A DNA stretch of 64,000 bases from Mucilaginibacter dorajii. Lineage in GTDB: Bacteria; Bacteroidota; Bacteroidia; Sphingobacteriales; Sphingobacteriaceae. How positions within the stretch are numbered: position 1 is the stretch's first letter; the number at the start of each line of letters is the position of its first letter. The DNA is taken from NCBI RefSeq assembly GCF_024808255.1, contig NZ_JANTYS010000012.1, positions 62,001 through 126,000 on the forward strand. The letters run 5' to 3'. The notes below the pieces were generated by a model. The model was not told where the DNA came from. It made no database searches and was given only the letters and a program-made list of their open reading frames with translations. The translations under genes and the position numbers were made by a program. Positions 1 through 64,000 of the stretch are shown one piece after another.

Positions 1-586
1 AATCAGCTTCTATATTTGGCCAGATATCCTTATCATTAGCCTGGTTACCATCGGTTGTAGTTTCATCAACATATGGGATCATGTTGTACATTTTTTTAAG
101 CTCCATGTAATAGAAAGCTCTTAAAAATTTGGCTTCGCCGGTAACCCTTTTAATATCATCAGCCGACATATCTTTAGCCAACGGAATGGTACGTAACACG
201 TCGTTAGCACGGTTAACGCCATCAAAGCATAATTGATATTTTGACTGGATGTAGATATTACCTGTTGATTCTGTAAAGTTACCTACCGGTAACGCGTCGT
301 TACCACCATCTGATGGTTCTGAACCTTTATAGGCATCGCCACCGGCAACACTACCAAATAACCAGTTTGAGCCCGCAGCATCAATACCACCACCCTGGCC
401 GCCTACACCATCTAAAAGGGAATAGGTTCCAATCAGGATGCTTTCAACGCCGGTTTTGTTGGCCACAATACCCGGGCTTAATTGTGCCAGAATGGGCCTA
501 TTCAGCATGTTTTTCTGACACGCGTATACCAGGCACACCAACAGTAGTGCTAATGGTATAATTAATTTCGCTTGTAATTTTTTCAT
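1..586 (-). CDS. SusD/RagB-like nutrient-binding lipoprotein, partial (N-terminal part only)
   Basis: This is the N-terminal 195 residues of an outer-membrane, surface-exposed glycan-binding lipoprotein; the rest lies beyond the window's left edge. The start at 586 gives a lysine-rich N-terminus, a hydrophobic stretch and a lipobox ending LVYAC, with the lipidated Cys at residue 23. The following sequence has SusD-type features: NRANDVLR, then AKFLRAFYYMELKKMYNMIPY, the helical TPR-like part that packs against SusC. It starts 27 nt after the susC stop codon on the same strand, the standard susCD arrangement, and is presumably co-transcribed with it. Known for the family: SusD caps the SusC barrel and delivers oligosaccharides. 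The specific glycan cannot be read from this fragment. The upstream GH3 enzyme suggests a beta-linked glucan or xylo-oligosaccharide, which is inference. Confidence 0.9.
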   Translation of the reverse strand, partial: MKKLQAKLIIPLALLLVCLVYACQKNMLNRPILAQLSPGIVANKTGVESILIGTYSLLDGVGGQGGGIDAAGSNWLFGSVAGGDAYKGSEPSDGGNDALPVGNFTESTGNIYIQSKYQLCFDGVNRANDVLRTIPLAKDMSADDIKRVTGEAKFLRAFYYMELKKMYNMIPYVDETTTDGNQANDKDIWPNIEAD

Positions 587-612
587 AACTCTATTTATAA
601 AATATTTATGTA

Positions 613-3600
613 TTAAAAAGTGGCGTTAACACCAATATTGTATATTTTCTGATTAGCCGGGTAGTTACCAAAGTCGATTCCGAAACTGGTGTTATCCTTT
701 AGATCTGAATTCTGAAGTTCAGGATCTAAACCAGAGTATTTGGTGATAGTAAATAAGTTATTAGCTAAGAAATAAACTCTTAATTTTTTGATACCTAAGC
801 TCTTAATCTTTGAGTTTGGAATAGTATAACCTAAAGTTAATGATTTTAATCTCACATAAGTTCCACTTTCTACATACCAGGAGTTAGGATCACCTGTATT
901 ATCAGCGTTAGCTAACCTGGTTAAAACCGGGATGGTTGCATTAGTATTATCAGCACCTGGTTTCCAAACCTTCGGGCCTAAGATATCGGCACTTACGTTA
1001 CCGGTAAATACTTGTGGAAAGTAAGTCCAGTATTTAACATAGTTAAACACTTTGCCACCAAAAGAACCGTAAAGGAATGCGTTAAAATCAAAGCCTTTGT
1101 AGCTCATGTTTAAGGTAAAGCCACCTGTAAATTTAGGGTTAGGGTTACCTATAAAAGTTTTGTCATCTGAGTTGATCTTGCCATCGTGGTTGGTATCCTG
1201 GTATTTAAATAAACCCGGATGCGCGTTTGGATCTGTTGGAGAAGCAGCGATATCAGCAGCATCTTTATACAGGCCTATAACTTTATAACCATAAAACTCG
1301 CCTACCGGCTGGCCTGGCTGCAACCTTACAAAGTTTTGTAAACGGGTTGAACCTGCACTGTTTTTATCGTAATATAAAGCGCCGTTGTTTAAGCTAACAA
1401 CTTTGTTTGAATAATGGCTTAAGTTTAAACCCAAATCAAATTTAAACTCGCTGCCAACGTTGCCATGATAGTTTGCAGTTAACTCCAAACCTTTGTTTGA
1501 GATGTTACCACCGTTTACATAAGGTTTTCTTTCAACACTCACAGTTGCAAGGGCAACAGATGGATCTTGTGTGGTAAACAACAGGTTGCTGATAGATTTT
1601 TCGAAATACTCCAAAGAGAAATCTAACCTGTTGTTGATGATAGTTGCATCGATACCAATGTTTTTGATTTTGTCGGTTTCCCAGGTAGTGACTGTGTTAC
1701 CTAATTGCACCCTGTAAGTACCTACCGCATTATTCGAACCACCGAAACCTCCAATATCATAGTTAGAGTTACCCGGTGATTGTGAATAAAGTGTATAGGC
1801 GTTACTTGCCTGGGTTTCAACACCAGATAATGAACCTAATGTTCCGTAACCAACACGAAGTTTCAAATCGTTTAACCAGCTTACATTTTTCATGAAGCTT
1901 TCTTTCGAGATCCTCCAACCAGCAGTTGCAGATGGGAATGTACCCCATTGGTGACCTGGCGCAAAGAAAGATGAACCATCATGACGTAAAGTACCACTTA
2001 CCAGGTATTTGTCATCAAAATTATAATCTAACCTGCCAAATTGCGAAAGCAAGGTATTGTTATACAATGCGCCTGTTGGTACCGCGTTGCTTGGTGTACC
2101 CAAACCGTTGGCTACAGTAACATAGTTTGGATCATATGATAACGCGTAGTTACTGCCACCTGCCTGTATACCGCGGCCACTTTTTGTAATAGCCTCAGTA
2201 CCTGCCAAAAATTTAACATTGTGTTTACCAAATTGTTGGTTATAGTTTAATGTATTTGTCCAGGTATAGTTACTGTTAAAACCTGCCACCTCTGTGTAAG
2301 AGTTGGTAGTAGTGTTACCTTCTGAGTTTTCGTAAGCAGTTGGAGTAAAGTAGTAGTAGTAGTAGTTATCTACAGTACCACCAAAGCTTGTGCGGATAGT
2401 GAAGTGTTTTAAGAAATCTACCTCGGCAAAAATGTTACCATTGATGTCCCAGTTGTTGTTCCTGTCGTTTTTTGTACGCTCCTGCCTGGCTACAGGGTTA
2501 CTTGAGTTACCCAAGCTACCAGACCTTGTACCTGCGTAGTTACCCATAATATCATAAACCGGGATAACAGGTGGTTCGCGGTAAATGTATGATATCGCGT
2601 TACCTTCGTTTTGGTTGTTGCTTACGTTAGGGTTTCTTTTATAAAACACATAAGCATTTTCACCTACGCGGATGTGGTTACCAATATTAAACATGGTGTT
2701 TGCTCTTACAGAGTAACGTTTAAAGTAGGTGTCTATTAATGTACCTTGTTGGTTAAGGTAGTTGATAGACATCAGATAGGTTGATTTATCTGTACCACCG
2801 CTTGCGGTAACGTTATGGCTTTGTATAGGAGCAGGCTTGAATACTTCGTGAAACCAATCGGTACCTTGCTGATTAGCTTTGGTAATTTGGTTATCGCCGC
2901 CCTTTAAGCCTGGGTTCAAAACATAAGTTGATGGATTGGTTAAAGGATTGCTTGAATTTGCTCCGGCAGGAGTAATATACTGAGGAATAGTCCATGTGCC
3001 GGTTTTATTAGGATCATATTGTGCGTTACCGTCGGCTAAAGGGCTTGTACCATCAGCTTTGGGGGTGTTTTTGTATGATTCGTAAAGGGCCTCAACATAA
3101 GTTTTTGAATCGGCAAGTTTAAAACCATCTGCCAACGGCCTTTGTGTACCATAATAAGCGTCGTAAGTTATGGTTGGTGCACCACTTTTACCTTTTTTAG
3201 TAGTTACTACCACAACACCATTTGAACCACGCACACCGTAAATAGCAGCAGAACCTGCATCCTTCAATACCTGTATTGATTCGATATCATTAGGGCTGAT
3301 GTCATTCAGGGTTCCCTGAACACCGTCGATAAGTACAAGGGGAGCAGTACTGAATACAGACCCAACACCACGCACGTTAACTGCTGCACCACCGCCAGGG
3401 TTACCTGAGGTAATTACAGTTACACCTGCAGCCTGACCTTGTAGTAAAGCCGCAGTGTTACCAGATGGAACAGTTTTTAAACTTGCTACGTTAACCACAG
3501 CTACCGAGCCGGTGATGTCCTTTTTACGTTGCGAGGTGTAACCTGTTACCACAACTTCGTTTAGGGCATTATTGCCGGCCACCAGGGTGATGGTCAAGCT

Positions 3601-3882
3601 GGTATTGCCGCCAACCTTTACTTCGGCGGTTTGATAACCGATGTAGGATACCACCAGCGTTTGACCGGCATTTAAGTTAAGGCTAAACTCGCCGTTAACA
3701 TCAGTTACAGCGCCCGTAGTAGATCCCTGGATACGTACCGACGCTCCAATGATAGGTAATTTGTCATCGCTGCCGATAACCTTACCCTTGTACTTTGTTT
3801 GGGCTGTAACTACCAATGAAGATACTAAGCAGCATAGTAGCACGCCAAGGAATCTTCCTTTTAGGAGTAAACTTTTAAACAT
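613..3882 (-). CDS. SusC/RagA family TonB-linked outer membrane receptor
   Basis: A TonB-dependent outer-membrane importer of 1089 aa that works with the SusD protein encoded just downstream. Visible parts in order are a signal peptide ending near SSLVVTAQ (residue 28), a CarboxypepD_reg-like Ig domain (about 32-108, KGKVIGSDDKLPIIGASVRI), the link NEVVVTGY (108-115), and a plug domain with the SusC-type signature YGVRGSNGVVVVTTKKGK near residues 215-232. A long 22-strand-type barrel rich in Asn, Tyr and Gly follows, ending in NIGVNATF with the terminal aromatic needed for outer-membrane insertion. No N-terminal STN domain is present, so this is not an anti-sigma-coupled receptor. Length is normal for the family. 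A 915-bp upstream gap holds a candidate operator (4246-4260) for the neighbouring Nudix-type regulator. Confidence 0.95.
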   Translation of the reverse strand: MFKSLLLKGRFLGVLLCCLVSSLVVTAQTKYKGKVIGSDDKLPIIGASVRIQGSTTGAVTDVNGEFSLNLNAGQTLVVSYIGYQTAEVKVGGNTSLTITLVAGNNALNEVVVTGYTSQRKKDITGSVAVVNVASLKTVPSGNTAALLQGQAAGVTVITSGNPGGGAAVNVRGVGSVFSTAPLVLIDGVQGTLNDISPNDIESIQVLKDAGSAAIYGVRGSNGVVVVTTKKGKSGAPTITYDAYYGTQRPLADGFKLADSKTYVEALYESYKNTPKADGTSPLADGNAQYDPNKTGTWTIPQYITPAGANSSNPLTNPSTYVLNPGLKGGDNQITKANQQGTDWFHEVFKPAPIQSHNVTASGGTDKSTYLMSINYLNQQGTLIDTYFKRYSVRANTMFNIGNHIRVGENAYVFYKRNPNVSNNQNEGNAISYIYREPPVIPVYDIMGNYAGTRSGSLGNSSNPVARQERTKNDRNNNWDINGNIFAEVDFLKHFTIRTSFGGTVDNYYYYYFTPTAYENSEGNTTTNSYTEVAGFNSNYTWTNTLNYNQQFGKHNVKFLAGTEAITKSGRGIQAGGSNYALSYDPNYVTVANGLGTPSNAVPTGALYNNTLLSQFGRLDYNFDDKYLVSGTLRHDGSSFFAPGHQWGTFPSATAGWRISKESFMKNVSWLNDLKLRVGYGTLGSLSGVETQASNAYTLYSQSPGNSNYDIGGFGGSNNAVGTYRVQLGNTVTTWETDKIKNIGIDATIINNRLDFSLEYFEKSISNLLFTTQDPSVALATVSVERKPYVNGGNISNKGLELTANYHGNVGSEFKFDLGLNLSHYSNKVVSLNNGALYYDKNSAGSTRLQNFVRLQPGQPVGEFYGYKVIGLYKDAADIAASPTDPNAHPGLFKYQDTNHDGKINSDDKTFIGNPNPKFTGGFTLNMSYKGFDFNAFLYGSFGGKVFNYVKYWTYFPQVFTGNVSADILGPKVWKPGADNTNATIPVLTRLANADNTGDPNSWYVESGTYVRLKSLTLGYTIPNSKIKSLGIKKLRVYFLANNLFTITKYSGLDPELQNSDLKDNTSFGIDFGNYPANQKIYNIGVNATF

Positions 3883-4245
3883 GAGATTGAGATTTAGTTG
3901 ATTAATATATTTGATTTAAGATCTTGGGTCGTGAGATTGTGGTGTTTGCTAAGTTTTTAACTGGACCATAACAAACCTTGTAATGATTTTTTTGGTGAGA
4001 ACAAAAAAACCATAAGGCTGGCGCACAAAAAGTGGCCGGGTAAAAAATGAAGATTTTAAAATGTTTGAGTGTAAAAGTCTTATCATATATGAACTTCCTG
4101 CAACAATTTTAAGTTATCCCGTTACGCTATTTTCATGTTCCTTAAAACAAGGGCTACATGAGCAAAATGTTATAATACTATTAGAATTTGTTCGGTTCCT
4201 GGTGTTCCAGAAATTTATAATGGCTATGGAACTAATGTAGTTAGA

Positions 4246-4260
4246 GTGTATTAGTTACAC
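4246..4260. promoter_or_regulatory. Candidate operator GTGTA-N5-TACAC upstream of susC
   Basis: The sequence GTGTA TTAGT TACAC has the same inverted repeat and 5-bp spacer as the core of the perfect palindrome at 7231-7261. Over the 17-bp core the two sites match at 14 positions. It sits 364 bp before the susC start. I infer that it is bound by the Nudix/winged-helix protein encoded at 7306-8067 and links susCD to that regulon. Confidence 0.55.
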
Positions 4261-4690
4261 AAGTGAAAAATGCAGATTTACAAATTAATTATTTATAAAA
4301 CCTTTAAGGCTCAAAAATTACAAATTGTGAATATTCTATTAATAAATTATTAATAAAAAGCCCACTTGTTTAAAAATTTTATAAAGTTAAAAACCAACTA
4401 ACCAGCAATTATATAACCCTTAAAATCTTTTTTAACATTAATATCCCAAAATATATGCCTGCGGGTGCTGATTTTTTCACGGAGTTGATGATATCAAAAT
4501 ATTACATAGGCCATCAACAAAAGTGTTAAAATATCATCATCTTTTTGCAATAATGTCATCGTAACATTTATTATTTCAGGCGGTTATAAATGTATCACAA
4601 ACATTTATAAGCATGAATAATAAATGTGTATATTACATTTATAACAGGAGAATTCGGCATACCAATTCGTTATAAAAATAGCTTTAACGC

Positions 4691-4727
4691 AAAAAACGCT
4701 ATGCATTTTTTAATACATAGCGTTTTT
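4691..4727 (-). terminator. Rho-independent terminator of the GH3 gene
   Basis: A perfect 12-bp inverted repeat (arms 4692-4703 and 4716-4727, stem containing ACGCTATG) with a 12-nt loop. On the minus strand it is followed by a run of T at 4696-4691. It lies 71 nt after the GH3 stop codon, so GH3 and susC are separate transcription units. Confidence 0.85.
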
Positions 4728-4797
4728 GTTTGTGCCATTAGAATTGCAGCTAATTTTTTATCATATATTATTCATAAATATATAATGCATCTATAAC

Positions 4798-7107
4798 CTA
4801 TTTACTCCACCAAACAGATGCCGAATGAGTATCACTTGAATTGGTACCAATTTGCACTACAAATTCGCCCGGTTCCCAGTCATATTTTAACTGGCTATTA
4901 TAAAATTTCAATTGCTCTGGTGTAATGACAAAAGTTACCTCTTTAGCTTCGCCAGGCTGCAGGTTTATCTTCTTGTAATTCTTCAACTCTTTCACAGAAC
5001 GGCTAATGCTGGCAACCGGATCGCTGATGTATTGCTGCACCACTTCTTCGCCCGCGTATTTGCCGGTGTTGGTTACGGTTACCGTAGCGGTAAGGATTTC
5101 GTTACCTTTTAATTTGGTTTTGCTGAGTTTAACACCGCTGTAACTAAATGTGGTATAACTTAAACCGTAACCAAAAGGATAAAGCGGATCATTAGAAATA
5201 TCCAGATAGTTTGATTTAAATTTAGTGGGACCGCTGCTGTAAGGACGGCCTGTGTTTTTGTGGTTATAATATATAGGTATCTGCCCCACGCTGCGTGGGA
5301 ACGTAGCTGTAATTTTACCTGCCGGATTGTAGTCGCCAAATAAAACATCAGCAATGGCGTTACCTGCTTCGGTACCAGGTGCCCAAACATCAAGAATGGC
5401 GGTGGCGTGCCCGTTTTCCCATGTTAAGGTAAGTGGCCTGCCGTTAAACAATACAATAACCAATGGTTTCCCCAATTTCGACAATTCTTTCAGCATGTTT
5501 TCTTGCGGCTCGGGAATGCTGATGTCTGAGCGGCTTGATGATTCGCCCGACATACTTTGCGACTCCCCTACTACGGCAACAATCACATCAGACTTTTTTG
5601 CAGCTTCTACCGCTTCCTTCAACAATTCATCAGATGGTTTAGGATCGATAGAGATCATACCCGGGCCAAAATTCAACCTTTTAATAAAGGTAGTATCTTC
5701 GGTAATGTTTGATCCTTTGGCGTAATTGATGGTAACACCGTTACCAACCACATTTTTTATACCTTCTAACACACTTACCGATTTTTCCCAATCGCCGGCT
5801 ACCACCCAGGTACCTAACATATCACGGTGGTTATCTGCCAACGGACCAACCAAAGCTATGCTCAAAGCGTTCTTCTTCAGTGGCAGGGTTTGCACGTCGT
5901 TCTTCAACAACACAAAAGAGTGTTTGGTAATTTCGCGGGCAGCGCTGCGGTTTGCTACAGATAATACATCTGTTTCTTCGCGGGCAACATCCATTGATTT
6001 ATAAGGATCATCAAATAAACCTAATTTATATTTAGCTTCCAGTACGCGGCGGCAAGCCTGGTCAATTTTCGCCTGGGTTATTTTACCCTCTTTTAAAGAT
6101 TTTTTGAGTGTGGTTAAAAAGCCTTCGCCAACCATATCCATATCAAGGCCCGCTTTTAAGGCCAAGGCCGATACGGTTTGCAAATCGCCCAAACCATGAG
6201 CCTGCATTTCGTTAACGGCGGTATAATCAGATACCACGAAACCTTTAAAACCCCATTGATTGCGCAATAGCTCTGTCAATAGCCATTGGTTACCGGTTGC
6301 GGGTACGCCATCAACCGTATTAAATGAACTCATAAAGCTACCAGCACCGGCATCAACCGCAGCTTTGTAAGGCGGCAGGTAATCCTGGTACATTTTAATG
6401 CGGCTCATATCAACTGTGTTATATTCGCGCCCGGCTTCTGCACCGCCATATAATGCAAAGTGTTTTACGCAAGCCATTACAGCATCTGCATTTTTCATGC
6501 TTGCGCCCTGGTAGCCTTGCACCATAGCCTTAGCAACTTGTGAGCCGTACCACGGGTCTTCGCCCGATCCTTCAGAGATGCGGCCCCAACGTGGGTCGCG
6601 GGCAATATCAACCATTGGCGAAAACACCCAGCTTAAACCTTCGGCTGTAGCTTCTTTAGCTGCAATATGTGCCGATTGTTTAATCAAATCCATATCCCAG
6701 GTTGCCGACATGCCCAATGGAATAGGAAAAATAGTACGGTGACCGTGGATAACATCCAAGCCAAAAATAAGCGGGATATGTAAACGGGAGTTTTTAACCG
6801 CGGCTTCCTGCACTTCTTTGGTGTTTTTAGCGCCCCAAATACCAAACACGCCGCCAATTGCACCTTTATTAATTTTTTCTGCAACACCTTTATTTACTAC
6901 CGAACCTGTTGTAGGCGCCCCGATAGTTACCAGGTTAAGCTGGCCGATTTTTTCGTCGAGGGTCATTTTTTTCATTAAACCGCTCACAAAAACATCCATT
7001 TTGGCATCGTCGGTTTTATTTTGTGCCGACACGGTATTAAAGGGCAGCAACACCACACAAAGCGGAATAACCCTGGCAAAAAACTGAATTGAAAAATACT
7101 TTTTCAT
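4798..7107 (-). CDS. bglX: Periplasmic glycoside hydrolase family 3 beta-glucosidase/xylosidase
   Basis: A 769-aa exo-acting beta-glycosidase that removes terminal glucose or xylose from oligosaccharides in the periplasm. A signal peptide ends at VSA-Q (about residue 29). The GH3 N-terminal TIM barrel follows, with KHFALYG near 215 and the catalytic nucleophile Asp294 in VVSDY. The alpha/beta sandwich domain carries the GESQSMSGESSSRSD motif region expected to hold the acid/base. A C-terminal fibronectin III-like domain begins around GEEVVQQY. Order and length match E. coli BglX-type enzymes. The gene is divergent from the Nudix regulator, with a 31-bp palindrome in the shared control region, and has its own terminator. 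Substrate preference between glucose and xylose cannot be settled from sequence alone. Likely partner of the susCD pair downstream. Confidence 0.93.
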   Translation of the reverse strand: MKKYFSIQFFARVIPLCVVLLPFNTVSAQNKTDDAKMDVFVSGLMKKMTLDEKIGQLNLVTIGAPTTGSVVNKGVAEKINKGAIGGVFGIWGAKNTKEVQEAAVKNSRLHIPLIFGLDVIHGHRTIFPIPLGMSATWDMDLIKQSAHIAAKEATAEGLSWVFSPMVDIARDPRWGRISEGSGEDPWYGSQVAKAMVQGYQGASMKNADAVMACVKHFALYGGAEAGREYNTVDMSRIKMYQDYLPPYKAAVDAGAGSFMSSFNTVDGVPATGNQWLLTELLRNQWGFKGFVVSDYTAVNEMQAHGLGDLQTVSALALKAGLDMDMVGEGFLTTLKKSLKEGKITQAKIDQACRRVLEAKYKLGLFDDPYKSMDVAREETDVLSVANRSAAREITKHSFVLLKNDVQTLPLKKNALSIALVGPLADNHRDMLGTWVVAGDWEKSVSVLEGIKNVVGNGVTINYAKGSNITEDTTFIKRLNFGPGMISIDPKPSDELLKEAVEAAKKSDVIVAVVGESQSMSGESSSRSDISIPEPQENMLKELSKLGKPLVIVLFNGRPLTLTWENGHATAILDVWAPGTEAGNAIADVLFGDYNPAGKITATFPRSVGQIPIYYNHKNTGRPYSSGPTKFKSNYLDISNDPLYPFGYGLSYTTFSYSGVKLSKTKLKGNEILTATVTVTNTGKYAGEEVVQQYISDPVASISRSVKELKNYKKINLQPGEAKEVTFVITPEQLKFYNSQLKYDWEPGEFVVQIGTNSSDTHSASVWWSK

Positions 7108-7230
7108 TTTTTAAATTTATGTTGTAGAGATCTTGTTTGGCAAAATATTGACAGCATAAAAGCCTGTTTTGCCTTTAAAATATGTTTAATTAAAAAATTA
7201 TCGCTTCTAATTGGTTAGGTTACAACAACT

Positions 7231-7261
7231 TTACAATTGTGTATTTAGTACACAATTGTAA
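7231..7261. promoter_or_regulatory. Perfect 31-bp palindromic operator
   Basis: Arms TTACAATTGTGTA (7231-7243) and TACACAATTGTAA (7249-7261) are exact reverse complements around the 5-bp spacer TTTAG. The site is 123 bp before the GH3 start and 44 bp before the regulator start, overlapping where the regulator's own -33 region should be. This is the geometry of an autorepressing, divergent operator. Nudix/winged-helix regulators of the NrtR/AraR type are known to bind palindromes; assignment of this one is inference supported by the second copy at 4246-4260. Confidence 0.8.
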
Positions 7262-7284
7262 TTATTATAATTAAATAATCAAAC

Positions 7285-7292
7285 TATTTTTG
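7285..7292 (+). promoter_or_regulatory. -7 promoter element of the Nudix regulator gene
   Basis: TATTTTTG fits the Bacteroidota -7 consensus TAnnTTTG and lies 13 nt before the ATG. No TTG is found at 17-23 bp upstream; the nearest is 26 bp away inside the palindrome. The promoter is therefore either weak or read with help. Confidence 0.5.
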
Positions 7293-7305
7293 TAGAATAG
7301 CGCAA

Positions 7306-8067
7306 ATGTTAACCAGGGAAGAGCTTATTGAGTTTTGTAAAGAGGCACGCGAAAGCTACCTCGATAATATTTCTATTGATTGTGTTGTTTTTGGCTTTCA
7401 TGAAGGCCAGATGAAGGTGTTGTTGTTAAAAAACAAGGAAGAAGAAAAATGGTACCTGCCAGGTGGCTTTGTGCTTAAGCCGGAACCTATTGAAATGGCT
7501 GCCAACCGCATATTAAAGGAGCGCACCGGTCTTGCTGAGATCTTTTTACAGCAATTTCATGTTTTTGGCGACCCCGACCGTTCAAAAGTGCATAATGAAA
7601 TGTACGCCGATATGCTGCCACCCGAAGAAAACTGGTTCTCCAACCGTTTTTTAACCATAGGCTATTATGCCTTAGTTGATTTTTTTGAAGTAACACCACA
7701 GCCCGACCGTTTTTCTGAAGTATGCGCCTGGCGTGATATGGACGATATGCCCGAGCTACAGCTTGATCACGGCCTGATTTTTAAAACCGCATTGGATACC
7801 TTACGCCTGCAGTTAAACTACCAACCTATTGGCTACAACCTGATGCCTAAAGAGTTTACCATGCCCGAACTGCAAAAATTGTACGAAACCATTTTAGATA
7901 AAAAGCTGGACCGCCGCAACTTTCAACGCCGCATTTTAGGCTTTGGCATCCTTAACCGTGCCGAGCAGCCCCGTAAGGGCGGTGCCCATAAAGCCCCTTA
8001 TTTATATTCCTTTGATTTGGAGGGCTATAAGCATGCACTGACCGAGGGCTTTAAAGGAGGCTGGTAG
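7306..8067 (+). CDS. Nudix-domain / winged-helix transcriptional regulator (NrtR/AraR-like)
   Basis: A 253-aa DNA-binding regulator built from an N-terminal Nudix fold and a C-terminal winged helix (about 165-253, FTMPELQKLYETILDKK). The Nudix box begins at Gly54 and keeps GX5E (Glu60) and Arg68, but the REUXEE core reads R-I-L-K-E-R. Two metal-binding glutamates are thus replaced (Ile69, Arg73). A degenerate box is typical of regulators that use the Nudix fold to sense a sugar or nucleotide ligand instead of hydrolysing it. The gene is divergent from the GH3 enzyme across a perfect palindrome, which suggests it represses or activates that gene and itself. The ligand is probably a pentose or a glucoside breakdown product, which is inference. 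The gene ends just before a tandem repeat. Confidence 0.88.
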   Translation: MLTREELIEFCKEARESYLDNISIDCVVFGFHEGQMKVLLLKNKEEEKWYLPGGFVLKPEPIEMAANRILKERTGLAEIFLQQFHVFGDPDRSKVHNEMYADMLPPEENWFSNRFLTIGYYALVDFFEVTPQPDRFSEVCAWRDMDDMPELQLDHGLIFKTALDTLRLQLNYQPIGYNLMPKEFTMPELQKLYETILDKKLDRRNFQRRILGFGILNRAEQPRKGGAHKAPYLYSFDLEGYKHALTEGFKGGW

Positions 8068-8072
8068 ATTTA

Positions 8073-8134
8073 CAATTATTGAATTATTGAATTATTGAAT
8101 TATTGAATTATTGAATTATTGAATTATTGAATTA
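8073..8134. repeat. Tandem GAATTATT octamer array
   Basis: Six exact copies of the 8-bp unit GAATTATT (8081-8128) are flanked by one imperfect copy (8073-8080) and a partial one. The array starts six bases after the regulator's stop codon. Unit length and purity suggest slippage-prone DNA. Confidence 0.9.
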
Positions 8135-8151
8135 AACAATAATCTCTCGAT

Positions 8152-8243
8152 GTCATACTGAATTTATTTCAGCACCCCACAGGACAGGTGGGCAACATGA
8201 AGTATACTTAGCATGTGGGGTGCCGAAACAAGTTCGGCATGAC
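8152..8243. repeat. Palindromic repeat family A, copy 1
   Basis: A 92-bp element with ends GTCATACTGAA and TTCGGCATGAC. Inside, GCACCCCAC pairs with GTGGGGTGC. A second copy, clearly related over its full length, lies at 20123-20213. It lies between convergent genes and could fold into one long hairpin in either transcript. Confidence 0.85.
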
Positions 8244-8277
8244 TATTTATATGCTATTATATAACTGGCTAAGACAT

Positions 8278-8514
8278 TTACTCCGCCACATACTCCAATT
8301 TCACCTGCACATTTAAGCTCTCGCTCATTTTGGCAAACTGGCCCGAGTTACGGGTAAAATCCGGATCGGTATCCATGTACATATTGGTTATCTTCACCAT
8401 TTCGGGGTGTTTATCGGTACCAATATTATAGGTAAGGCCTTCGCCACTTTCTAAACTGTGCTTAAGCTCCAGGTATTGTTTACCTGTTATCATGATCATT
8501 TTCTCTGAGGTCAT
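8278..8514 (-). CDS. Small conserved-looking hypothetical protein (78 aa)
   Basis: Unrecognised. The ORF encodes a soluble acidic 78-aa protein with no signal peptide or membrane segment. Its composition is that of a normal protein, with the sequence TGKQYLELKHSLESGEGLTYNIG near the front. Met1, Met6 and Met8 are all possible starts. It stands alone between two repeat elements and the peptidase gene, convergent with the regulator and divergent from the peptidase. It is probably real because codon use matches the neighbours and no better ORF overlaps it. Function unknown. Confidence 0.6.
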   Translation of the reverse strand: MTSEKMIMITGKQYLELKHSLESGEGLTYNIGTDKHPEMVKITNMYMDTDPDFTRNSGQFAKMSESLNVQVKLEYVAE

Positions 8515-8661
8515 TGTCAGTCTGGTTATAATTGGTAATACTTAAACGGGTGGGTAAGCTTGATGTTGCAGCAATATTATTGTGCCAAAACAATCGGTCG
8601 TCACTGCTTTACTTCCTGTTTATTATATTTACGGTAAATATAAGTGATATAATCTGGCTTC

Positions 8662-10530
8662 ATGATCAACCTTAAAAAATTACTGCCTGTAGTTTTACTA
8701 TTGGGCGGCGCTACAGCATTAGCGCAAATAACTTTACCTATTAATACAACCCTGCAAAAAACCTATACCAAAGGTACCCGTACCCAGGGTGGCGCGCCGG
8801 GCAAAAACTATTGGCAAAATACGGCTAACTATACCATTAAGGTAGGCTTCGATCCAAAAACGCGATTGGTTAGCGGCACCGTTGGTATCGATTATGTGAA
8901 TAACAGTCCGGATACGCTTAAACGGGTGCTTTTCAAGCTCTACCCCAATATCTACCAAAAAGGAGCAGCCCGCGACAGGGCGATTTCACCAAGCGATATT
9001 ACCGATGGCGTTACCATTAAATCTTTAAGCCAGGATGGACAGCTATTGGATAGCACCAAACGCCGTATTGCCAATACCAATATGTCTTTAAAGCCTAAGG
9101 CTATTAGTCCAAAACAGAGCACCCATTTTGATATCGCTTACGCCTACACACTTAATAAAACATCGCATATCCGCACCGGGCAGGTTGATGAAGGCGCGTT
9201 CTTTATCGCTTACTTTTTCCCGAGGATAGCCGTTTATGACGATATTGATGGTTGGAACGAGTATCCATACAAAGGATCGGAAGAGTTTTATAATGATTTT
9301 TGCCATTTTAATGCCGAGATCACGGTACCCGGCGATTACCAGGTTTGGGCAACCGGTAACCTTAAAAATGCCGATGAGGTTTATAACCCCAAATATGTAA
9401 AGCTGATAACTGCAGCAAATACCTATGATAAGGTAACCGATATTGTTACCGAAGCCGACCTTGCTGCCGGCGACATTACCAAAAAGAACCCCACCAATAC
9501 CTGGAAATTTGAGGCCGACAGTGTGACCGACCTGGCCTTTGCTACCAGCAACCATTATATTTGGAAGGCAAGCAGCCTGGTGGTCGACCCTAAAACCAAT
9601 CGCCGTACCCGTGTGGACGCCGTATTTAACCCTGCTCATAAAGACTATTTTGAGGTGATCAATTACGCCCGCAAAACCGTGGAAACCATGAGCTACAAAT
9701 TCCCTAAATGGCCTTACCCCTACCCGCATGAAACCGTTTTTGACGGACTTGACCAAATGGAGTACCCCATGATGGTGAATGACAATCCGCTTGAACAAAG
9801 TGAAGACGCCATTGAGCTAACCGACCATGAGATTTTCCATACCATGTTCCCTTTTTACATGGGTGTAAACGAAACCAAATACGCCTTTATGGATGAAGGC
9901 TGGGCAACCATAGGCGAATGGTTGATCAGCCCGGAAATTGATCCAAAGATCACCGATCTTTATGGGATCAGCGCGGTAAACGGCTCGGCAGGGTCTGAAC
10001 AGGATGTGCCCATCATGACTCTTACACCGGGCTTGTTGGGTATTGCCGGCTTTACCAATAATTATCCAAAACCTGCTTTTGGCTACCTGTATATAAAAGA
10101 AATGCTGGGCGATGAATTGTTTACCAAAGCACTTCATAACTACATTAGTTTATGGCATGGCAAACACCCCATGCCTTACGACTTTTTCAATAGCATGAAT
10201 GCAGGTGCCGGCATCAACATGAACTGGTTTTGGAAAAACTGGTTCTTTGATAACGGCATCCCCGATCTGGCTATCAGCAAGGTAAGCCACGTAGCAAAAA
10301 ATTATACCGCAACCATCACCAGCATTGGCAACAAGGCAGTACCTGTACACCTTACCATATACTACGCCGATGGCAGCACCCAAACCGCCGGCAAAACCAT
10401 AGCATGCTGGGCAAAAGGAAACAAAACAACAACCGTAAGCTTCGCGGCAAAGAGTGCTATTAAACAAATAGTATTAGGAACTACCTACGATGTTGATTCA
10501 GATAAAAGCAATAACGTTTGGAAACCTTAA
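8662..10530 (+). CDS. Secreted M1-family metallopeptidase
   Basis: A 622-aa zinc aminopeptidase-like enzyme exported by a signal peptide (cleavage near ATALAQ, residue 22). The gluzincin motif is complete: His389, Glu390 and His393 in HEIFH, with the third zinc ligand Glu412 eighteen residues later in MDEGWA. Ahead of it, QMEYPMM at 365-371 replaces the classical GAMEN exopeptidase loop and keeps the glutamate at 367. The N-terminal part is the expected beta-saddle domain. Known for the family: release of N-terminal residues from peptides. Location is periplasm or outer membrane. The gene stands alone. Antisense ORFs inside it are frame shadows. Confidence 0.92.
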   Translation: MINLKKLLPVVLLLGGATALAQITLPINTTLQKTYTKGTRTQGGAPGKNYWQNTANYTIKVGFDPKTRLVSGTVGIDYVNNSPDTLKRVLFKLYPNIYQKGAARDRAISPSDITDGVTIKSLSQDGQLLDSTKRRIANTNMSLKPKAISPKQSTHFDIAYAYTLNKTSHIRTGQVDEGAFFIAYFFPRIAVYDDIDGWNEYPYKGSEEFYNDFCHFNAEITVPGDYQVWATGNLKNADEVYNPKYVKLITAANTYDKVTDIVTEADLAAGDITKKNPTNTWKFEADSVTDLAFATSNHYIWKASSLVVDPKTNRRTRVDAVFNPAHKDYFEVINYARKTVETMSYKFPKWPYPYPHETVFDGLDQMEYPMMVNDNPLEQSEDAIELTDHEIFHTMFPFYMGVNETKYAFMDEGWATIGEWLISPEIDPKITDLYGISAVNGSAGSEQDVPIMTLTPGLLGIAGFTNNYPKPAFGYLYIKEMLGDELFTKALHNYISLWHGKHPMPYDFFNSMNAGAGINMNWFWKNWFFDNGIPDLAISKVSHVAKNYTATITSIGNKAVPVHLTIYYADGSTQTAGKTIACWAKGNKTTTVSFAAKSAIKQIVLGTTYDVDSDKSNNVWKP

Positions 10531-10531
10531 T

Positions 10532-10706
10532 TGGACTTTGGGGCTGCGGGACTATGGGACTTTTGGACTATGGGACCGTTAGACTTTAAGACTATAGGAT
10601 AAAGAATTAGAGAAAGGAGAAAAGCACCACCGGCTTTTTTCCTTTCTCTTTTATACAAAAATATCAGAGCCGATAGTCTAACAATCCCATAGTCCAAAAA
10701 GTCCAG
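10532..10706. repeat. Word-repeat element G (long inverted arms around a terminator)
   Basis: Left arm 10532-10600 repeats words like GGACTATGGGACTTTTGG. Right arm about 10675-10706 has the same words inverted (CCCATAGTCCAAAAAGTCC). The hairpin terminator at 10609-10649 sits between. The element starts directly after the peptidase stop codon and fills the gap to the convergent gene. Related single-arm sequence occurs at 54638-54715. Confidence 0.75.
10609..10649. terminator. Bidirectional hairpin terminator
   Basis: Arms 10609-10625 and 10633-10649 pair at 16 of 17 positions around a short loop, with T- and A-rich flanks. It lies between the convergent peptidase and DoxX-type genes and can serve both. 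Confidence 0.7.
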
Positions 10707-10711
10707 GGCTC

Positions 10712-12007
10712 CTATCTATTATACGGTGTCTCGCTTATCCAGTGGAAGCCCCTGTTGATCAGTTTAAATTTGTTGAGATCGAATTTTTTGAGGCTGATTG
10801 TTAGGGAATCTCTATCCCACATTCCCTTTAGCAGTAAGTCGCCATTTTTTGCTTCGGTATACCTAAACAGGTTTCTTTTCAGGGTATCGGTGTAGGAGTT
10901 AATAACGATACTGTGCGTTGTTGAATCAATTTTAAAGCTGTAATTTTTTAACGTGTCATTCATGAGTTTTATGCGGGCGTTAGCTGCATAGCTAATAATG
11001 AGCTTGCGCCAACGGGTGGTATCGGTTGTAAGCGGCGCGATAGTGTCCTTGTTACGCACAAAACTTTGTACATCATAAATACCGTACAGCGGCGGCTTAG
11101 GTGCCTTATCGCCATATTGGGTGGCTGCCTCAATATCCCCCTTTAAATTGATGCCAATTACGTAAACTATCAAAACATATTTTATGGTATTAAGGGTGAT
11201 GTTTTTCCACCTTGCCTTGAAGCGGTGCGGATCGATATTGGATGGCGGGGCACTTTTGTTGAAGAAAAAGAAATTGAACAACCGTAAGGCATCTTTTGAT
11301 AACAGGAATATAGACATGGCCACCAGCATGGTTGAAAGCAGCTTAACCGGCACATCAAAGCAGTAATTAATGGCCATAATATTCCCGGCAACTACTACGC
11401 CTAAAACAGCACCCAGGGTTGTTGTTTTACGGAAGAAAAGCAGTAAGCCGCAACTAACTTCGGCTATGCCGGTAAAGTAATTAAAGCCGGTTGAGTAGCC
11501 CATATACGTCCAGGCCAGGCCCATGGGTGATGCATCACCAAATGATTCCAGCAGCCGGCCCGGTGTTGGTGATCCAAACTGTAGTTTTATGATTTTAATA
11601 AAGCCATAACTCAGCATGGTTAAGGCTACATAATACCGCACGATAACACAAACCCAATAAAACAGCTTGTTATAGTTTCGTGCTTTCCTGTCAATTACCG
11701 ACCAGATGACCGCGCTAACCGCCGATAGTATCGCCACAAATAATAAAACCAAATAGTCATAAGTTGTATCCCCACTGCCCCCTGTGAAATCGGTAATTGG
11801 TTTGGCCATATGCAGCACATTTTTGGCCAGCCAGGGTATAAAGGTGTGAAACGGATTGATGAAGAGGTTAAAAAGCGGATCGGCATAAGGCAAAAAGCCG
11901 TTGGGATCGAGGATGATATAAACGATAAAAAACACCAGGAAAAAACGGAGGGCCAGTTTTTGGATGCCCGACCAGTATACAGGTTCGGTAGCGTTAATTG
12001 TGGTCAT
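10712..12007 (-). CDS. DoxX-like multi-span inner membrane protein
   Basis: A 431-aa integral membrane protein with about seven or eight hydrophobic segments. Examples are LRFFLVFFIVYIILD near 20-34, a segment near 86-103, and the central pairs around 117-135 and 170-190. A hydrophilic C-terminal domain of about 130 residues follows. The central four-helix part resembles DoxX/quinol-oxidase-accessory proteins (YGFIKIIKLQFGSP, then GIAEVSCGLLLFFRKTTTLGA), a fold shared by MauE and DoxD-like proteins. The C-terminal part looks like a soluble periplasmic domain with no recognised motif. No partner gene lies next to it. The exact reaction is unknown, and a redox or quinone-linked role is only a family-level guess. 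Confidence 0.75.
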   Translation of the reverse strand: MTTINATEPVYWSGIQKLALRFFLVFFIVYIILDPNGFLPYADPLFNLFINPFHTFIPWLAKNVLHMAKPITDFTGGSGDTTYDYLVLLFVAILSAVSAVIWSVIDRKARNYNKLFYWVCVIVRYYVALTMLSYGFIKIIKLQFGSPTPGRLLESFGDASPMGLAWTYMGYSTGFNYFTGIAEVSCGLLLFFRKTTTLGAVLGVVVAGNIMAINYCFDVPVKLLSTMLVAMSIFLLSKDALRLFNFFFFNKSAPPSNIDPHRFKARWKNITLNTIKYVLIVYVIGINLKGDIEAATQYGDKAPKPPLYGIYDVQSFVRNKDTIAPLTTDTTRWRKLIISYAANARIKLMNDTLKNYSFKIDSTTHSIVINSYTDTLKRNLFRYTEAKNGDLLLKGMWDRDSLTISLKKFDLNKFKLINRGFHWISETPYNR

Positions 12008-12542
12008 AGGATTTAGTTTACGCTAAATATAATAATTTGAGTATTAAATTACTATTTGAAAGGCAATTAAGAATTGGCACGTTTCTGTTCATGGCTTTTG
12101 GTCAAATAAACCTTTACCTTCAGGGCAAACGCATCTAATTGGGTTAACATAACTTAACACATTTCATACAAAATACACCATAACTACATAATAATCAACA
12201 TATTAAGATTTAACAAGGTTAACACTAAACTGATGTATTGCGCAATTTAGGCGCATCCAAAAATTGATGCCTGTTGTTGGCCAATATAAGTCTATTCGAT
12301 ACCCGGATCATTTAACCAGGGCCAGGTAATAAAAACAAGGTATCGTTTGATGTTTATATCTTGCCTACGCCGTAACCCTATTCCGTTACCTATTATTAAA
12401 TAAAGGCTCCTGTTAACTATTTAGGTGGGCTTGCCCTGCCTTTACCTTAATTTGATTTTGATAAACAATTGATTGTTGTTTGCAAACACCTACGGTTTTA
12501 AGAAGCCTACCTTTACCAGGTAATTAATAATCAAAAAAGATC
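12008..12542. other. 535-bp AT-rich intergenic region
   Basis: Between two divergent membrane-protein genes, no ORF. GTTAACATAACTTAAC at 12143-12158 and GTTAACACTAAAC at 12218-12230 resemble the motif found upstream of the TonB receptors at 41288-41310 and 45626-45648. They are not followed by a TAnnTTTG box at the same distance, so their role is uncertain. Confidence 0.5.
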
Positions 12543-12905
12543 ATGCTTATCAAAATCATTAGCGGGGTACTTATTTTATTTACGGCTTATATGGGTATTA
12601 AACACGGCTGGCAGGGTTTAAACGCCAGACTTACCGATGCCGGCCCGGCGGCAGATCTGTTTAAGAAAATCAATTTAAGCCTGCCGGTTATTAAGGTATT
12701 TTCGGCGCTGACTATCCTGAGCGCTTTTATGATCCTGTTTCCACAAACATTTGTGGCTGGTAATGTATTGAATGCTATTTTGATATTTTTTCTGATGATA
12801 CAGTTTTTACGCGTTGGCGAAATGAAACCGGCGCTTATTGAGATCCCATTTTTATTGATACCGATAGTGCTGATATTTTTGAAACATCCGTTGGCCGTAA
12901 AATAG
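12543..12905 (+). CDS. Small DoxX-like four-helix membrane protein (120 aa)
   Basis: A 120-aa protein that is almost entirely hydrophobic, with four predicted membrane helices. These are residues 1-20, about 48-66 (PVIKVFSALTILSAFMILFP), about 72-90, and 98-115. Size and helix pattern fit DoxX-family small membrane proteins, which are common in Bacteroidota and mostly of unknown function. No signal peptide is separate from helix 1. The gene stands alone, divergent from the larger DoxX-like gene, and is followed by a palindromic element. Annotation rests on topology, not on a catalytic motif. Confidence 0.7.
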   Translation: MLIKIISGVLILFTAYMGIKHGWQGLNARLTDAGPAADLFKKINLSLPVIKVFSALTILSAFMILFPQTFVAGNVLNAILIFFLMIQFLRVGEMKPALIEIPFLLIPIVLIFLKHPLAVK

Positions 12906-12956
12906 CTTTATTCCCTGGGCTACTGTGTGTACACATTTTTTTATAATAAAGAAAAA

Positions 12957-13096
12957 TGTCATTTCGAACGAGCAAGCGCAGGGAAAAGTGGGGTGCGAGG
13001 AGAAATCTTCTACGATTTGCATGTCCGAATGTCCGCTTTTACAAGATTTCTCCTCACCTCCGGCGCGCAACCCCTACCGGTTCGTTCGAAATGACA
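12957..13096. repeat. Palindromic repeat family C, copy 1
   Basis: A 140-bp element with exact 11-bp terminal inverted repeats TGTCATTTCGA and TCGAAATGACA. The inner pair GAGAAATCTT / AAGATTTCTC is also inverted. The related copy is at 15013-15145. ORFs predicted across it are artefacts. The rest of the gap to 13305 shows nothing I can support. Confidence 0.88.
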
Positions 13097-13305
13097 ACGT
13101 TTTTTGTTAATGATATGACTCTGAAAAGATGTGGGTATACGGTAGCCCGCTGGGGGAGAAAATACCTTAACTTAATGACATTGGCCGTTAGGTACGCTAC
13201 ACAGGTTTCGTACCTACGGCACGCAAAAGACGTTTATACTATGCTACAAAGCTTTAACTCTTACAGAGTAACCCACCAGTAAAACCGGCAGCCGCTTAAA
13301 ACAAA

Positions 13306-14490
13306 TTAGCAGGCCGGCAGCCAAAGTGTAAAGCAGGTGTGTTGTTCGGTTGATTTAACGGTGAGGGTACCGCCATGCGCACGGGCAATTTCTGAAGAAA
13401 TGTACAGGCCTAAACCCAGACCTTCCTTATGAGGTTCTACCTCGCCACGGTAAAAGGGGTGAAACAGGCGTTCCATCACCACCGCAGGAATTTTATCGCC
13501 ACTATTGGTTACTGATAAAGTAAATCCACTGTTATTACTGGTGGCTTCCACATTTACCGGCATATCTTTTTCGCCGTGCGATAGCGCATTGCCTAATATA
13601 TTAGATAACAGCTGCGCTATGCGCCTGCCATCGCAATTTACAGGCATGGTTAAATCAAAGTTAGTTTCGATAGTACGGTTTGGCCAAATGATGCGTAGCT
13701 CGGTAAGTACATTGGTTAGCATATTTTCCAGTGGCTCGTTATCCTTACGGTTAAGGATGATCCCTTCACCCAGGCGGCCGCGGGCAAAATCAAGGATGTT
13801 TTCAATGAGCGCTTTCATGCGGTAAGCCGAATCCTGCACGATATTGGCCATGCGGGTTACGCGTTCATCAGACGGGATACGCAGCAGCAACTGGGCCACA
13901 TTAAGCACAGCCCCTACAGGGTTAAGCAAATCGTGCCCTAAAATGGCTATAAATTGATCCCGGAGTTCGGCAGTTTCCCGCTCTTCGCGTAGTTTTTTTT
14001 CGCTGATGGCCAACTGATCGGCCGAATCCATGTGAAATGCTATCAGTTCGGCAAAAAGCTTGAACATGCTAATGGTGGCAGGCGTATTCAAAACATGCGG
14101 ATGCGGATCGATAGCGCAAAGCGTACCGAAGAACTGACCATTTTTTTTTACGATAGGGATAGAAATATAGCTTTGAAAGCCATACATGGCCGGTGTATGG
14201 TGGTTACGGAAATGAGCATCAAGGGCTACATGATCAATTATTACGCCATGACCCGTTTGCCGTATCTCGTGACAAATGGTTGATTCAAGCACCAGCTCAC
14301 CACCGGGTTCCAAACCAAATTGAATTTCATCGCGTACGGCGCAGCAGATCCATTTCTCGTCGGTTACACGCGCAACTGCCGAAAAACCCATGCCGGTGGT
14401 ACGGCAAATAACTTCTAAAATTGACGAAACTACAGGGATGTTGCTTACCGCTTTAATATCTGCCTGAATCTCGGGAGTAAAGTTTTCCAA
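13306..14490 (-). CDS. Soluble GAF-domain sensor histidine kinase
   Basis: A 394-aa cytoplasmic kinase without membrane segments. A GAF domain covers about residues 20-155. A short coiled linker is followed by the HisKA helix pair with phospho-acceptor His186 in AILGHDLLNP. The HATPase domain carries an N-box (LSNILGNALSHG), a G1 region (NSGDKIP) and G2 (EGLGLGLYISSEIARAHGG). It would autophosphorylate in response to a small ligand, or light or redox if the GAF binds a chromophore; no chromophore cysteine is recognised. No response regulator gene is adjacent, so it is an orphan. The start is a TTG at 14490, the only in-frame start that keeps the whole GAF domain. Confidence 0.9.
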   Translation of the reverse strand: MENFTPEIQADIKAVSNIPVVSSILEVICRTTGMGFSAVARVTDEKWICCAVRDEIQFGLEPGGELVLESTICHEIRQTGHGVIIDHVALDAHFRNHHTPAMYGFQSYISIPIVKKNGQFFGTLCAIDPHPHVLNTPATISMFKLFAELIAFHMDSADQLAISEKKLREERETAELRDQFIAILGHDLLNPVGAVLNVAQLLLRIPSDERVTRMANIVQDSAYRMKALIENILDFARGRLGEGIILNRKDNEPLENMLTNVLTELRIIWPNRTIETNFDLTMPVNCDGRRIAQLLSNILGNALSHGEKDMPVNVEATSNNSGFTLSVTNSGDKIPAVVMERLFHPFYRGEVEPHKEGLGLGLYISSEIARAHGGTLTVKSTEQHTCFTLWLPAC

Positions 14491-14617
14491 CTTTGTGCTA
14501 ATGTTTTACAATTACCCAAGCAATCTAACAACAATTTTGTTCATTTAAAAATGAAATATCATTTGAGGTAAAGTATTAAATTATTAGGAAAACGAAGCAT
14601 CTTTAATATAAACAGGT

Positions 14618-14992
14618 TTAAGATTCATAATAAACCACTGGCTCCAGGTCATTCAGTTCCTCATCGGTAAATAATCTGGACCGGATAATGAACCTGATAC
14701 CCATAGGGATCTCGATAGAAAAACTGGAGCCGCGGCCCGGTGTAACATCCAACGTTAGGTGAGTATGTTTCCAATATTCAAACTGATCGATACTCATAAA
14801 AAATTCGCAGCCGGCAACCTCACCTATCTTTACATCGCTGCCACCAATTTTAAAGTCGCCTTTTTCAAAGCACATGGGCGATGAGCCATCACAGCAGCCC
14901 CCGCTTTGGTGAAACATCAAGGGGCCAAAACGCTCTTTTAGTTGAGCTATAACGTCTTCGGCAGCGGGGGTTGTGGTAACTCTGGGTGTCAT
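14618..14992 (-). CDS. DUF779 family protein, aldehyde dehydrogenase partner
   Basis: A 124-aa soluble protein of the DUF779 family, recognisable by HQSGGCCDGSSPMCF near residues 28-42 and the C-terminal block around DVTPGRGSSFS. It is encoded downstream of the aldehyde dehydrogenase on the same strand, separated by 229 bp that contain a terminator and a palindromic element. DUF779 genes are frequently found beside ExaC/AldB-type aldehyde dehydrogenases, so a shared role in aldehyde oxidation is likely. The biochemical function is not established to my knowledge. The clustered Cys residues could bind a metal, which is inference. Confidence 0.88.
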   Translation of the reverse strand: MTPRVTTTPAAEDVIAQLKERFGPLMFHQSGGCCDGSSPMCFEKGDFKIGGSDVKIGEVAGCEFFMSIDQFEYWKHTHLTLDVTPGRGSSFSIEIPMGIRFIIRSRLFTDEELNDLEPVVYYES

Positions 14993-15012
14993 GGATTTAA
15001 AACTAATAAAGA

Positions 15013-15145
15013 TGTCATTTCGATACGAGGTACGAGTGAGAAATCTTATACGCGCAGTTGTGACATGTATTGTCGCCCAGCAAGATGTATAAGATTTCTC
15101 TTTCGCCCCAATGCTCTTGGCCTTCTCCGCTCTATCGAAATGACA
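15013..15145. repeat. Palindromic repeat family C, copy 2
   Basis: A 133-bp relative of the element at 12957-13096, with the same terminal inverted repeats TGTCATTTCGA / TCGAAATGACA and the inner GAGAAATCTTATA / TATAAGATTTCTC pair. It lies inside the gap between the aldehyde dehydrogenase and its DUF779 partner, so it may have inserted into an operon. Confidence 0.88.
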
Positions 15146-15168
15146 AATTAAATGTTACTAAACGATAA

Positions 15169-15206
15169 AAGGCGCTGCAAAATCCCAATCATTTTGCAGG
15201 CGCCTT
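15169..15206 (-). terminator. Hairpin terminator after the aldehyde dehydrogenase
   Basis: Arms 15169-15183 and 15191-15206 (GGCGC and TGCAAAAT blocks) pair almost completely around a short loop, 16 nt past the aldehyde dehydrogenase stop. A T-rich stretch follows on the minus strand (complement of ATAAAA). It would separate the DUF779 gene from its partner. Confidence 0.7.
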
Positions 15207-15221
15207 CAGCATTAAACCGGC

Positions 15222-16724
15222 CTAAAAGAAACCCAGTTTATTCTTATTATAGGAGATCAGCATATTTTTTGTCTGGCGATAGTAGTTCAGCATCATTTTA
15301 TGATTTTCCCTGCCGAAGCCCGATTTTTTGTAGCCACCAAACGGCGCGTGTGCCGGGTAAGCGTGGTAGCAGTTAACCCAAACGCGCCCGGCCTGTATGG
15401 CGCGTGGCACCTGGTAAATTTCATGCGCGTCGCGGGTCCAAACGCCTGCACCTAAGCCGTACAGGGTATCATTGGCTATTTCAATAGCTTCTTCTACCGT
15501 TTTAAAGGTGGTAACCGATACCACCGGACCAAAAATCTCTTCCTGGAAAATACGCATCTTGTTATTGCCCTTAAAAATGGTTGGGGTTATATAATAACCG
15601 CCGCCCAGATCGCCCTCAAGTTTTTGCGCATCGCCACCGGCCAATACCTCGGCACCTTCTTTTTTGCCGATATCCAGGTAGCTCAGGATCTTTTCGTACT
15701 GATCATTAGAAGCCTGCGCGCCCATCATGGTAGTTGAATCCAGCGGGTCGCCCATTTTGATGGCTTTGGTGCGGGCAATAACACGTTCTATAAACTTGTC
15801 GTAAATATTTTCATGTACCAGCATGCGCGATGGGCAGGTACAAACTTCGCCCTGGTTTAAGGCAAACAGTACGGCACCTTCTACAGCCTTATCAAAAAAC
15901 TCGTCATCGGCATCGCCAACAGATTCAAAGAAAATATTGGGAGATTTACCACCAAGCTCCATGGTAACCGGAATGAGGTTTTCTGACGCATATTGCATGA
16001 TCAAACGCCCGGTAGTGGTTTCGCCTGTAAAAGCTACTTTGCTAATACGGGAATTGGTAGCCAGCGGCTTACCGGCCTCGGGGCCAAAACCTGTTACAAT
16101 ATTTAATACACCCGGGGGCAGGATATCGCCTATCAGCTCCATCAGCACCATAATACTGGTTGGCGTTTGTTCCGCTGGTTTTACCACCACGCAGCAGCCG
16201 GCCGCCAACGCGGGGGCAATTTTCCAGGTAGCCATTAACAGCGGGAAATTCCATGGAATAATTTGTCCTACTACGCCAAGAGGCTCCTGCAGGTTTATGC
16301 TTACGGTAAACTCATCGTGCTCACTGATGCTGCTTTCTTCTGCACGGATAGCACCGGCAAAGTAGCGAAAATGATCAACGCACAATGGCAAATCGGCAGC
16401 CATGGTTTCACGGATGGCCTTACCATTGTCTATGGTTTCTACCGTGGCCAGGTAGCTTAAATTATCTTCAATTACCTGGGCTATTTTAAGCAGCAGGTTA
16501 CTGCGCAGGGTGGCGGCTGTTTTGCTCCAGGTTTTAAAGGCCTCGGTGGCAGCATCGACAGCGGCTTCAATATCCTCTTTGGTTGAGCGGGCGGCTTTGG
16601 TAAAAACCTTGCCGTCAATGGGCGATATGTTATCAAAATACTCGCCTTTAACAGGCGGAACAAATTTGCCGCCAATGAAATTGTCGTACTTATCCTTAAA
16701 GGATGGTCTTTGCGCTGTACTCAT
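15222..16724 (-). CDS. NAD-dependent aldehyde dehydrogenase (AldB/ExaC type)
   Basis: A 500-aa cytoplasmic enzyme that oxidises aldehydes to carboxylic acids with NAD(P)+. Family landmarks are PWNFP at 157-161, the general base Glu256 in MELGGKSPN, and the catalytic Cys295 in [11 protein letters not shown]. The C-terminal motif is [16 protein letters not shown]. Length is normal. The GEVCTC form and the DUF779 neighbour place it in the AldB/ExaC group that handles acetaldehyde and related short-chain aldehydes. Substrate is inferred from the group. An AraC-type regulator is transcribed divergently and probably controls it. A terminator follows the gene. Confidence 0.94.
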
Positions 16725-16882
16725 AATGGTTTTATGTTTTTGGATTGGTATAGGCTAAGTTAGCGGCGGTTGCCATCGGCCTTTTGCACAATGCTCTCAA
16801 TTGGGTGCACAATAGTTTCAATTTAAAATTGATTTGCAATGTGTTGTTAACTATGCCTAACTTGCTTTTAAATAAGCCAATT

Positions 16883-17833
16883 ATGAATGAGAGAAACCTG
16901 GTATCTCCGTTTGCCCTTAGCGGTAAGCGCGAGTTGCACACGCTGGTTGAAAACCGCCGTGCCTATACCTTAAACCATTGTGAGCTTAATATTTACGAAA
17001 CTTACCAACGCAGCGAACTGGTGCCCTTAACCTTTAACGACCTGGTAATTACCAGTATGCTGCGGGGCAAAAAGGTGATGCACTTGTTTGATAAGCCCGG
17101 TTTTGACTACCTGCCCGGCGAAACCGTTATTGTGCCGCCCAATGTTACCATGACCATTGATTTCCCAGAAGCATCTGAACTTAACCCATCGCAATGTACG
17201 GCCCTGGCCATCAATCACCAGGAAATTAAAAGCACGCTTGATTTTTTAAACGAGAACTATCCCCGCACCAATAACGACCTGTGGCAGCTTAACTATCAAC
17301 AATTCCATTTTTTTAATAACCATGAGCTTGCGCAACTCATCAATAAACTCATCAGCATCAGCACGGGCGATGTGATCACCAAAGATGTTTTGGCCAACCT
17401 TACCCTGAAGGAATTACTCATCCGCATTATGCAGATGCAAAACCTGCACCAGGTGAAGGAAAACATGCAGCAGTTGGGTACCAATAACCGCTTTGCTTAT
17501 ATTTTACAATACATTAAAAACCACCTTACCGATAAGCTGAACATTGATGCCTTAAGCCAGATGGCCTACATGAGCAAAGCAAGCTTTTTCAGGGCGTTTA
17601 AGCACGAAATGGGAATTGCTCCGGTTGATTATATTATTAAGGAACGCATTCAGTTTGCCAAGCAGTTGCTGCAAAACCCTTATTGCAGTATGGCAGATGC
17701 CTGCTTTAAGGCCGGCTTTAACAACCAGCACTATTTTAGCCGGGCATTTAGAAAAATTGTGGGCACCACGCCCAGTTTGTACAAGGCGGGAATAACTACT
17801 AAAGGGGACAAAAGATTTTCGGAGCAAGGATAA
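16883..17833 (+). CDS. AraC-family transcriptional regulator divergent from aldehyde dehydrogenase
   Basis: A regulator with an N-terminal AraC_N-like cupin domain (LVENRRAYTLNHCELNIYET, then the barrel segment PGFDYLPGETVIVPPNV). A C-terminal pair of helix-turn-helix motifs follows (LSQMAYMSKASFFRAFKHEM and ACFKAGFNNQHYFSRAFRK). I chose the ATG at 16883 (MNERNLVSPF) because the conserved domain begins there; ATGs at 16853 and 16784 are in frame. It is divergent from the aldehyde dehydrogenase with about 160 bp between, so it is probably its aldehyde-responsive activator. The last residues (about KGDKRFSEQG) are encoded by the word repeat that follows, so the C-terminus appears to have been extended by repeat DNA. 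Confidence 0.88.
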   Translation: MNERNLVSPFALSGKRELHTLVENRRAYTLNHCELNIYETYQRSELVPLTFNDLVITSMLRGKKVMHLFDKPGFDYLPGETVIVPPNVTMTIDFPEASELNPSQCTALAINHQEIKSTLDFLNENYPRTNNDLWQLNYQQFHFFNNHELAQLINKLISISTGDVITKDVLANLTLKELLIRIMQMQNLHQVKENMQQLGTNNRFAYILQYIKNHLTDKLNIDALSQMAYMSKASFFRAFKHEMGIAPVDYIIKERIQFAKQLLQNPYCSMADACFKAGFNNQHYFSRAFRKIVGTTPSLYKAGITTKGDKRFSEQG

Positions 17834-18095
17834 AGGACTTTTCTGCGAGTAAAGATTTTTGGAGCAAAGATCAAAGACTCTTTTTAAAGTAAAAAAAGAT
17901 ATCTGTGGTAAGGATGATTTTTTAGGAGTAAAGATTTTGGAGTAAAGATCAAAGATGTTTTTTGGGGGAGTAAAGATATCGGGAGCAAGAATCAAGTACG
18001 TTTTGGAAGAATTTATAGAATGCAGATAAAAATCTTTAATCCATAAATCTTTATTCTTTGATCCCTTAAATAATCCATAAATCCTTGTTCCTTAA
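17808..18095. repeat. Word-repeat element H
   Basis: Left part 17808-17995 repeats GGAGCAAAGATCAAAGAC-like words five or so times with drift. Right part 18031-18095 has the same vocabulary inverted (ATAAATCTTTATTCTTTGATCCC). It begins inside the 3' end of the AraC gene and ends at the XRE gene. A related block lies at 63299-63378. The minus-strand ORF across it is an artefact. Confidence 0.75.
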
Positions 18096-18101
18096 TCTAA
18101 A

Positions 18102-18338
18102 TCAAGCTGCTGCTCTATCGGCATTAATTACCTCTGCCGGGTCAATTTCCAGTACCTGGCAAATTTTGAAGAAGCGCTCAAGGGTTAGCTTTACGTAGCC
18201 CAGTTCAATTTTACTGTAGGTATTCTGCGATACTTTGAGTTTAGCTGCAAGATATTCTTGTGAATAGGCTAAACGCTCCCTGGTAGTACGGATATTATCG
18301 GCTATGGTTTTCACATTGTAGTCCACTAAGATTTCCAT
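18102..18338 (-). CDS. XRE-family helix-turn-helix regulator (78 aa)
   Basis: A 78-aa DNA-binding protein made of a single Cro/C1-type HTH. TIADNIRTTRERLAYSQEYLAAKL is followed by VSQNTYSKIELGYVKLTLERFF, the classical helices 1-4. No sensor or toxin domain is attached and no toxin gene is adjacent. It may be a small autoregulated repressor. Its 3' end abuts word-repeat DNA. Target unknown. Confidence 0.88.
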   Translation of the reverse strand: MEILVDYNVKTIADNIRTTRERLAYSQEYLAAKLKVSQNTYSKIELGYVKLTLERFFKICQVLEIDPAEVINADRAAA

Positions 18339-18562
18339 TTTTTAAGGCTTATTTTGTTATCAATAGAAACGAAATATTTAATATCCCGGTTTTGGAGGTT
18401 TAATATTTAGGGCTATAAAAAGCAGTCGCATAAGTTGTACTCCAATTTGGTTTGGTAAAGAGAGGGCAAAAGATGAAAGACTTTTGGACAAAGGAAGATG
18501 ACTTTCGTAGGCGTGTTTATGTTTTTTGATTTATGATGAGATAGGTTTAACATGGATAATAT

Positions 18563-18570
18563 TATTTTTG
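18563..18570 (+). promoter_or_regulatory. Possible -7 element directly before the first GNAT gene
   Basis: TATTTTTG fits TAnnTTTG and ends six bases before the ATG at 18577. Transcription from it would start at or next to the start codon (a leaderless message). No TTG at the proper distance was found, so support is limited. Confidence 0.35.
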
Positions 18571-18576
18571 CCTACT

Positions 18577-19032
18577 ATGAACACCATCACCCTCAAACGA
18601 ACCAACAGCGACGATCCCGACTTCAGAAACCTGGTAAACCAACTGGATGTCGACCTGCGCGACCGTAACGGCGAGATGATGGACATTTACGATCAGCATA
18701 ACGTGATCGAAAAAATTGATACCGTTGTAATAGCTTATCTAAATAATAAACCCGCTGGCTGCGGCTGTTTTAAGCCCTTTGATCATGAAGCTGTAGAGGT
18801 AAAAAGAATGTTTGTACCGCCTGCCGGCCGGGGAAACGGCATCAGCAAAAAGGTATTAACAGAATTAGAAACCTGGGCGCGCGGATTGGGTTTTACCTAT
18901 ACCGTATTAGAAACCGGCGCAAAACAGATAGAAGCCTTGAGCCTTTATCCAAAAGCGGGCTATCAATCAATCCCCAAATATGGGCCGTATGTTAATTTGC
19001 CGGATAGCATTTGTTTTAAGAAAACTTTGTAG
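18577..19032 (+). CDS. GNAT family N-acetyltransferase
   Basis: A 151-aa acetyl-CoA-dependent acetyltransferase. The fold is visible from the beta strand AGCGCFKPFDHEAVEVKRMF, the pyrophosphate-binding loop VPPAGRGNGISKKVL (R-x-x-G-x-G/A type), and the C-terminal LETGAKQIEALSLYPKAGY. The ATG at 18577 is preferred over an upstream in-frame one at 18526 because the domain starts at MNTITLKRTN. The acceptor substrate is unknown. A decayed partial duplicate of this gene and its upstream region lies at 19911-20070. The next gene encodes another GNAT 25 bp downstream, so the two are probably co-transcribed. Confidence 0.9.
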   Translation: MNTITLKRTNSDDPDFRNLVNQLDVDLRDRNGEMMDIYDQHNVIEKIDTVVIAYLNNKPAGCGCFKPFDHEAVEVKRMFVPPAGRGNGISKKVLTELETWARGLGFTYTVLETGAKQIEALSLYPKAGYQSIPKYGPYVNLPDSICFKKTL

Positions 19033-19057
19033 CTATTGACATTTTTAAAATAGGTAT

Positions 19058-19852
19058 ATGGAAGTACAACCCTTTAATGATAACGACGTAAACCTGCTTG
19101 TTGACTTACAACCAGATGGCTGGCCGGATATTACACCAAGCTTCCGCTTTTACAAGGTATCGTCTTTTTGCTTCCCTATAAAAATAATTATCGACGGTAA
19201 AATTGCCGGCATCGGCGCAACAATCATTCACCATAAAATAGCCTGGCTCGGCCATATAATTGTCCACCCGGAACACAGGGGTAAAGGAATTGGCGGCTAT
19301 ATTACCAAAAAACTAATTGACATTGCCAATCAACATGATTGCGAAACAATTAATTTAGTTGCAACCGACCTTGGAGCTCCCGTTTACGAGAAAGCCGGTT
19401 TCACCACAGAAACCGAATACTTTTTTTTTAAAGATATACATATAGCATCAGCACTTTCACCTCTTGTTATACCATATAAAAAAGAATTCAGAGAACAAAT
19501 TGCGGAAATAGACTACCTGACCTCACAGGAAGACAGGGTGTTTCTTTTTGAAGAACATCTTACCGGCGGATTGGTGTATTTCAACAATAATATGGTCGAA
19601 GGTTTTTATTTACCCACTCTTGGAGAAGGTTTAATAATTGCGAATACCAGAGCTGCAGGAATTGAACTACTGAAAGTACATTTTAATGCCAACGATAAAG
19701 TTGCATTCCCTAAAGACAATTTATACGCAACCACATTTTTGCATGAAAACGGATATAAAGAAATCCGTACCGCCAAACGAATGATATTGGGTAAAAAAAG
19801 GAACGTAATACTGTCAAATATATACAACAGAATAGCAGGAAATATTGGTTAA
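19058..19852 (+). CDS. Two-part GNAT acetyltransferase
   Basis: A 264-aa protein with an N-terminal GNAT domain (about 1-130). The acetyl-CoA site reads HPEHRGKGIGGYITKKLI, followed by NLVATDLGAPVYEKAGF. The C-terminal half (about 140-255) contains GLVYFNNNMVEGFYLPTLGEG. This resembles the accessory domain seen in two-domain GNATs that act on small molecules or serve as ligand-binding modules. It follows the first GNAT gene by 25 bp on the same strand. Substrate unknown. Confidence 0.88.
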   Translation: MEVQPFNDNDVNLLVDLQPDGWPDITPSFRFYKVSSFCFPIKIIIDGKIAGIGATIIHHKIAWLGHIIVHPEHRGKGIGGYITKKLIDIANQHDCETINLVATDLGAPVYEKAGFTTETEYFFFKDIHIASALSPLVIPYKKEFREQIAEIDYLTSQEDRVFLFEEHLTGGLVYFNNNMVEGFYLPTLGEGLIIANTRAAGIELLKVHFNANDKVAFPKDNLYATTFLHENGYKEIRTAKRMILGKKRNVILSNIYNRIAGNIG

Positions 19853-19861
19853 GTGTAATAA

Positions 19862-19882
19862 AAGCTCCGCATAACGGAGCTT
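19862..19882. other. Hairpin after the GNAT pair
   Basis: Arms AAGCTCCG (19862-19869) and CGGAGCTT (19875-19882) pair perfectly around CATAA, 10 nt after the stop. No T-run follows on the plus strand, so it is at best a weak terminator. Confidence 0.5.
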
Positions 19883-19910
19883 ACAAGAACACCTAATATC
19901 TACACACAAC

Positions 19911-20070
19911 TAAATATTTGATATAACGGTTTTAGGGTTTAATATTTAGCGTTATAAAAAGCCATCGCATAGATAGTACTACTATTTGGTTTAATAACGA
20001 CAGGGAAGTTATTGCATCGATATAAACAGGTAGAGACCTTGAGCCTTTACCCAAAAGCGGCTTATCCGCC
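19911..20070 (+). pseudogene. Internally deleted, decayed copy of the first GNAT locus
   Basis: Positions 19911-20008 align with the region upstream of the first GNAT gene (18371-18468). They share ATATTT, CGGTTTT, GTTTAATATTTAG, TATAAAAAGC, TCGCATA, TACT and ATTTGGTTT. Then 20027-20065 aligns with the 3' coding part around 18946 (CCTTGAGCCTTTA, CCAAAAGCGG), encoding ETLSLYPKAAY against EALSLYPKAGY. About 470 bp of the gene between them is missing. The fragment is non-functional and shows that this locus was once tandemly duplicated. Confidence 0.8.
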
Positions 20071-20082
20071 TGTGGAGCATGA

Positions 20083-20107
20083 GATTGCTTCGTGCCTCGC
20101 AATGACA
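20083..20107. repeat. Half copy of palindromic family B
   Basis: GATTGCTTCGTGCCTCGCAATGACA without the matching left half. It matches the right ends of the elements at 31646-31935. It joins the GNAT remnant to a family A element. Confidence 0.8.
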
Positions 20108-20122
20108 TGTTGTAAAACGGAA

Positions 20123-20213
20123 GTCATCCTGAACTTATTTCAGGACCCCACAGAACAGGTTTCCCGCATAAAGTATCTTATCAAGTGGGGTGCCGAAACA
20201 AGTTCGGCATGAC
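20123..20213. repeat. Palindromic repeat family A, copy 2
   Basis: A 91-bp relative of 8152-8243 with ends GTCATCCTGAA and TTCGGCATGAC. The right 30 bp are identical between the copies (GTGGGGTGCCGAAACAAG onwards). Confidence 0.85.
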
Positions 20214-20241
20214 GGCGGTTCGTCTCCTAATATACCGCAAC

Positions 20242-20272
20242 AAAAAAGGTAAACGGACAAGCTCCGTTTACC
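20242..20272 (-). terminator. Terminator of the TonB gene
   Basis: A perfect 10-bp stem (GGTAAACGGA, 20248-20257; TCCGTTTACC, 20263-20272) with a 5-nt loop. On the minus strand it is followed by T6 (20247-20242). It lies 88 nt after the stop of the TonB gene starting at 21187. Confidence 0.8.
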
Positions 20273-20359
20273 TCCAATCATACACTTACCTATCTGCACA
20301 CACAAATCTTACACTCAAAAACCCACGACTCATCAATCACTATTCACTACTCACTAACC

Positions 20360-21187
20360 TCATCCCCCATCGGCTAATTGAAAATTCATTGGGATAACGT
20401 ATTTAACGCGTACAGGCTGGCCGTTTTGCATCCCGGGTTTCCAGGCTTTGGCCAGTTTTAATACACGGGCAGCCTCTTCATCAAAACCAAAGCCTGCGCC
20501 ACGCTCTACCTTTATATTTGACAGTGTTCCATCTTTTTCAATAACAAAGCTCATCAGTACCTTGCCGGAGATCCCTTGCTCCTGAGCTGCCCCGGGGAAA
20601 CGCAGGTTTTTGTTTAAAAACTTACTCCAGGCCGCGGCACCACCAACCGGTTCGGGCATTACTTCAATACCTCCCCCGTTCATATCGTGTATCGAGTTAT
20701 CCACAGCGGGGGCTTTACCATCTCCATCACCACCTTTATTTTCTATCACATTACCCGGTTTATCATCACCTTTGCTGTCAACGCTACCAATAGTACTGCT
20801 TAGCAGCTCTGTTGTGGTATGCGGTTGTACAGGCGGGTCGCTTGGCACTACCACAGGCGGCAGGTTTTGCATTGTTTTTACGGGCGGGGTAGCTTTTAAA
20901 GGTTCGGCGGGCTTAGCAGGTTTGGCAGGCTTTACCACATCGGGCTGTTTAACAGCAACTGTACTAAGTTCAACCGGGGTCATTTTAACCATTACCGGCG
21001 GTTTAGCTTTAAACAAAAGACTCGATGCTACAATAATGGCCACACCGCCAAAAGCCAGTCCCATGGCTTTAATCATGGTTTGCCCATAATTGGTTCTTAA
21101 TTCATAAGCTCCGTACTCTTTGTTGCGATGGTCAAATACAAGGTCGAGCCATTCGGCGTTGTACAAATCAAATTTTGTGTAAGGCAT
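20360..21187 (-). CDS. TonB energy-transducing protein, paralogue 1
   Basis: A 275-aa periplasm-spanning protein that couples inner-membrane proton motive force to outer-membrane receptors. The cytoplasmic N-terminus carries the Bacteroidota TonB leader LDLVFDHRNKEYGAYELR. One membrane helix follows (about 42-60, MGLAFGGVAIIVASSLLF), then a Pro/Lys-rich spacer (PDVVKPAKPAKPAEP). The C-terminal TonB domain (about 180-272) contains GKVLMSFVIEKDGTLSNIKV and LKLAKAWKPGMQNGQPV. No exbB or exbD is adjacent. The neighbour at 21335-22180 is a close paralogue, separated by 147 bp with its own upstream region. This gene has its own terminator. Confidence 0.93.
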   Translation of the reverse strand: MPYTKFDLYNAEWLDLVFDHRNKEYGAYELRTNYGQTMIKAMGLAFGGVAIIVASSLLFKAKPPVMVKMTPVELSTVAVKQPDVVKPAKPAKPAEPLKATPPVKTMQNLPPVVVPSDPPVQPHTTTELLSSTIGSVDSKGDDKPGNVIENKGGDGDGKAPAVDNSIHDMNGGGIEVMPEPVGGAAAWSKFLNKNLRFPGAAQEQGISGKVLMSFVIEKDGTLSNIKVERGAGFGFDEEAARVLKLAKAWKPGMQNGQPVRVKYVIPMNFQLADGG

Positions 21188-21334
21188 AATTTTAAGAATT
21201 AAATTTCTATATTAACGATATAACATACATTATATTTTATACAATCCTAAAATAATTCATTTATCTAAAAAATAAATTTCATCAAAATTTCATTTTTCAA
21301 GGTCGGGAAGCAGCGCCCTCGTCATGATGTAGCA

Positions 21335-22180
21335 TTATTCCCCTTCGGCCAGTTGAAAGTTAAAAGGGATGCTATAGGCAACGCGTACCGGGTGCCCGTT
21401 CTGGATGCCTGGTTTCCAGGGCTTGGCCAGTTTAAGCACCCTTATAGATTCTTCATCTAAGCCCGAACCCAATCCGCGCGCTATTTTAATGTTTGATATC
21501 GATCCATCTTTTTCAACAACAAAGTTCAGGATCACCCTGCCTTGTACATTATTCTCGCGCGCAACCGCCGGGTAACGCAGATTTTTTTGTAAAAACTTAG
21601 CCCAACCCTCCATGCCACCATCGGGCACCGGTAAGGCCTCTATTGATTCAAAGGAGTGTATCGATACGTCCTCAGTGACGGCCGCAACGCCGTTCCCTTT
21701 CCCGCCATTGCCATCAATGCCCTCTAAACCGGTTCCCGCTGAAGCATCCGGCCCCGCCTGGTCTGTATTGGATATGGTAGCCTTCTGAAGTTCGGCCATG
21801 GTATGCGGATCAACAGCCTGCTCTTCGGGCACTACAACCGGCGGTAGAAAGATTAACTTTTTTGATACATCCTTAGGCAGGTTGAGGCCGGAAGATTGAG
21901 GCGGAATCACCTTCTGTTGTTGTTTAGGCGCCACAGGAGGCGGCGGTTGTAATACATCAGGGAGATGCACTTCGGTGGTAATCATAGTTTCAGGTTTGTG
22001 CCTGAACGCCAAACTTGCTATCGCCCAAACAGCAACAGCGGCAAAAGCAAGTCCCATAGCCTTACTCATGGTACGGCTATAGTGTTGCCGTAATTCATAG
22101 GCACCGTAGCTTTTGTTACGGTGATCAAATACAAGATCGAGCCACTCCATCTCGTACAAATTAAATTTCGTCATTGACAT
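21335..22180 (-). CDS. TonB energy-transducing protein, paralogue 2
   Basis: A 281-aa protein with the same plan as its neighbour: N-terminal LDLVFDHRNKSYGAYELRQ, one membrane helix (about 44-62), a Pro-rich spacer (LQPPPPVAPKQQQ), and the C-terminal TonB domain with GRVILNFVVEKDGSISNIKI and LKLAKPWKPGIQNGHPV. Similarity to paralogue 1 runs end to end, strongest in the first 50 and last 90 residues. A tandem gene duplication with divergence of the spacer is the simple explanation. The AT-rich stretches upstream of both genes share TATAAAATATAA, suggesting the promoter was duplicated too. Which receptors each serves is unknown; the window has three. Confidence 0.93.
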   Translation of the reverse strand: MSMTKFNLYEMEWLDLVFDHRNKSYGAYELRQHYSRTMSKAMGLAFAAVAVWAIASLAFRHKPETMITTEVHLPDVLQPPPPVAPKQQQKVIPPQSSGLNLPKDVSKKLIFLPPVVVPEEQAVDPHTMAELQKATISNTDQAGPDASAGTGLEGIDGNGGKGNGVAAVTEDVSIHSFESIEALPVPDGGMEGWAKFLQKNLRYPAVARENNVQGRVILNFVVEKDGSISNIKIARGLGSGLDEESIRVLKLAKPWKPGIQNGHPVRVAYSIPFNFQLAEGE

Positions 22181-22691
22181 ATTTACAGAATTAAATTTTA
22201 CAATAAACGAATATAAAGTATTTATATTTTATAAAACAAGTAAAAAGTTGTGTTTTTCAGAATTTAATTTGGAAATAGTAAAATCAGGCAGATAAATGAA
22301 TGGTTGAAACTAACCAAGGGACGACTCACCCGGCCGACGCTGCGCTGGGCCTGCCCTCTCTCCGGCTGCGCCGCATAGAGGGCTTAAAAAAAAATTGCTA
22401 TCATAGTTAAACAAGCAATTTGGAAAGAGAGTACACGCAGTTTCATCGGCTTGAGCGGCCTTTACATTTCAGGTTGCTATTTTGGTAAATAGCATCACCA
22501 TAATCTATATAAAATGCCAACCTTTTACTTAATACCTAAAAAACAACCAATATTCCGATAAAAAATCATTTCACTTTTTAAAAAACAGAAAATAATTGAA
22601 CTTTTATATTAATTTATCACACAAAAGCACAAAAACTTAAAATATTTATAAAAAAAGTAAGACTATTTTATTTTTTTACTACTTTTATGAA
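22181..22691. repeat. Intergenic region with half element E1 (22320-22385)
   Basis: The 66 bp at 22320-22385 (GACGACTCACCCGGCC, then GCTGCGCTGGGC and CCCTCTCTCCGGCTG) match the left half of the complete element at 63128-63273. They are far richer in GC than the surroundings. The rest of this gap is AT-rich with no feature I can support. Confidence 0.75.
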
Positions 22692-23057
22692 ATGGACAAC
22701 AGGCTTTATCGGTTTATTGCCTTATTTTTTCTGCTTTTTCCGGGCTTTTCAGCTTCGGCAAGGGGAGGATTATACCATATTAACCATACTGACGATAAAA
22801 AATCTTCAGTATCGGCTGCTACAGCGCATCATCTGCCTTATAACCCTTACAGTTATGAGTTTATTTTAAATGGCGCGCCATCACAATTACTAAACCTGCA
22901 GCAACACCGGGGTTCGCACTCCATGCAGGGTATTTATAACAGCCCTAACTTTTACTCCATACATTTTAAGTACCTCAGTTTTATTTGCGGTGGGGGCACC
23001 GGCGAGCTATCGCGTTTCCGCAAACTCATCCTTTTTCCATTCCACGATTTCTGGTAG
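22692..23057 (+). CDS. Hypothetical secreted protein (121 aa)
   Basis: Unrecognised. The ORF has a good signal peptide (LYRFIALFFLLFPGFSASA, cleavage near residue 24) and a mature part with no known motif. That part is rich in His, Ser, Tyr and Asn and ends in LILFPFHDFW. It is encoded 237 bp before the ammonium transporter on the same strand, with the hairpin triplet in between. An alternative frame starting at 22687 encodes a different 60-aa peptide and is less likely. Real but orphan, or a decayed gene; I cannot decide. Confidence 0.5.
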   Translation: MDNRLYRFIALFFLLFPGFSASARGGLYHINHTDDKKSSVSAATAHHLPYNPYSYEFILNGAPSQLLNLQQHRGSHSMQGIYNSPNFYSIHFKYLSFICGGGTGELSRFRKLILFPFHDFW

Positions 23058-23129
23058 TAGCAAAAGCAATTTTATGCGCGGTGTGCTGATTACATGCCCG
23101 TATTTTATTGTTTTTTAAAATTTAGTTTA

Positions 23130-23254
23130 AAATACTGAACGGCATTTTGATTGGGTGCCCTGTAAGTAATTTTTAATACCCGAAGGCATTTTGATTGGGT
23201 GCCTGCGTGTATAGTTTTTATACTGCCCGGTATTTTGATTGGGTACCGGGCAGT
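23130..23254 (+). promoter_or_regulatory. Three tandem 44-bp repeats, each a hairpin with loop TTTTGATTGGG
   Basis: Identical 11-nt loops TTTTGATTGGG begin at 23145, 23189 and 23233, exactly 44 bp apart. The closing stems differ but stay paired. They are GGCA/TGCC (23141-23144 with 23156-23159), AGGCA/TGCCT (23184-23188 with 23200-23204), and an 11-bp ACTGCCCGGTA/TACCGGGCAGT (23222-23232 with 23244-23254). The change from GGCA/TGCC to GGTA/TACC is compensatory. The third hairpin is strong and followed by GTTTTAATTATTTTATT, terminator-like, 40 bp before the amt start. This looks like a leader regulatory element, possibly an attenuator or a site for an RNA- or DNA-binding protein. It matches no family I know. 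Confidence 0.8.
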
Positions 23255-23294
23255 GTTTTAATTATTTTATTAACTACTCCCTAAAACCCTAAGC

Positions 23295-24605
23295 ATGAAA
23301 AAATTCATACCATTTGGCGTACTATTAGTTGTAATTGTACTTGCCCTTATATACCCTTCAAACCTTGTAACTACTATTAAAGAAAGTAAAATTGATAGTG
23401 GCGATACCGCCTGGCTATTAGTGAGCACCGCCCTTGTACTGATCATGACACCCGGTCTGGCCTTTTTTTATGGCGGCATGGTTAGCAAAAAAAACGTACT
23501 ATCAACCATGATGCAAAGCTTTGTTTGCATGGGCGTTATTACCATATTGTGGGTAATATTCGGCTTTAGCCTTGCATTTGGTAAAGACGAGTTTGGTGGC
23601 TTTATAGGTAACCCCGGCACCTTTTTTATGATGAAAGGCATGCTTGGCAATGATGTATGGCCTTTAGCTCCTACTATCCCATTGGTGTTGTTTGCCATGT
23701 TCCAGCTAAAATTCGCGGTTATTACCCCTGCCCTTATCACAGGTGCATTTGCCGAGCGAATCCGCTTTAACTCGTACCTTATTTTCCTTTGCTTGTTTAT
23801 GATATTCATCTATGCCCCCTTAGCACACGCTACCTGGCACCCGGATGGCTTCTTTTTTAAATTAGGCGTGCTTGACTTTGCAGGTGGTACCGTGGTACAC
23901 ATGAGCGCCGGCTGGGCTGCTTTGGCATCGGCACTATATTTAAAACAACGTAACGAAAAAGCACACTCACCTGCCCGTATCAGCTATGTGCTATTAGGCA
24001 CAGGTTTATTATGGTTTGGCTGGTTTGGTTTTAACGCAGGTTCGGCTTTGGGTGCAAATCCGCTTGCTGCTACTGCTTTAGCTACTACCACTACCGCATC
24101 GGCCGCTGCCGCTATTTCATGGATCTTTTTTGATATGATGCTTGGCAAAAAACCATCGGTTTTAGGTGCTTGTATAGGCGCGGTTGTAGGCCTGGTAGCC
24201 ATCACTCCTGCCGCTGGCTTCGTAACCATATCAAACTCATTAATTATAGGTATAGTTGCCGCAATGGTAAGTAACCTGGTAGTGATCTGGAGAAGTAAAA
24301 CCAGCATTGATGATACGCTTGATGTATTCCCTTGCCATGGTGTAGGTGGTATGGTTGGTATGTTAATGACAGGTATTTTTGCCCACGTTAATGTTAACGC
24401 TGGCAATACTACCGGTAACGGTTTATTTTATAGTGAAACCAAGTTATTCTTTGTACACCTTATTGCGTTGGTAGCGGTATCGGCATTTGCTTTTGTAGGT
24501 TCATATATTTTGTTGATCATTACCGACAAAATCAGCAAGCTACGTGTAACACCAGAAGAAGAGGCTGCAGGTTTAGATATCAGCCAGCACGACGAAGAAC
24601 TTTAA
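23295..24605 (+). CDS. amt: Ammonium transporter (Amt/MEP/Rh family)
   Basis: A 436-aa inner-membrane ammonium channel/transporter with eleven predicted helices. Family signatures are DTAWLLVSTALVLIMTPGLA in helix 1, FYGGMVSKKN, the pore histidine region GGTVVHMSAGWAAL, WFGWFGFNAGS, and the second pore histidine in DTLDVFPCHGVGGMVG. It ends in a short cytoplasmic tail (SKLRVTPEEEAAGLDISQ). No glnK/P-II gene is adjacent. The three-hairpin leader directly upstream is probably its nitrogen-dependent control element (inference). A terminator follows at 24792-24822. Confidence 0.95.
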   Translation: MKKFIPFGVLLVVIVLALIYPSNLVTTIKESKIDSGDTAWLLVSTALVLIMTPGLAFFYGGMVSKKNVLSTMMQSFVCMGVITILWVIFGFSLAFGKDEFGGFIGNPGTFFMMKGMLGNDVWPLAPTIPLVLFAMFQLKFAVITPALITGAFAERIRFNSYLIFLCLFMIFIYAPLAHATWHPDGFFFKLGVLDFAGGTVVHMSAGWAALASALYLKQRNEKAHSPARISYVLLGTGLLWFGWFGFNAGSALGANPLAATALATTTTASAAAAISWIFFDMMLGKKPSVLGACIGAVVGLVAITPAAGFVTISNSLIIGIVAAMVSNLVVIWRSKTSIDDTLDVFPCHGVGGMVGMLMTGIFAHVNVNAGNTTGNGLFYSETKLFFVHLIALVAVSAFAFVGSYILLIITDKISKLRVTPEEEAAGLDISQHDEEL

Positions 24606-24791
24606 TCCTTAAGAGAAACTTTACAACTGATCGAATTATTTATTAACGAAATGTTTTAATCATCTTTAAATACAGAAAGGAGGTACTGTTCAAACATCCC
24701 CCAAATAAACATTACAAAACATTCAAACAAACATTCCAATTAACGTAATTGTTATTAATTCTCGCCACGAACCAAATAACAACAAAAAATT

Positions 24792-24822
24792 AAAGCTGCC
24801 TCCCGGTTAAAGAGGCAGCTTT
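24792..24822. terminator. Terminator downstream of amt
   Basis: AAAGCTGCCTC (24792-24802) pairs with GAGGCAGCTTT (24812-24822) and is followed by more T. It lies 187 nt after the amt stop; the stretch between shows no ORF. A-runs on the other side let it also act on the convergent gene at 24911. Confidence 0.85.
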
Positions 24823-24910
24823 TTTATTGAGTTGATAAACATAAAATACTGGAGCAAACAACCAATGACAGCGCAGCGAAATGACTAATGACGCGAAGCA
24901 AATGACCAAA

Positions 24911-25507
24911 TTACCACTCCTTAGTCGAGATCTTTTTGATCGTTTTATCTACCACCTTAGGCTTAGCAGACATTTTAAGCATATACGCCTTTAAAAGGCC
25001 TCCATACTGCCGGCTATTCAGCAGGATCTTATCCAGGTAAACCGAAAAATCCTTTTTATCCAACATATCTTTACCTTTTTCCATCGCGGTGTTTACGCCA
25101 GGCGTAAGCACCTCCATTCCATATCTGTCGCGTTTATAGGGGTTAAATACAAAATCGGTGAACCAATAACGGTATTTTGCATCCTTAACCTCTATCTGCA
25201 TAGTGTACGTTATTTCGCCACCAAGACTATTGGAGATCAACGACCTTTTAGGTACTATGAAACTGCCTTCTCCGGTTAAAACGCCTTTCGCCTCGTCGCT
25301 TTTTGTAACTTTAAACTTGCCTTTTGGAAAAGCCTTGCTCATAAAGTAAGCGCCGCGGTTAAACAACGTATCTTTAATTAAACCCGGCTGCTCAATTGCC
25401 TGGTAATAAATGCATTTATTACGTTCGTCAAAAGCCAGTGAATCTTTTTGGGCCAGGGCAACCTTGGCCGATAGTACGAAGACTAAGGCAACAATGATGT
25501 TTTTCAT
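24911..25507 (-). CDS. Secreted DUF4468-type protein
   Basis: A 198-aa exported protein. The start at 25507 gives a signal peptide (KNIIVALVFVLSAKVALAQ); an in-frame start 27 bp upstream lies in repeat DNA and is rejected. The mature N-terminal part (ERNKCIYYQAIEQPGLIKDTLFNRGAYFM, then GEGSFIVPK, YTMQIEVKDAKYRYWFTDF) has the pattern of the Bacteroidota DUF4468/TBP-like fold. That is a small periplasmic domain of unknown function. It lies between the two ammonium-transporter genes. Whether it has a nitrogen role is unknown. Confidence 0.75.
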   Translation of the reverse strand: MKNIIVALVFVLSAKVALAQKDSLAFDERNKCIYYQAIEQPGLIKDTLFNRGAYFMSKAFPKGKFKVTKSDEAKGVLTGEGSFIVPKRSLISNSLGGEITYTMQIEVKDAKYRYWFTDFVFNPYKRDRYGMEVLTPGVNTAMEKGKDMLDKKDFSVYLDKILLNSRQYGGLLKAYMLKMSAKPKVVDKTIKKISTKEW

Positions 25508-25520
25508 TTTGGGAATAAAA

Positions 25521-25661
25521 TCAAGAGTCAACAATCAAGAGTCAAGATAAAAAGCATGTCTTCTTTGCATTGGAGATCAAAGATCAAGGTTTAAGCATTC
25601 AAATTCTCATCTAAACTTGAAAAACTCCTGCCTTAATTCTTGACTCTTAATTCTTGACTCT
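25521..25661. repeat. Word-repeat element F, copy 1
   Basis: Left arm 25521-25547 has the words CAAGAGTCAACAATCAAGAG. Right arm 25632-25661 is the inverse, CTTAATTCTTGACTCTTAA twice. Other copies are at 49727-49749 (left arm only) and 53380-53533. Confidence 0.8.
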
Positions 25662-25675
25662 ATTTTTCCAAATAT

Positions 25676-25708
25676 AAAAAGCCTCCCGGTTATATCAGGA
25701 GGCTTTTT
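25676..25708 (-). terminator. Terminator of the porin gene
   Basis: AAAAAGCCTCC (25676-25686) pairs with GGAGGCTTTTT (25698-25708) around an 11-nt loop, 24 nt after the porin stop. Its loop CCGGTTA is shared with the amt terminator. Confidence 0.88.
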
Positions 25709-25731
25709 GTAAAATATTGTTTTTATTAAAA

Positions 25732-26799
25732 TTAGAATGCGTAAACAGCAGCTAAAATAAATTGAGATGCTGATTTTGTTGCAGTGCCGTCACTTTTAAC
25801 AAAGGCATCGATGTTTTTAGTATGATCTAACCTAACCTCCGGAATAAAGGTTAACGGACCAGCTTTGATATTTGCAGTTAAAGTTGATGCCAATACAGAG
25901 TTACCTGGGGCAATACCTATATCAGAACCACTGTTGGTAGCTTTTGCTTTAAAGTACTCTTCGCGCAAGCCAAAAGTAACCGTTTTTGAAACAGCGAGTT
26001 GAGGATACAATGCATAACCGTAATAGTTAAGCGCACCGTTTCCTGATTTCCGGGCAGCGTTTAATCCCAATTTAAAGGCATCAGTAATTTGGTAAGCAGT
26101 GGTTAAATCCAATACAGTACCAGAGTATTTACCACTTGCAAGGTTAATGTAAGCAGTCCATCCTTTAACAGGTGCTAAAAATAACTGGGCACCAAATGTT
26201 GAAACTTCCGGCGTGCTTGAAGTTGAACGATAAGTGTTCCAGGTATCGTTAAATGCACCTGCCATTAAACTCACTTTATCAGAGAAAGCATAAGTAGCTT
26301 TGAAACCTGCATTCTGGAACGGACCAGCGCTGAATAAGTAAGAAGTTGAGTAGTTAAAGTTGGCTGTCGGGCTAATTACCTCGTAACCAACAAATGTTGC
26401 CATATAACCGGCTGTCAGGTTAAATTTATCGGTAACATCATAGCTAACATATAAATTCTGGATGTGATAGCTTGAAGTACCTGCCGGAAGGCCACCTAAT
26501 GTTGCATCAGGAATTGATTGCTCCTGGCCACGCGGCCCAAAAGACATTTCGCCTACAAATGACGCTTTACCAACTTTTTTCTTCAGACCTAAGTCGATCA
26601 TACCAATAGAAACAGAATTTTGATCTGATCCGAAAGAGGTTTGAATATTTGGTTTGTTTGAGAAATCATTTTTAAAATAAGTATCTACCGAACCGTAGAT
26701 AACCAAAGGCGCATCAGACGTGGTTTTTACAGTGTCCTGGGCTTTAACCGTAAAAGCCGCAATGCTAAAAACTGATAAAAGTAAAAGTGTTTTTTTCAT
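25732..26799 (-). CDS. Outer-membrane beta-barrel porin (OmpL/BBP2-like)
   Basis: A 355-aa outer-membrane protein. A signal peptide ends near AAFTVKAQ (residue 21). The rest is alternating amphipathic beta strands such as APLVIYGSVDTYFKNDFS, FNLTAGYMATFVGYEVISP and VTFGLREEYFKAKA. It ends in FILAAVYAF with the C-terminal Phe typical of barrel insertion. It fits the putative beta-barrel porin family 2, often encoded beside ammonium transporters in this phylum. It is followed on the minus strand by its own terminator and preceded by amt2, 371 bp away. A role in letting ammonium or small nitrogen solutes cross the outer membrane is inference. Confidence 0.85.
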   Translation of the reverse strand: MKKTLLLLSVFSIAAFTVKAQDTVKTTSDAPLVIYGSVDTYFKNDFSNKPNIQTSFGSDQNSVSIGMIDLGLKKKVGKASFVGEMSFGPRGQEQSIPDATLGGLPAGTSSYHIQNLYVSYDVTDKFNLTAGYMATFVGYEVISPTANFNYSTSYLFSAGPFQNAGFKATYAFSDKVSLMAGAFNDTWNTYRSTSSTPEVSTFGAQLFLAPVKGWTAYINLASGKYSGTVLDLTTAYQITDAFKLGLNAARKSGNGALNYYGYALYPQLAVSKTVTFGLREEYFKAKATNSGSDIGIAPGNSVLASTLTANIKAGPLTFIPEVRLDHTKNIDAFVKSDGTATKSASQFILAAVYAF

Positions 26800-27170
26800 G
26801 ATAACGATTTAATTGATTTGATTTTGATTAGGGTTGAACAAAGCTTTCCCATTAAGCCCGGTTTTACACCTGGCTTCAGGTAATTCTCAATAAAATTTCT
26901 TGGTTATTTTTAGGGTTGCTATTGATAGCAAACAACCTGCAATAAATCAGGAAGGTGTATTAAGGGCAGCTTTTTTCATGGTAACAGTTTGTTTAATTGT
27001 GGATTGATTGGGTTGATTGAAAATATTTTAAGCTTCGGCTGGCTAATAAACTAATACACAACATAGCTGTTATTAAAGCCGGGCATAAAGTTGTTATTAT
27101 AAAATACCTGGTGTAGTTGGCTGGCTATGTCGGTAACGCAACCAACCACACAAGGTACTGTTGTATTATA
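26800..27170 (-). other. Intergenic region with a micro-ORF duplicating the porin start
   Basis: At 26947-26979 on the minus strand there is a ten-codon ORF (MKKAALNTPS, stop TGA). The bases ahead of it resemble those ahead of the porin ATG (CATGrTAAC, a T-rich run, then GATTG/AGGGTTGA). It may be the decayed start of a duplicated porin gene or a leader peptide. TTGATTGGGTTGATTG at 27004-27019 echoes the loop word upstream of amt. Confidence 0.45.
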
Positions 27171-28793
27171 TTATACTGCAGATGGAGAGGTTACACCTTT
27201 ATCAAAAAGGCCGCTTAAGCTGATCTCATCATCCTGAGGTGGGTAAACTTCGATACCGTGATCAAATACGTCGATACCGCCGGCACCTGTTTCACCTTCT
27301 TCTTCGATACGTAATTTCCATGGATGACCTAATTTGTTGATGATAAACATCATTACAAAAGTTACCACAAATACGGCCAATGTAATAGTTAAGCTACCAA
27401 TGAATTGCGCTTTTAAAACCCCAAAACCACCACCGTAAAATAAACCGGCTACAGGAGCAGAGTTATCAGCACCGGTTGGGCCGGTAGCACCGTACTGACC
27501 AGATGCAAATAAACCTAATGATAAAGTACCCCAAATACCGCAAAGGCCGTGTACAGATACTGCACCAACCGGATCATCAATACGGAACCACTCAATAAGG
27601 TAAACACCTGCAAATATTACAACACCTGCAACTGCACCTAATAATATAGAACCCAGTGGGCTAACCCAGTAACAAGGGCAGGTAATAGCAACTAAACCAC
27701 CTAAGAAACCATTGATGGTGAAAGCCAAATCAAACTTGCCTTTAGTTGGGCCAAACCATAATGCCATAAGCATTGCGGCAAAACCGCCGGCACAAGCCGC
27801 AAGTGTAGTGTTGGCAGCAACGCGGCCAATACCTTGCATATCCATTGCAGACAAAGTAGAACCAGGGTTAAAACCATACCAGCCAAACCACAGGATGAAA
27901 CCACCCACAGCAGCAACTAATAAGTTATGACCAGCAGGTAATCCACCTTTTTCTTTATCGTCCCGGGCAAAGATCCTACCCAACCGTGGGCCTAATACCA
28001 TTGCACCTGCCAGCGAAGCTACACCACCAATTGTGTGTACCACTGTTGAACCGGCAAAATCGCGGAAAGGCTGAGCGCTCAGGTGAGCAAAAATGCTTGA
28101 AGTACCCATCACCGCTAAGAAACCATCTGGTCCCCAGGCCCAGTGACCAATAATTGGGTAAATAAAACCTGTAATACCTATACTGTAAAGGATATCGCCA
28201 CGGAAGCTTGTACGACCGATCATTGCACCAGATACAATGGTTGAGCAAGTATCAGCAAAGGCGTATTGGAAAATCCAGTGAGCCAATACCGGGATACCGG
28301 TTGAACCGTAAGTATCAGGCGTATTTTGAAGGAAAAACCAGTTGGTGATGGTTTTACCATCGGCACCCAAACCGCCCCATCCAATAAAACCATTACCGTT
28401 ACCAAACATAAACGCGTAACCTATAGCGTAAAATAACAAACCACAAAGGCAAGTATCAAAAATACACTCCATAAGTACGTTCACTGTCTCGCGCTTGCGG
28501 GCAAAACCTGCTTCAAGCATAACGAAACCTGCCTGCATACCAAATACTAAAAAGGCAGCAACCAGTGTCCAAACAGTATTAACTGTGTTAATTAACGACG
28601 TTTCGTGAGCGGTATACGTTTCGGCAGCATGTGCTTTTGTACCAAAAATACCTGGTAAAACCATCATTGCCCCGAAAACGAGCAACAAGCCCACCATTTT
28701 TCCTGTAAAAATGGTAGCACCCAGCGCCCATTTCTCACGTGTCAGCTGTCGGACTGAACTTAGGAAGTTGATTTTTGTAGAACTTACTTTCAT
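27171..28793 (-). CDS. amt: Ammonium transporter, long form with N-terminal extension
   Basis: A 540-aa Amt of a different subgroup from the first. It carries about 60 extra N-terminal residues with a hydrophobic segment (VGLLLVFGAMMVLPGIFG) ending in TKAHAAE, which could be a cleaved signal or an extra helix. The core then runs TVWTLVAAFLVFGMQAGFVM, EAGFARKRE, the first pore histidine in STVVHTIGGVASLAG, WFGWYGFNPGS, and the second in VSVHGLCGIWGTLS. The acidic cytoplasmic tail (about 60 residues, EEEGETGAGGIDVFDHGIE) is longer than usual. It is divergent from glutamine synthetase across a 611-bp gap. No glnK gene is beside it. Confidence 0.94.
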   Translation of the reverse strand: MKVSSTKINFLSSVRQLTREKWALGATIFTGKMVGLLLVFGAMMVLPGIFGTKAHAAETYTAHETSLINTVNTVWTLVAAFLVFGMQAGFVMLEAGFARKRETVNVLMECIFDTCLCGLLFYAIGYAFMFGNGNGFIGWGGLGADGKTITNWFFLQNTPDTYGSTGIPVLAHWIFQYAFADTCSTIVSGAMIGRTSFRGDILYSIGITGFIYPIIGHWAWGPDGFLAVMGTSSIFAHLSAQPFRDFAGSTVVHTIGGVASLAGAMVLGPRLGRIFARDDKEKGGLPAGHNLLVAAVGGFILWFGWYGFNPGSTLSAMDMQGIGRVAANTTLAACAGGFAAMLMALWFGPTKGKFDLAFTINGFLGGLVAITCPCYWVSPLGSILLGAVAGVVIFAGVYLIEWFRIDDPVGAVSVHGLCGIWGTLSLGLFASGQYGATGPTGADNSAPVAGLFYGGGFGVLKAQFIGSLTITLAVFVVTFVMMFIINKLGHPWKLRIEEEGETGAGGIDVFDHGIEVYPPQDDEISLSGLFDKGVTSPSAV

Positions 28794-28804
28794 TTGTTTT
28801 TTAA

Positions 28805-28872
28805 TTTAGTTTGATTGTTTTTTAATAGTTTAATTTTAGTTTGATTGTTGTATAGTATAAATAGCTTGATTG
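28805..28872. promoter_or_regulatory. Repeated TTGATTG words upstream of amt2
   Basis: TTTAGTTTGATTGTT occurs at 28805-28819 and again at 28835-28849, 30 bp apart, with a further CTTGATTGC at about 28865-28873. The word overlaps the loop word TTTTGATTGGG upstream of amt1. This is within 80 bp of the amt2 start. A shared regulator site is possible but not shown. The rest of the gap to 29339 is AT-rich without supportable features. Confidence 0.4.
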
Positions 28873-29339
28873 CAATTGGTTTACTTTCCACAAAACAACT
28901 TAAACGATGCAGGTTTTAAGTTTTGACCATTAAACACTACACATTTTTAAAAAAAATATAATATTTATGTGGTTTTTGTAAATTATTTCATGAAATTATG
29001 TAGTTATTTTAACAATAACAAATTTTAGACAAAAAAAACATCACAAAAACATCAATAATTATTAAAATCATAATTCAAAACCAAAAAACAGGCTTAATTT
29101 TATTGAATTTTTAATATCAAAATAACATAAGTACTTACAAAACCACTTTAACATACAAAATCATCAATTTTAAAAGACAAAATCTCATTTTTTAGCGTTT
29201 CATAGATAAAAAATGAAATATTTTAACTCAAAAAGCAAGTTTTACCTCATAATGTGTATAAAACACATATCAAAATCATCGTCAAAAGACATATTACACC
29301 GTAACTACTCGTTTTAACTTCTATTTATTTCATCAAATT

Positions 29340-29373
29340 TTGATGCATATTTTAAAGGATAGTTCTATTTTTG
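29340..29373 (+). promoter_or_regulatory. Promoter of glutamine synthetase
   Basis: TTG (29340-29342), 23-bp spacer, TATTTTTG (29366-29373), followed by a 31-nt gap to the ATG. This fits the Bacteroidota TTG-N17-23-TAnnTTTG promoter form. Confidence 0.65.
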
Positions 29374-29404
29374 AATTTGCCATTAATTAAACCGCATAAT
29401 AATT

Positions 29405-31579
29405 ATGTCCAACATCCGATTTAAAGCACTGCAGGACGTTCTGAACAGAACCATCCCCGAGGTGAAACCACCAGCTTCAAAAATTTCTGAATATTTTGGC
29501 GCCAATGTTTTCGATAAAAAGAAAATGAAGGAATACCTTTCGACAGAGGCTTACCAGGGCATTGTTAATTCTATTGAAAAAGGTGAACCTATCCCTCGTG
29601 ACCTGGCAGAGCAAATAGCATCGGCTATGAAATCATGGGCCCTTGGCAAAGGAGCAACACATTATACACACTGGTTTCAGCCGCTTACGGGCACCACGGC
29701 CGAAAAGCACGACGCCTTTTTTGAACCTACGGCCGATGGTGGCGCAATAGAACGCTTTAGCGGCGATGCCCTGTCACAACAGGAACCCGATGCCTCCAGT
29801 TTCCCAAGCGGCGGAATCCGTAATACTTTCGAGGCCCGCGGTTATACTGCATGGGATCCATCATCGCCCGCGTTTTTAATGGCGCGCACCTTGTGTATCC
29901 CCACTGTGTTTGTATCCTACACCGGCGAAGCGCTTGACTATAAAGTACCATTGTTAAAAGCATTAAGCGTATTGGATAAAGCGGCGGTTGATGTTTGTCA
30001 TTACTTTGATAAAGGTGTTGAGAAGGTAAATGCCTCTTTAGGACTGGAACAGGAGTACTTTTTGGTAGATATTGCCCTTTTTAACGCCCGCCCCGACCTT
30101 TACTTGACCGGAAGGACACTTTTTGGCCACATTTCTGCAAAAAACCAGCAATTAGAAGATCATTATTTCGGGTCGATACCAGGACGGGTGTATGCTTACA
30201 TGCAGGATATGGAAGCCGAAGCCTTATTATTAGGTATCCCATTAAAAACCCGCCATAATGAGGTTGCGCCATCACAATTTGAGTGCGCCCCTATTTATGA
30301 AGAAATAAACCTGGCCATTGACCATAACCAATTGTTAATGGATTTGATGGACCGTGTAGCCCGTCGCCATAACTTTAAAGTGCTATTGCATGAAAAACCT
30401 TATGCAGGTATCAATGGTTCTGGCAAGCACAACAACTGGTCGTTAATTACCAATACCGGTAAAAACCTGTTGTCGCCGGGCAAAACGCCAAAAAACAACC
30501 TCATGTTCCTTACCTTTTTTGTGAATACCATAAAAGCGGTTCATGAACATGCCGATTTGTTAAGGGCATCTATAGCATCTGTCAATAATGATCACCGTTT
30601 AGGGGCCAATGAAGCTCCTCCTGCTATTATCTCCATTTTTTTGGGCAGCCAGCTTAATGATGTATTGGATGAGATAGAAACGTCAAGGATCAGCAAAAAA
30701 ATAAAAGAGGATAACCTGTTATGGCAGGGCATTCCTAAAATTCCACAGATTTTACCCGACAATACCGACCGCAACCGTACCTCGCCTTTTGCCTTCACCG
30801 GTAATAAATTTGAGTTAAGGGCAGTTGGCTCATCGGCAAACTCGGCCAGCCCGATGACGATCCTGAACCTTATAGTTGCCGAGCAGCTTAAAAGGTTTAA
30901 ATACGATGTAGATAAACTGATTAAAAAAGGTGAGAAAAAAGACCTTGCCTTGCTCATTGTTATCAAAAAATACATCAAGGAATCAAAAAACATCCGTTTT
31001 GAGGGTAATGGCTACAGCGAAGACTGGGAAAAAGAAGCAGAAAGACGCGGTTTAGCCAATATTAAAACTACGCCAAAAGCGCTCGACGCTTTCCTGTCAG
31101 AAAAAACGGAGATCCTTTTTGCAGAAACCGGTGTATTTACACCACGTGAGGCACATGCCCGTCACGAGATTTTGCTGGATAGCTTTTACAAAAAACTTCA
31201 GATAGAGGCCCGCGTAATGGGCGAATTAGCTTTAAACATCATCATTCCTGCTGCCTTAAGCTATCAAACCAAACTAATTGAAAACGTAAAGGGATTAAAA
31301 GAGCTTGGCCTTGCAGCATCAACTTATGAAGCACAGCTGGATATTATTACCAAAATTGCAGACCATGTTAACTTCATTAAAACCAATGTTGACCAAATGG
31401 TTGAGGCACGTAAAACAGCAAACGCGGTAGAGGATATCCGCCAGCGTGCCATTGACTACGATGAGAAGGTTAAATCATTCTTCGCGCCTATTCGGTACCG
31501 TGTTGATAAATTAGAGCAATTGGTTGATGACGGCATGTGGCCGTTGCCAAAATTCAGGGAGTTGCTGTTTATAAAATAG
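29405..31579 (+). CDS. glnN: Glutamine synthetase type III
   Basis: A 724-aa GSIII that makes glutamine from glutamate, ammonia and ATP in the cytoplasm. Family landmarks are the N-terminal SKISEYFGANVF and HWFQPLTG (substrate region) and ASLGLEQEYFLVD with metal-binding glutamates. Then come LKTRHNEVAPSQFECAPIYE, LLHEKPYAGINGSGKHNNWS (ATP/metal loop), and FELRAVGSSANSASP. Length and motif order match GSIII, not the shorter GSI. Known: GSIII is common in Bacteroidota and assembles as a double hexamer. It is divergent from amt2 and close to amt1, forming an ammonium uptake-and-fixation block. It has a good promoter and ends just before a cluster of palindromic repeats. Confidence 0.96.
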   Translation: MSNIRFKALQDVLNRTIPEVKPPASKISEYFGANVFDKKKMKEYLSTEAYQGIVNSIEKGEPIPRDLAEQIASAMKSWALGKGATHYTHWFQPLTGTTAEKHDAFFEPTADGGAIERFSGDALSQQEPDASSFPSGGIRNTFEARGYTAWDPSSPAFLMARTLCIPTVFVSYTGEALDYKVPLLKALSVLDKAAVDVCHYFDKGVEKVNASLGLEQEYFLVDIALFNARPDLYLTGRTLFGHISAKNQQLEDHYFGSIPGRVYAYMQDMEAEALLLGIPLKTRHNEVAPSQFECAPIYEEINLAIDHNQLLMDLMDRVARRHNFKVLLHEKPYAGINGSGKHNNWSLITNTGKNLLSPGKTPKNNLMFLTFFVNTIKAVHEHADLLRASIASVNNDHRLGANEAPPAIISIFLGSQLNDVLDEIETSRISKKIKEDNLLWQGIPKIPQILPDNTDRNRTSPFAFTGNKFELRAVGSSANSASPMTILNLIVAEQLKRFKYDVDKLIKKGEKKDLALLIVIKKYIKESKNIRFEGNGYSEDWEKEAERRGLANIKTTPKALDAFLSEKTEILFAETGVFTPREAHARHEILLDSFYKKLQIEARVMGELALNIIIPAALSYQTKLIENVKGLKELGLAASTYEAQLDIITKIADHVNFIKTNVDQMVEARKTANAVEDIRQRAIDYDEKVKSFFAPIRYRVDKLEQLVDDGMWPLPKFRELLFIK

Positions 31580-31587
31580 ACACACGA

Positions 31588-31622
31588 ATCGTGCGAATTT
31601 GGGCGAATGGCACGAATTTTAA
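31588..31622. repeat. ATTCGTG-type word repeat (family I), fragment
   Basis: Words GAATCGTGCGAATTTGGGC and CACGAATTTT resemble the family I blocks beside the CLC gene (33965-34077 and 35851-36118). It starts 8 bases after the glutamine synthetase stop. Confidence 0.55.
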
Positions 31623-31645
31623 TTTACAGACAATTAAAAAAGATC

Positions 31646-32054
31646 GTCATTGCGAGGAGGTACGACGAAGCAATCCCCAACTATACAGGGCGAATAATCA
31701 GGTGTACCTGCTTATTGGGGATTGCTTCGTTCCTACCCATGACAAATATAAAAATATGTCATTGCGAGCGCAGCGTGGCAATCTCGTAGCCATACAGAGC
31801 GAATATGCATGGCGACGAGATTGCTTCGTTTCTACCCATGACAAGTCCACCATGTCATTGCGAGGCACGAAGCAATCGCATGCTCTACAGGGCGGATCTG
31901 CATAGTTCGCGATTGCTTCGTTCCTCGCAATGACATAGCTTTATGTTGTCATTCCACCTTCAGAATTTCGCGAAATTTTACAACTCGCAATGACAAGGGG
32001 GCGATGTTGTCATTTCCACCTTCACAGTCCGCGGATTTTACTACTCGCAATGAC
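31646..32054. repeat. Five tandem palindromic elements of family B
   Basis: Elements at 31646-31744, 31757-31843, 31853-31935, 31946-31995 and 32007-32054. The first three are long, with ends TGTCATTGCGA and CGCAATGACA or CCCATGACA and inner pairs like GAAGCAATC / GATTGCTTC. The last two are a short subtype of about 50 bp. The cluster fills the space between the convergent glutamine synthetase and histidine kinase genes. Plus-strand ORFs across it are artefacts. Downstream 32055-32139 shows nothing else. Confidence 0.9.
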
Positions 32055-32139
32055 GATTTAATAAATCATTTCGCCCTTGTTTTTTCAAGTATACTCAATG
32101 TATACAAATCACGGCTTTCTAAATTACCACATTAACCCT

Positions 32140-33849
32140 TCAGGCATTCAAACTTCCCTCACCTTCATCAACCTTATAAGGGATAACAAAACTAAAGGTG
32201 CTGCCTTTTCCCGCCTCACTCTTAGCGCTAATGTTGCCTTTTTGTAATTCAACCAACTGCTTACAAATATATAAGCCCAGGCCTGTACCCACATTCCCTC
32301 TTGCAGAATTGGTTTGGTAATATTTTGAAAAAAGACTTTCCTGTTGCTCTGCGCTAATGCCATCGCCGGTATCGGTAATGGCAACATGCAGCTTTGTTTC
32401 CTTTTCTGTATGTAGTAACACAGCGTCAATAGTTATACTCCCCGCTTTTGTATATTTTATTGCATTGCTGAGCAGGTTTACCATCACCTGCTTAAGCCGG
32501 AAGCTATCACCTGATAAAACAATTGCCTCATCACCATGGAAACTATACACTAAGTCGAGTTTCTTTTTACTGGCGCTAAACTCCATACTTTCAGCAACTT
32601 CTTTTAATACTGCATCTGGTTTAAAGGGAGCTTCATGGATCTGCAGCTCGCTGCTTTCCATCTTAGCGGCATCAAGCGTATCGTTTAGGGTATGCAGCAG
32701 CATATCTGACGACGACCGGATTGAGGTGAGCATTTCTGATTGCCTGGCCGAAAGCTCTGTTTTACTGAAGATAAATAAAAAACCTTTGATAGCAGTGAGC
32801 GGATTTCGGATCTCGTGCGTCATGTGTAGCAGCAAGTCCATTTTTTGCTGGGCGATGATAACGGCACGGTCGTTTTCTTTTCGTAAAAGCACTTCCGACC
32901 GATCTAGCTTTATCACAAACGCTATAAGCATAGTGGCAAACACCAATACCAATAAAAGAGCTCCCAGGTATAATTTATTGAGCAATAAGGTAGCTTCTGC
33001 ATAACTATGCAACGCAACGTTCCTGAACGAATCTGTAATATTATAATTCAACTGCTTCAAATCATCAATGAGCTGTTCCAACTCATTGATGATTTGAGTA
33101 TTTAAACCGATGAGTTGTTTTTGCAGATCCCTTAATTCCTGGTTTGTTTGTTGTAAACGTTTAAATTTATCTACAAAAGCTTTATTATTTTCGGCCAGCT
33201 GGCGCTGCGTGTTTACATCAACCACTTTACTGTTATGGTAATGATTAACTTCCTTGCCCGATGATTCCGCATATGCATTAGTATCCTTAATGGCCGCCTT
33301 AATACGCGCAAAAAAGCCTTTTCTTTTCATTTTGCCGGCTTTATAGGTGGTTTCGCTGTTTTGATCAACGCGATTACGGTTGGCATTTGCATTTACCATT
33401 CTGTTGTATTCGCCATTGATGGCCAGCAGCGAATCAAAACGATGTTTTACCTGTAGCAGTTTATCAGATAGCTTTAACTTTTGATCATACCAGCCACGGA
33501 TTTGCAAGCGCTGACCGGCATTTAACTTTACGGTATCAAAGCTGCTTTTAAGCAGGGTATCTATTTGAGTAAAGGCTTGTGTAAGCTTGCGTTTATAAAT
33601 TGCTTTTTTATTGCCATCATCATCCAATAACGAGGATTGGAATAAACCCTCCGCCTCATGAAGCAACAATAATACTTGTTGCGGACGTGATTGATCAAGT
33701 TCCATCTGATGTGATAAACGGGCAGTTGTTGCCAACTTTTGGGCAATACTATCCCGCACAAATAGCGCAGCAATAGCCAAAATAATGATCAATACTAAAA
33801 ACGACAGAAGGATTTTTCTGGATAGTATATTTGTATAGGTTACCTTCAT
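32140..33849 (-). CDS. Membrane-bound sensor histidine kinase
   Basis: A 569-aa kinase. The ATG at 33849 is chosen because it is followed at once by the first membrane helix (ILLSFLVLIIILAIAALFV); the longer in-frame extension is Cys-rich and unlikely. A periplasmic segment of about 270 residues, largely helical with a coiled-coil character (KLSDKLLQVKHRFDSLLAI, QTNQELRDLQKQL), precedes the second helix (LGALLLVLVFATMLIAFVI). The kinase core follows: H-box LLHMTHEIRNPLTAIKG, N-box VNLLSNAIKYTK, then DTGDGIS and GTGLGLYICKQLVELQKG. The periplasmic part resembles chemoreceptor-like four-helix sensors. No response regulator lies next to it. Signal unknown. Confidence 0.92.
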   Translation of the reverse strand: MKVTYTNILSRKILLSFLVLIIILAIAALFVRDSIAQKLATTARLSHQMELDQSRPQQVLLLLHEAEGLFQSSLLDDDGNKKAIYKRKLTQAFTQIDTLLKSSFDTVKLNAGQRLQIRGWYDQKLKLSDKLLQVKHRFDSLLAINGEYNRMVNANANRNRVDQNSETTYKAGKMKRKGFFARIKAAIKDTNAYAESSGKEVNHYHNSKVVDVNTQRQLAENNKAFVDKFKRLQQTNQELRDLQKQLIGLNTQIINELEQLIDDLKQLNYNITDSFRNVALHSYAEATLLLNKLYLGALLLVLVFATMLIAFVIKLDRSEVLLRKENDRAVIIAQQKMDLLLHMTHEIRNPLTAIKGFLFIFSKTELSARQSEMLTSIRSSSDMLLHTLNDTLDAAKMESSELQIHEAPFKPDAVLKEVAESMEFSASKKKLDLVYSFHGDEAIVLSGDSFRLKQVMVNLLSNAIKYTKAGSITIDAVLLHTEKETKLHVAITDTGDGISAEQQESLFSKYYQTNSARGNVGTGLGLYICKQLVELQKGNISAKSEAGKGSTFSFVIPYKVDEGEGSLNA

Positions 33850-33964
33850 AGAATGAAAGCGGGTAAAACGATCTAAAAAAAAACGATGCCCGCAAATTAA
33901 TTTAAAGCAATAATAACAATAAGACGGACGATAGATGCAAGAGTTATGCCAATTTAACAATTAC

Positions 33965-34077
33965 ACTCTAATTTCACTAATGAGGTCGAATTTCCCGAAT
34001 GCTTAAACACTTACCCCCAATAATCTACAATTTTAATTCGAGCCAATTCGCTCAAATGCGTGAAATTCGTGTCACGC
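33965..34077. repeat. Family I repeat overlapping the CLC stop codon
   Basis: The words CTAATTTCACTAATGAG, ATTCGAGCCAATTCGCTC and GCGTGAAATTCGTGT recur here and at 35851-36118. The right end includes the TGA stop (34072-34074) of the CLC gene. Confidence 0.65.
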
Positions 34078-35847
34078 AAACAAATCACTCGCCTTGTGCT
34101 GCTCTATAATCACCTCCCGATATTTACTTAGCAAAGCCGATTTGGATATAAAACCAATGAACACGTTATCCTTTATTACCGGCAACTGCCAAACATCAAT
34201 GGCATCAAAGGTTTCCATTACTGCGCTGGCGGGTTGTTCATAGTCAATTACCGTGGGTGGCACTACCATAATATCGGCAATGGTTTTATCGGCTATTTCC
34301 TGGTTAAACAAACTGCGGCGGATGTCGTCTATCAATACAACGCCCTCCAGCCGGCCATCTTCTTTTAAAACAGGAAAGATATTGGCATCGGTAACGGCCA
34401 GTATCTTATAAAAATCATTTACTGTGGTTTGCTTATCAACAGCAGTATATTTTCTGTTGATGATGCTATCCAGCGTAATTGCGTTAAGCATGCCATAATC
34501 CTGCCCGGGATGGATGTTTTTTTCATGGATTAAATGCTGCCAGTATATATTATGCGGCGATGACAGGCGCGATATAATATAAGATATAGCCGATACAATC
34601 ATGAGTGGGATAAACAACACGTAGCCACCTGTAATTTCGGCAATTAAAAATATGGCGGTAAGCGGGGCGTGCAATACGCCGCTTAAAGCCCCAGCCATGC
34701 CTACAGCTATAAAATTGCTGGTATTTAAGTGAATAAGTCCGGTTTGGTTAACCCCGTAAGCCACCAGTAAACCCAAAAAGGCACCCGTAAACATGGTTGG
34801 CGCAAACGAGCCGCCATTACCGCCCGAACCAATGGTAATACCAGCGGCTATAATTTTCATAAAAACCAACGCGGCAATAAACAGCAGCATGATCCAGGGA
34901 TTTGAAAGCAAATTTGAAAACAGCGATTCGTCTTTAAGCGCATCGATGTTACCGTTCAATATTTCCTGCAGATAATGATAGCCCTCGCCAAAAAGCTGCG
35001 GAAAAACCATAATGATAACGCCCAAAAACAAACCACCCGATAATGCCCTTACATACCTGTTTTGTTTTTTTAAAATGCCGCCTTCCAGATCGCCACCTAC
35101 CTTATTAATATATAAGGCTATCCAGCCGCTGAAAAAGCCCAGCAGTACATAAAAGGGGATGGCGCTTACCACCCAGCCCTCGGTTACCAAATGAAACAAC
35201 TGGCCGGAGTATAACAATTTTGAAACCACAACACCTGTTGCCGAGGCTATTAATAAGGGGATAAATGTTGGGATAGTGATTTCTCCTATCAATATCTCTA
35301 AGGAGAAAAGCACCCCGGCTATGGGGCTGTTAAATACCGCCGCGATACCTGCCGAAGCTCCTGACGCAAGCAATACCGTTTTTTCATAAGGTGTAAGCTT
35401 AAAAAACTTACCCACATTTGAACCGATAGCTGCTCCTGTAGCTACAATTGGGGCCTCCAAACCCGCCGATCCGCCAAAACCCACGGTTAACGAGCTGGTA
35501 ACTATATGCGAGTACATGTTATTGATCCTGATGTTCGACCGGTTCTTTTTGATATTAACTAAAATACTCCCAATCCCCTTTTGTATTTTATCGCGGTTGA
35601 TGATGTGCTGCCAGGCTACCGCTAAGAAGATCCCAAGCGCCGGCAAAAACACATAGGCTAAATGATAATACAAATGCCCCGAAATGCGATGGCTCACATC
35701 CTCCATAAAATGAACTAAAAACTTTAGGGCAACAGCCGCAAGCCCACCAAAAAAACCTACGAATACACTGCAATAAATTAAAAAGTTGCGCTGGCTGTTA
35801 CGCCTCAGGCGCCAGCGGTTTATTTTATAGGAGAGGGTTTTAAACAT
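34072..35847 (-). CDS. CLC-type chloride channel/antiporter with CBS domains
   Basis: A 591-aa membrane protein. The CLC core (about 1-430) has selectivity motifs GGSAGLEAPIVATG, with gating glutamate Glu131 in the GxEGP-equivalent position, and GSGGNGGSFAPTMFTGA. The C-terminal part (about 455-580) is a pair of CBS domains (VNDFYKILAVTDANIFPVLK; DVWQLPVIKDNVFIGFISK) that usually sense adenine nucleotides. Family function is chloride transport, or proton-coupled exchange when the gating and proton glutamates are kept; which of the two cannot be decided here. The gene is flanked on both sides by family I repeats and is not in an operon. Confidence 0.93.
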   Translation of the reverse strand: MFKTLSYKINRWRLRRNSQRNFLIYCSVFVGFFGGLAAVALKFLVHFMEDVSHRISGHLYYHLAYVFLPALGIFLAVAWQHIINRDKIQKGIGSILVNIKKNRSNIRINNMYSHIVTSSLTVGFGGSAGLEAPIVATGAAIGSNVGKFFKLTPYEKTVLLASGASAGIAAVFNSPIAGVLFSLEILIGEITIPTFIPLLIASATGVVVSKLLYSGQLFHLVTEGWVVSAIPFYVLLGFFSGWIALYINKVGGDLEGGILKKQNRYVRALSGGLFLGVIIMVFPQLFGEGYHYLQEILNGNIDALKDESLFSNLLSNPWIMLLFIAALVFMKIIAAGITIGSGGNGGSFAPTMFTGAFLGLLVAYGVNQTGLIHLNTSNFIAVGMAGALSGVLHAPLTAIFLIAEITGGYVLFIPLMIVSAISYIISRLSSPHNIYWQHLIHEKNIHPGQDYGMLNAITLDSIINRKYTAVDKQTTVNDFYKILAVTDANIFPVLKEDGRLEGVVLIDDIRRSLFNQEIADKTIADIMVVPPTVIDYEQPASAVMETFDAIDVWQLPVIKDNVFIGFISKSALLSKYREVIIEQHKASDLFA

Positions 35848-35850
35848 TTA

Positions 35851-36118
35851 CACACTAATTTCACTAATGAGAGCGAATTTTACGAATTGAACAGGCACAA
35901 ATTACCTGGATGAAACCAGATTGGATTGACTTAATTAAACCGTGTTACACCAATTAAGTTTTAGTACCACCCCGTGAACCGATTTAGTGCAAACTTACGA
36001 ACTTTAAATGCGGATTGGTAAATTCAATTCAATTAGCAAAATCGTGATTGTGGAATGAGATTAGTGGCATTCGATCTCATTCGTGAAATTCGTGTACAAA
36101 ATTCGTGAAATTCGTGTG
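35851..36118. repeat. Family I repeat block between CLC and purM
   Basis: Begins with ACACTAATTTCACTAATGAG next to the CLC start. It ends with tandem ATTCGTGAAATTCGTGT words right before purM. The middle (35930-36050) is unique sequence with no ORF. The arrangement mirrors the copy at 33965-34077, so the CLC gene is bracketed by related repeats. Confidence 0.6.
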
Positions 36119-36129
36119 TATATTTGCCC

Positions 36130-37311
36130 ATGATTTCTTCGCAAAGATACGATCAAAGAGGTGTATCTGCCTCAAAAGATGATGTACATAACGCTATTAA
36201 AAACATTGATAAAGGCGTTTTCCCTAAAGCTTTTTGTAAAATAGTACCTGATATATTAACTAACAACGCTGATTACTGCAATATTATGCATGCCGACGGC
36301 GCGGGCACAAAATCGTCACTGGCGTATACTTACTGGAAAGAAACCGGCGATATTTCTGTTTGGCGCGGTATTGCGCAGGATGCCATTATCATGAACCTTG
36401 ATGACCTGCTTTGCGTGGGTGCTGTTGATAACATCCTGTTATCGTCAACTATCGGTCGCAATAAAAACCTTATTCCCGGCGAAGTTATCGCGGCCATTAT
36501 TAATGGTACCGAAGAGATTTTAAGCGAGCTACGCGATGCAGGAATAGGCATATACTCAACAGGGGGTGAAACAGCCGATGTTGGCGACCTGGTACGCACC
36601 ATTATAGTCGACTCTACCGTAACCTGCCGCATGAAGCGCGATGATGTGGTATCAAACCATCGCATTCAACCAGGCGATGTTATAGTAGGCCTGGCATCAT
36701 ACGGACAGGCCACTTACGAAATAGAATATAATGGCGGCATGGGCTCAAACGGACTTACATCTGCCCGCCATGACGTGTTCAATAAAACCATTGCCGATAA
36801 ATACCCCGAAAGCTACGATGCGGCTATCCCTTACGAATTAATTTTTAGCGGCAGTAAAAACCTTACCGACCTGGTTGACATTGGCGATGGTAAAACCATT
36901 ACCGCGGGTAAACTGGTATTAAGCGCTACCCGCACCTATGCACCTATTATTAAAAAAATGCTTGATGGTTACCGCAACCAGATTCACGGCATGGTACATT
37001 GCAGCGGCGGTGCGCAAACCAAAGTATTGCACTTTATCGACGAATTGCATATCATTAAAGATAACCTGTTCCCTGTGCCGCCATTGTTTAAATTGATCCA
37101 GGAAGAGTCAAAAACCAGCTGGCAGGAAATGTACAAAGTGTTTAACATGGGGCACCGCATGGAGCTTTACGTACCACAGGAAATTGCTGCCGAACTGATT
37201 GCCATTTCACAAAGCTTCGGTGTTGATGCACAGATCATCGGCAAAGTTGAAAAAGCCGATGTTAAGCAGGTAACCGTAACGTCGGAATTTGGAGAGTTTG
37301 TTTATAATTAA
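36130..37311 (+). CDS. purM: Phosphoribosylformylglycinamidine cyclo-ligase (AIR synthase)
   Basis: A 393-aa enzyme for step five of purine synthesis, closing the imidazole ring of AIR using ATP. Motifs are RYDQRGVSASKDDV at the N-terminus, MHADGAGTKSSLAY (the ATP-binding DGxGTK loop), IYSTGGETADVGD, and the C-terminal AIRS domain with HGMVHCSGGAQTK and FNMGHRMELYV. It is somewhat longer than E. coli PurM, as is usual in Bacteroidota. I place the start at the ATG at 36130; a TTG two codons upstream is less likely. A TAnnTTTG-like word (TATATTTG, 36119-36126) directly abuts the start but is too close to be an ordinary promoter. The gene stands alone, with a strong terminator after it. Confidence 0.92.
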   Translation: MISSQRYDQRGVSASKDDVHNAIKNIDKGVFPKAFCKIVPDILTNNADYCNIMHADGAGTKSSLAYTYWKETGDISVWRGIAQDAIIMNLDDLLCVGAVDNILLSSTIGRNKNLIPGEVIAAIINGTEEILSELRDAGIGIYSTGGETADVGDLVRTIIVDSTVTCRMKRDDVVSNHRIQPGDVIVGLASYGQATYEIEYNGGMGSNGLTSARHDVFNKTIADKYPESYDAAIPYELIFSGSKNLTDLVDIGDGKTITAGKLVLSATRTYAPIIKKMLDGYRNQIHGMVHCSGGAQTKVLHFIDELHIIKDNLFPVPPLFKLIQEESKTSWQEMYKVFNMGHRMELYVPQEIAAELIAISQSFGVDAQIIGKVEKADVKQVTVTSEFGEFVYN

Positions 37312-37328
37312 GGATATCCAACTGATAT

Positions 37329-37363
37329 AAAAAAAGCCGCCGGAAAACTCCGGCGGCTTTTTT
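37329..37363. terminator. Strong bidirectional terminator
   Basis: GCCGCCGG (37336-37343) and CCGGCGGC (37350-37357) with A- and T-runs outside form a perfect stem between the convergent purM and lipoprotein genes. Confidence 0.92.
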
Positions 37364-37380
37364 GTTTGAAGAAACTGCAC

Positions 37381-38547
37381 TTATAACTGTACAAACGTGG
37401 TACCGTTAAATTGGAAAGTTTTGGTTAGGTTAATAGTTGCACCATTATATGCTGCATACGTTAAAACAAACTTTTGGTTGGCAACAGCAGCCGGATATTT
37501 ATGCGCCAGTACTGCAATTAAAGCAGCCTGTAAATCGGCATCCGTCCAGCTTGTTGCAGCACCGGTGGTGATGTTAAAATCACCATATTGTGCTACGTTA
37601 GCCCTGGCAGCATCCGAGCCCGCTGTGGTTGTACCTATATAGGTATAATCGGTAGCGGCAAGTGTGTAATTAACAGTATTATCTGCTACCCAAACACCGG
37701 CCGTTCTGGCAAAAGTTAGGCTTTGTGGTAATGAAGCAGTAACCCAGTTAGTGCCATCAAAAGTTAAAGGCATTACACGCTGGTAAGTTTTAGCCGCGCT
37801 GCCTCCATAGTATTTAAAGCTGATGTATTGAACATCGCCTGCTTTGGCGGTAGCTGCAACAGCGGCATCGGCCTTTAAAAACGTATTGAAATAAGCGGTA
37901 AGGTTGCCGGCATCTGCGGCGGCGAAATCATTGCTTGTACCACCTTTACCAATTGATGCATATTGCGCTGCAGATATGGTATAGATTTTTTTCCAGGCGC
38001 CATTTAAATACAGGAATGATTGCGTTACGGTAGATGTTGCACCGCTTTCATAATAAATAAAAGTTAATACAGCTAACTGGTTGGCTACCGGAGTAGGGTA
38101 CTTATAAGGCAACCAGGCCAAAATTTGTGAAGCGCTGAAATCACTGTATTTATTACCAGGCAGTAAAAGATAATCGGTAGGATCAACCAATGTATAAGCT
38201 ACATCTTTAAAAACCGAATCGGCAACTGCTACGGTAACCGGCGGTACCGCGTAGGTTACCACTACGCTCGATTTATCGGCGTAGTTAGGGTATTTTGAGC
38301 CTAAAATAACCGGAATGCTTGATGCTGCATCATCTTTGGTTTTAAAGTTCAATGATGTTTTAGCATAGTTGGTTGGAGGCAGCAAATTATAGTCGGCCGC
38401 TGCCAGTGTCAGTGTAAAGGTTTGCGGGGTACCATTAGGAGTTGGTACCGGCCCGATTGCGTCATACAGGTTATTCATCGGGTGACAGGCGCTAAATACA
38501 GCAGCGATAGCTGTAAGTAACATCAGGTTATATAATATCTTTTTCAT
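37381..38547 (-). CDS. Four-repeat surface lipoprotein paired with a TonB receptor
   Basis: A 388-aa lipoprotein. The ATG at 38547 gives a signal with lipobox ending AAVFSAC (Cys21). The mature part holds four repeats of about 80-100 residues. Each starts with a YTL/DY type strand (TLTLAAADYNLLPP; YTLVDPTDYLLLPG; YTISAAQYASIG; YTLAATDYTYIG) and most contain KYP, then a Y-x-x-G-A-T-x-x strand and a closing FxFNGTxW. I do not recognise the family. It follows the TonB receptor by 21 bp on the same strand, so it is probably a surface partner analogous in position to SusD. Ligand unknown. Confidence 0.8.
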   Translation of the reverse strand: MKKILYNLMLLTAIAAVFSACHPMNNLYDAIGPVPTPNGTPQTFTLTLAAADYNLLPPTNYAKTSLNFKTKDDAASSIPVILGSKYPNYADKSSVVVTYAVPPVTVAVADSVFKDVAYTLVDPTDYLLLPGNKYSDFSASQILAWLPYKYPTPVANQLAVLTFIYYESGATSTVTQSFLYLNGAWKKIYTISAAQYASIGKGGTSNDFAAADAGNLTAYFNTFLKADAAVAATAKAGDVQYISFKYYGGSAAKTYQRVMPLTFDGTNWVTASLPQSLTFARTAGVWVADNTVNYTLAATDYTYIGTTTAGSDAARANVAQYGDFNITTGAATSWTDADLQAALIAVLAHKYPAAVANQKFVLTYAAYNGATINLTKTFQFNGTTFVQL

Positions 38548-38568
38548 GAAATATCTTGTTAGCAATGA

Positions 38569-41226
38569 TTAAAAGTTGATTTTAAAAGTGGCTACGTAAG
38601 TTCTTGGCGAACCATACCAAACACCAAGGTTATTGGTACGTGGTACAAAACCATATGCCGCTACGCTGTTAGGTATTGCAGTTTCAAAAGCATCGGATAT
38701 GTAGGTAGTGTTAAATAAATTATACACGTTGCCAATTAAAGCCGCGTCGAGCCCTGCAAATTTAAAGCGGTAGGCAATGTTCATATCAACTGTTGAAAAG
38801 TTAGGCAAGCGATAGTTTGTAAAAGCTGTACCACCTGCCGATGCTTGCTGGGTAGTAGTAAGCTTTGATGGATCGAAAGTGGCGTAGTAACGGGCATAAT
38901 AGTTATAATTCGCGCCAATTTTTACCTGCGGAAAAACCTGCACATCTAAACCTAACGCGGCGGTGGTTTGGGCACTTGTATTCGCTGTACCAAATTCACC
39001 AACTTTTAAGCCTTTAAGCAACAACGCATCCTGGGTAAATGATTTTCCGTTATCGCTGGTAACCTGGGTTGGGCCGGTGTTACTGGTGTAATGGTAATCG
39101 CCAATTGATAAGCTTCCGCTTAAGGTTACATCTTTAACCGGGCGTAATTTGGCATCAACCTCAACACCCTGGTGTACTTCGTTAATACCAGAAATGTTTA
39201 CGTTGTAAACTGAATTATCCGTTTGATCAACAAATGTAGCTGTTTTAGCCCTGTTTTTGTAGGTTGATCTGTATACGTTAACGTTGGCGCTGAATATCGA
39301 GCTTCTGAAACCATAACCCAGCTCATAGCTCATTAACTGCTCTGGTTTGGCATCAGGGTTAAGGTCGTTCTTTTTATTAACAAATATGTTAGCAACCAGC
39401 GGTGCCCTTTGTATGTAACCAATATTTGCAAAAATGTTATTATGGCTATCTAAGTTATAGTTAGCCCCACCTTTTGCCTGGTAACCTAAAAAGTTAACCC
39501 ATTTGCTGGTTTGGTTTGGATCGGTATCCAGATAGTTAAAATAATCAACCCTGCGGTTGCTTGTATTATTACCGGCAAGACTCACAAAAGCCGAAAGGTC
39601 GTTTTTGTTGTACTCTGCCTGTATATAAACTCCTTCCTGGGCTATTTCATACCTGTAATCGTTATTGAATTTGCCACCAACACCAATGTGGGCGTTAGGA
39701 TTGTTGATGTTACCTGTAGGGCTGGTAGCACTGGCACTCCTGGTATCAACAATATATGAACCGCCAAGCAGGTCATTCACCTGGTTGTAGTGCTCGCCTT
39801 CATAGTAACGACCATCAATACCAGCTAACAGATCGATATCACCAATCGTTTTTTTGTAGGTACTTAGTATACCGTATTGTTTATGATCATTTACACTATT
39901 TATAAAATACCTGCTTGCAGTACCATCCGCATTGCTCACATTGGCCTTAGTAATGGCGTTAAAATCAATTGGCGAATAAATATCACCTGTACGCGGTACA
40001 CCGGTTGAACTACCGGGAGTAAGCGTAACATTTGTACCTGTCAAATAACGTGCAGCACCGTTACCATATGACGCATAAAGTACCGTAGATAATGATGACG
40101 TAGTATTAATTTGCCAGTTGTGGTTAATAGATGCCAATGGCTTGTTATAATAGTTCTGTTCGGCACTTGTTAACACGCCGTTAAGATATCCATAATCGGA
40201 GTTATACCTGATACCAAGCGGACTGCTGCGATAAGTGTTGATATTATTAAAAGTGTAACGCTGCCCGTGGTTTTGGGTAGCACCCATAAGGTTAAACGAG
40301 ATGGTTTGTGATTCGCCAATCAGCTTTGATACGTTGGCAAAATAACTGTAACCTGTGTAATATAAGCCCGGCGCATAACCATCGCCTGTGCTTCTTGAAA
40401 GCAGAAATGATGTAGCCCAGCCTTTATTTGTTAAGCCCGTTGAATACGATACCAGGGTTTTAGCTTGATTAAACGTTCCGATTGACTGTTGTACAGTACC
40501 GCCTTCCTGGCGTTCGGTAGTTTTGGTGGTGATGTTAATTGTACCACCCAAAGATGGCACTGCTACTTTTGACGCGCCTAAACCACGTTGCACCTGCATT
40601 GATGCCGTAACATCGGCCAAACCGGCCCAATCGTTCCAGTATATTTTACCGGCCTCTACATCGTTTACAGGGATACCATTAATTAAAAGGGCCACGTTGT
40701 TGCTGCTAAATCCGCGGATGTTGATACGTGAATCGCCGTAGCCACCGCCGCCTCTTGAGGTCATTACACCTGGGGTAGACTTTAAAAGCTCGGGAAATTC
40801 GGCACCTGCTCCTTTTTCTTCAATGTAAACCTTGTTAACCGATGATGCGGCTATTGGTGTGCGCCTGTCAATGGCCAGCGAAGCGTTGGCAGTTACCACA
40901 ACCTCTTTAACCGATGCCGATGTAGGATCTAATGTAATAGTACCGAGATCGGTACCGGTAGCTTCCAGTTCTTTGGTTACATAACCTATGTACCTGAACA
41001 CTAAAGTTGTGTTGCCTTGCGCGGGTACTTTTATTTTAAAAGTACCATCTAATGTTACAGAAGCCGCGGTTGTTGTACCCTTTACAGATACTGTAGCGCC
41101 AATAAGCGGTTCTTTTGTTTGGGCATCTAATAATCTACCCTTAATTTGTTTCCCGCTGTTTTCCTGGGCGTGGGTAATTCCCACTGTAAATACCGAAAAT
41201 AGTAAGAGAAGTAAAATCTTCCTCAT
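38569..41226 (-). CDS. TonB-dependent receptor with CarboxypepD_reg-like domain
   Basis: An 885-aa outer-membrane importer: signal peptide (VFTVGITHAQ), CarboxypepD_reg-like domain (about 25-105, KGRLLDAQTKEPLIGATVSV), then plug and barrel. The plug has VKEVVVTAN and RGFSSNNVALLINGIPVND, and the barrel ends TYVATFKINF. Not a SusC: it lacks the SusC plug signature and its partner is not SusD. It is co-transcribed with a four-repeat lipoprotein. Its promoter (41265-41310) shares a motif at the same position with that of the Oar-like receptor at 42235-45564. Ligand unknown; siderophore, peptide or vitamin are all possible. Confidence 0.94.
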   Translation of the reverse strand: MRKILLLLLFSVFTVGITHAQENSGKQIKGRLLDAQTKEPLIGATVSVKGTTTAASVTLDGTFKIKVPAQGNTTLVFRYIGYVTKELEATGTDLGTITLDPTSASVKEVVVTANASLAIDRRTPIAASSVNKVYIEEKGAGAEFPELLKSTPGVMTSRGGGGYGDSRINIRGFSSNNVALLINGIPVNDVEAGKIYWNDWAGLADVTASMQVQRGLGASKVAVPSLGGTINITTKTTERQEGGTVQQSIGTFNQAKTLVSYSTGLTNKGWATSFLLSRSTGDGYAPGLYYTGYSYFANVSKLIGESQTISFNLMGATQNHGQRYTFNNINTYRSSPLGIRYNSDYGYLNGVLTSAEQNYYNKPLASINHNWQINTTSSLSTVLYASYGNGAARYLTGTNVTLTPGSSTGVPRTGDIYSPIDFNAITKANVSNADGTASRYFINSVNDHKQYGILSTYKKTIGDIDLLAGIDGRYYEGEHYNQVNDLLGGSYIVDTRSASATSPTGNINNPNAHIGVGGKFNNDYRYEIAQEGVYIQAEYNKNDLSAFVSLAGNNTSNRRVDYFNYLDTDPNQTSKWVNFLGYQAKGGANYNLDSHNNIFANIGYIQRAPLVANIFVNKKNDLNPDAKPEQLMSYELGYGFRSSIFSANVNVYRSTYKNRAKTATFVDQTDNSVYNVNISGINEVHQGVEVDAKLRPVKDVTLSGSLSIGDYHYTSNTGPTQVTSDNGKSFTQDALLLKGLKVGEFGTANTSAQTTAALGLDVQVFPQVKIGANYNYYARYYATFDPSKLTTTQQASAGGTAFTNYRLPNFSTVDMNIAYRFKFAGLDAALIGNVYNLFNTTYISDAFETAIPNSVAAYGFVPRTNNLGVWYGSPRTYVATFKINF

Positions 41227-41264
41227 TTGCTTTGTCTTTAATTAATTATCTATTTAATTGAAAA

Positions 41265-41310
41265 CAAAAGTAAATAATGGAGCACTGGTTAATATTAAGT
41301 TAATGTTAAC
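41265..41310 (-). promoter_or_regulatory. Receptor promoter with a shared upstream motif
   Basis: On the minus strand: a 23-bp motif starting GTTAACATTAACTTAA (41310-41288), then TTA, a 17-bp spacer, and TACTTTTG (41272-41265), ending 39 nt before the start codon. The same arrangement and distances occur at 45603-45648. Confidence 0.75.
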
Positions 41311-41472
41311 CCTCCGATTATAACTAATATTTTACAAATTATCGTAAATAATTATAAAACAAGCACTTACAATCGGATTAACACAAACCGAATTATCACA
41401 AAATATAAAAACACAGGTTTTATGAATATTGTACAATTTGGTTAGTTTTATTTTTTGAAATAACATTTTAAC

Positions 41473-42162
41473 ATGCTCAGCTTTCTATCGGCACAATCAA
41501 CATTAAATCTATGGCTTATATTTATGTTTGAAAACCTGTTGGTTACCGTCCTGGCGCTGTTATTTGGCTGGGCCGTATTGCGGTTTAATCATAAGCCCAT
41601 TAAATGGGCATCAAATAAGAAAATAGCAATCTGCCTGTTTACAAATCTTATCAATACGGCTATTACATATACCGGTTTCTGGCTATGGCAACATGGTTAT
41701 ATTAGGATGAGTTTTACTATAAACTGGTTTATACTGATAGATTTTGCAGCACTTTTTATGCTGATGGACCTGGCCATGTTCATTTTTCATTATGCCATTC
41801 ACCATTCCGTTGTTTACAAGGCAATCCATCGCTTTCACCACCACCATGCCGATCCGATTCCTATTGATCTTTTTGTACTTCATCCAATCGAAACCATAGG
41901 GTTTGGCTCGTTATGGCTGGTGGTTATGGCATCGCTTAACTTCAATTTTTATTCGGTACTCATTTACTTAACTGTAAATGTATTTTTTGGTATTATGGGG
42001 CATTTAGGCATCGAACCTATCCCCCATTCTATCAGGCGGGTTATCCCTTTCCGTTACCTGGGCACATCTACATTTCACCACAATCACCATTTAAATATCC
42101 ATTATAACTATGGTTTTTATACTACCATTTGGGATAAGTTTTTTAAAACCTACAAGGGATAA
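41473..42162 (+). CDS. Sterol desaturase/fatty acid hydroxylase family membrane enzyme
   Basis: A 229-aa integral membrane di-iron oxygenase of the fatty acid hydroxylase superfamily. The histidine clusters are HYAIHH (near 112), HRFHHHHADP (near 127), and the C-terminal HHNHHLNIHYNYGFYTTIWD. That last block is the most diagnostic signature and is followed by the typical DKFF ending. Four to five membrane helices precede and separate the clusters. Substrate is a lipid or hydroxylated fatty acid by family; the exact one is unknown. The gene is divergent from the TonB receptor and convergent with the Oar-like receptor, with a strong terminator between. Confidence 0.9.
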   Translation: MLSFLSAQSTLNLWLIFMFENLLVTVLALLFGWAVLRFNHKPIKWASNKKIAICLFTNLINTAITYTGFWLWQHGYIRMSFTINWFILIDFAALFMLMDLAMFIFHYAIHHSVVYKAIHRFHHHHADPIPIDLFVLHPIETIGFGSLWLVVMASLNFNFYSVLIYLTVNVFFGIMGHLGIEPIPHSIRRVIPFRYLGTSTFHHNHHLNIHYNYGFYTTIWDKFFKTYKG

Positions 42163-42181
42163 TTTTAATTCGTTCCATAAA

Positions 42182-42213
42182 AAAACCCCGGCCAATCACT
42201 TGGCCGGGGTTTT
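42182..42213. terminator. Strong bidirectional terminator
   Basis: AAAACCCCGGCCAA (42182-42195) and TTGGCCGGGGTTTT (42200-42213) are perfect complements with a 4-nt loop between convergent genes. Confidence 0.93.
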
Positions 42214-42234
42214 GTATTTTAAGCTAAGTTTATC

Positions 42235-45200
42235 TTAGTTAAAGGTGTATCTAACTCCGATTTGAGCCTGGAAACGAGACAGGATGCTAATATCATTCTG
42301 GAATGATTTAGTAACCGGAATCTGGTTGTTGGCATCAAGATAAGGGAATGAATAGGTAGGACGACCTGTAGTAGCATCAGGACCTGCATACCTCAACACC
42401 GTTGTTGCACCGTTGTTGAAACCGCTGTATGAAACCTGGTATAACCCCCAGTTACGGTTCAATAAATTAGTAAAGTTGATTACATCAAATGTAAACTCAA
42501 GTGTGTTTTTGGTTTTGCCGGCCTGGATAAAGAAATCCTGTGCAAAGTGTAAATCTACCCTTTTGTAAGTTGGCAAAATAGCACCGTTTCTTTGAGCATA
42601 CTGACCTCTGTGAGCGCTCAAGTAAGCATCCTGATTGATAAAGTTGTTCAACTGATTCCAGATTTGAGCCGGAGTACGGTTATCAACTGTACCGTTAGCA
42701 GATGGAGCACCTGCAACTAATAAGATGTCGCCCTGGTTTTTAGGGATAAACATCAAATCGTTGGTAGCACCATCACCGTTAGGATCTCCAGAGGTAATGT
42801 AAGATACAGCACCGTTGTTAGCAGCTTCAAATATTAAACCCAAAGTGCTTGCAGTGTTCTTAGAGAATTGTTTACGGTAAGAGAAAGTTGCAATTACACG
42901 GTTTGGTTGTACGTAGCTACTGTTTGACAGGTTATCGGTATTAGGATTACCCGCAACGTACCTTGTGCTCCAAATAGTGCTTGCAGTTGAGCCACCGTCA
43001 TTAACGTCTTTAGATTTGGTATAAGTATAAGCAACACTTGCCGCGAAACCGTTAGTGAAGCTTTTTTGTAACTGACCGGTTAAGAAGTATGAGAAACCTT
43101 TGTTGGTATTTCTCATATAATATAAACCAGTAATGTTAGGATTTTGAGCTGTTGTTGGGTTAGCAGCTGTTCCTACAGTAGTATTAGCCGAAGTGTAACG
43201 TATTTGACCTTCAGTACCAGGCAGGGTAGTAAAACCATCAGAAAGAACAAGATTCTGGTGATAGATAGCGCGGATATCTTTAGTATAAGCACCCTCAATA
43301 GTAGCGATAACGCCACCTGGCAATCTTTGATCAACAGCTAAGTTTGTTCTCCATATTTTTGGATATTTTAAGTTCGGGTCAGCAACATCTAATTCATATG
43401 ATGAGTTAGCAACGCCGTTAGCCGGGCGGTTTGCATTAACATCCGGGTTAAATTTCAGCTGACCGTTTGTTGGTGTGGCAGCTTTGGTAATGGTATATGA
43501 ACCAAATAATAAACCGTTGTTTGAAGCCTGGTTAGAGATCCATACAAATGGAACAGAACCGGTGAATAAGCCAGACCCACCACGTAATTGTGTAGAGCCA
43601 TCACCATTAACATCCCAGTTGAAACCTACACGAGGAGAAAGCTGAATCCTGTTTTTTGGTAATTTAGATACATCAACATGAGTACCACCCTGGAAAGTTA
43701 AAGCAGCGGCATTAGCATTTGAAGCTAAAGTAGTAGGGAACACATCATAATCGGCCCTTAAACCATATGTTAACCTGAAGTTATCAGTAACATGGAACTT
43801 GTCCTGTATGTATGCACTGTAGATAGACGCTTTAATTTTAGCGTAAGGGAAGCTATTGCCTACAGCAGAATAACGTAAGGTATAAGCTGCGGCGGCGTTA
43901 CCGTTGATGAAATCTGAAGCTGAGTTATAAGTATACAAACCATTATAATCTGGAGCAAAACCATTAGTGTAGCTCTGGATCTGGTCTGTAGTACCAATTG
44001 TGAACTCATGTTTACCTGCATAGATGGTGAAATCATCAGAGAACTGCCAGATGTTGGTGCTTAACAAGTTACCTGCAGTGTACAACTCCGAACCAAAGCT
44101 GGTTGCAGTTGCGGTTGCGCCGGTAATTTGAGTACCATCAGCAGCGTTTGTACCATTGCCGATATCAACCATAGGGATAGAACCTGAACCAAGGAAGGCA
44201 CGGTAATCTCTTAAAGCAGAGTAACCCGCGGTAAGTTTGTTTGACATGGTGTTAGATACACGTGTGTCTAACTCAACAATACCAATGTTAAAGTTGTTGT
44301 TAATAGTATAACCAGAACCGTAGAAAGGCAATGTGCTAATACCTGGCGCGCGGGTTGTACCGTAGCCAACTTTAGCGTTCACAATACCTGAGTTACTTGC
44401 AGGCTGATCTTTGTATGATTTCAGATAAAAATATTTAGCACTTAAAGTGTTGTTTTTATCAATGTTCCAATCAAGTTTTGCAGTTAATTTATTGCTGTAA
44501 GTATTGTAGCTATAACCTTGGTACGGACCAGGATTGTATCCGTAAGTAGCCAGTTTAGCTGCGATAGCATCAAGTGTTGCACCCTGTACTTGTGATACGT
44601 TTGCACCACTTGCACCATTACCACCTGCTACATATACAGCTGATGGTGGTTGAGAAATTCTTTCCTGCTCACCAGATACGAATAAGAATAATTTATTTTT
44701 GATGATTGGGCCACCTACCGCAATACCATCTGTATGGTAATTAACAGGAGTTACGTTAAGATTGGTTGGACCAACATGGTAACCTTGTAATTTAGAACCG
44801 CGTGCTAAGTAGTAAGCGGTACCTTTAACTTCGTTGGTACCAGATTTAACTACTGTGTTAACACCTGCACCAGTAAAGTTACCCTGACGAACGTCATAAG
44901 GAGCGATATCAACCTGGATTTGGTCAATCGCATCTAATGAAATTGGCTGTGAGCTGGTTTGACCGCCCAAAGTACCTGATAAACCAAATGAGTTGTTAAA
45001 CAAAGCACCGTCAACGGTGATATTGTTGAATGTGCTTGCACGACCGCCAAAGCTTAAACCGTTGGCAGATGGCGTTAATTTGGTAAAATCGGTTAATGAA
45101 CGTGAAACAGTTGGCAGGTTTTCAATTTGCTGACGGTTGATAGTTTCGCGGGCACCCGTACGTGAAGAGTTGATCACTTTACTTCCCGATGCTGTAACTT

Positions 45201-45564
45201 TAACCTCACCTAACGCGGTGGTGTTATCCTGCAGCACAGCCGGGATGCGCTGATCCTGGCCAATAGATAATGTAATGTTTTCTTGCGTGAAAGTGTTGTA
45301 ACCAATAAAGGATACTTTAAAGGTATACGGACCACCTACCCTTAAGTTAGGGATGTTGTAACGGCCGTCGGCACGGGTTACAGTTGCGTACACTGTACCT
45401 GTTGGTACGTGCGTGATAGTTACAGTTGCACCCGGGATTGCGCCTTTAGCGTCGGTAACGATACCGTTTATGCTGGCGGTGGTTACACCCTGTGCAGCTG
45501 CATTCCTACTGATAAGGAATGATAAACCGGTCAATAATAATAAAAGAAGGTAATGCTTCCTCAT
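42235..45564 (-). CDS. Oar-like TonB-dependent outer membrane protein
   Basis: An 1109-aa receptor of the Oar type. A signal peptide ends at ISRNAAAQ. The carboxypeptidase-regulatory-like Ig domain is residues 26-115 (NGIVTDAKGAIPGATVTITH, then RADGRYNIPNLRVGGPY). A plug contains GEVKVTASGSKV and RSLTDFTKLTP. A long barrel ends in QAQIGVRYTFN. Oar proteins in Myxococcus and Bacteroidota are linked to protein or protease export and adhesion; substrate here is unknown. It stands alone with its own promoter, whose motif is shared with the receptor at 38569-41226. Confidence 0.94.
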   Translation of the reverse strand: MRKHYLLLLLLTGLSFLISRNAAAQGVTTASINGIVTDAKGAIPGATVTITHVPTGTVYATVTRADGRYNIPNLRVGGPYTFKVSFIGYNTFTQENITLSIGQDQRIPAVLQDNTTALGEVKVTASGSKVINSSRTGARETINRQQIENLPTVSRSLTDFTKLTPSANGLSFGGRASTFNNITVDGALFNNSFGLSGTLGGQTSSQPISLDAIDQIQVDIAPYDVRQGNFTGAGVNTVVKSGTNEVKGTAYYLARGSKLQGYHVGPTNLNVTPVNYHTDGIAVGGPIIKNKLFLFVSGEQERISQPPSAVYVAGGNGASGANVSQVQGATLDAIAAKLATYGYNPGPYQGYSYNTYSNKLTAKLDWNIDKNNTLSAKYFYLKSYKDQPASNSGIVNAKVGYGTTRAPGISTLPFYGSGYTINNNFNIGIVELDTRVSNTMSNKLTAGYSALRDYRAFLGSGSIPMVDIGNGTNAADGTQITGATATATSFGSELYTAGNLLSTNIWQFSDDFTIYAGKHEFTIGTTDQIQSYTNGFAPDYNGLYTYNSASDFINGNAAAAYTLRYSAVGNSFPYAKIKASIYSAYIQDKFHVTDNFRLTYGLRADYDVFPTTLASNANAAALTFQGGTHVDVSKLPKNRIQLSPRVGFNWDVNGDGSTQLRGGSGLFTGSVPFVWISNQASNNGLLFGSYTITKAATPTNGQLKFNPDVNANRPANGVANSSYELDVADPNLKYPKIWRTNLAVDQRLPGGVIATIEGAYTKDIRAIYHQNLVLSDGFTTLPGTEGQIRYTSANTTVGTAANPTTAQNPNITGLYYMRNTNKGFSYFLTGQLQKSFTNGFAASVAYTYTKSKDVNDGGSTASTIWSTRYVAGNPNTDNLSNSSYVQPNRVIATFSYRKQFSKNTASTLGLIFEAANNGAVSYITSGDPNGDGATNDLMFIPKNQGDILLVAGAPSANGTVDNRTPAQIWNQLNNFINQDAYLSAHRGQYAQRNGAILPTYKRVDLHFAQDFFIQAGKTKNTLEFTFDVINFTNLLNRNWGLYQVSYSGFNNGATTVLRYAGPDATTGRPTYSFPYLDANNQIPVTKSFQNDISILSRFQAQIGVRYTFN

Positions 45565-45602
45565 AAATTGCTTTTTTAATTATACTTTGAGTTAATTGGC
45601 AG

Positions 45603-45648
45603 CAAAGATAACTAATCCCCTCATTGTCAATGTTAAGTTTATGTTAAC
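45603..45648 (-). promoter_or_regulatory. Promoter of the Oar-like receptor with the shared motif
   Basis: On the minus strand: GTTAACATAAACTTAA plus seven further bases (45648-45626), overlapping TTG, then a 17-bp spacer and TATCTTTG (45610-45603). The -7 box ends 39 nt before the ATG. It agrees at 20 of 23 motif positions with the copy upstream of the gene at 38569-41226. Confidence 0.8.
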
Positions 45649-45830
45649 AATCCTTGCTTATTTTTCAACACAATGTCATAATATCACATACATACCATAC
45701 TAAAACGGTAGATTAAATGTAATATTCATAAATAATACCTTATTTTGCACTATCAGAAAACTGAACTATAAATCCCAAATTTTATCGCGCCAGTAAAATG
45801 TTCAATTTTCTCATTTCGCCCGTTTTTACT

Positions 45831-45838
45831 TAGCTTTG
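45831..45838 (+). promoter_or_regulatory. -7 element candidate for lpdA
   Basis: TAGCTTTG fits TAnnTTTG, 96 bp before the lpdA ATG. No TTG lies at the expected distance upstream, so this is tentative. The rest of the gap 45649-45934 has nothing else I can support. Confidence 0.4.
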
Positions 45839-45934
45839 GGCCTTTGAAAAATACAGCTGTATGTGCCAGCAACACTTGCCGCTATTAATCCGTTCAAAAC
45901 AAAAATTTAGTTATCAAAGTATATCATTAAAAAT

Positions 45935-47326
45935 ATGGACTACGATTTAATTGTTATAGGGTCGGGCCCGGGTGGCTACGTAGCAGCAATCCGCGCTTCA
46001 CAACTCGGTTTAAAAACTGCCATCATTGAAAAAGAATCATTAGGTGGTATTTGTCTTAACTGGGGTTGTATCCCTACCAAGGCCTTATTAAAAAGCGCCC
46101 AGGTTTTTGAATACCTTAATCACTCACAGGATTATGGTATTAAAATAAACGGAACCGGCGAGGTTGATTTTGGAGCTGTTGTTAAGCGCAGCCGCGGCGT
46201 AGCCGATGGCATGAGCAAAGGCGTACAGTTTTTAATGAAAAAAAACAAGATCGATGTGATTAACGGTTTTGGCAAGTTAAAATCAAAAGGCGTTGTTGAA
46301 GTTAAACTAAACGACGGCAGCACCAAACAAATCACTGCCAAAAGCATCATTATTGCAACCGGTGGCCGCAGCCGCGAGTTACCAAACATTAAACAGGATG
46401 GTGTAAAGGTAATTGGTTACCGCCAGGCTATGGTATTGCCTAAACAACCAAAATCAATGGTGGTTGTAGGCTCGGGCGCTATAGGTATTGAGTTTGCTTA
46501 TTTCTATAATTCTATCGGAACCAAAGTTACCGTTGTTGAATATTTAAATAATATTGTGCCTTTAGAGGATGAGGAAGTTTCAATAGGTTTGCAACGCATC
46601 CTTAAAAAACAAGGTATCAATATCCTTACCAACGCCAATGTAGAGTCTGTTGACAGCAGCGGCGAACTTTGCAAAGTAAGCATTAAAACAGCAACCGGCA
46701 CCGAAGTTATCGAAGCCGAAATTGTTTTATCGGCAGTAGGTATCTCTACCAACATCGAAGGCATCGGCCTTGAAGAAAATGGTGTTAAAACCGACCGTGG
46801 TAAGGTATTGGTCGATGATTATTATAAAACTAACGTTGAAGGTGTTTACGCCATTGGCGATATTGTAAAAGGCCAGGCCTTGGCTCACGTAGCATCTGCC
46901 GAAGGTATCATCTGCGTTGAAAAAATTGCAGGTCAAAATCCGCATCCTTTAGATTATAACAACATCCCCGGCTGTACCTATTGTTCGCCAGAAGTTGCTT
47001 CTGTAGGTTATACCGAAAAAGCGGCTAAAGAAGCTGGTTACGAAATTAAAGTGGGTAAATTCCCATTCTCGGCATCGGGCAAGGCAAGTGCTGCCGGCGC
47101 TAAAGATGGCTTTGTAAAACTAATCTTTGATGCTAAGTACGGCGAATTCCTGGGCGCGCACATGTTAGGCTATAACGTTACCGAAATGATTGCCGAAGTA
47201 GTTACCGCCCGCAAGCTGGAAGCTACCGGTCATGAAATCATCAAATCGGTACACCCCCACCCAACCATGAGCGAAGCCGTAATGGAAGCTGCCGCTGCCG
47301 CCTACGGTGAAGTAATACACTTGTAG
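45935..47326 (+). CDS. lpdA: Dihydrolipoyl dehydrogenase (E3)
   Basis: A 463-aa flavoprotein that reoxidises dihydrolipoyl groups of 2-oxoacid dehydrogenase and glycine cleavage complexes with NAD+. The FAD motif is GSGPGG at the N-terminus, the redox disulphide Cys40-Cys45 is in GGICLNWGCIPTKA, and the second Rossmann motif is VVGSGAIGIEFAY. The FAD ATP-motif is VYAIGD, and the catalytic His442 with Glu447 lies in HPHPTMSE near the C-terminus. All active-site residues are present and length is normal. No E1/E2 genes are adjacent, so it is a shared E3. Confidence 0.96.
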   Translation: MDYDLIVIGSGPGGYVAAIRASQLGLKTAIIEKESLGGICLNWGCIPTKALLKSAQVFEYLNHSQDYGIKINGTGEVDFGAVVKRSRGVADGMSKGVQFLMKKNKIDVINGFGKLKSKGVVEVKLNDGSTKQITAKSIIIATGGRSRELPNIKQDGVKVIGYRQAMVLPKQPKSMVVVGSGAIGIEFAYFYNSIGTKVTVVEYLNNIVPLEDEEVSIGLQRILKKQGINILTNANVESVDSSGELCKVSIKTATGTEVIEAEIVLSAVGISTNIEGIGLEENGVKTDRGKVLVDDYYKTNVEGVYAIGDIVKGQALAHVASAEGIICVEKIAGQNPHPLDYNNIPGCTYCSPEVASVGYTEKAAKEAGYEIKVGKFPFSASGKASAAGAKDGFVKLIFDAKYGEFLGAHMLGYNVTEMIAEVVTARKLEATGHEIIKSVHPHPTMSEAVMEAAAAAYGEVIHL

Positions 47327-47333
47327 TAGTTTT

Positions 47334-47476
47334 ATAGTATTGAGTTCTGAGTAGTGAGTTTTGAATTGCAGCTTTTGTCGCAATTCAAAACTCATTTTTG
47401 CTTAACTCCAATAAATAATTTAGCATTTTTGAACTACAATCCCAACTCAATACTTATAACTCAAAACTCACTACTT
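47334..47476. repeat. Word-repeat element J filling the lpdA-MBL gap
   Basis: Left part has GAGTAGTGAGTTTTGAATTGC; GCAATTCAAAACTCA follows nearby as its inverse. The right end (CAAAACTCACTACTT, 47463-47477) inverts the left again. The element runs from 8 nt after lpdA to the base before the MBL start codon. Confidence 0.75.
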
Positions 47477-47478
47477 CC

Positions 47479-48318
47479 ATGAAATTACACACTATCGACA
47501 CCGGCTTTTTTAAATTAGATGGCGGGGCCATGTTTGGGGTGGTGCCAAAATCTATCTGGAACAAAACTAACCCGGCCGATGACAATAATCTTTGCACCTG
47601 GGCCATGCGCTGTTTATTGGTGGAGGATGAAGGCCGTTTGATTTTGATTGATACCGGCATTGGCGATAAGCAGGATGCTAAATTTTTAAGTCATTATTAT
47701 TTGCATGGCGATGCTACGTTGGACAAGTCACTGGCAGCCTTAGGTTTTTACAGCGATGATATTACCGATGTATTTTTAACCCACCTGCATTTTGATCATG
47801 TTGGCGGAGCGGTGGTGCGCAAAGGAGAAAAACTGCTCCCAGCCTTTAAAAACGCCAAATACTGGAGTAACCCAAAACACTGGGACTGGGCGGTAAACCC
47901 TAACGACCGTGAAAAAGCTTCCTTTTTAAAGGAGAACATATTACCGATACAGGAAAGCGGTCAACTGCAATTTATCAAAGCTGAAGACGGGATTAATTTC
48001 ACCAAAGATTTTGATATCCGCTTTGTATCCGGTCATACCGAGGCCATGATGCTGCCGTTAATAAATTACAAAGGCAAACAGATCCTTTACATGGCCGACC
48101 TGTTGCCATCCATCGGCCACCTGCCATTGCCCTATGTAATGGCTTATGATATGTTCCCACTCACCACACTAAAAGAGAAGAAACTATTTTTAACCGAAGC
48201 CCTGGAAAATGACTACATCCTATACTTTGAACACGACCCGATTAATGAATGCTGCACCCTACAGCAAACCGAAAAAGGCATCAGGGTTAAGGACGTGTTT
48301 AAGCTTAATGAGGTTTAG
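47479..48318 (+). CDS. MBL-fold metallo-hydrolase
   Basis: A 279-aa metallo-beta-lactamase-fold hydrolase with the dinuclear zinc motif HLHFDH (His102, His104, Asp106, His107). His186 in SGHTE and a later His in YFEHDP complete the site. It resembles quorum-quenching-like or thioesterase-like MBL enzymes in overall layout (residues 38-60, CTWAMRCLLVEDEGRLILID), but no lactonase hallmark is distinctive enough to name it. Cytoplasmic, no signal peptide. The stop codon lies inside the first unit of the TTAGTCA array that follows. Confidence 0.9.
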   Translation: MKLHTIDTGFFKLDGGAMFGVVPKSIWNKTNPADDNNLCTWAMRCLLVEDEGRLILIDTGIGDKQDAKFLSHYYLHGDATLDKSLAALGFYSDDITDVFLTHLHFDHVGGAVVRKGEKLLPAFKNAKYWSNPKHWDWAVNPNDREKASFLKENILPIQESGQLQFIKAEDGINFTKDFDIRFVSGHTEAMMLPLINYKGKQILYMADLLPSIGHLPLPYVMAYDMFPLTTLKEKKLFLTEALENDYILYFEHDPINECCTLQQTEKGIRVKDVFKLNEV

Positions 48319-48406
48319 TCATTAGTCATTAGTCATTAGTCATTAGTCATTAGTCATTAGTGGGAACTTGATTAAACTTGCGAAGTTTTAAAAACTTCGC
48401 AAGTTT
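48315..48406. repeat. Repeat D, copy 1: TTAGTCA array plus hairpin
   Basis: Six exact TTAGTCA heptamers (48315-48356) are followed by GGAACTTGATT and a 16-bp inverted repeat (AAACTTGCGAAGTTTT, 48374-48389; its inverse, 48391-48406). The first heptamer supplies the stop codon TAG (48316-48318) of the MBL gene. The copy at 54348-54424 has the same layout. Confidence 0.9.
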
Positions 48407-48410
48407 GTAT

Positions 48411-48781
48411 GAGCCACTTATTTGTTTGAACTATGATTGTCAAATTACAGGAATGACAGGCCCTTGATTGAGCTCATCTTCAAATCCTCAAATAGTCAAA
48501 TTTTCAAATCACGTGCACAAACATAATTTGGGTAAAACACGTATAAGCAGGCGATAAAAAAGGTTAATTTGATTGAGAAACCCGGTATGGGAGGTTGCGC
48601 CTTAAAACACCAAATTTACATAGTGTTTTACGAACACCACAAAAACCATACCGCTTGCAGGTTTCGACAATTTTTATATGAAAATAGCAAAATTTCAGAA
48701 ATCAATATTTTCAATAAATTGATAATCAATACATTACAAACAAATCGCATAGCTTATTTTTTTTGAAAATAGACTATACAA
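48411..48781. other. AT-rich region before rpoD
   Basis: Contains a short word repeat (TCAAATC-like, about 48479-48510) and no credible gene. A 65-codon ORF at 48569-48766 has the composition of random sequence. Confidence 0.5.
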
Positions 48782-48813
48782 TTGTAATTTTTTACAACAA
48801 TTTTATAACTTTG
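48782..48813 (+). promoter_or_regulatory. Promoter of the primary sigma factor gene
   Basis: TTG (48782-48784), 21-bp spacer, TAACTTTG (48806-48813), then a leader of about 40 nt to the ATG at 48860. It fits the Bacteroidota consensus. Confidence 0.75.
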
Positions 48814-48859
48814 GTCGTTCTGTAATTAAATAGAAAGGACAGAGAGGTTTAATAAATAG

Positions 48860-49720
48860 ATGAGACAACTCAAAATAACGCAATCCATTACCAATCGCGA
48901 ATCACAGTCGCTTGATAAATATCTTCACGAGATTGGTAAAGTTGATCTGATAACAGCCGAAGAAGAAGTAATATTAGCCCAAAAAATTCGTGAGGGCGAC
49001 CAGGCGGCTTTGGAGCGTTTAACAAAAACCAACCTTCGCTTTGTTGTTTCTGTAGCCAAACAATACCAAAATCAGGGCCTTACACTTGGCGATTTAATAA
49101 ACGAGGGTAACCTTGGTTTGATTAAAGCCGCCAAACGCTTTGACGAAACCAAGGGTTTTAAGTTTATCTCTTACGCCGTATGGTGGATCCGTCAATCTAT
49201 TTTGCAAGCCATTGCCGAGCAATCGCGCATTGTGCGTTTACCTTTAAACCAGGTAGGCTCATTAAGCAAAATAAGCAAGGCTTTTTCCAAATTAGAGCAG
49301 GAATTTGAGCGCGAGCCATCTCCCGAAGAACTCGCCGATATCCTGGAAACCACCGTTGATAAGATCTCCGATACCTTGAGCAACTCTGGCCGCCACGTAT
49401 CTATGGATGCCCCATTTGTACAGGGCGAAGAAAATACGCTGCTGGATGTATTGGAAAACCACGAACCTAATACCGATTCAATTCTGATCAATGAGTCGCT
49501 ATCTGAAGAGATCAAACGGTCGTTATCAACCCTAACGGAGCGTGAGCGCGAAATCATCATATTATTCTTTGGTTTAGGTACCAATCATCCCCTATCATTA
49601 GAAGAAATAGGCGAGAAATTTAACCTTACCCGCGAACGTGTACGCCAAATTAAAGACAAAGCACTACAACGTTTACGTCACACATCGCGCAGCAAAATTT
49701 TAAAATCATACTTAGGGTAA
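48860..49720 (+). CDS. rpoD: Primary RNA polymerase sigma factor
   Basis: A 286-aa sigma-70 of the short Bacteroidota type without region 1.1. Region 1.2 is [14 protein letters not shown], and region 2 includes [20 protein letters not shown] and [17 protein letters not shown] (-10 binding and melting). Region 3 follows. Region 4 has the -35-binding [23 protein letters not shown]. Length and sequence match the housekeeping sigma factor that reads TAnnTTTG promoters in this phylum. Monocistronic, with a good upstream promoter and terminator. Confidence 0.96.
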
Positions 49721-49726
49721 GGGGAG

Positions 49727-49792
49727 AATCAAGAGTCAAGAATTAAGATATGAAGGCCGGGGTTAAGCTAAAGCTTAAATCCCGGCTTTTTT
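49727..49792 (+). terminator. Terminator of rpoD with an F-type word in front
   Basis: The repeat word (49727-49749) begins 7 nt after the stop. The hairpin GCCGGGGTTAAGCT (49756-49769) pairs with AGCTTAAATCCCGGC (49772-49786), with one bulge, and is followed by T6. Confidence 0.85.
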
Positions 49793-49810
49793 GTTCGCCT
49801 TTTTTTGTAG

Positions 49811-49829
49811 AGACGCATCACATGCGTCT
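49811..49829. repeat. Small hairpin AGACGCAT / ATGCGTCT
   Basis: A perfect 8-bp stem with a 3-nt loop, next to GTAGAGACGC. It looks like one more palindromic intergenic element. Confidence 0.6.
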
Positions 49830-49920
49830 GCAGCTATGCCCGTCATCCAAAGAATTAATTCCTCTCTAAAATTTAATATTAAAATTCACGTTATTCAGCT
49901 AACCTGTCATAATTAACTGA

Positions 49921-50223
49921 ATGAACTACACCATCAGAATCACCTGGTACTTTTATAAATCTTTAATTATATGGTGCCTGCTGGTCTCTTTCTTCGCTAT
50001 TTATTATGTATTTGAGGGCGAGTTGAATATAGCGCTTGCTTTTATCGTTAAAATATTTGGCTATGCATCTGCACTGGGCGTTCGGTATTTAAACTACAAT
50101 TCAAGCAAAACAAACTTCTATTTCCGCAATGCTGGCTATAGCATCAACCGCTTATATGTATATACTTTCGGTTTCGATTTTCTGATCTTCATCATCCTTA
50201 TATCACTCTCAACTATCCGCTAA
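49921..50223 (+). CDS. Small three-helix membrane protein, partner of the ABC ATPase
   Basis: A 100-aa membrane protein with three predicted helices (about 14-31, 34-54, 77-99) and no recognised family. It is followed after 3 bp by the ABC ATPase gene, so translation is probably coupled. It could be the membrane component of a minimal ABC export system or a docking subunit. By length it would need to oligomerise to form a channel. Function inferred only from position. Confidence 0.65.
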   Translation: MNYTIRITWYFYKSLIIWCLLVSFFAIYYVFEGELNIALAFIVKIFGYASALGVRYLNYNSSKTNFYFRNAGYSINRLYVYTFGFDFLIFIILISLSTIR

Positions 50224-50226
50224 AAC

Positions 50227-50892
50227 TTGGAGCCACTCATTTTAAAAACCGACAGCGTATTATTGGAATTTGATGGCAGGAAAATACTACAGGATGTTTA
50301 CCTGGAATGTAAACAGGGCGAAGTTGTAGGCATCCTGGGCCGTAATGGCTGTGGCAAATCATCTTTGCTTCGCATCATATTTGGTACCCTTACCCCCTCT
50401 TACAAACACGTCAGTATTAGTGGCGAATACATCAAAAAAGGTTATAAAAATATGCGTGTTGCCTACCTGCCGCAGCATAATTACCTGCCCAAAGGCATCA
50501 AAATAAAAAACCTGGCCATGAACATTATTGACGACAGGTTTAGCAACGACCTTGCCGCCCACCCTATCTATCGCGACTACCACGAAAAAACAATAGCCGA
50601 ACTATCCGGCGGCGAACTCAGGCAGTTGGAAATTCTGCTGGTTATTTACAGTAAGGCCGATTTTATTTTGCTTGATGAACCCTTTACCCATATCTCCCCC
50701 ATCCAGGCCGAGGCGCTTAAAATAATCATCAAAAAATGCGCGCAAATAAAAGGGATTATTTTAACGGATCACCAATATTATAATATTCTTGATGTAAGTG
50801 ATCGCATCATCCTGATCACCAACGGCTATACCCGACCGATTAAACACAAGGATGATTTGGTTACTTATGGTTATTTGAGCCATATCAATTAA
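50227..50892 (+). CDS. ABC transporter ATP-binding protein
   Basis: A 221-aa ATPase subunit with Walker A GRNGCGKSS (38-46), Q-loop Gln83 in YLPQHN, signature LSGGE (126-130), Walker B ending in Asp150-Glu151 (ILLDEPF), and H-loop His in LTDHQYYN. All catalytic residues are present. The start is a TTG at 50227; no ATG lies upstream in frame, and the conserved beta strand begins here. No large permease is encoded nearby, only the 100-aa membrane protein directly before. Followed after 62 bp by a lipoprotein protease gene in the same direction. Confidence 0.9.
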   Translation: MEPLILKTDSVLLEFDGRKILQDVYLECKQGEVVGILGRNGCGKSSLLRIIFGTLTPSYKHVSISGEYIKKGYKNMRVAYLPQHNYLPKGIKIKNLAMNIIDDRFSNDLAAHPIYRDYHEKTIAELSGGELRQLEILLVIYSKADFILLDEPFTHISPIQAEALKIIIKKCAQIKGIILTDHQYYNILDVSDRIILITNGYTRPIKHKDDLVTYGYLSHIN

Positions 50893-50954
50893 TTCCATCC
50901 ACCTGTAACATATACTCCTTTCAACCTGTCTACCTATCATAAACCACCTATGTA

Positions 50955-51935
50955 ATGCGCCGGCCCTATTTATATTTATTGCTACTAATTTTGCTGGCAT
51001 GCCGGCAAACCGGGCAATGCGCCGGGAAGGTATCAATAGACGACATCACCTTTAAAAACGCCATTCGCGACCCGGATCCTGACCCATCCGGAGATTTCAA
51101 CACTGTGATAGTGCCGATAAAAAGAGCGGGCAATCTTATCATTGTAGAGGCGCAAATAGATACCCTGGCCGGTAATTTTGTACTGGATACCGGTGCGCCT
51201 TACCTGGTGCTCAACGCCACCTATTTCAGGAACATGCGCAAAATAGATAACCAGGAACCGGCAGGTTTAAACGGCGCGGCATCAGAATCGTTCACTACTG
51301 CTGTTTTTAACTTTAATATTTTAGATATTCATTACACGCGCCTCACAGCCGATGTTACCGATCTTTCGGCTATAGAAAACGGGCGTGGCATTAAAATCCT
51401 GGGGCTATTGGGTACCCGCCTGTTCAGCAAGTTTTCCATTACGGTTGATCTGTTCAGGAACGCCCTATATATTCAAAAACTGGATGCCGATGGCAATGTA
51501 CCTGTAGCAGAAAAGGCTTTTCACGATCCCTGGATGAAAACATCCTTCCGTTTTGCCAATGATGTAATTTTCATAAAAGGTATTGCCAATGGCGATACCA
51601 TGTGGTTTGCCTTTGATACCGGCGCCGAAAGTAACCTGATGGATTATGACCGTGCCCGCAAAATATTGCCCGGCATGCAGGTGATCAGCAGGTCAAAAAC
51701 CACGGGCATAGGCGGCTCTGCATTTGAGGTCATCTACGCCCGGTTTGACACCCTGCTTATTGGCGACCGGCGCTTTATAAAAAACAGGGTATTGTTAACC
51801 AGCCTGGATAAAATGGGCAAGGCCTATGGGCACTCGGTTGACGGCATCCTGGGATACGATTTTTTTATCAGGGGTATCTTTAGCATCAACTTTGTGAAAA
51901 AAGAATTTGAAATGTACATTTACACTAACCAGTAG
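50955..51935 (+). CDS. Retropepsin-like aspartic protease lipoprotein
   Basis: A 326-aa lipoprotein with lipobox LLAC (Cys16) and two aspartyl-protease motifs in one chain. They are VLDTGAPYLVL with Asp78 and AFDTGAESNLM with Asp221, 143 residues apart, as in pepsin-like two-lobe enzymes. Each lobe also has the later hydrophobic-Gly strand (KILGLLGTRLF; GHSVDGILGYDFF). Bacteria rarely carry a two-DTG single-chain enzyme; retropepsin-like domain pairs are known in Bacteroidota surface proteins. The next gene starts 2 bp after the stop codon, so the pair is co-translated. Substrate unknown. Confidence 0.85.
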   Translation: MRRPYLYLLLLILLACRQTGQCAGKVSIDDITFKNAIRDPDPDPSGDFNTVIVPIKRAGNLIIVEAQIDTLAGNFVLDTGAPYLVLNATYFRNMRKIDNQEPAGLNGAASESFTTAVFNFNILDIHYTRLTADVTDLSAIENGRGIKILGLLGTRLFSKFSITVDLFRNALYIQKLDADGNVPVAEKAFHDPWMKTSFRFANDVIFIKGIANGDTMWFAFDTGAESNLMDYDRARKILPGMQVISRSKTTGIGGSAFEVIYARFDTLLIGDRRFIKNRVLLTSLDKMGKAYGHSVDGILGYDFFIRGIFSINFVKKEFEMYIYTNQ

Positions 51936-51936
51936 T

Positions 51937-53376
51937 ATGAAAAAGTGCAGATCGGTCATCGTTTTATTCCTCTTGCTCTTCGGCCTTATCGCCGGGGCCC
52001 AAACCCGCAACTCGCTGGTTTTGGGTAAAGAGCATTTGATACTGATGCTTGATCTTGGCTCTTCAAAACCACAGCTGGATACAATTCTTACTAAAGCCGG
52101 CATCAAAACCATCAACACATCTGCCATTTTACACGGCGACTTTACGGCATTAACCGCAGACGGCTGGAAACTGGCTAAACGCGAAAAAAATACGGCAGTC
52201 TTTAACCGTTCGCTTAAAGACCTTGATATAAACCCGCAAAACCAGCCGGTACTCATCACCACCAATATAGCACCAGATCATGATATCAATCCCGGCGTAC
52301 CCGGTTACCCCGACGATGAAACCTTCGGCATCAATAAATTCATGAGGCTAACCGTTTATGATCTGCCATCGGGCTTAACCCGCTTTTACCTACCGGGCTT
52401 TTTGAGGGCAAAACGGGTTTTGCTATCGGGTAGCTTTAACAATTGGAGCACCCTCAAGGGCACCATGTTAAAAACCGACAGCGGCTGGGTTGCCGATGTA
52501 AAATTGGCCCCGGGTGTGTACGAATACAAATACATTATTGACGGCCGCTGGCAACGCGATAGGGATAACCTGCAACAACATCCCGATGGCTTTAACGATG
52601 TAAACTCGGTTTACTATAAGTATAACCATACCTTCACCCTTAAAGGTTATACCAATGTTAAAAAGGTAACCTTGGCAGGCAGTTTCAATAATTGGGATGC
52701 CAACAACATTGTACTTCAAAAAATTGGTAACGCCTGGCAAACCCGGTTTTATCTGCATGATGGCACGCATACCTACCGCTTTTTAGTAGATGGACAATGG
52801 CTTACCGACCCTGCAAACCCAACCACGATAAAAGATGCCGACGGGCATATCAATTCGGTATTAAACCAGGGCGAAACCGTTACATTTAAGCTTACCGGCT
52901 ATACCCAGGCCAAAAAGGTTTACCTGGCTGGTACGTTCAACAACTGGAAACCTGGCGAGATCCTTCTCAAAAAAACAACCACAGGCTGGGCTATCCCCAT
53001 CATTGTGCCAGCTGGCAACTATGGCTATAAATTTATTGTTGATGGCAACTGGATAACCGACCCGGTGAACCCACGCCACCTTACCGAGGGGGGCATTTCC
53101 AATTCATTCATCAGTATAAAACCCAATTACACCTTTAAACTTGCAGGCTACGGCAAAGCCAGAAGCGTGCACATTGCCGGCAATTTTAACGATTGGGACC
53201 CCGATGGCTTAGTGATGGACCATACCGGTAACGAATGGACCATCAAAATGTACCTTAAACAGGGAAAATACCGCTACAAATTCCTGGTAGATGGTAAATG
53301 GATCCTTGATCCCGGCAACAAGCTATACGAGCAAAACGAACACAACAGCGGGAATTCTTTTATTTGGATAGAGTGA
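51937..53376 (+). CDS. Secreted protein with four tandem AMPK/CBM48-like glycan-binding modules
   Basis: A 479-aa exported protein. I chose the ATG at 51937 (MKKCRSVIVLFLLLFGLIAGA, cleavage near 21) over an in-frame one 30 bp upstream inside the previous gene. An N-terminal domain of unknown type (about 24-145) is followed by four repeats of 83-84 residues. Each has the glycogen-binding-domain signature: F-N-N-W at 167-170, 250-253 and 334-337 and F-N-D-W at 417-420. The pattern Y-x-Y-K-F-x-V-D-G-x-W-x-x-D-P also recurs. This is the AMPK beta/CBM48 fold, normally one copy next to an amylase or kinase domain; here it is fourfold with no enzyme. Likely binds alpha-glucan at the periplasm or surface. 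Confidence 0.88.
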   Translation: MKKCRSVIVLFLLLFGLIAGAQTRNSLVLGKEHLILMLDLGSSKPQLDTILTKAGIKTINTSAILHGDFTALTADGWKLAKREKNTAVFNRSLKDLDINPQNQPVLITTNIAPDHDINPGVPGYPDDETFGINKFMRLTVYDLPSGLTRFYLPGFLRAKRVLLSGSFNNWSTLKGTMLKTDSGWVADVKLAPGVYEYKYIIDGRWQRDRDNLQQHPDGFNDVNSVYYKYNHTFTLKGYTNVKKVTLAGSFNNWDANNIVLQKIGNAWQTRFYLHDGTHTYRFLVDGQWLTDPANPTTIKDADGHINSVLNQGETVTFKLTGYTQAKKVYLAGTFNNWKPGEILLKKTTTGWAIPIIVPAGNYGYKFIVDGNWITDPVNPRHLTEGGISNSFISIKPNYTFKLAGYGKARSVHIAGNFNDWDPDGLVMDHTGNEWTIKMYLKQGKYRYKFLVDGKWILDPGNKLYEQNEHNSGNSFIWIE

Positions 53377-53379
53377 CGG

Positions 53380-53533
53380 AGAGTCAAGAGATTAGAATCA
53401 AGAGTTAAGACAGGAAAAATATAGGGGCTTTAAATTAAAAGGGGCTTTTGATATCATTTAGCAAGTTCAAAAAATACGCAATACGCTCAAAACCAATAAA
53501 AATCTTAATTCTTGATTCTTAATTCTTGACTCT
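53380..53533. repeat. Word-repeat element F, copy 2
   Basis: Left arm 53380-53410 (GAGTCAAGAGATTAGAATC). Right arm 53502-53533 holds its inverse twice (CTTAATTCTTGATTCTTAA). It begins 4 nt after the stop codon and ends before PhzF. No ORF inside. Confidence 0.8.
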
Positions 53534-53566
53534 ACTCCCTATATTAGCTAATAACACCAAAAAGCC

Positions 53567-54358
53567 ATGACTATTCCTATATACCAGGCCGATGCCTTTA
53601 CTGATACTTTGTTTGGCGGCAACCCGGCAGCTATTTGTCCGCTTGAGGAGTGGTTGCCCGATGCTACTATGCAAAAGATAGCCATTGAAAACAACCTGGC
53701 CGAGACAGCTTTTTTTGTAAAGACCGAAGCCGGCTATAAACTTCGCTGGTTTACACCCGAATATGAAATTGACCTTTGCGGCCATGCTACCCTGGCATCG
53801 GCGCATATATTGTTTACCGAATTAGGTTTTGATGGTAACGAAATTCATTTTGAAACCCTAAAAGCCGGCACGCTTCATATTAAACGCGATAGCGATAAGT
53901 ACACCATGGATTTTCCATCGCGGCCACCTATCCCCATCGAGCCACCAAACGGACTGGCCGAAGCACTGGGCGAAAAACAACCAAGGGCTTTCTTAAGGTC
54001 AAGGGACTATTTCCTGGTTTATGAAAGCGAGCAGGATATTAAAGACCTTACACCCGATTTTTACGCCCTGTCAAAAATGGATACCGTAGGCGTAATAGCT
54101 ACAGCGCCAGGCGATAATTCGGATTTTGTTTCCCGTTTTTTCGCACCCGGCGCGGGCATTCCCGAAGACCCAGTTACAGGATCGGCACATTGTAACCTTA
54201 TCCCCTACTGGGCAAAAAAACTGGGCAAAAACAACCTTCATGCCTACCAGATCTCGGCCCGCCGCGGCGAACTCTGGTGCGAACTCAAAGGCGACCGCGT
54301 GCTCATGAGCGGCAAAGCGGTAACGTATTTAAAGGGCGAAATTATTATTAGTCATTAG
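53567..54358 (+). CDS. PhzF-family isomerase
   Basis: A 263-aa protein with the diaminopimelate-epimerase fold of the PhzF family. The catalytic Glu46 is in NNLAETAFF, followed by RWFTPEYEIDLCGHATLASAH, and the C-terminal half has FFAPGAGIPEDPVTGSAH. PhzF catalyses a proton shift in phenazine synthesis, but most family members, like this one, stand outside any phenazine cluster and their substrate is unknown. Monocistronic. Its last codons (S, H and the TAG) lie within the TTAGTCA repeat, so the C-terminus has been shaped by repeat DNA. Confidence 0.92.
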   Translation: MTIPIYQADAFTDTLFGGNPAAICPLEEWLPDATMQKIAIENNLAETAFFVKTEAGYKLRWFTPEYEIDLCGHATLASAHILFTELGFDGNEIHFETLKAGTLHIKRDSDKYTMDFPSRPPIPIEPPNGLAEALGEKQPRAFLRSRDYFLVYESEQDIKDLTPDFYALSKMDTVGVIATAPGDNSDFVSRFFAPGAGIPEDPVTGSAHCNLIPYWAKKLGKNNLHAYQISARRGELWCELKGDRVLMSGKAVTYLKGEIIISH

Positions 54359-54424
54359 TTCATTAGTTCATTAGTTGGAACTTGATTAAACTTGCGAAGT
54401 TTTAAAAACTTCGCAAGTTTTTTT
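54348..54424. repeat. Repeat D, copy 2
   Basis: TTAGTCA, then TTAGTTCA twice, and GGAACTTGATT, followed by the same 16-bp inverted repeat as copy 1 (54388-54403 and 54405-54420) and four T. From GGAACTTG through the hairpin it is identical to 48363-48406. It provides the stop codon of the PhzF gene. Confidence 0.9.
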
Positions 54425-54425
54425 G

Positions 54426-54715
54426 TCTGAACCGGGATTTGTCTGCACCACGATTTATCAGATTATAGGATTAACAGAATTTCCTTTCAAGTTCACAAAC
54501 ACGTTGTAAGTCAAAATCCAAAAAATCTGATAAATCTGTTTAATCCCAGTTCAGAAAAAAACTTAAACGCAGAGCAGCTGAAAGCTGCAACCATAATACC
54601 CACGGGCTGAAAGCCCGTGGGAGCGTTGTTTTATTTTAGTCCTTTGTCTTTTATCCAAAAGTCCTCTGTCCCAAAAGTCTAAAAATCCCACAGTCTCACA
54701 ATCCAAAAATCTCTT
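54426..54715. repeat. Stack of three more repeat elements before smc
   Basis: 54426-54556 has inverted arms (ATTTATCAGATTATAGGAT, then ATCTGATAAATCTGTTTAAT). 54599-54621 is a compact perfect hairpin (CCCACGGGCT / AGCCCGTGGG). 54638-54715 repeats G/H-type words (AAAAGTCCTCTGTCCC). Together with repeat D the 420-bp gap is almost wholly repeats. Confidence 0.7.
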
Positions 54716-54778
54716 TCAATAATCAAAAAAATATGATTACTTTGAAGGTTAAATTTTTGCAAGGATACAACAGGATAA

Positions 54779-57700
54779 ATGCAGCTTACCCGCTTAGAAA
54801 TCAAGGGCTTTAAAAGTTTCGGAGATAAGATCACCATTAATTTTAATGAGGGTGTAACTGCTATTGTGGGGCCTAACGGCTGCGGTAAATCAAACGTGGT
54901 GGATTCTATCCGCTGGGTTTTGGGCGAGCAGAGCACCAAGATGTTACGATCTGAAAAGATGGATAACGTAATATTTAACGGCAGCAAGAGCCGTAAGCCC
55001 GCTAACCTTGCTGAAGTTTCCCTCACTTTTGATAACACCAAAAACGTACTCCCTACAGATTATTCGCAGGTTACGCTTACCCGCAAGCTTTACCGCACGG
55101 GCGAAAGTGAGTACCGCCTCAACGATGTACAGTGCCGTTTAAAAGACATTACCGACCTTTTCCTGGATACGGGTATTGGTTCGGATTCCTACTCCATCAT
55201 CGAGTTACGGATGATTGATGAGATCATCACCAACAAAGAAGGCTCTCGTCGTAATTTGTTTGAGGAAGCATCGGGTATCTCCAAATACAAACTCCGCAAA
55301 AAACAAACTTTTAACAAGTTAAAGGATACCGAGGCCGACCTGGAACGGGTGGAGGATTTGCTTTTCGAGATAGAAAAGAACCTTAAATCGCTGGAGAACC
55401 AGGCTAAAAAAACAGAACGCTATTACCGTATAAAGGAGCAATATAAAACGCTCAGTGTTATGCTTGCTTCCTTCAGGATCGTATCCTTCAGCGAATCGTT
55501 AAAGAAAATTGAAGACCTGGAGCAAAAGCAAAAAGCAGATAAGGGCGGCATTGTTGCCCAGATAGATACTTTGGAGGCTGCCTTGCAGCAACAAAAACTG
55601 GATAGCATTATCCGCGAGAAAAACCTATCGGTACAACAAAAAACTACCAATGAGTTTATATCGAAGATCCGCGCTTATGAAAGCGAGAAAAAGATCAAAA
55701 ACGAGCAACTCAAGTTTCAACAGGATAAGGAAGCAAGGTTAACCGACGAACTGGATAAGGATAAAAACCAGCTTAACCACGTTTTATACAATATTAAACG
55801 TCTGAGCGAGGAAAAGGCTTTGGAGGATGAAACCCTGCAAAAAATTCAAAGCAGGCTTTTTGAACTGAAGGAAGCGGTTGATGAATTGCGCGGGCAGCAA
55901 GCTGAAGCACGCAACGAATTAACCGAGATAACCGGTATCAACACCCGCCTGCAAAACCAGGCTTACAAGGCCGAAAAGGATATTGATATCCTGCAAATTC
56001 AGCAACAGGCCTTGGAGCAGGAAAGCCAGCGTAATATGGAAGATACCACCAATAAGGAGGTGGAGCTTTCGCACTTTAACCAGGTAGTTGCCGAACTGGC
56101 CAACCGCAAGGAAACGCTGGACCATGACTATCAATCGGCACTTGATTTTGAGAATAAATTAAAAGAACAGATAGCCGAAACGGATACTGAACTGGCATCG
56201 GTAAAAGATAGTATCATTAAAGAAAGCCGTACACTTGATGCCAAACAAAACGAGTACAACCTAACCAAAAGCATGGTGGATAACCTGGAAGGATTCCCGG
56301 AGTCCATTCGCTTTTTAAAGAAAAATGCCGACTGGGCTAAAAATGCCCCGCTATTTAGCGATGTGCTGTTTTGTAAGGAAGAATACCGCGTAGCTATCGA
56401 AAACTACCTGGAGCCATTAATGAACTACTACGTAGTTGAAAACTACGATGAGGCTATAAAGGCTATCCAGTTGCTGAGCAACGCGGCCCGCGGTCGTGCG
56501 CACTTCTTCATCCTTGAAAATTATACCGAAGAAAACCCAACCAGCCCCGCTTTTGAAAACGCGGGCGCGGTATCGGCATTAAAGGTAATTGAGGTTGATA
56601 AACGCTATACCCGCCTTTGTAACCATTTATTAAAAAATGTTTACCTGGTTGATGATGATAAAGACCAGCAAATTAACAACGCCGCCCTGCCGGATGGTGT
56701 GGTGCTGATTGGCAAAAGTGGCAAGTTCAACAAATCAAAACATACTATGGCCGGTGGTTCGGTAGGCTTGTTTGAGGGTAAAAGGATTGGTCGTGCAAAA
56801 AATTTAGAGAACCTGGCCAAGGAGATCAAAGGCATTGAGAGTAATGTAAACCTGCTAAAGACAAAATCAGATGAGCTGCAAAGCCGTTTGAGTGCCCTTA
56901 AGGCATCTACCAAAGCCGCCGAGATCAACGAGCAGCAGATGATCATTAACCGGCTAAATACCGAGCTGATCACCGTTAAAACACGCCAGGAACAATATCA
57001 AACATTTATTGAAAACAGCCTTAACCGCAAGGAAGATATAGCCCGTAAAATTACCGGCATCAGCGAGGAAATGATGAACCTGCATCCGCTGCTGGTCGAT
57101 TTAAAAACGCAAAAGCAAATTCAAAACGAGCTGCTGGTTGATAAGCAGGCTGCGTTTAATGAGCTTAACGAATACGTATCGGTACAATCAAACGCTTATA
57201 ACCAGGAAAACATTAAGTTCCATCAGCAGCAAAATAAGGTATCGGGGTTGGTAAAAGATTTAGATTACCGCGATACGCAGCAGGAAAGCCTGGAAACCCG
57301 TATCAAACAAAACAGCAGCGAGTTGGAGAAAGTTAAAATAGCGATACAGGATAACCTGAAACAGGCTGATAACTCCGACGATGACCTGCTGGAAATGTAC
57401 GAGCAAAAAGAAAACCTGGAAAAAGCCACCCAACAAGCCGAACAGGAACACTACCAATGGCGCGGTCAGATCACCGAAAACGAGAACGAGATCTCGGCCC
57501 TTCGGCGTAAAAAAGATAATCACGAAGTAATTGAGAACGAGCTGCGCGATGAACGCAATAACCTGAAGCTGGAACTTAATGCCCTTAAAGAACGCCTTTC
57601 TGTTGAGTTTAACATCGATATAGAAGACCTGCCCGAAACCGAGCCACCTGCCGAAAGTGAGCAGGAGCTGCGCGAAAAAGCCGAGAAACTCAAGAAACAA

Positions 57701-58318
57701 TTAGATGATTTTGGAGCCATTAACCCAATGGCAGTTGAGGCTTATAACGAAATGAACGAACGTTATACCTTTATCCAGGCCCAAAAGAAGGATTTGAGCG
57801 AGGCCAAAGCATCGCTATTAGCCACCATACAGGAGATTGACGATACCGCCAAAGAGAAATTCATGCATGCCTTTATCATGGTGCGCGAGAATTTTATCAA
57901 GGTATTTCGTTCGCTGTTTAATGATGAGGATTCCTGCGATTTGATCCTGACCGATCCAAGTCACCCGTTAGAGTCTGATATTGATATTATTGCCAAGCCA
58001 AAGGGCAAGCGTCCGCTATCCATTAACCAGCTATCTGGTGGCGAAAAAACATTGACAGCTACCGCTATCCTGTTCTCGCTTTATTTGTTAAAGCCTGCCC
58101 CCTTCTGTATTTTTGATGAGGTTGATGCCCCGCTTGATGATACCAATATTGACAAGTTCAATAACATCATCCGCACGTTTTCAAAAGATTCGCAATTCAT
58201 CATTGTATCACACAACAAGCGCACCATTGCCAGTACTGATGTTATTTACGGCGTAACCATGGTTGAGCAGGGCATTTCGCGCGTGGTACCTGTGGATTTA
58301 CGGGAACTGGCCGATTAA
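54779..58318 (+). CDS. smc: Chromosome segregation protein SMC
   Basis: A 1179-aa SMC ATPase that organises and segregates the chromosome with ScpA/ScpB. Walker A is GPNGCGKS (31-38). Long coiled coils flank a hinge at about 510-650 (GFPESIRFLKKNADW, YYVVENYDEAIKAIQLL). The C-terminal head has the signature LSGGEKTLTATAILFSLY and Walker B FCIFDEVDAPLDD. Length is normal for bacterial SMC. ScpA and ScpB are not encoded in this window. Monocistronic, with a clean 16-bp terminator. Confidence 0.96.
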   Translation: MQLTRLEIKGFKSFGDKITINFNEGVTAIVGPNGCGKSNVVDSIRWVLGEQSTKMLRSEKMDNVIFNGSKSRKPANLAEVSLTFDNTKNVLPTDYSQVTLTRKLYRTGESEYRLNDVQCRLKDITDLFLDTGIGSDSYSIIELRMIDEIITNKEGSRRNLFEEASGISKYKLRKKQTFNKLKDTEADLERVEDLLFEIEKNLKSLENQAKKTERYYRIKEQYKTLSVMLASFRIVSFSESLKKIEDLEQKQKADKGGIVAQIDTLEAALQQQKLDSIIREKNLSVQQKTTNEFISKIRAYESEKKIKNEQLKFQQDKEARLTDELDKDKNQLNHVLYNIKRLSEEKALEDETLQKIQSRLFELKEAVDELRGQQAEARNELTEITGINTRLQNQAYKAEKDIDILQIQQQALEQESQRNMEDTTNKEVELSHFNQVVAELANRKETLDHDYQSALDFENKLKEQIAETDTELASVKDSIIKESRTLDAKQNEYNLTKSMVDNLEGFPESIRFLKKNADWAKNAPLFSDVLFCKEEYRVAIENYLEPLMNYYVVENYDEAIKAIQLLSNAARGRAHFFILENYTEENPTSPAFENAGAVSALKVIEVDKRYTRLCNHLLKNVYLVDDDKDQQINNAALPDGVVLIGKSGKFNKSKHTMAGGSVGLFEGKRIGRAKNLENLAKEIKGIESNVNLLKTKSDELQSRLSALKASTKAAEINEQQMIINRLNTELITVKTRQEQYQTFIENSLNRKEDIARKITGISEEMMNLHPLLVDLKTQKQIQNELLVDKQAAFNELNEYVSVQSNAYNQENIKFHQQQNKVSGLVKDLDYRDTQQESLETRIKQNSSELEKVKIAIQDNLKQADNSDDDLLEMYEQKENLEKATQQAEQEHYQWRGQITENENEISALRRKKDNHEVIENELRDERNNLKLELNALKERLSVEFNIDIEDLPETEPPAESEQELREKAEKLKKQLDDFGAINPMAVEAYNEMNERYTFIQAQKKDLSEAKASLLATIQEIDDTAKEKFMHAFIMVRENFIKVFRSLFNDEDSCDLILTDPSHPLESDIDIIAKPKGKRPLSINQLSGGEKTLTATAILFSLYLLKPAPFCIFDEVDAPLDDTNIDKFNNIIRTFSKDSQFIIVSHNKRTIASTDVIYGVTMVEQGISRVVPVDLRELAD

Positions 58319-58342
58319 CCAATAAGACATTTCTACAAACAG

Positions 58343-58378
58343 AAATAGGGCAAATGATGATGATCATTTGCCCTATTT
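58343..58378. terminator. Terminator between smc and the S41 peptidase
   Basis: A perfect 16-bp stem (58343-58358 with 58363-58378; AAATAGGGCAAATGAT) with a 4-nt loop, 24 nt after the smc stop and 28 nt from the convergent stop. Confidence 0.9.
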
Positions 58379-58406
58379 GGTATTTTATCAACTTTAAGCG
58401 TTTGGT

Positions 58407-59915
58407 TTATCTTTTAGCTCTCAGGGTTTTGCCGCCTACCATACCTCTAAACTTACGGCTATCAAGTACAAGCGTTTGATGTTGTATTTGCAGATCAGTA
58501 AGTTTTTGAGCTGATGACAAGCTTTCAACCTTCGGTTTGGAAACTGAATAATTGCCGGTTTTTATAAAATTCAGGGCGTGTTGTAATAACACTTCGGTAC
58601 TATCACCAAAATCCTTGGTTACGTCGTCATCGTCTTTATAACCGGGGTAAGTTGTTGAACCAGGCTCCATTCCCAAATAATAGCCACCTTGGTTTGCAGA
58701 GTTACGGGTTTCAAACTGAGGAACATACAACTGATACTTATTGATGTCAATAGCAAAGAAGCCTACGGGTTTACCATAAGATGTACGGCCAATAAGTTTG
58801 ACATCCATATGTGGCAGCAAGTTATTTATGGTTAACTCACTGGCCGATGCCGTAGATGCTGTAACAATAAAAAATACACGGCTTATATTTAATGAACCAA
58901 CTTTTGAAAAGGTAACTCTGTTGTTAGCGGGTAAAAAATCGCCTTTGTTAATGTCATATATGGCACTTAATAAAGGGTGATTATCTGCCTGTAGTTTATC
59001 GTTATAATAATAGGTAAACATCTGCCCGCCGTTGTTGGCTGATGGCACTATCAGGTTATCAAGATATTGAGCTGTAGCCACAGAGCCACCGCCATTATAA
59101 CGTAAATCAACAACTAATTCGCTGACTTTGGCATCGGTAAACGCGTTGAACGCTTTAAGCAATTGCGGTGAAGCGTTATCTGGTACTGTAAATTCGTTAA
59201 AAACAATATAACCTACCTTTTTTGTGCCAATTGTAAAAATCTTGTATGTTAAAACAGGGTTGGCTGTATACTCAGCAACTTTTATTGAAACATTAAGTTG
59301 CGTACCATCGGGCTTGGTAACCGTCATGGTAAACGGACTGGTTCCAAATATCGTATTGACTACAAATTGCAGGTCTGAGTCATTATCTGCATTAAGGCCG
59401 GTGCGCCCGTTAAGTTTGGTTATTTGATACCCTCTTTTTAGCCCTGCCGAATCGGCCGGCGAACCTGGATATACATATTTAACATACAGACTGGTAGCAC
59501 TTGGAAAAAACACGGAAAATCCAAAATCGCCGCTGCTGCCACCAAGCTGAGTGGATACCGATCCATCATCGATAAAAGAGTATTTAGCTTCTCCTGGCGC
59601 TGGCAAATAATTTTCATAAGGCAATCCGGTTGCCGGGTTTATTTTGTATTGCGATAATTTATCAACCTCACTGGTAAGCGCATTGGCATCGGTTGACCCC
59701 GTAAAGCTACGCGGCGCAAAGGTTTTATAATCGGGCAGCGCATCATACCACAAATAAGTTTCCTTGGTATACAGGTAAACCGAATCTTTAATCAGATCGA
59801 GTGTTGTTGGCTTTGTGGTAGAGGTATCATTGGGCTTAATTACATTTTTGCTTTTTGAACAGGCTGTTAGCAAACCTGCAAAAACAACAAGCGTGAAGTA
59901 AAGTATTTTTTTCAT
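58407..59915 (-). CDS. S41-family (carboxy-terminal processing type) peptidase lipoprotein
   Basis: A 502-aa lipoprotein; the ATG at 59915 gives lipobox LLTAC. The order is an N-terminal helical region (KDSVYLYTKETYLWYDALP), a PDZ domain (about 130-215, YVYPGSPADSAGLKRGYQI), and the S41 catalytic fold with VVDLRYNGGGSVATAQYLDN and the catalytic serine in TASTASASELTINNL. Its Lys partner is expected some 25 residues later (GRTSYGKPVG). Family role is processing of secreted proteins at their C-termini or general periplasmic proteolysis; the target is unknown. Monocistronic. Confidence 0.92.
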   Translation of the reverse strand: MKKILYFTLVVFAGLLTACSKSKNVIKPNDTSTTKPTTLDLIKDSVYLYTKETYLWYDALPDYKTFAPRSFTGSTDANALTSEVDKLSQYKINPATGLPYENYLPAPGEAKYSFIDDGSVSTQLGGSSGDFGFSVFFPSATSLYVKYVYPGSPADSAGLKRGYQITKLNGRTGLNADNDSDLQFVVNTIFGTSPFTMTVTKPDGTQLNVSIKVAEYTANPVLTYKIFTIGTKKVGYIVFNEFTVPDNASPQLLKAFNAFTDAKVSELVVDLRYNGGGSVATAQYLDNLIVPSANNGGQMFTYYYNDKLQADNHPLLSAIYDINKGDFLPANNRVTFSKVGSLNISRVFFIVTASTASASELTINNLLPHMDVKLIGRTSYGKPVGFFAIDINKYQLYVPQFETRNSANQGGYYLGMEPGSTTYPGYKDDDDVTKDFGDSTEVLLQHALNFIKTGNYSVSKPKVESLSSAQKLTDLQIQHQTLVLDSRKFRGMVGGKTLRAKR

Positions 59916-59971
59916 GTACAAATGAATTACAAGGAGTTAACGAAATAAAAATAAGTATCTTACAAAAAGTG

Positions 59972-60580
59972 CTACAAAAATTTCTCTACGCTTAAATAGT
60001 CAATTCCTACTGTCTCGGCACATAAATTGTCAATTTCAGAATTTCCTATCATTAAAATATCCCGTCGTTGCAGGTTATGTTCCTGCATCAGCAGGTGAAT
60101 AACATCCGGTTCGGGCTTAGGCGCGGTTTCTTCCGCGAAATAGCAGGTAAGATATGGTTCCAGTTTATGCCACTCAACTTGTTTAATTTTATTAACCTGT
60201 TGAGGTACATTCCCGTTGGTTACAATAAATAGTTTCTTTCTATCTACAACAACTTCCTGGATTAAGGTAAGCATATTTTGGTATAATAACAATTTTAAAG
60301 GCAGCTTGGCGGTTATCAGCAGGTTATCAAATTTATCGCGGTAGCCTTCAGCCACCGGGTATTCTTTGGCCAGTATATCAAAAACCTCGTCGGCTCCCTG
60401 GTTTATATACGTATCTGTCATCAATTTGGTTGTGGGTTTAGCATCAACCAATTCCACATACTCCAGCATATTGGCAAACAGGTAATAAACCTGGTACAAA
60501 TAGTCTTTAGCCGGAAATAACACATCATCCAGCTCCAAAATGAACACGGTTTTACGCTTATCAATATCCTTATACTTCAT
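59972..60580 (-). CDS. HAD-superfamily protein with altered catalytic motifs (possible pseudoenzyme)
   Basis: A 202-aa HAD-like protein. The ATG at 60580 overlaps the stop of the preceding gene by 11 bp, so the two are coupled. Motif I reads I-L-E-L-D-D-V-L: the nucleophile Asp of D-x-D is replaced by Glu16, while Asp18 and Asp19 are kept. Motif II (FIVTNGNVPQQ) and motif III (PKPEPDVIHLLM) look normal. Motif IV is IGNSEIDN, where the family has GDS-x-x-D. With Glu for the nucleophile and Asn in motif IV, phosphatase activity is doubtful; a binding or regulatory role is inferred. Confidence 0.8.
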   Translation of the reverse strand: MKYKDIDKRKTVFILELDDVLFPAKDYLYQVYYLFANMLEYVELVDAKPTTKLMTDTYINQGADEVFDILAKEYPVAEGYRDKFDNLLITAKLPLKLLLYQNMLTLIQEVVVDRKKLFIVTNGNVPQQVNKIKQVEWHKLEPYLTCYFAEETAPKPEPDVIHLLMQEHNLQRRDILMIGNSEIDNLCAETVGIDYLSVEKFL

Positions 60581-60878
60581 TGGCACCGGCCACTATTTTT
60601 ATATTGTATTCATTAAATAACACTTCAGATTGCTGTAATAAGGCAATTTCCTGGTCGCGGAACACATAAACCAGTTCAACCTCCAGGTCAAGGCACTGGG
60701 CCAGCATTTCATGCGTATAACTTGCCGATGCAGGATTGGGCAAGCGTACCAATTGACCAGGTTTCAGCATAAAATCGGGCAGATCCATGTAATCGCCCAT
60801 GATGATGTTATCGCCGTTCAGTTTATTTTTTAAACGATAGGCTGGTGCAGCGTTAGCCGCGGTGATCAGTATCTTCAA
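60570..60878 (-). CDS. Small protein with a Rossmann/pre-ATP-grasp-like N-terminus (102 aa)
   Basis: A 102-aa soluble protein. The first 35 residues (KILITAANAAPAYRLKNKLN) look like the nucleotide- or pre-ATP-grasp beta-alpha-beta unit found at the front of carbamoyl-phosphate-type or epimerase-like enzymes. The rest (VELVYVFRDQEIALLQQSEVL) has no known motif. It starts at a TTG (60878), 12 bp after the LolD gene, and overlaps the HAD-like gene. It may act with the HAD-like protein. Function not established. Confidence 0.65.
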   Translation of the reverse strand: MKILITAANAAPAYRLKNKLNGDNIIMGDYMDLPDFMLKPGQLVRLPNPASASYTHEMLAQCLDLEVELVYVFRDQEIALLQQSEVLFNEYNIKIVAGANEV

Positions 60879-60890
60879 TTTATAATAGCG

Positions 60891-61544
60891 CTATGGTACA
60901 ATTAAGCCATCTTTCATCGTAACGGTACGATCTGATAAGTTGGCAAGATCTTCATTATGGGTAACAATTACAAAGGTTTGATTAAAATCTTTCCGCAACT
61001 TAATGAAAAGTTCATGTAATTCCAGCGCGTTTACCGAATCGAGGTTACCCGATGGCTCGTCGGCAAATATCAGCGCAGGATTATTGATCAATGCCCTTGC
61101 CACGGCAACCCGCTGCTGCTCGCCGCCCGAAAGCTGGTTGGGTTTGTGGGTCAATCTATCGGCCAATCCCAACAGTTCAAGCAGCTCTTTAGCCTTCTTT
61201 TCGGCATCCGATTTGGATACACCAGCAATAAAGGCCGGGATACAAACATTTTCGATGGCTGTAAACTCGGCTAATAAATGGTGAAACTGGAAGATAAAAC
61301 CAATTTTACGGTTCCTGAAATCGCTCAGGTTTTTATTATTAAGACCGCTTAGCTCAATATCATCAATATATAGCTGCCCAGAATCGGGCCTGTCCAGTGT
61401 ACCCAAAATGTTAAGTAACGAACTTTTACCCGCGCCGGATGCGCCGATGATGGTCACAATTTCGCCGCGTTTAACTTCAAGGTCAACCCCCTTAAGTATT
61501 TGCAGCTGCCCGTATGATTTAAAGATAGATTTTGCCTTCAGCAT
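60891..61544 (-). CDS. lolD: ABC transporter ATP-binding protein, LolD type
   Basis: A 217-aa ATPase with Walker [10 protein letters not shown] (34-42), Q-loop Gln in FIFQFHHLL, signature [14 protein letters not shown], Walker [13 protein letters not shown] and H-loop His in VTHNEDLA. The sequence [16 protein letters not shown] is typical of LolD/MacB-type ATPases that power lipoprotein release or efflux through a separate LolCE-like permease. The permease is not in this window. Two small genes follow on the same strand. Confidence 0.92.
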
Positions 61545-61688
61545 AGCACAAAGTTAATATTTTGCCTGTATTTATCGGGCGGATGACAATTTCCGCATAA
61601 GACCTTAGCTTCGCTAAAAATATTACTCTTTCTGCAACGAAATATGCAAAGCAAGTGTCTATTATATAGTCAATACCAACAACCCATC

Positions 61689-63089
61689 ATGAAAAGATCA
61701 ATAAGCACATTTTGTTTACTATTTATACTTGCATCGGCTTTTGCACAGGAACAAAAGCTACAACAGATCATCGCCGATCAGTATATTTCGGGCATTCAGC
61801 TGGTGCATATTAAAAACAATAAAACCCAGGTTTTTAATATTGGCAACATCACCAAAGCGGGTAAAAAGGTAACATCAAACACCATATTTGAAGCGGCCTC
61901 ACTAAGTAAATGCGTTTTTGCCTACACAGTATTGCGTCTGTATGACCGTGGTGTTTTAAGCCTTGATACGCCACTATTACATTATTATAAAGAGCATTAC
62001 ATTCGCTTCGATGCCGACCCACGCTACGAAAAAATCACCGCCCGTATGGTACTAAGCCACCGTACTGGCCTGCCCAACTGGGGCGACGATAAAGGAGCCA
62101 AACTCTTCTTTACACCCGACAGCACTTTCTCCTACTCGGGCGAAGGCTTTGTTTTTTTGCAGCGCGTGGTCGAAAAACTAACCAATAAGCCACTACAGGA
62201 ATTAGCGCAACAGGAAGTTTTTATTCCCCTAAAAATGGAGAATAGTAATTACTTATGGGTAGATAAATACGATTCGGTAGCCGCGTTTGGCAATAGTACA
62301 GATATAGTTAATCGCCATAAAAACCCCATTTCGGCATATAGTTTACTGACCAATGCGCATGATTATAGTCTTTTTGTGCAGGCGCTCTCGGCAGGCGTAG
62401 GCTTAAAACCTGCTACCAAGCAATTGATGTTTCAAAAAGCCAGCGAAGGCAACTGGTTTAACCACGATATGACCGATGCCAACCCGCACATTGGCTGGGG
62501 ACTTGGCGTTGGCGTGCAGGATAACGAATTGGGCCATGCCATATGGCATTGGGGCGATAACGGCGATTTTAAAGCCTTTTTTATCGCCTACCCCGATAGG
62601 CACGAAAGCCTGGTATATTTTGTTTACAACAACGCCGGCCTAAACATTACCGCCGATATTTTAGACGTTTTTTTGGGCAAACAAACCTGGTGGACAACCA
62701 AATGGCTTGGCTACGGTTTTAAAAAACCGGCAGAAATGAAAGCCTTCCGTGCCCAACTCCCTAAATATGGTTATGACCATGCTGCCGACGTCGTTGAAAA
62801 AGAAAAGAAAAAGAACCCCGCCTATCAATTACCTGAAGACGACCTGAACGACTTTGGTTTTATGCTGATGCGTAACGAACAAAAAACCGAGGCTCTTGAG
62901 ATCTTCAAGCTCAACCTAAGTCTGTACCCCAACAGCGCCAATGGTTACGACAGCCTTGCCGAAGCCTACGAAGCCTTAGGCCAAAAAGAACCCGCCATTA
63001 AAAACTTTAAACGCTCACTGGAGCTAAACCCTAAAAATGATTACGCTGCCGGGCAGATTAAAAAGTTGGAAGCGGACGGTGGGAAATAA
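61689..63089 (+). CDS. Serine hydrolase (beta-lactamase/PBP fold) with C-terminal TPR
   Basis: A 466-aa exported protein; the ATG at 61689 gives a signal peptide (STFCLLFILASAFAQ). The class C beta-lactamase-like fold has SxxK at Ser71-Lys74 (SLSK) and the Tyr motif in TFSYSGEGFVFLQR. The third motif is likely in the GHAIWHWGDNGDFKAFFI segment (H-x-G type). At the end (about 390-465) are two TPR-like helices (FKLNLSLYPNSANGYDSLAE, KNFKRSLELNPKNDYAAG). Known for the family: esterase, D-aminopeptidase or inactive-sensor roles. The TPR tail suggests a protein partner. Confidence 0.9.
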   Translation: MKRSISTFCLLFILASAFAQEQKLQQIIADQYISGIQLVHIKNNKTQVFNIGNITKAGKKVTSNTIFEAASLSKCVFAYTVLRLYDRGVLSLDTPLLHYYKEHYIRFDADPRYEKITARMVLSHRTGLPNWGDDKGAKLFFTPDSTFSYSGEGFVFLQRVVEKLTNKPLQELAQQEVFIPLKMENSNYLWVDKYDSVAAFGNSTDIVNRHKNPISAYSLLTNAHDYSLFVQALSAGVGLKPATKQLMFQKASEGNWFNHDMTDANPHIGWGLGVGVQDNELGHAIWHWGDNGDFKAFFIAYPDRHESLVYFVYNNAGLNITADILDVFLGKQTWWTTKWLGYGFKKPAEMKAFRAQLPKYGYDHAADVVEKEKKKNPAYQLPEDDLNDFGFMLMRNEQKTEALEIFKLNLSLYPNSANGYDSLAEAYEALGQKEPAIKNFKRSLELNPKNDYAAGQIKKLEADGGK

Positions 63090-63127
63090 ACGAATTTGAA
63101 TACTCCTCATTCGTTCTGTATGTTGTA

Positions 63128-63273
63128 GACGACTCACCCGGCCGACGCTGCGCTGGGCCGCCCTCTCTCCGGCTGAAGTCGCAAAGAGGGCTGGAAAAAG
63201 CAAAATAAAACCCGCCCCTCTATGCGATGCACTCGAAGAGAGGGAAAGACGGGCGCAGCCGGGGTAAGTCGTC
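63128..63273. repeat. Complete element E2 with inverted ends
   Basis: Ends GACGACTCACCCGGC and GCCGGGGTAAGTCGTC are near-perfect inverses around a GC-rich centre with CCCTCTCTCCGGC / GCCC...CTC words. Its left half recurs at 22320-22385. GC content is well above the neighbourhood. Confidence 0.85.
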
Positions 63274-63298
63274 ACCGATTAGTTTCCACCATAAAATC

Positions 63299-63378
63299 AA
63301 AGTCCTTTATCTTTTGTCCTTCCATCTTTGCTCCCTTATCAAAGTCTTTTATCCATTATCCTTCCATCCTTGCTCCCA
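63299..63378. repeat. Word-repeat element H, second locus
   Basis: Words like TTTGCTCCCTTATCAAAGTC and CCTTCCATCCTTGCTCCC repeat; they are the inverse of those at 17808-17995. The block ends 34 nt before the nhaA start. Confidence 0.7.
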
Positions 63379-63412
63379 GACAATTCCCGATAAAAAACGT
63401 AATTTAGGGGCA

Positions 63413-64000
63413 ATGAGGCAAAAGCTACCTATTGATAAGATCACCACACCGGTAAACAAGTTTATTCACCAGGAGCATAACAGTGGTATTGTGCTTTTTA
63501 TCAGTGTACTGGCGGCTATCATTTGGGTAAACTCACCTTTTGAGCACTCCTATCATCAACTGTGGGACCTTAAGCTTTCCATGGGCATTGGCAGCCACGT
63601 GCTTAACCATTCCCTGCACCTATGGATCAACGACGGACTGATGGCCGTATTTTTCTTTGTGATAGGCCTTGAGTTGAAACGGGAATTTATGGCCGGCGAA
63701 CTTTCTACCGTCAAAAAAGCATCCCTGCCTATGGTAGCCGCTTTGGGCGGTATGCTGGTGCCCGCTATCATTTACTTTTTTATCAATAAAGGGACCGAAT
63801 CTGAACATGGCTGGGGCATCCCCATGGCTACAGATATAGCGTTCGCCCTGGCTTTACTATCATTGGCGGGCAAGCGTATCCCATCATCAGTAAAAGTATT
63901 CTTATCGGCATTGGCCGTAGCCGATGACCTTGGCGCTGTACTCGTCATCGCCATATTTTACAGCTCACATATCGACCTCGTACCACTCACCATAGGAATC
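63413..64000 (+). CDS. nhaA: Na+/H+ antiporter NhaA, 5' part
   Basis: The first 196 codons of a roughly 390-aa antiporter; the rest is beyond the window. The start ATG at 63413 follows word-repeat DNA. Visible helices include GIVLFISVLAAIIWVNSPF, the motif FVIGLELKREFMAGEL, AALGGMLVPAIIYFFIN, and the sodium-binding TDIAFALALLSLAGKR and VADDLGAVLVIAIFY, which contains the paired Asp residues. It exchanges sodium for protons in the inner membrane. Confidence 0.94.
   Translation, partial: MRQKLPIDKITTPVNKFIHQEHNSGIVLFISVLAAIIWVNSPFEHSYHQLWDLKLSMGIGSHVLNHSLHLWINDGLMAVFFFVIGLELKREFMAGELSTVKKASLPMVAALGGMLVPAIIYFFINKGTESEHGWGIPMATDIAFALALLSLAGKRIPSSVKVFLSALAVADDLGAVLVIAIFYSSHIDLVPLTIGI

Follow-up and report, generated by a model that had tools for sequence, protein, structure and literature searches.

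Tandem hairpins with a conserved loop in the leader of the ammonium transporter gene amt in Mucilaginibacter

Genomic organization of the amt leader

The window, the whole 64-kb stretch of DNA (64,000 nucleotides) analyzed here, encodes an ammonium transporter, amt, which is presumed to be the regulated gene, and directly upstream of it a small gene (Table 1). The product of the small gene matched no Pfam or NCBIfam family. The intergenic region contained, in this order, a terminator-like hairpin, a conserved TTTAGTTTAA box and three hairpins carrying the loop TTTTGATTGGG, followed by amt. The nearest relative was a Mucilaginibacter with an amt 98% identical to that of the window. A second ammonium transporter (540 aa), adjoined by a BBP2 porin, was located at 25732-28793 on the minus strand, and the hairpin covariance model had no match in this region. 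In several Mucilaginibacter records, full-length relatives of the second transporter and the BBP2 porin were found close to the first amt.

Table 1. Features of the amt locus (positions in the window)
Feature	Position	Strand	Description
Small gene	22692..23057	+	ORF, 121 aa, secreted-looking by eye
Terminator-like hairpin 3' of the small gene	23062..23116	+	Loop CTGATTA 23086-23092
Conserved TTTAGTTTAA box before first hairpin	23121..23130	+	TAnnTTTG-like
Hairpin 1	23133..23168	+	Stem GGCA/TGCC, weak outer TACT/AGTA; loop TTTTGATTGGG 23145-23155
Hairpin 2	23176..23212	+	Stem AGGCA/TGCCT, outer ATAC/GTAT; loop TTTTGATTGGG 23189-23199
Hairpin 3 (terminal copy)	23220..23256	+	13-pair stem; loop TTTTGATTGGG 23233-23243
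amt, ammonium transporter, 436 aa	23295..24605	+	PF00909 E 2.4e-117; TIGR00836 above its cut-off

An earlier note on this DNA had described three identical-loop hairpins before amt, and these were confirmed, with the TTTTGATTGGG starts spaced 44 and 44. The region 23128-23258 folded at -49.6 kcal/mol compared with a shuffled mean of -31.4 (z -5.04), and none of 200 shuffles was as low. The three copies were of different quality. Hairpin 3 scored 64.8 bits with the covariance model in the window (E 1.1e-14), and its best fold lengthened the stem by three U-G pairs into the loop. Even at an E cut-off of 5, hairpin 2 was absent from the covariance-model matches in the window, and the stem of hairpin 1 was weak outside GGCA/TGCC. 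The compensatory stem changes reported in the earlier note are present within the window but small (GGCA/TGCC versus GGTA/TACC), and the strong evidence for them came from relatives. The exact 44-bp spacing also proved not to be conserved: over the leaders, 12 of the 17 successive pairs were spaced 43 to 50 and the other five 161 to 208.

The full hairpin pattern GGNATTTTGATTGGGTNCC had three exact sites in the 7.16-Mb genome, all at this locus, so that a dispersed repeat of the REP or MITE type was rejected for the window's genome. The bare 11-mer was common genome-wide, with 16 forward and 12 reverse sites compared with 9 and 8 for a reversed control, a modest excess of 28 over 17.

Distribution of the element

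The small gene was identified in 47 of the 149 genomes of the genus, and all 47 of these had amt downstream of it in the same orientation. Hairpins were present in 37 of the 47 gaps between the two genes, with one copy in 22 leaders, two copies in 13 and three copies in two; in every element-bearing leader the small gene was the direct upstream neighbor of amt, both on the same strand. The other ten leaders (L090-L099) belonged to the ten lowest-scoring small proteins. Among 17 listed amt genes of at least 80% identity with no small gene detected, 15 were retrieved, and all 15 were without the hairpin on visual inspection and given the absence of a strong model match. Because these 15 and the ten hairpin-free leaders lack the element, it is dispensable for amt. 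Several of the 15 showed an apparent diverged small gene with an FPFHxFW end, and a similar ending was apparently also present upstream of more distant amt genes (by eye). One of the 15, L199, contained the word TTGATTG and no such hairpin. In four of the hairpin-free leaders (L091, L092, L096 and L097), a CAATCA word complementary to part of UUGAUUG was located roughly 70-80 nt before the start codon.

The covariance model R1 matched 47 of the 149 genomes at E up to 0.1 and 37 at 45 bits or more, the latter being the same 37 whose leaders built the model. Weaker matches within the genus included second copies and palindromes on both strands. A 38th leader outside the model set, L171, carried the hairpin twice, together with the TTTAGTTT box and the loop CTGATTA. 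The element sat between the small gene and amt in all 37 strong-match genomes and in L171. Loss of pairing or of the loop from orthologous leaders had been named in the earlier note as one observation that would speak against the element; the claim withstood this check in the 37 leaders and in the 38th.

The list of copies was obtained by a loop-pattern search, to which the loop-lost L084 was added by eye, and may miss upstream copies with decayed loops. Mapped on the Amt tree, which had weak inner branches and was used solely for this history, the copy number can be seen to have changed several times. The last stem ended approximately 25-42 nt upstream of the start codon in 29 leaders; in the other eight the distance was 117-215 nt. 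Roughly 80-180 nt of extra leader DNA was located between the hairpins in L058, L060, L061, L067 and L070, and before the start codon in L056-L058, L064, L078, L080, L081 and L086, with the hairpins intact in both groups. Some of these extra pieces had GAATCAAGA / TCTTGATTC-type inverted ends, like those of small mobile repeats.

A two-mismatch pattern search matched at least 110 of the 149 genomes, mostly at the rate expected by chance, and a reversed control behaved similarly. Two other hairpins in the genus were taken as probable chance matches, one of 39 bits in G077 with the loop AUUUGAUUGAU, away from amt, and one of 34 bits in G038 before another gene, presumably an aminotransferase.

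Outside the genus, the exact pattern GGYATTTTGATTGGRTRCC was searched in the genomes of 84,980 species and gave 30 stretches, 11 from Mucilaginibacter and 19 from other organisms. All 11 from Mucilaginibacter were located between the small gene and amt. The other 19 lay inside open frames, 167 to 1024 codons long, on either strand and are read as chance coding matches; nine of them belong, by title or family, to Flavobacteriaceae. A covariance search of 301 genomes of the family yielded matches in 18 at E up to 0.01, and 14 of these belonged to the genus. The four outside it reached 36.7 bits or less, and two of their alignments resembled other strong hairpins. At the phylum level, one of 395 genomes matched at E up to 1e-4, the window's own. 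Both searches used stricter filters, which lose weak matches. In the genomes sampled, no match of 45 bits or more was found outside the amt leaders of Mucilaginibacter.

Covariation of the stems

Thirty-two distinct terminal copies with a 15-pair stem (480 cells) were aligned as A1. Paired bases occupied 95.4% of the cells, and 12 of the 15 pairs showed compensatory changes on both sides. When one side was slid by 1-3 columns, the paired fraction fell to 28-52%. The covariation was 0.424 compared with 0.233 in shuffled alignments, and none of 500 shuffles was as high. Across the leaders the strength of the terminal hairpin ranged from -19 to -29 kcal/mol.

The 65 cells that were not Watson-Crick pairs comprised 43 G-U, 4 A-C and 18 others. 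These counts are of sequences and not of independent events; G-U was nonetheless distributed over 12 of the 15 pairs. Since selection on DNA predicts similar numbers of G-U and A-C, and selection on RNA of the opposite strand predicts the reverse, the molecule under selection is amt-strand RNA. Judged by this substitution pattern, the element works as RNA in the amt sense and not as a DNA operator. G-U in the outermost pairs suggests that transcription starts upstream of those pairs.

The 17 distinct upstream copies (A2) displayed an identity of 0.985 in the loop and 0.97 in the inner stem, compared with 0.63 and 0.43 in the outer arms; these copies were collected by the loop pattern, which biases them towards intact loops. 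As loop and inner stem are near invariant and the outer arms drift, each copy is apparently used through its loop. The three hairpins are thus a real, selected RNA element, in agreement with the earlier proposal of a structured RNA whose stems covary while the loop is conserved.

Conservation of the loop

The loop core UUGAUUG, lying within UUUUGAUUGGG, was kept in 53 of 54 copies, with L084 as the exception. The pairwise identity of the 9-nt loop was 0.97, compared with 0.49 at the fourfold sites of amt from the same 37 loci. The bases 3' of the core varied (GGG, GGA, GGU, GAG or GCU), and most of them can pair as U-G or U-A with the U's 5' of the core. The best folds usually formed a pair between G and the first U of the core, leaving the five nucleotides UGAUU open and no open heptaloop; those of L087 and L088 had 11 nt open.

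The word YUNR is a U-turn loop word with a role in RNA-RNA recognition (PMC6562991). It was present as UUGA in 53 of the 54 amt-hairpin copies and as YUGA in 34 of 37 small-gene hairpins, and the loop core might be read as a U-turn heptaloop. The complement YAATCAR was found at no position common to six or more of the 37 loci. An intramolecular partner of the loop was rejected on this ground, and any RNA partner probably lies outside the locus.

The neighboring hairpin and the upstream box

The terminator-like hairpin of the small gene had a loop YTGATTA conserved in 34 of 37 leaders, and UGAUU was common to this loop and those of the amt hairpins. Its 3' end (A3) was TTGTTT in 33 of 33 rows, followed by TT in 29 (together TTGTTTTT). 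TGATT was found in none of the loops of 24 other perfect hairpins of the window (both strands, stems of at least eight pairs). By a rough estimate, chance would produce this sharing in a few per cent of cases, which is suggestive only. The CUGAUUA loop may also resemble the anticodon loop of tRNA-Ile.

TAGTTT preceded the hairpin in 36 of 37 leaders and was TAATTT in L088. The TTTAGTTTAA box resembles the consensus TAnnTTTG (PMC9723704) and is a possible -7 box. A core promoter within the loop was considered as well, as TATTTTG resembles the TAnnTTTG or TAnnTTGY boxes (PMC9723704), but it was rejected because the GGCA and GGGG copies lack the TA.

Comparison with known RNA elements

None of the 4227 families of Rfam release 15 matched the 64-kb window at its gathering score, consistent with the earlier statement that the element matches neither glutamine nor other riboswitch families. 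Seven sub-threshold matches were obtained at 23050-23300, the highest with 19.8 bits compared with a gathering score of 141. ANTAR-target leaders carry hairpins in tandem whose loop bases are conserved, and they often precede nitrogen genes; in this respect they are similar to the amt element. The ANTAR target is a pair of hairpins with six-base loops in which A1 and G4 are fixed, whereas the core of the amt element is UUGAUUG and only one hairpin is present in 22 of the 37 leaders, so this assignment was rejected.

The glnA and Downstream-peptide RNAs (RF01739 and RF01704) are glutamine riboswitches (PMC2864571), and neither model matched. Like the amt element, in cyanobacteria they are leader RNAs before nitrogen genes including ammonium transporters (PMC2864571), but the amt element is a single stem with one conserved loop, so far from Mucilaginibacter only. 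The YUNR loops of sense/antisense RNA pairs such as hok/Sok share with it the word Y-U-N-R (CUGA or UUGA), able to expose the following bases for pairing (PMC6562991); in contrast, the amt loop recurs within a metabolic gene's leader and has no conserved complement in the locus. A search of the open-access literature, with subscription journals outside its coverage, gave no description of such an RNA element before amt in Bacteroidota.

Interpretation

We consider it probable, with moderate confidence, that the hairpins are a cis-acting loop array in the amt mRNA leader which is read by a trans-acting RNA or protein. Each hairpin would present UUGAUUG on a stem that may change in sequence as long as pairing is maintained, and the array would serve as a multi-site landing pad. 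The candidate factor may be a base-pairing small RNA with YAAUCAR or a loop-reading RNA-binding protein, and once bound it would determine how stable the amt mRNA is or how well it is translated, presumably in response to nitrogen supply, a signal suggested by the identity of the amt gene. Given the distance between the last stem and the start codon, masking of the start site is unlikely, and an effect on stability, or control through a bound factor, is a better fit.

A tentative and rather unlikely extension joins CUGAUUA and UUGAUUG into one code, Y-UGAUU-R. A single trans-acting factor of Mucilaginibacter would then read two to four loops between the secreted-protein gene and amt, with the number of sites tuning the response; such a reader could be a small RNA under nitrogen control or a new RNA-binding protein that recognizes the loops.

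Among the alternatives to a loop array read in trans, the hairpins could be passive stems that stabilize the 5' end of the amt mRNA and have no specific partner. The TAnnTTTG-like box just 5' of the first hairpin and the maintenance of pairing under sequence drift are both consistent with this, but passive stems do not need a loop of 97% identity where fourfold sites retain 49%, and they leave the weak upstream copies with near-invariant loops unexplained. We regard this explanation as improbable.

A metabolite-sensing leader, either riboswitch or attenuator, would respond to glutamine or another signal through a last stem that stops transcription before amt. The downstream ammonium transporter gene, the strong terminal hairpin and TGTTTTAATT directly 3' of it in the window favor such a leader, and the earlier note had likened the last stem to an attenuator. 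The strong stem and the T run stand for the window, but the comparison with relatives weakens the attenuator: of the 32 terminal copies, 2, that of the window included, had TTTT within eight bases 3' of the stem's C-G pair, and 4 had it with one extra base counted, in contrast to TTGTTTTT at the small-gene hairpin in 29 of 33. An intrinsic terminator or attenuator was therefore rejected as the general reading. A near-perfect stem with a short loop would also offer little space for a binding pocket, and no riboswitch of Rfam matched. A leader of this kind has a low probability.

It is similarly doubtful, and slightly more so, that the region is the source of a small RNA with seed loops, or a sponge, acting in trans, so that its position before amt would be incidental. 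Identical loops across the hairpins may resemble seed arrays, and the loop is conserved. In most leaders, however, the last hairpin is not followed by a clear U run, and the constant position between the small gene and amt (37 of 37 strong-match genomes and L171) does not look incidental.

A DNA operator array, with sites for a transcription factor about four helical turns apart, agrees with the spacing of 43-50 bp between the tandem inverted repeats in 12 of the 17 successive pairs, but it is very improbable, since the arms vary around a constant asymmetric center (the reverse of a dimer operator), five pairs are spaced 161-208, and the excess of G-U over A-C (43 to 4) speaks against the DNA-binding-protein array offered in the earlier note.

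The element is compact and under strong selection, and it occurs in dozens of species as natural variants, having one, two or three copies or, in one case, a lost loop. These features should make it well suited as bait for catching a new RNA-binding protein or a small RNA, and the copy-number variants form a natural series on what tandem sites contribute. The natural loop-lost variant, L084 of genome G130, retained its stem with the loop UUUAAAUAAA, and its upstream loop CTGATTA was retained as well.
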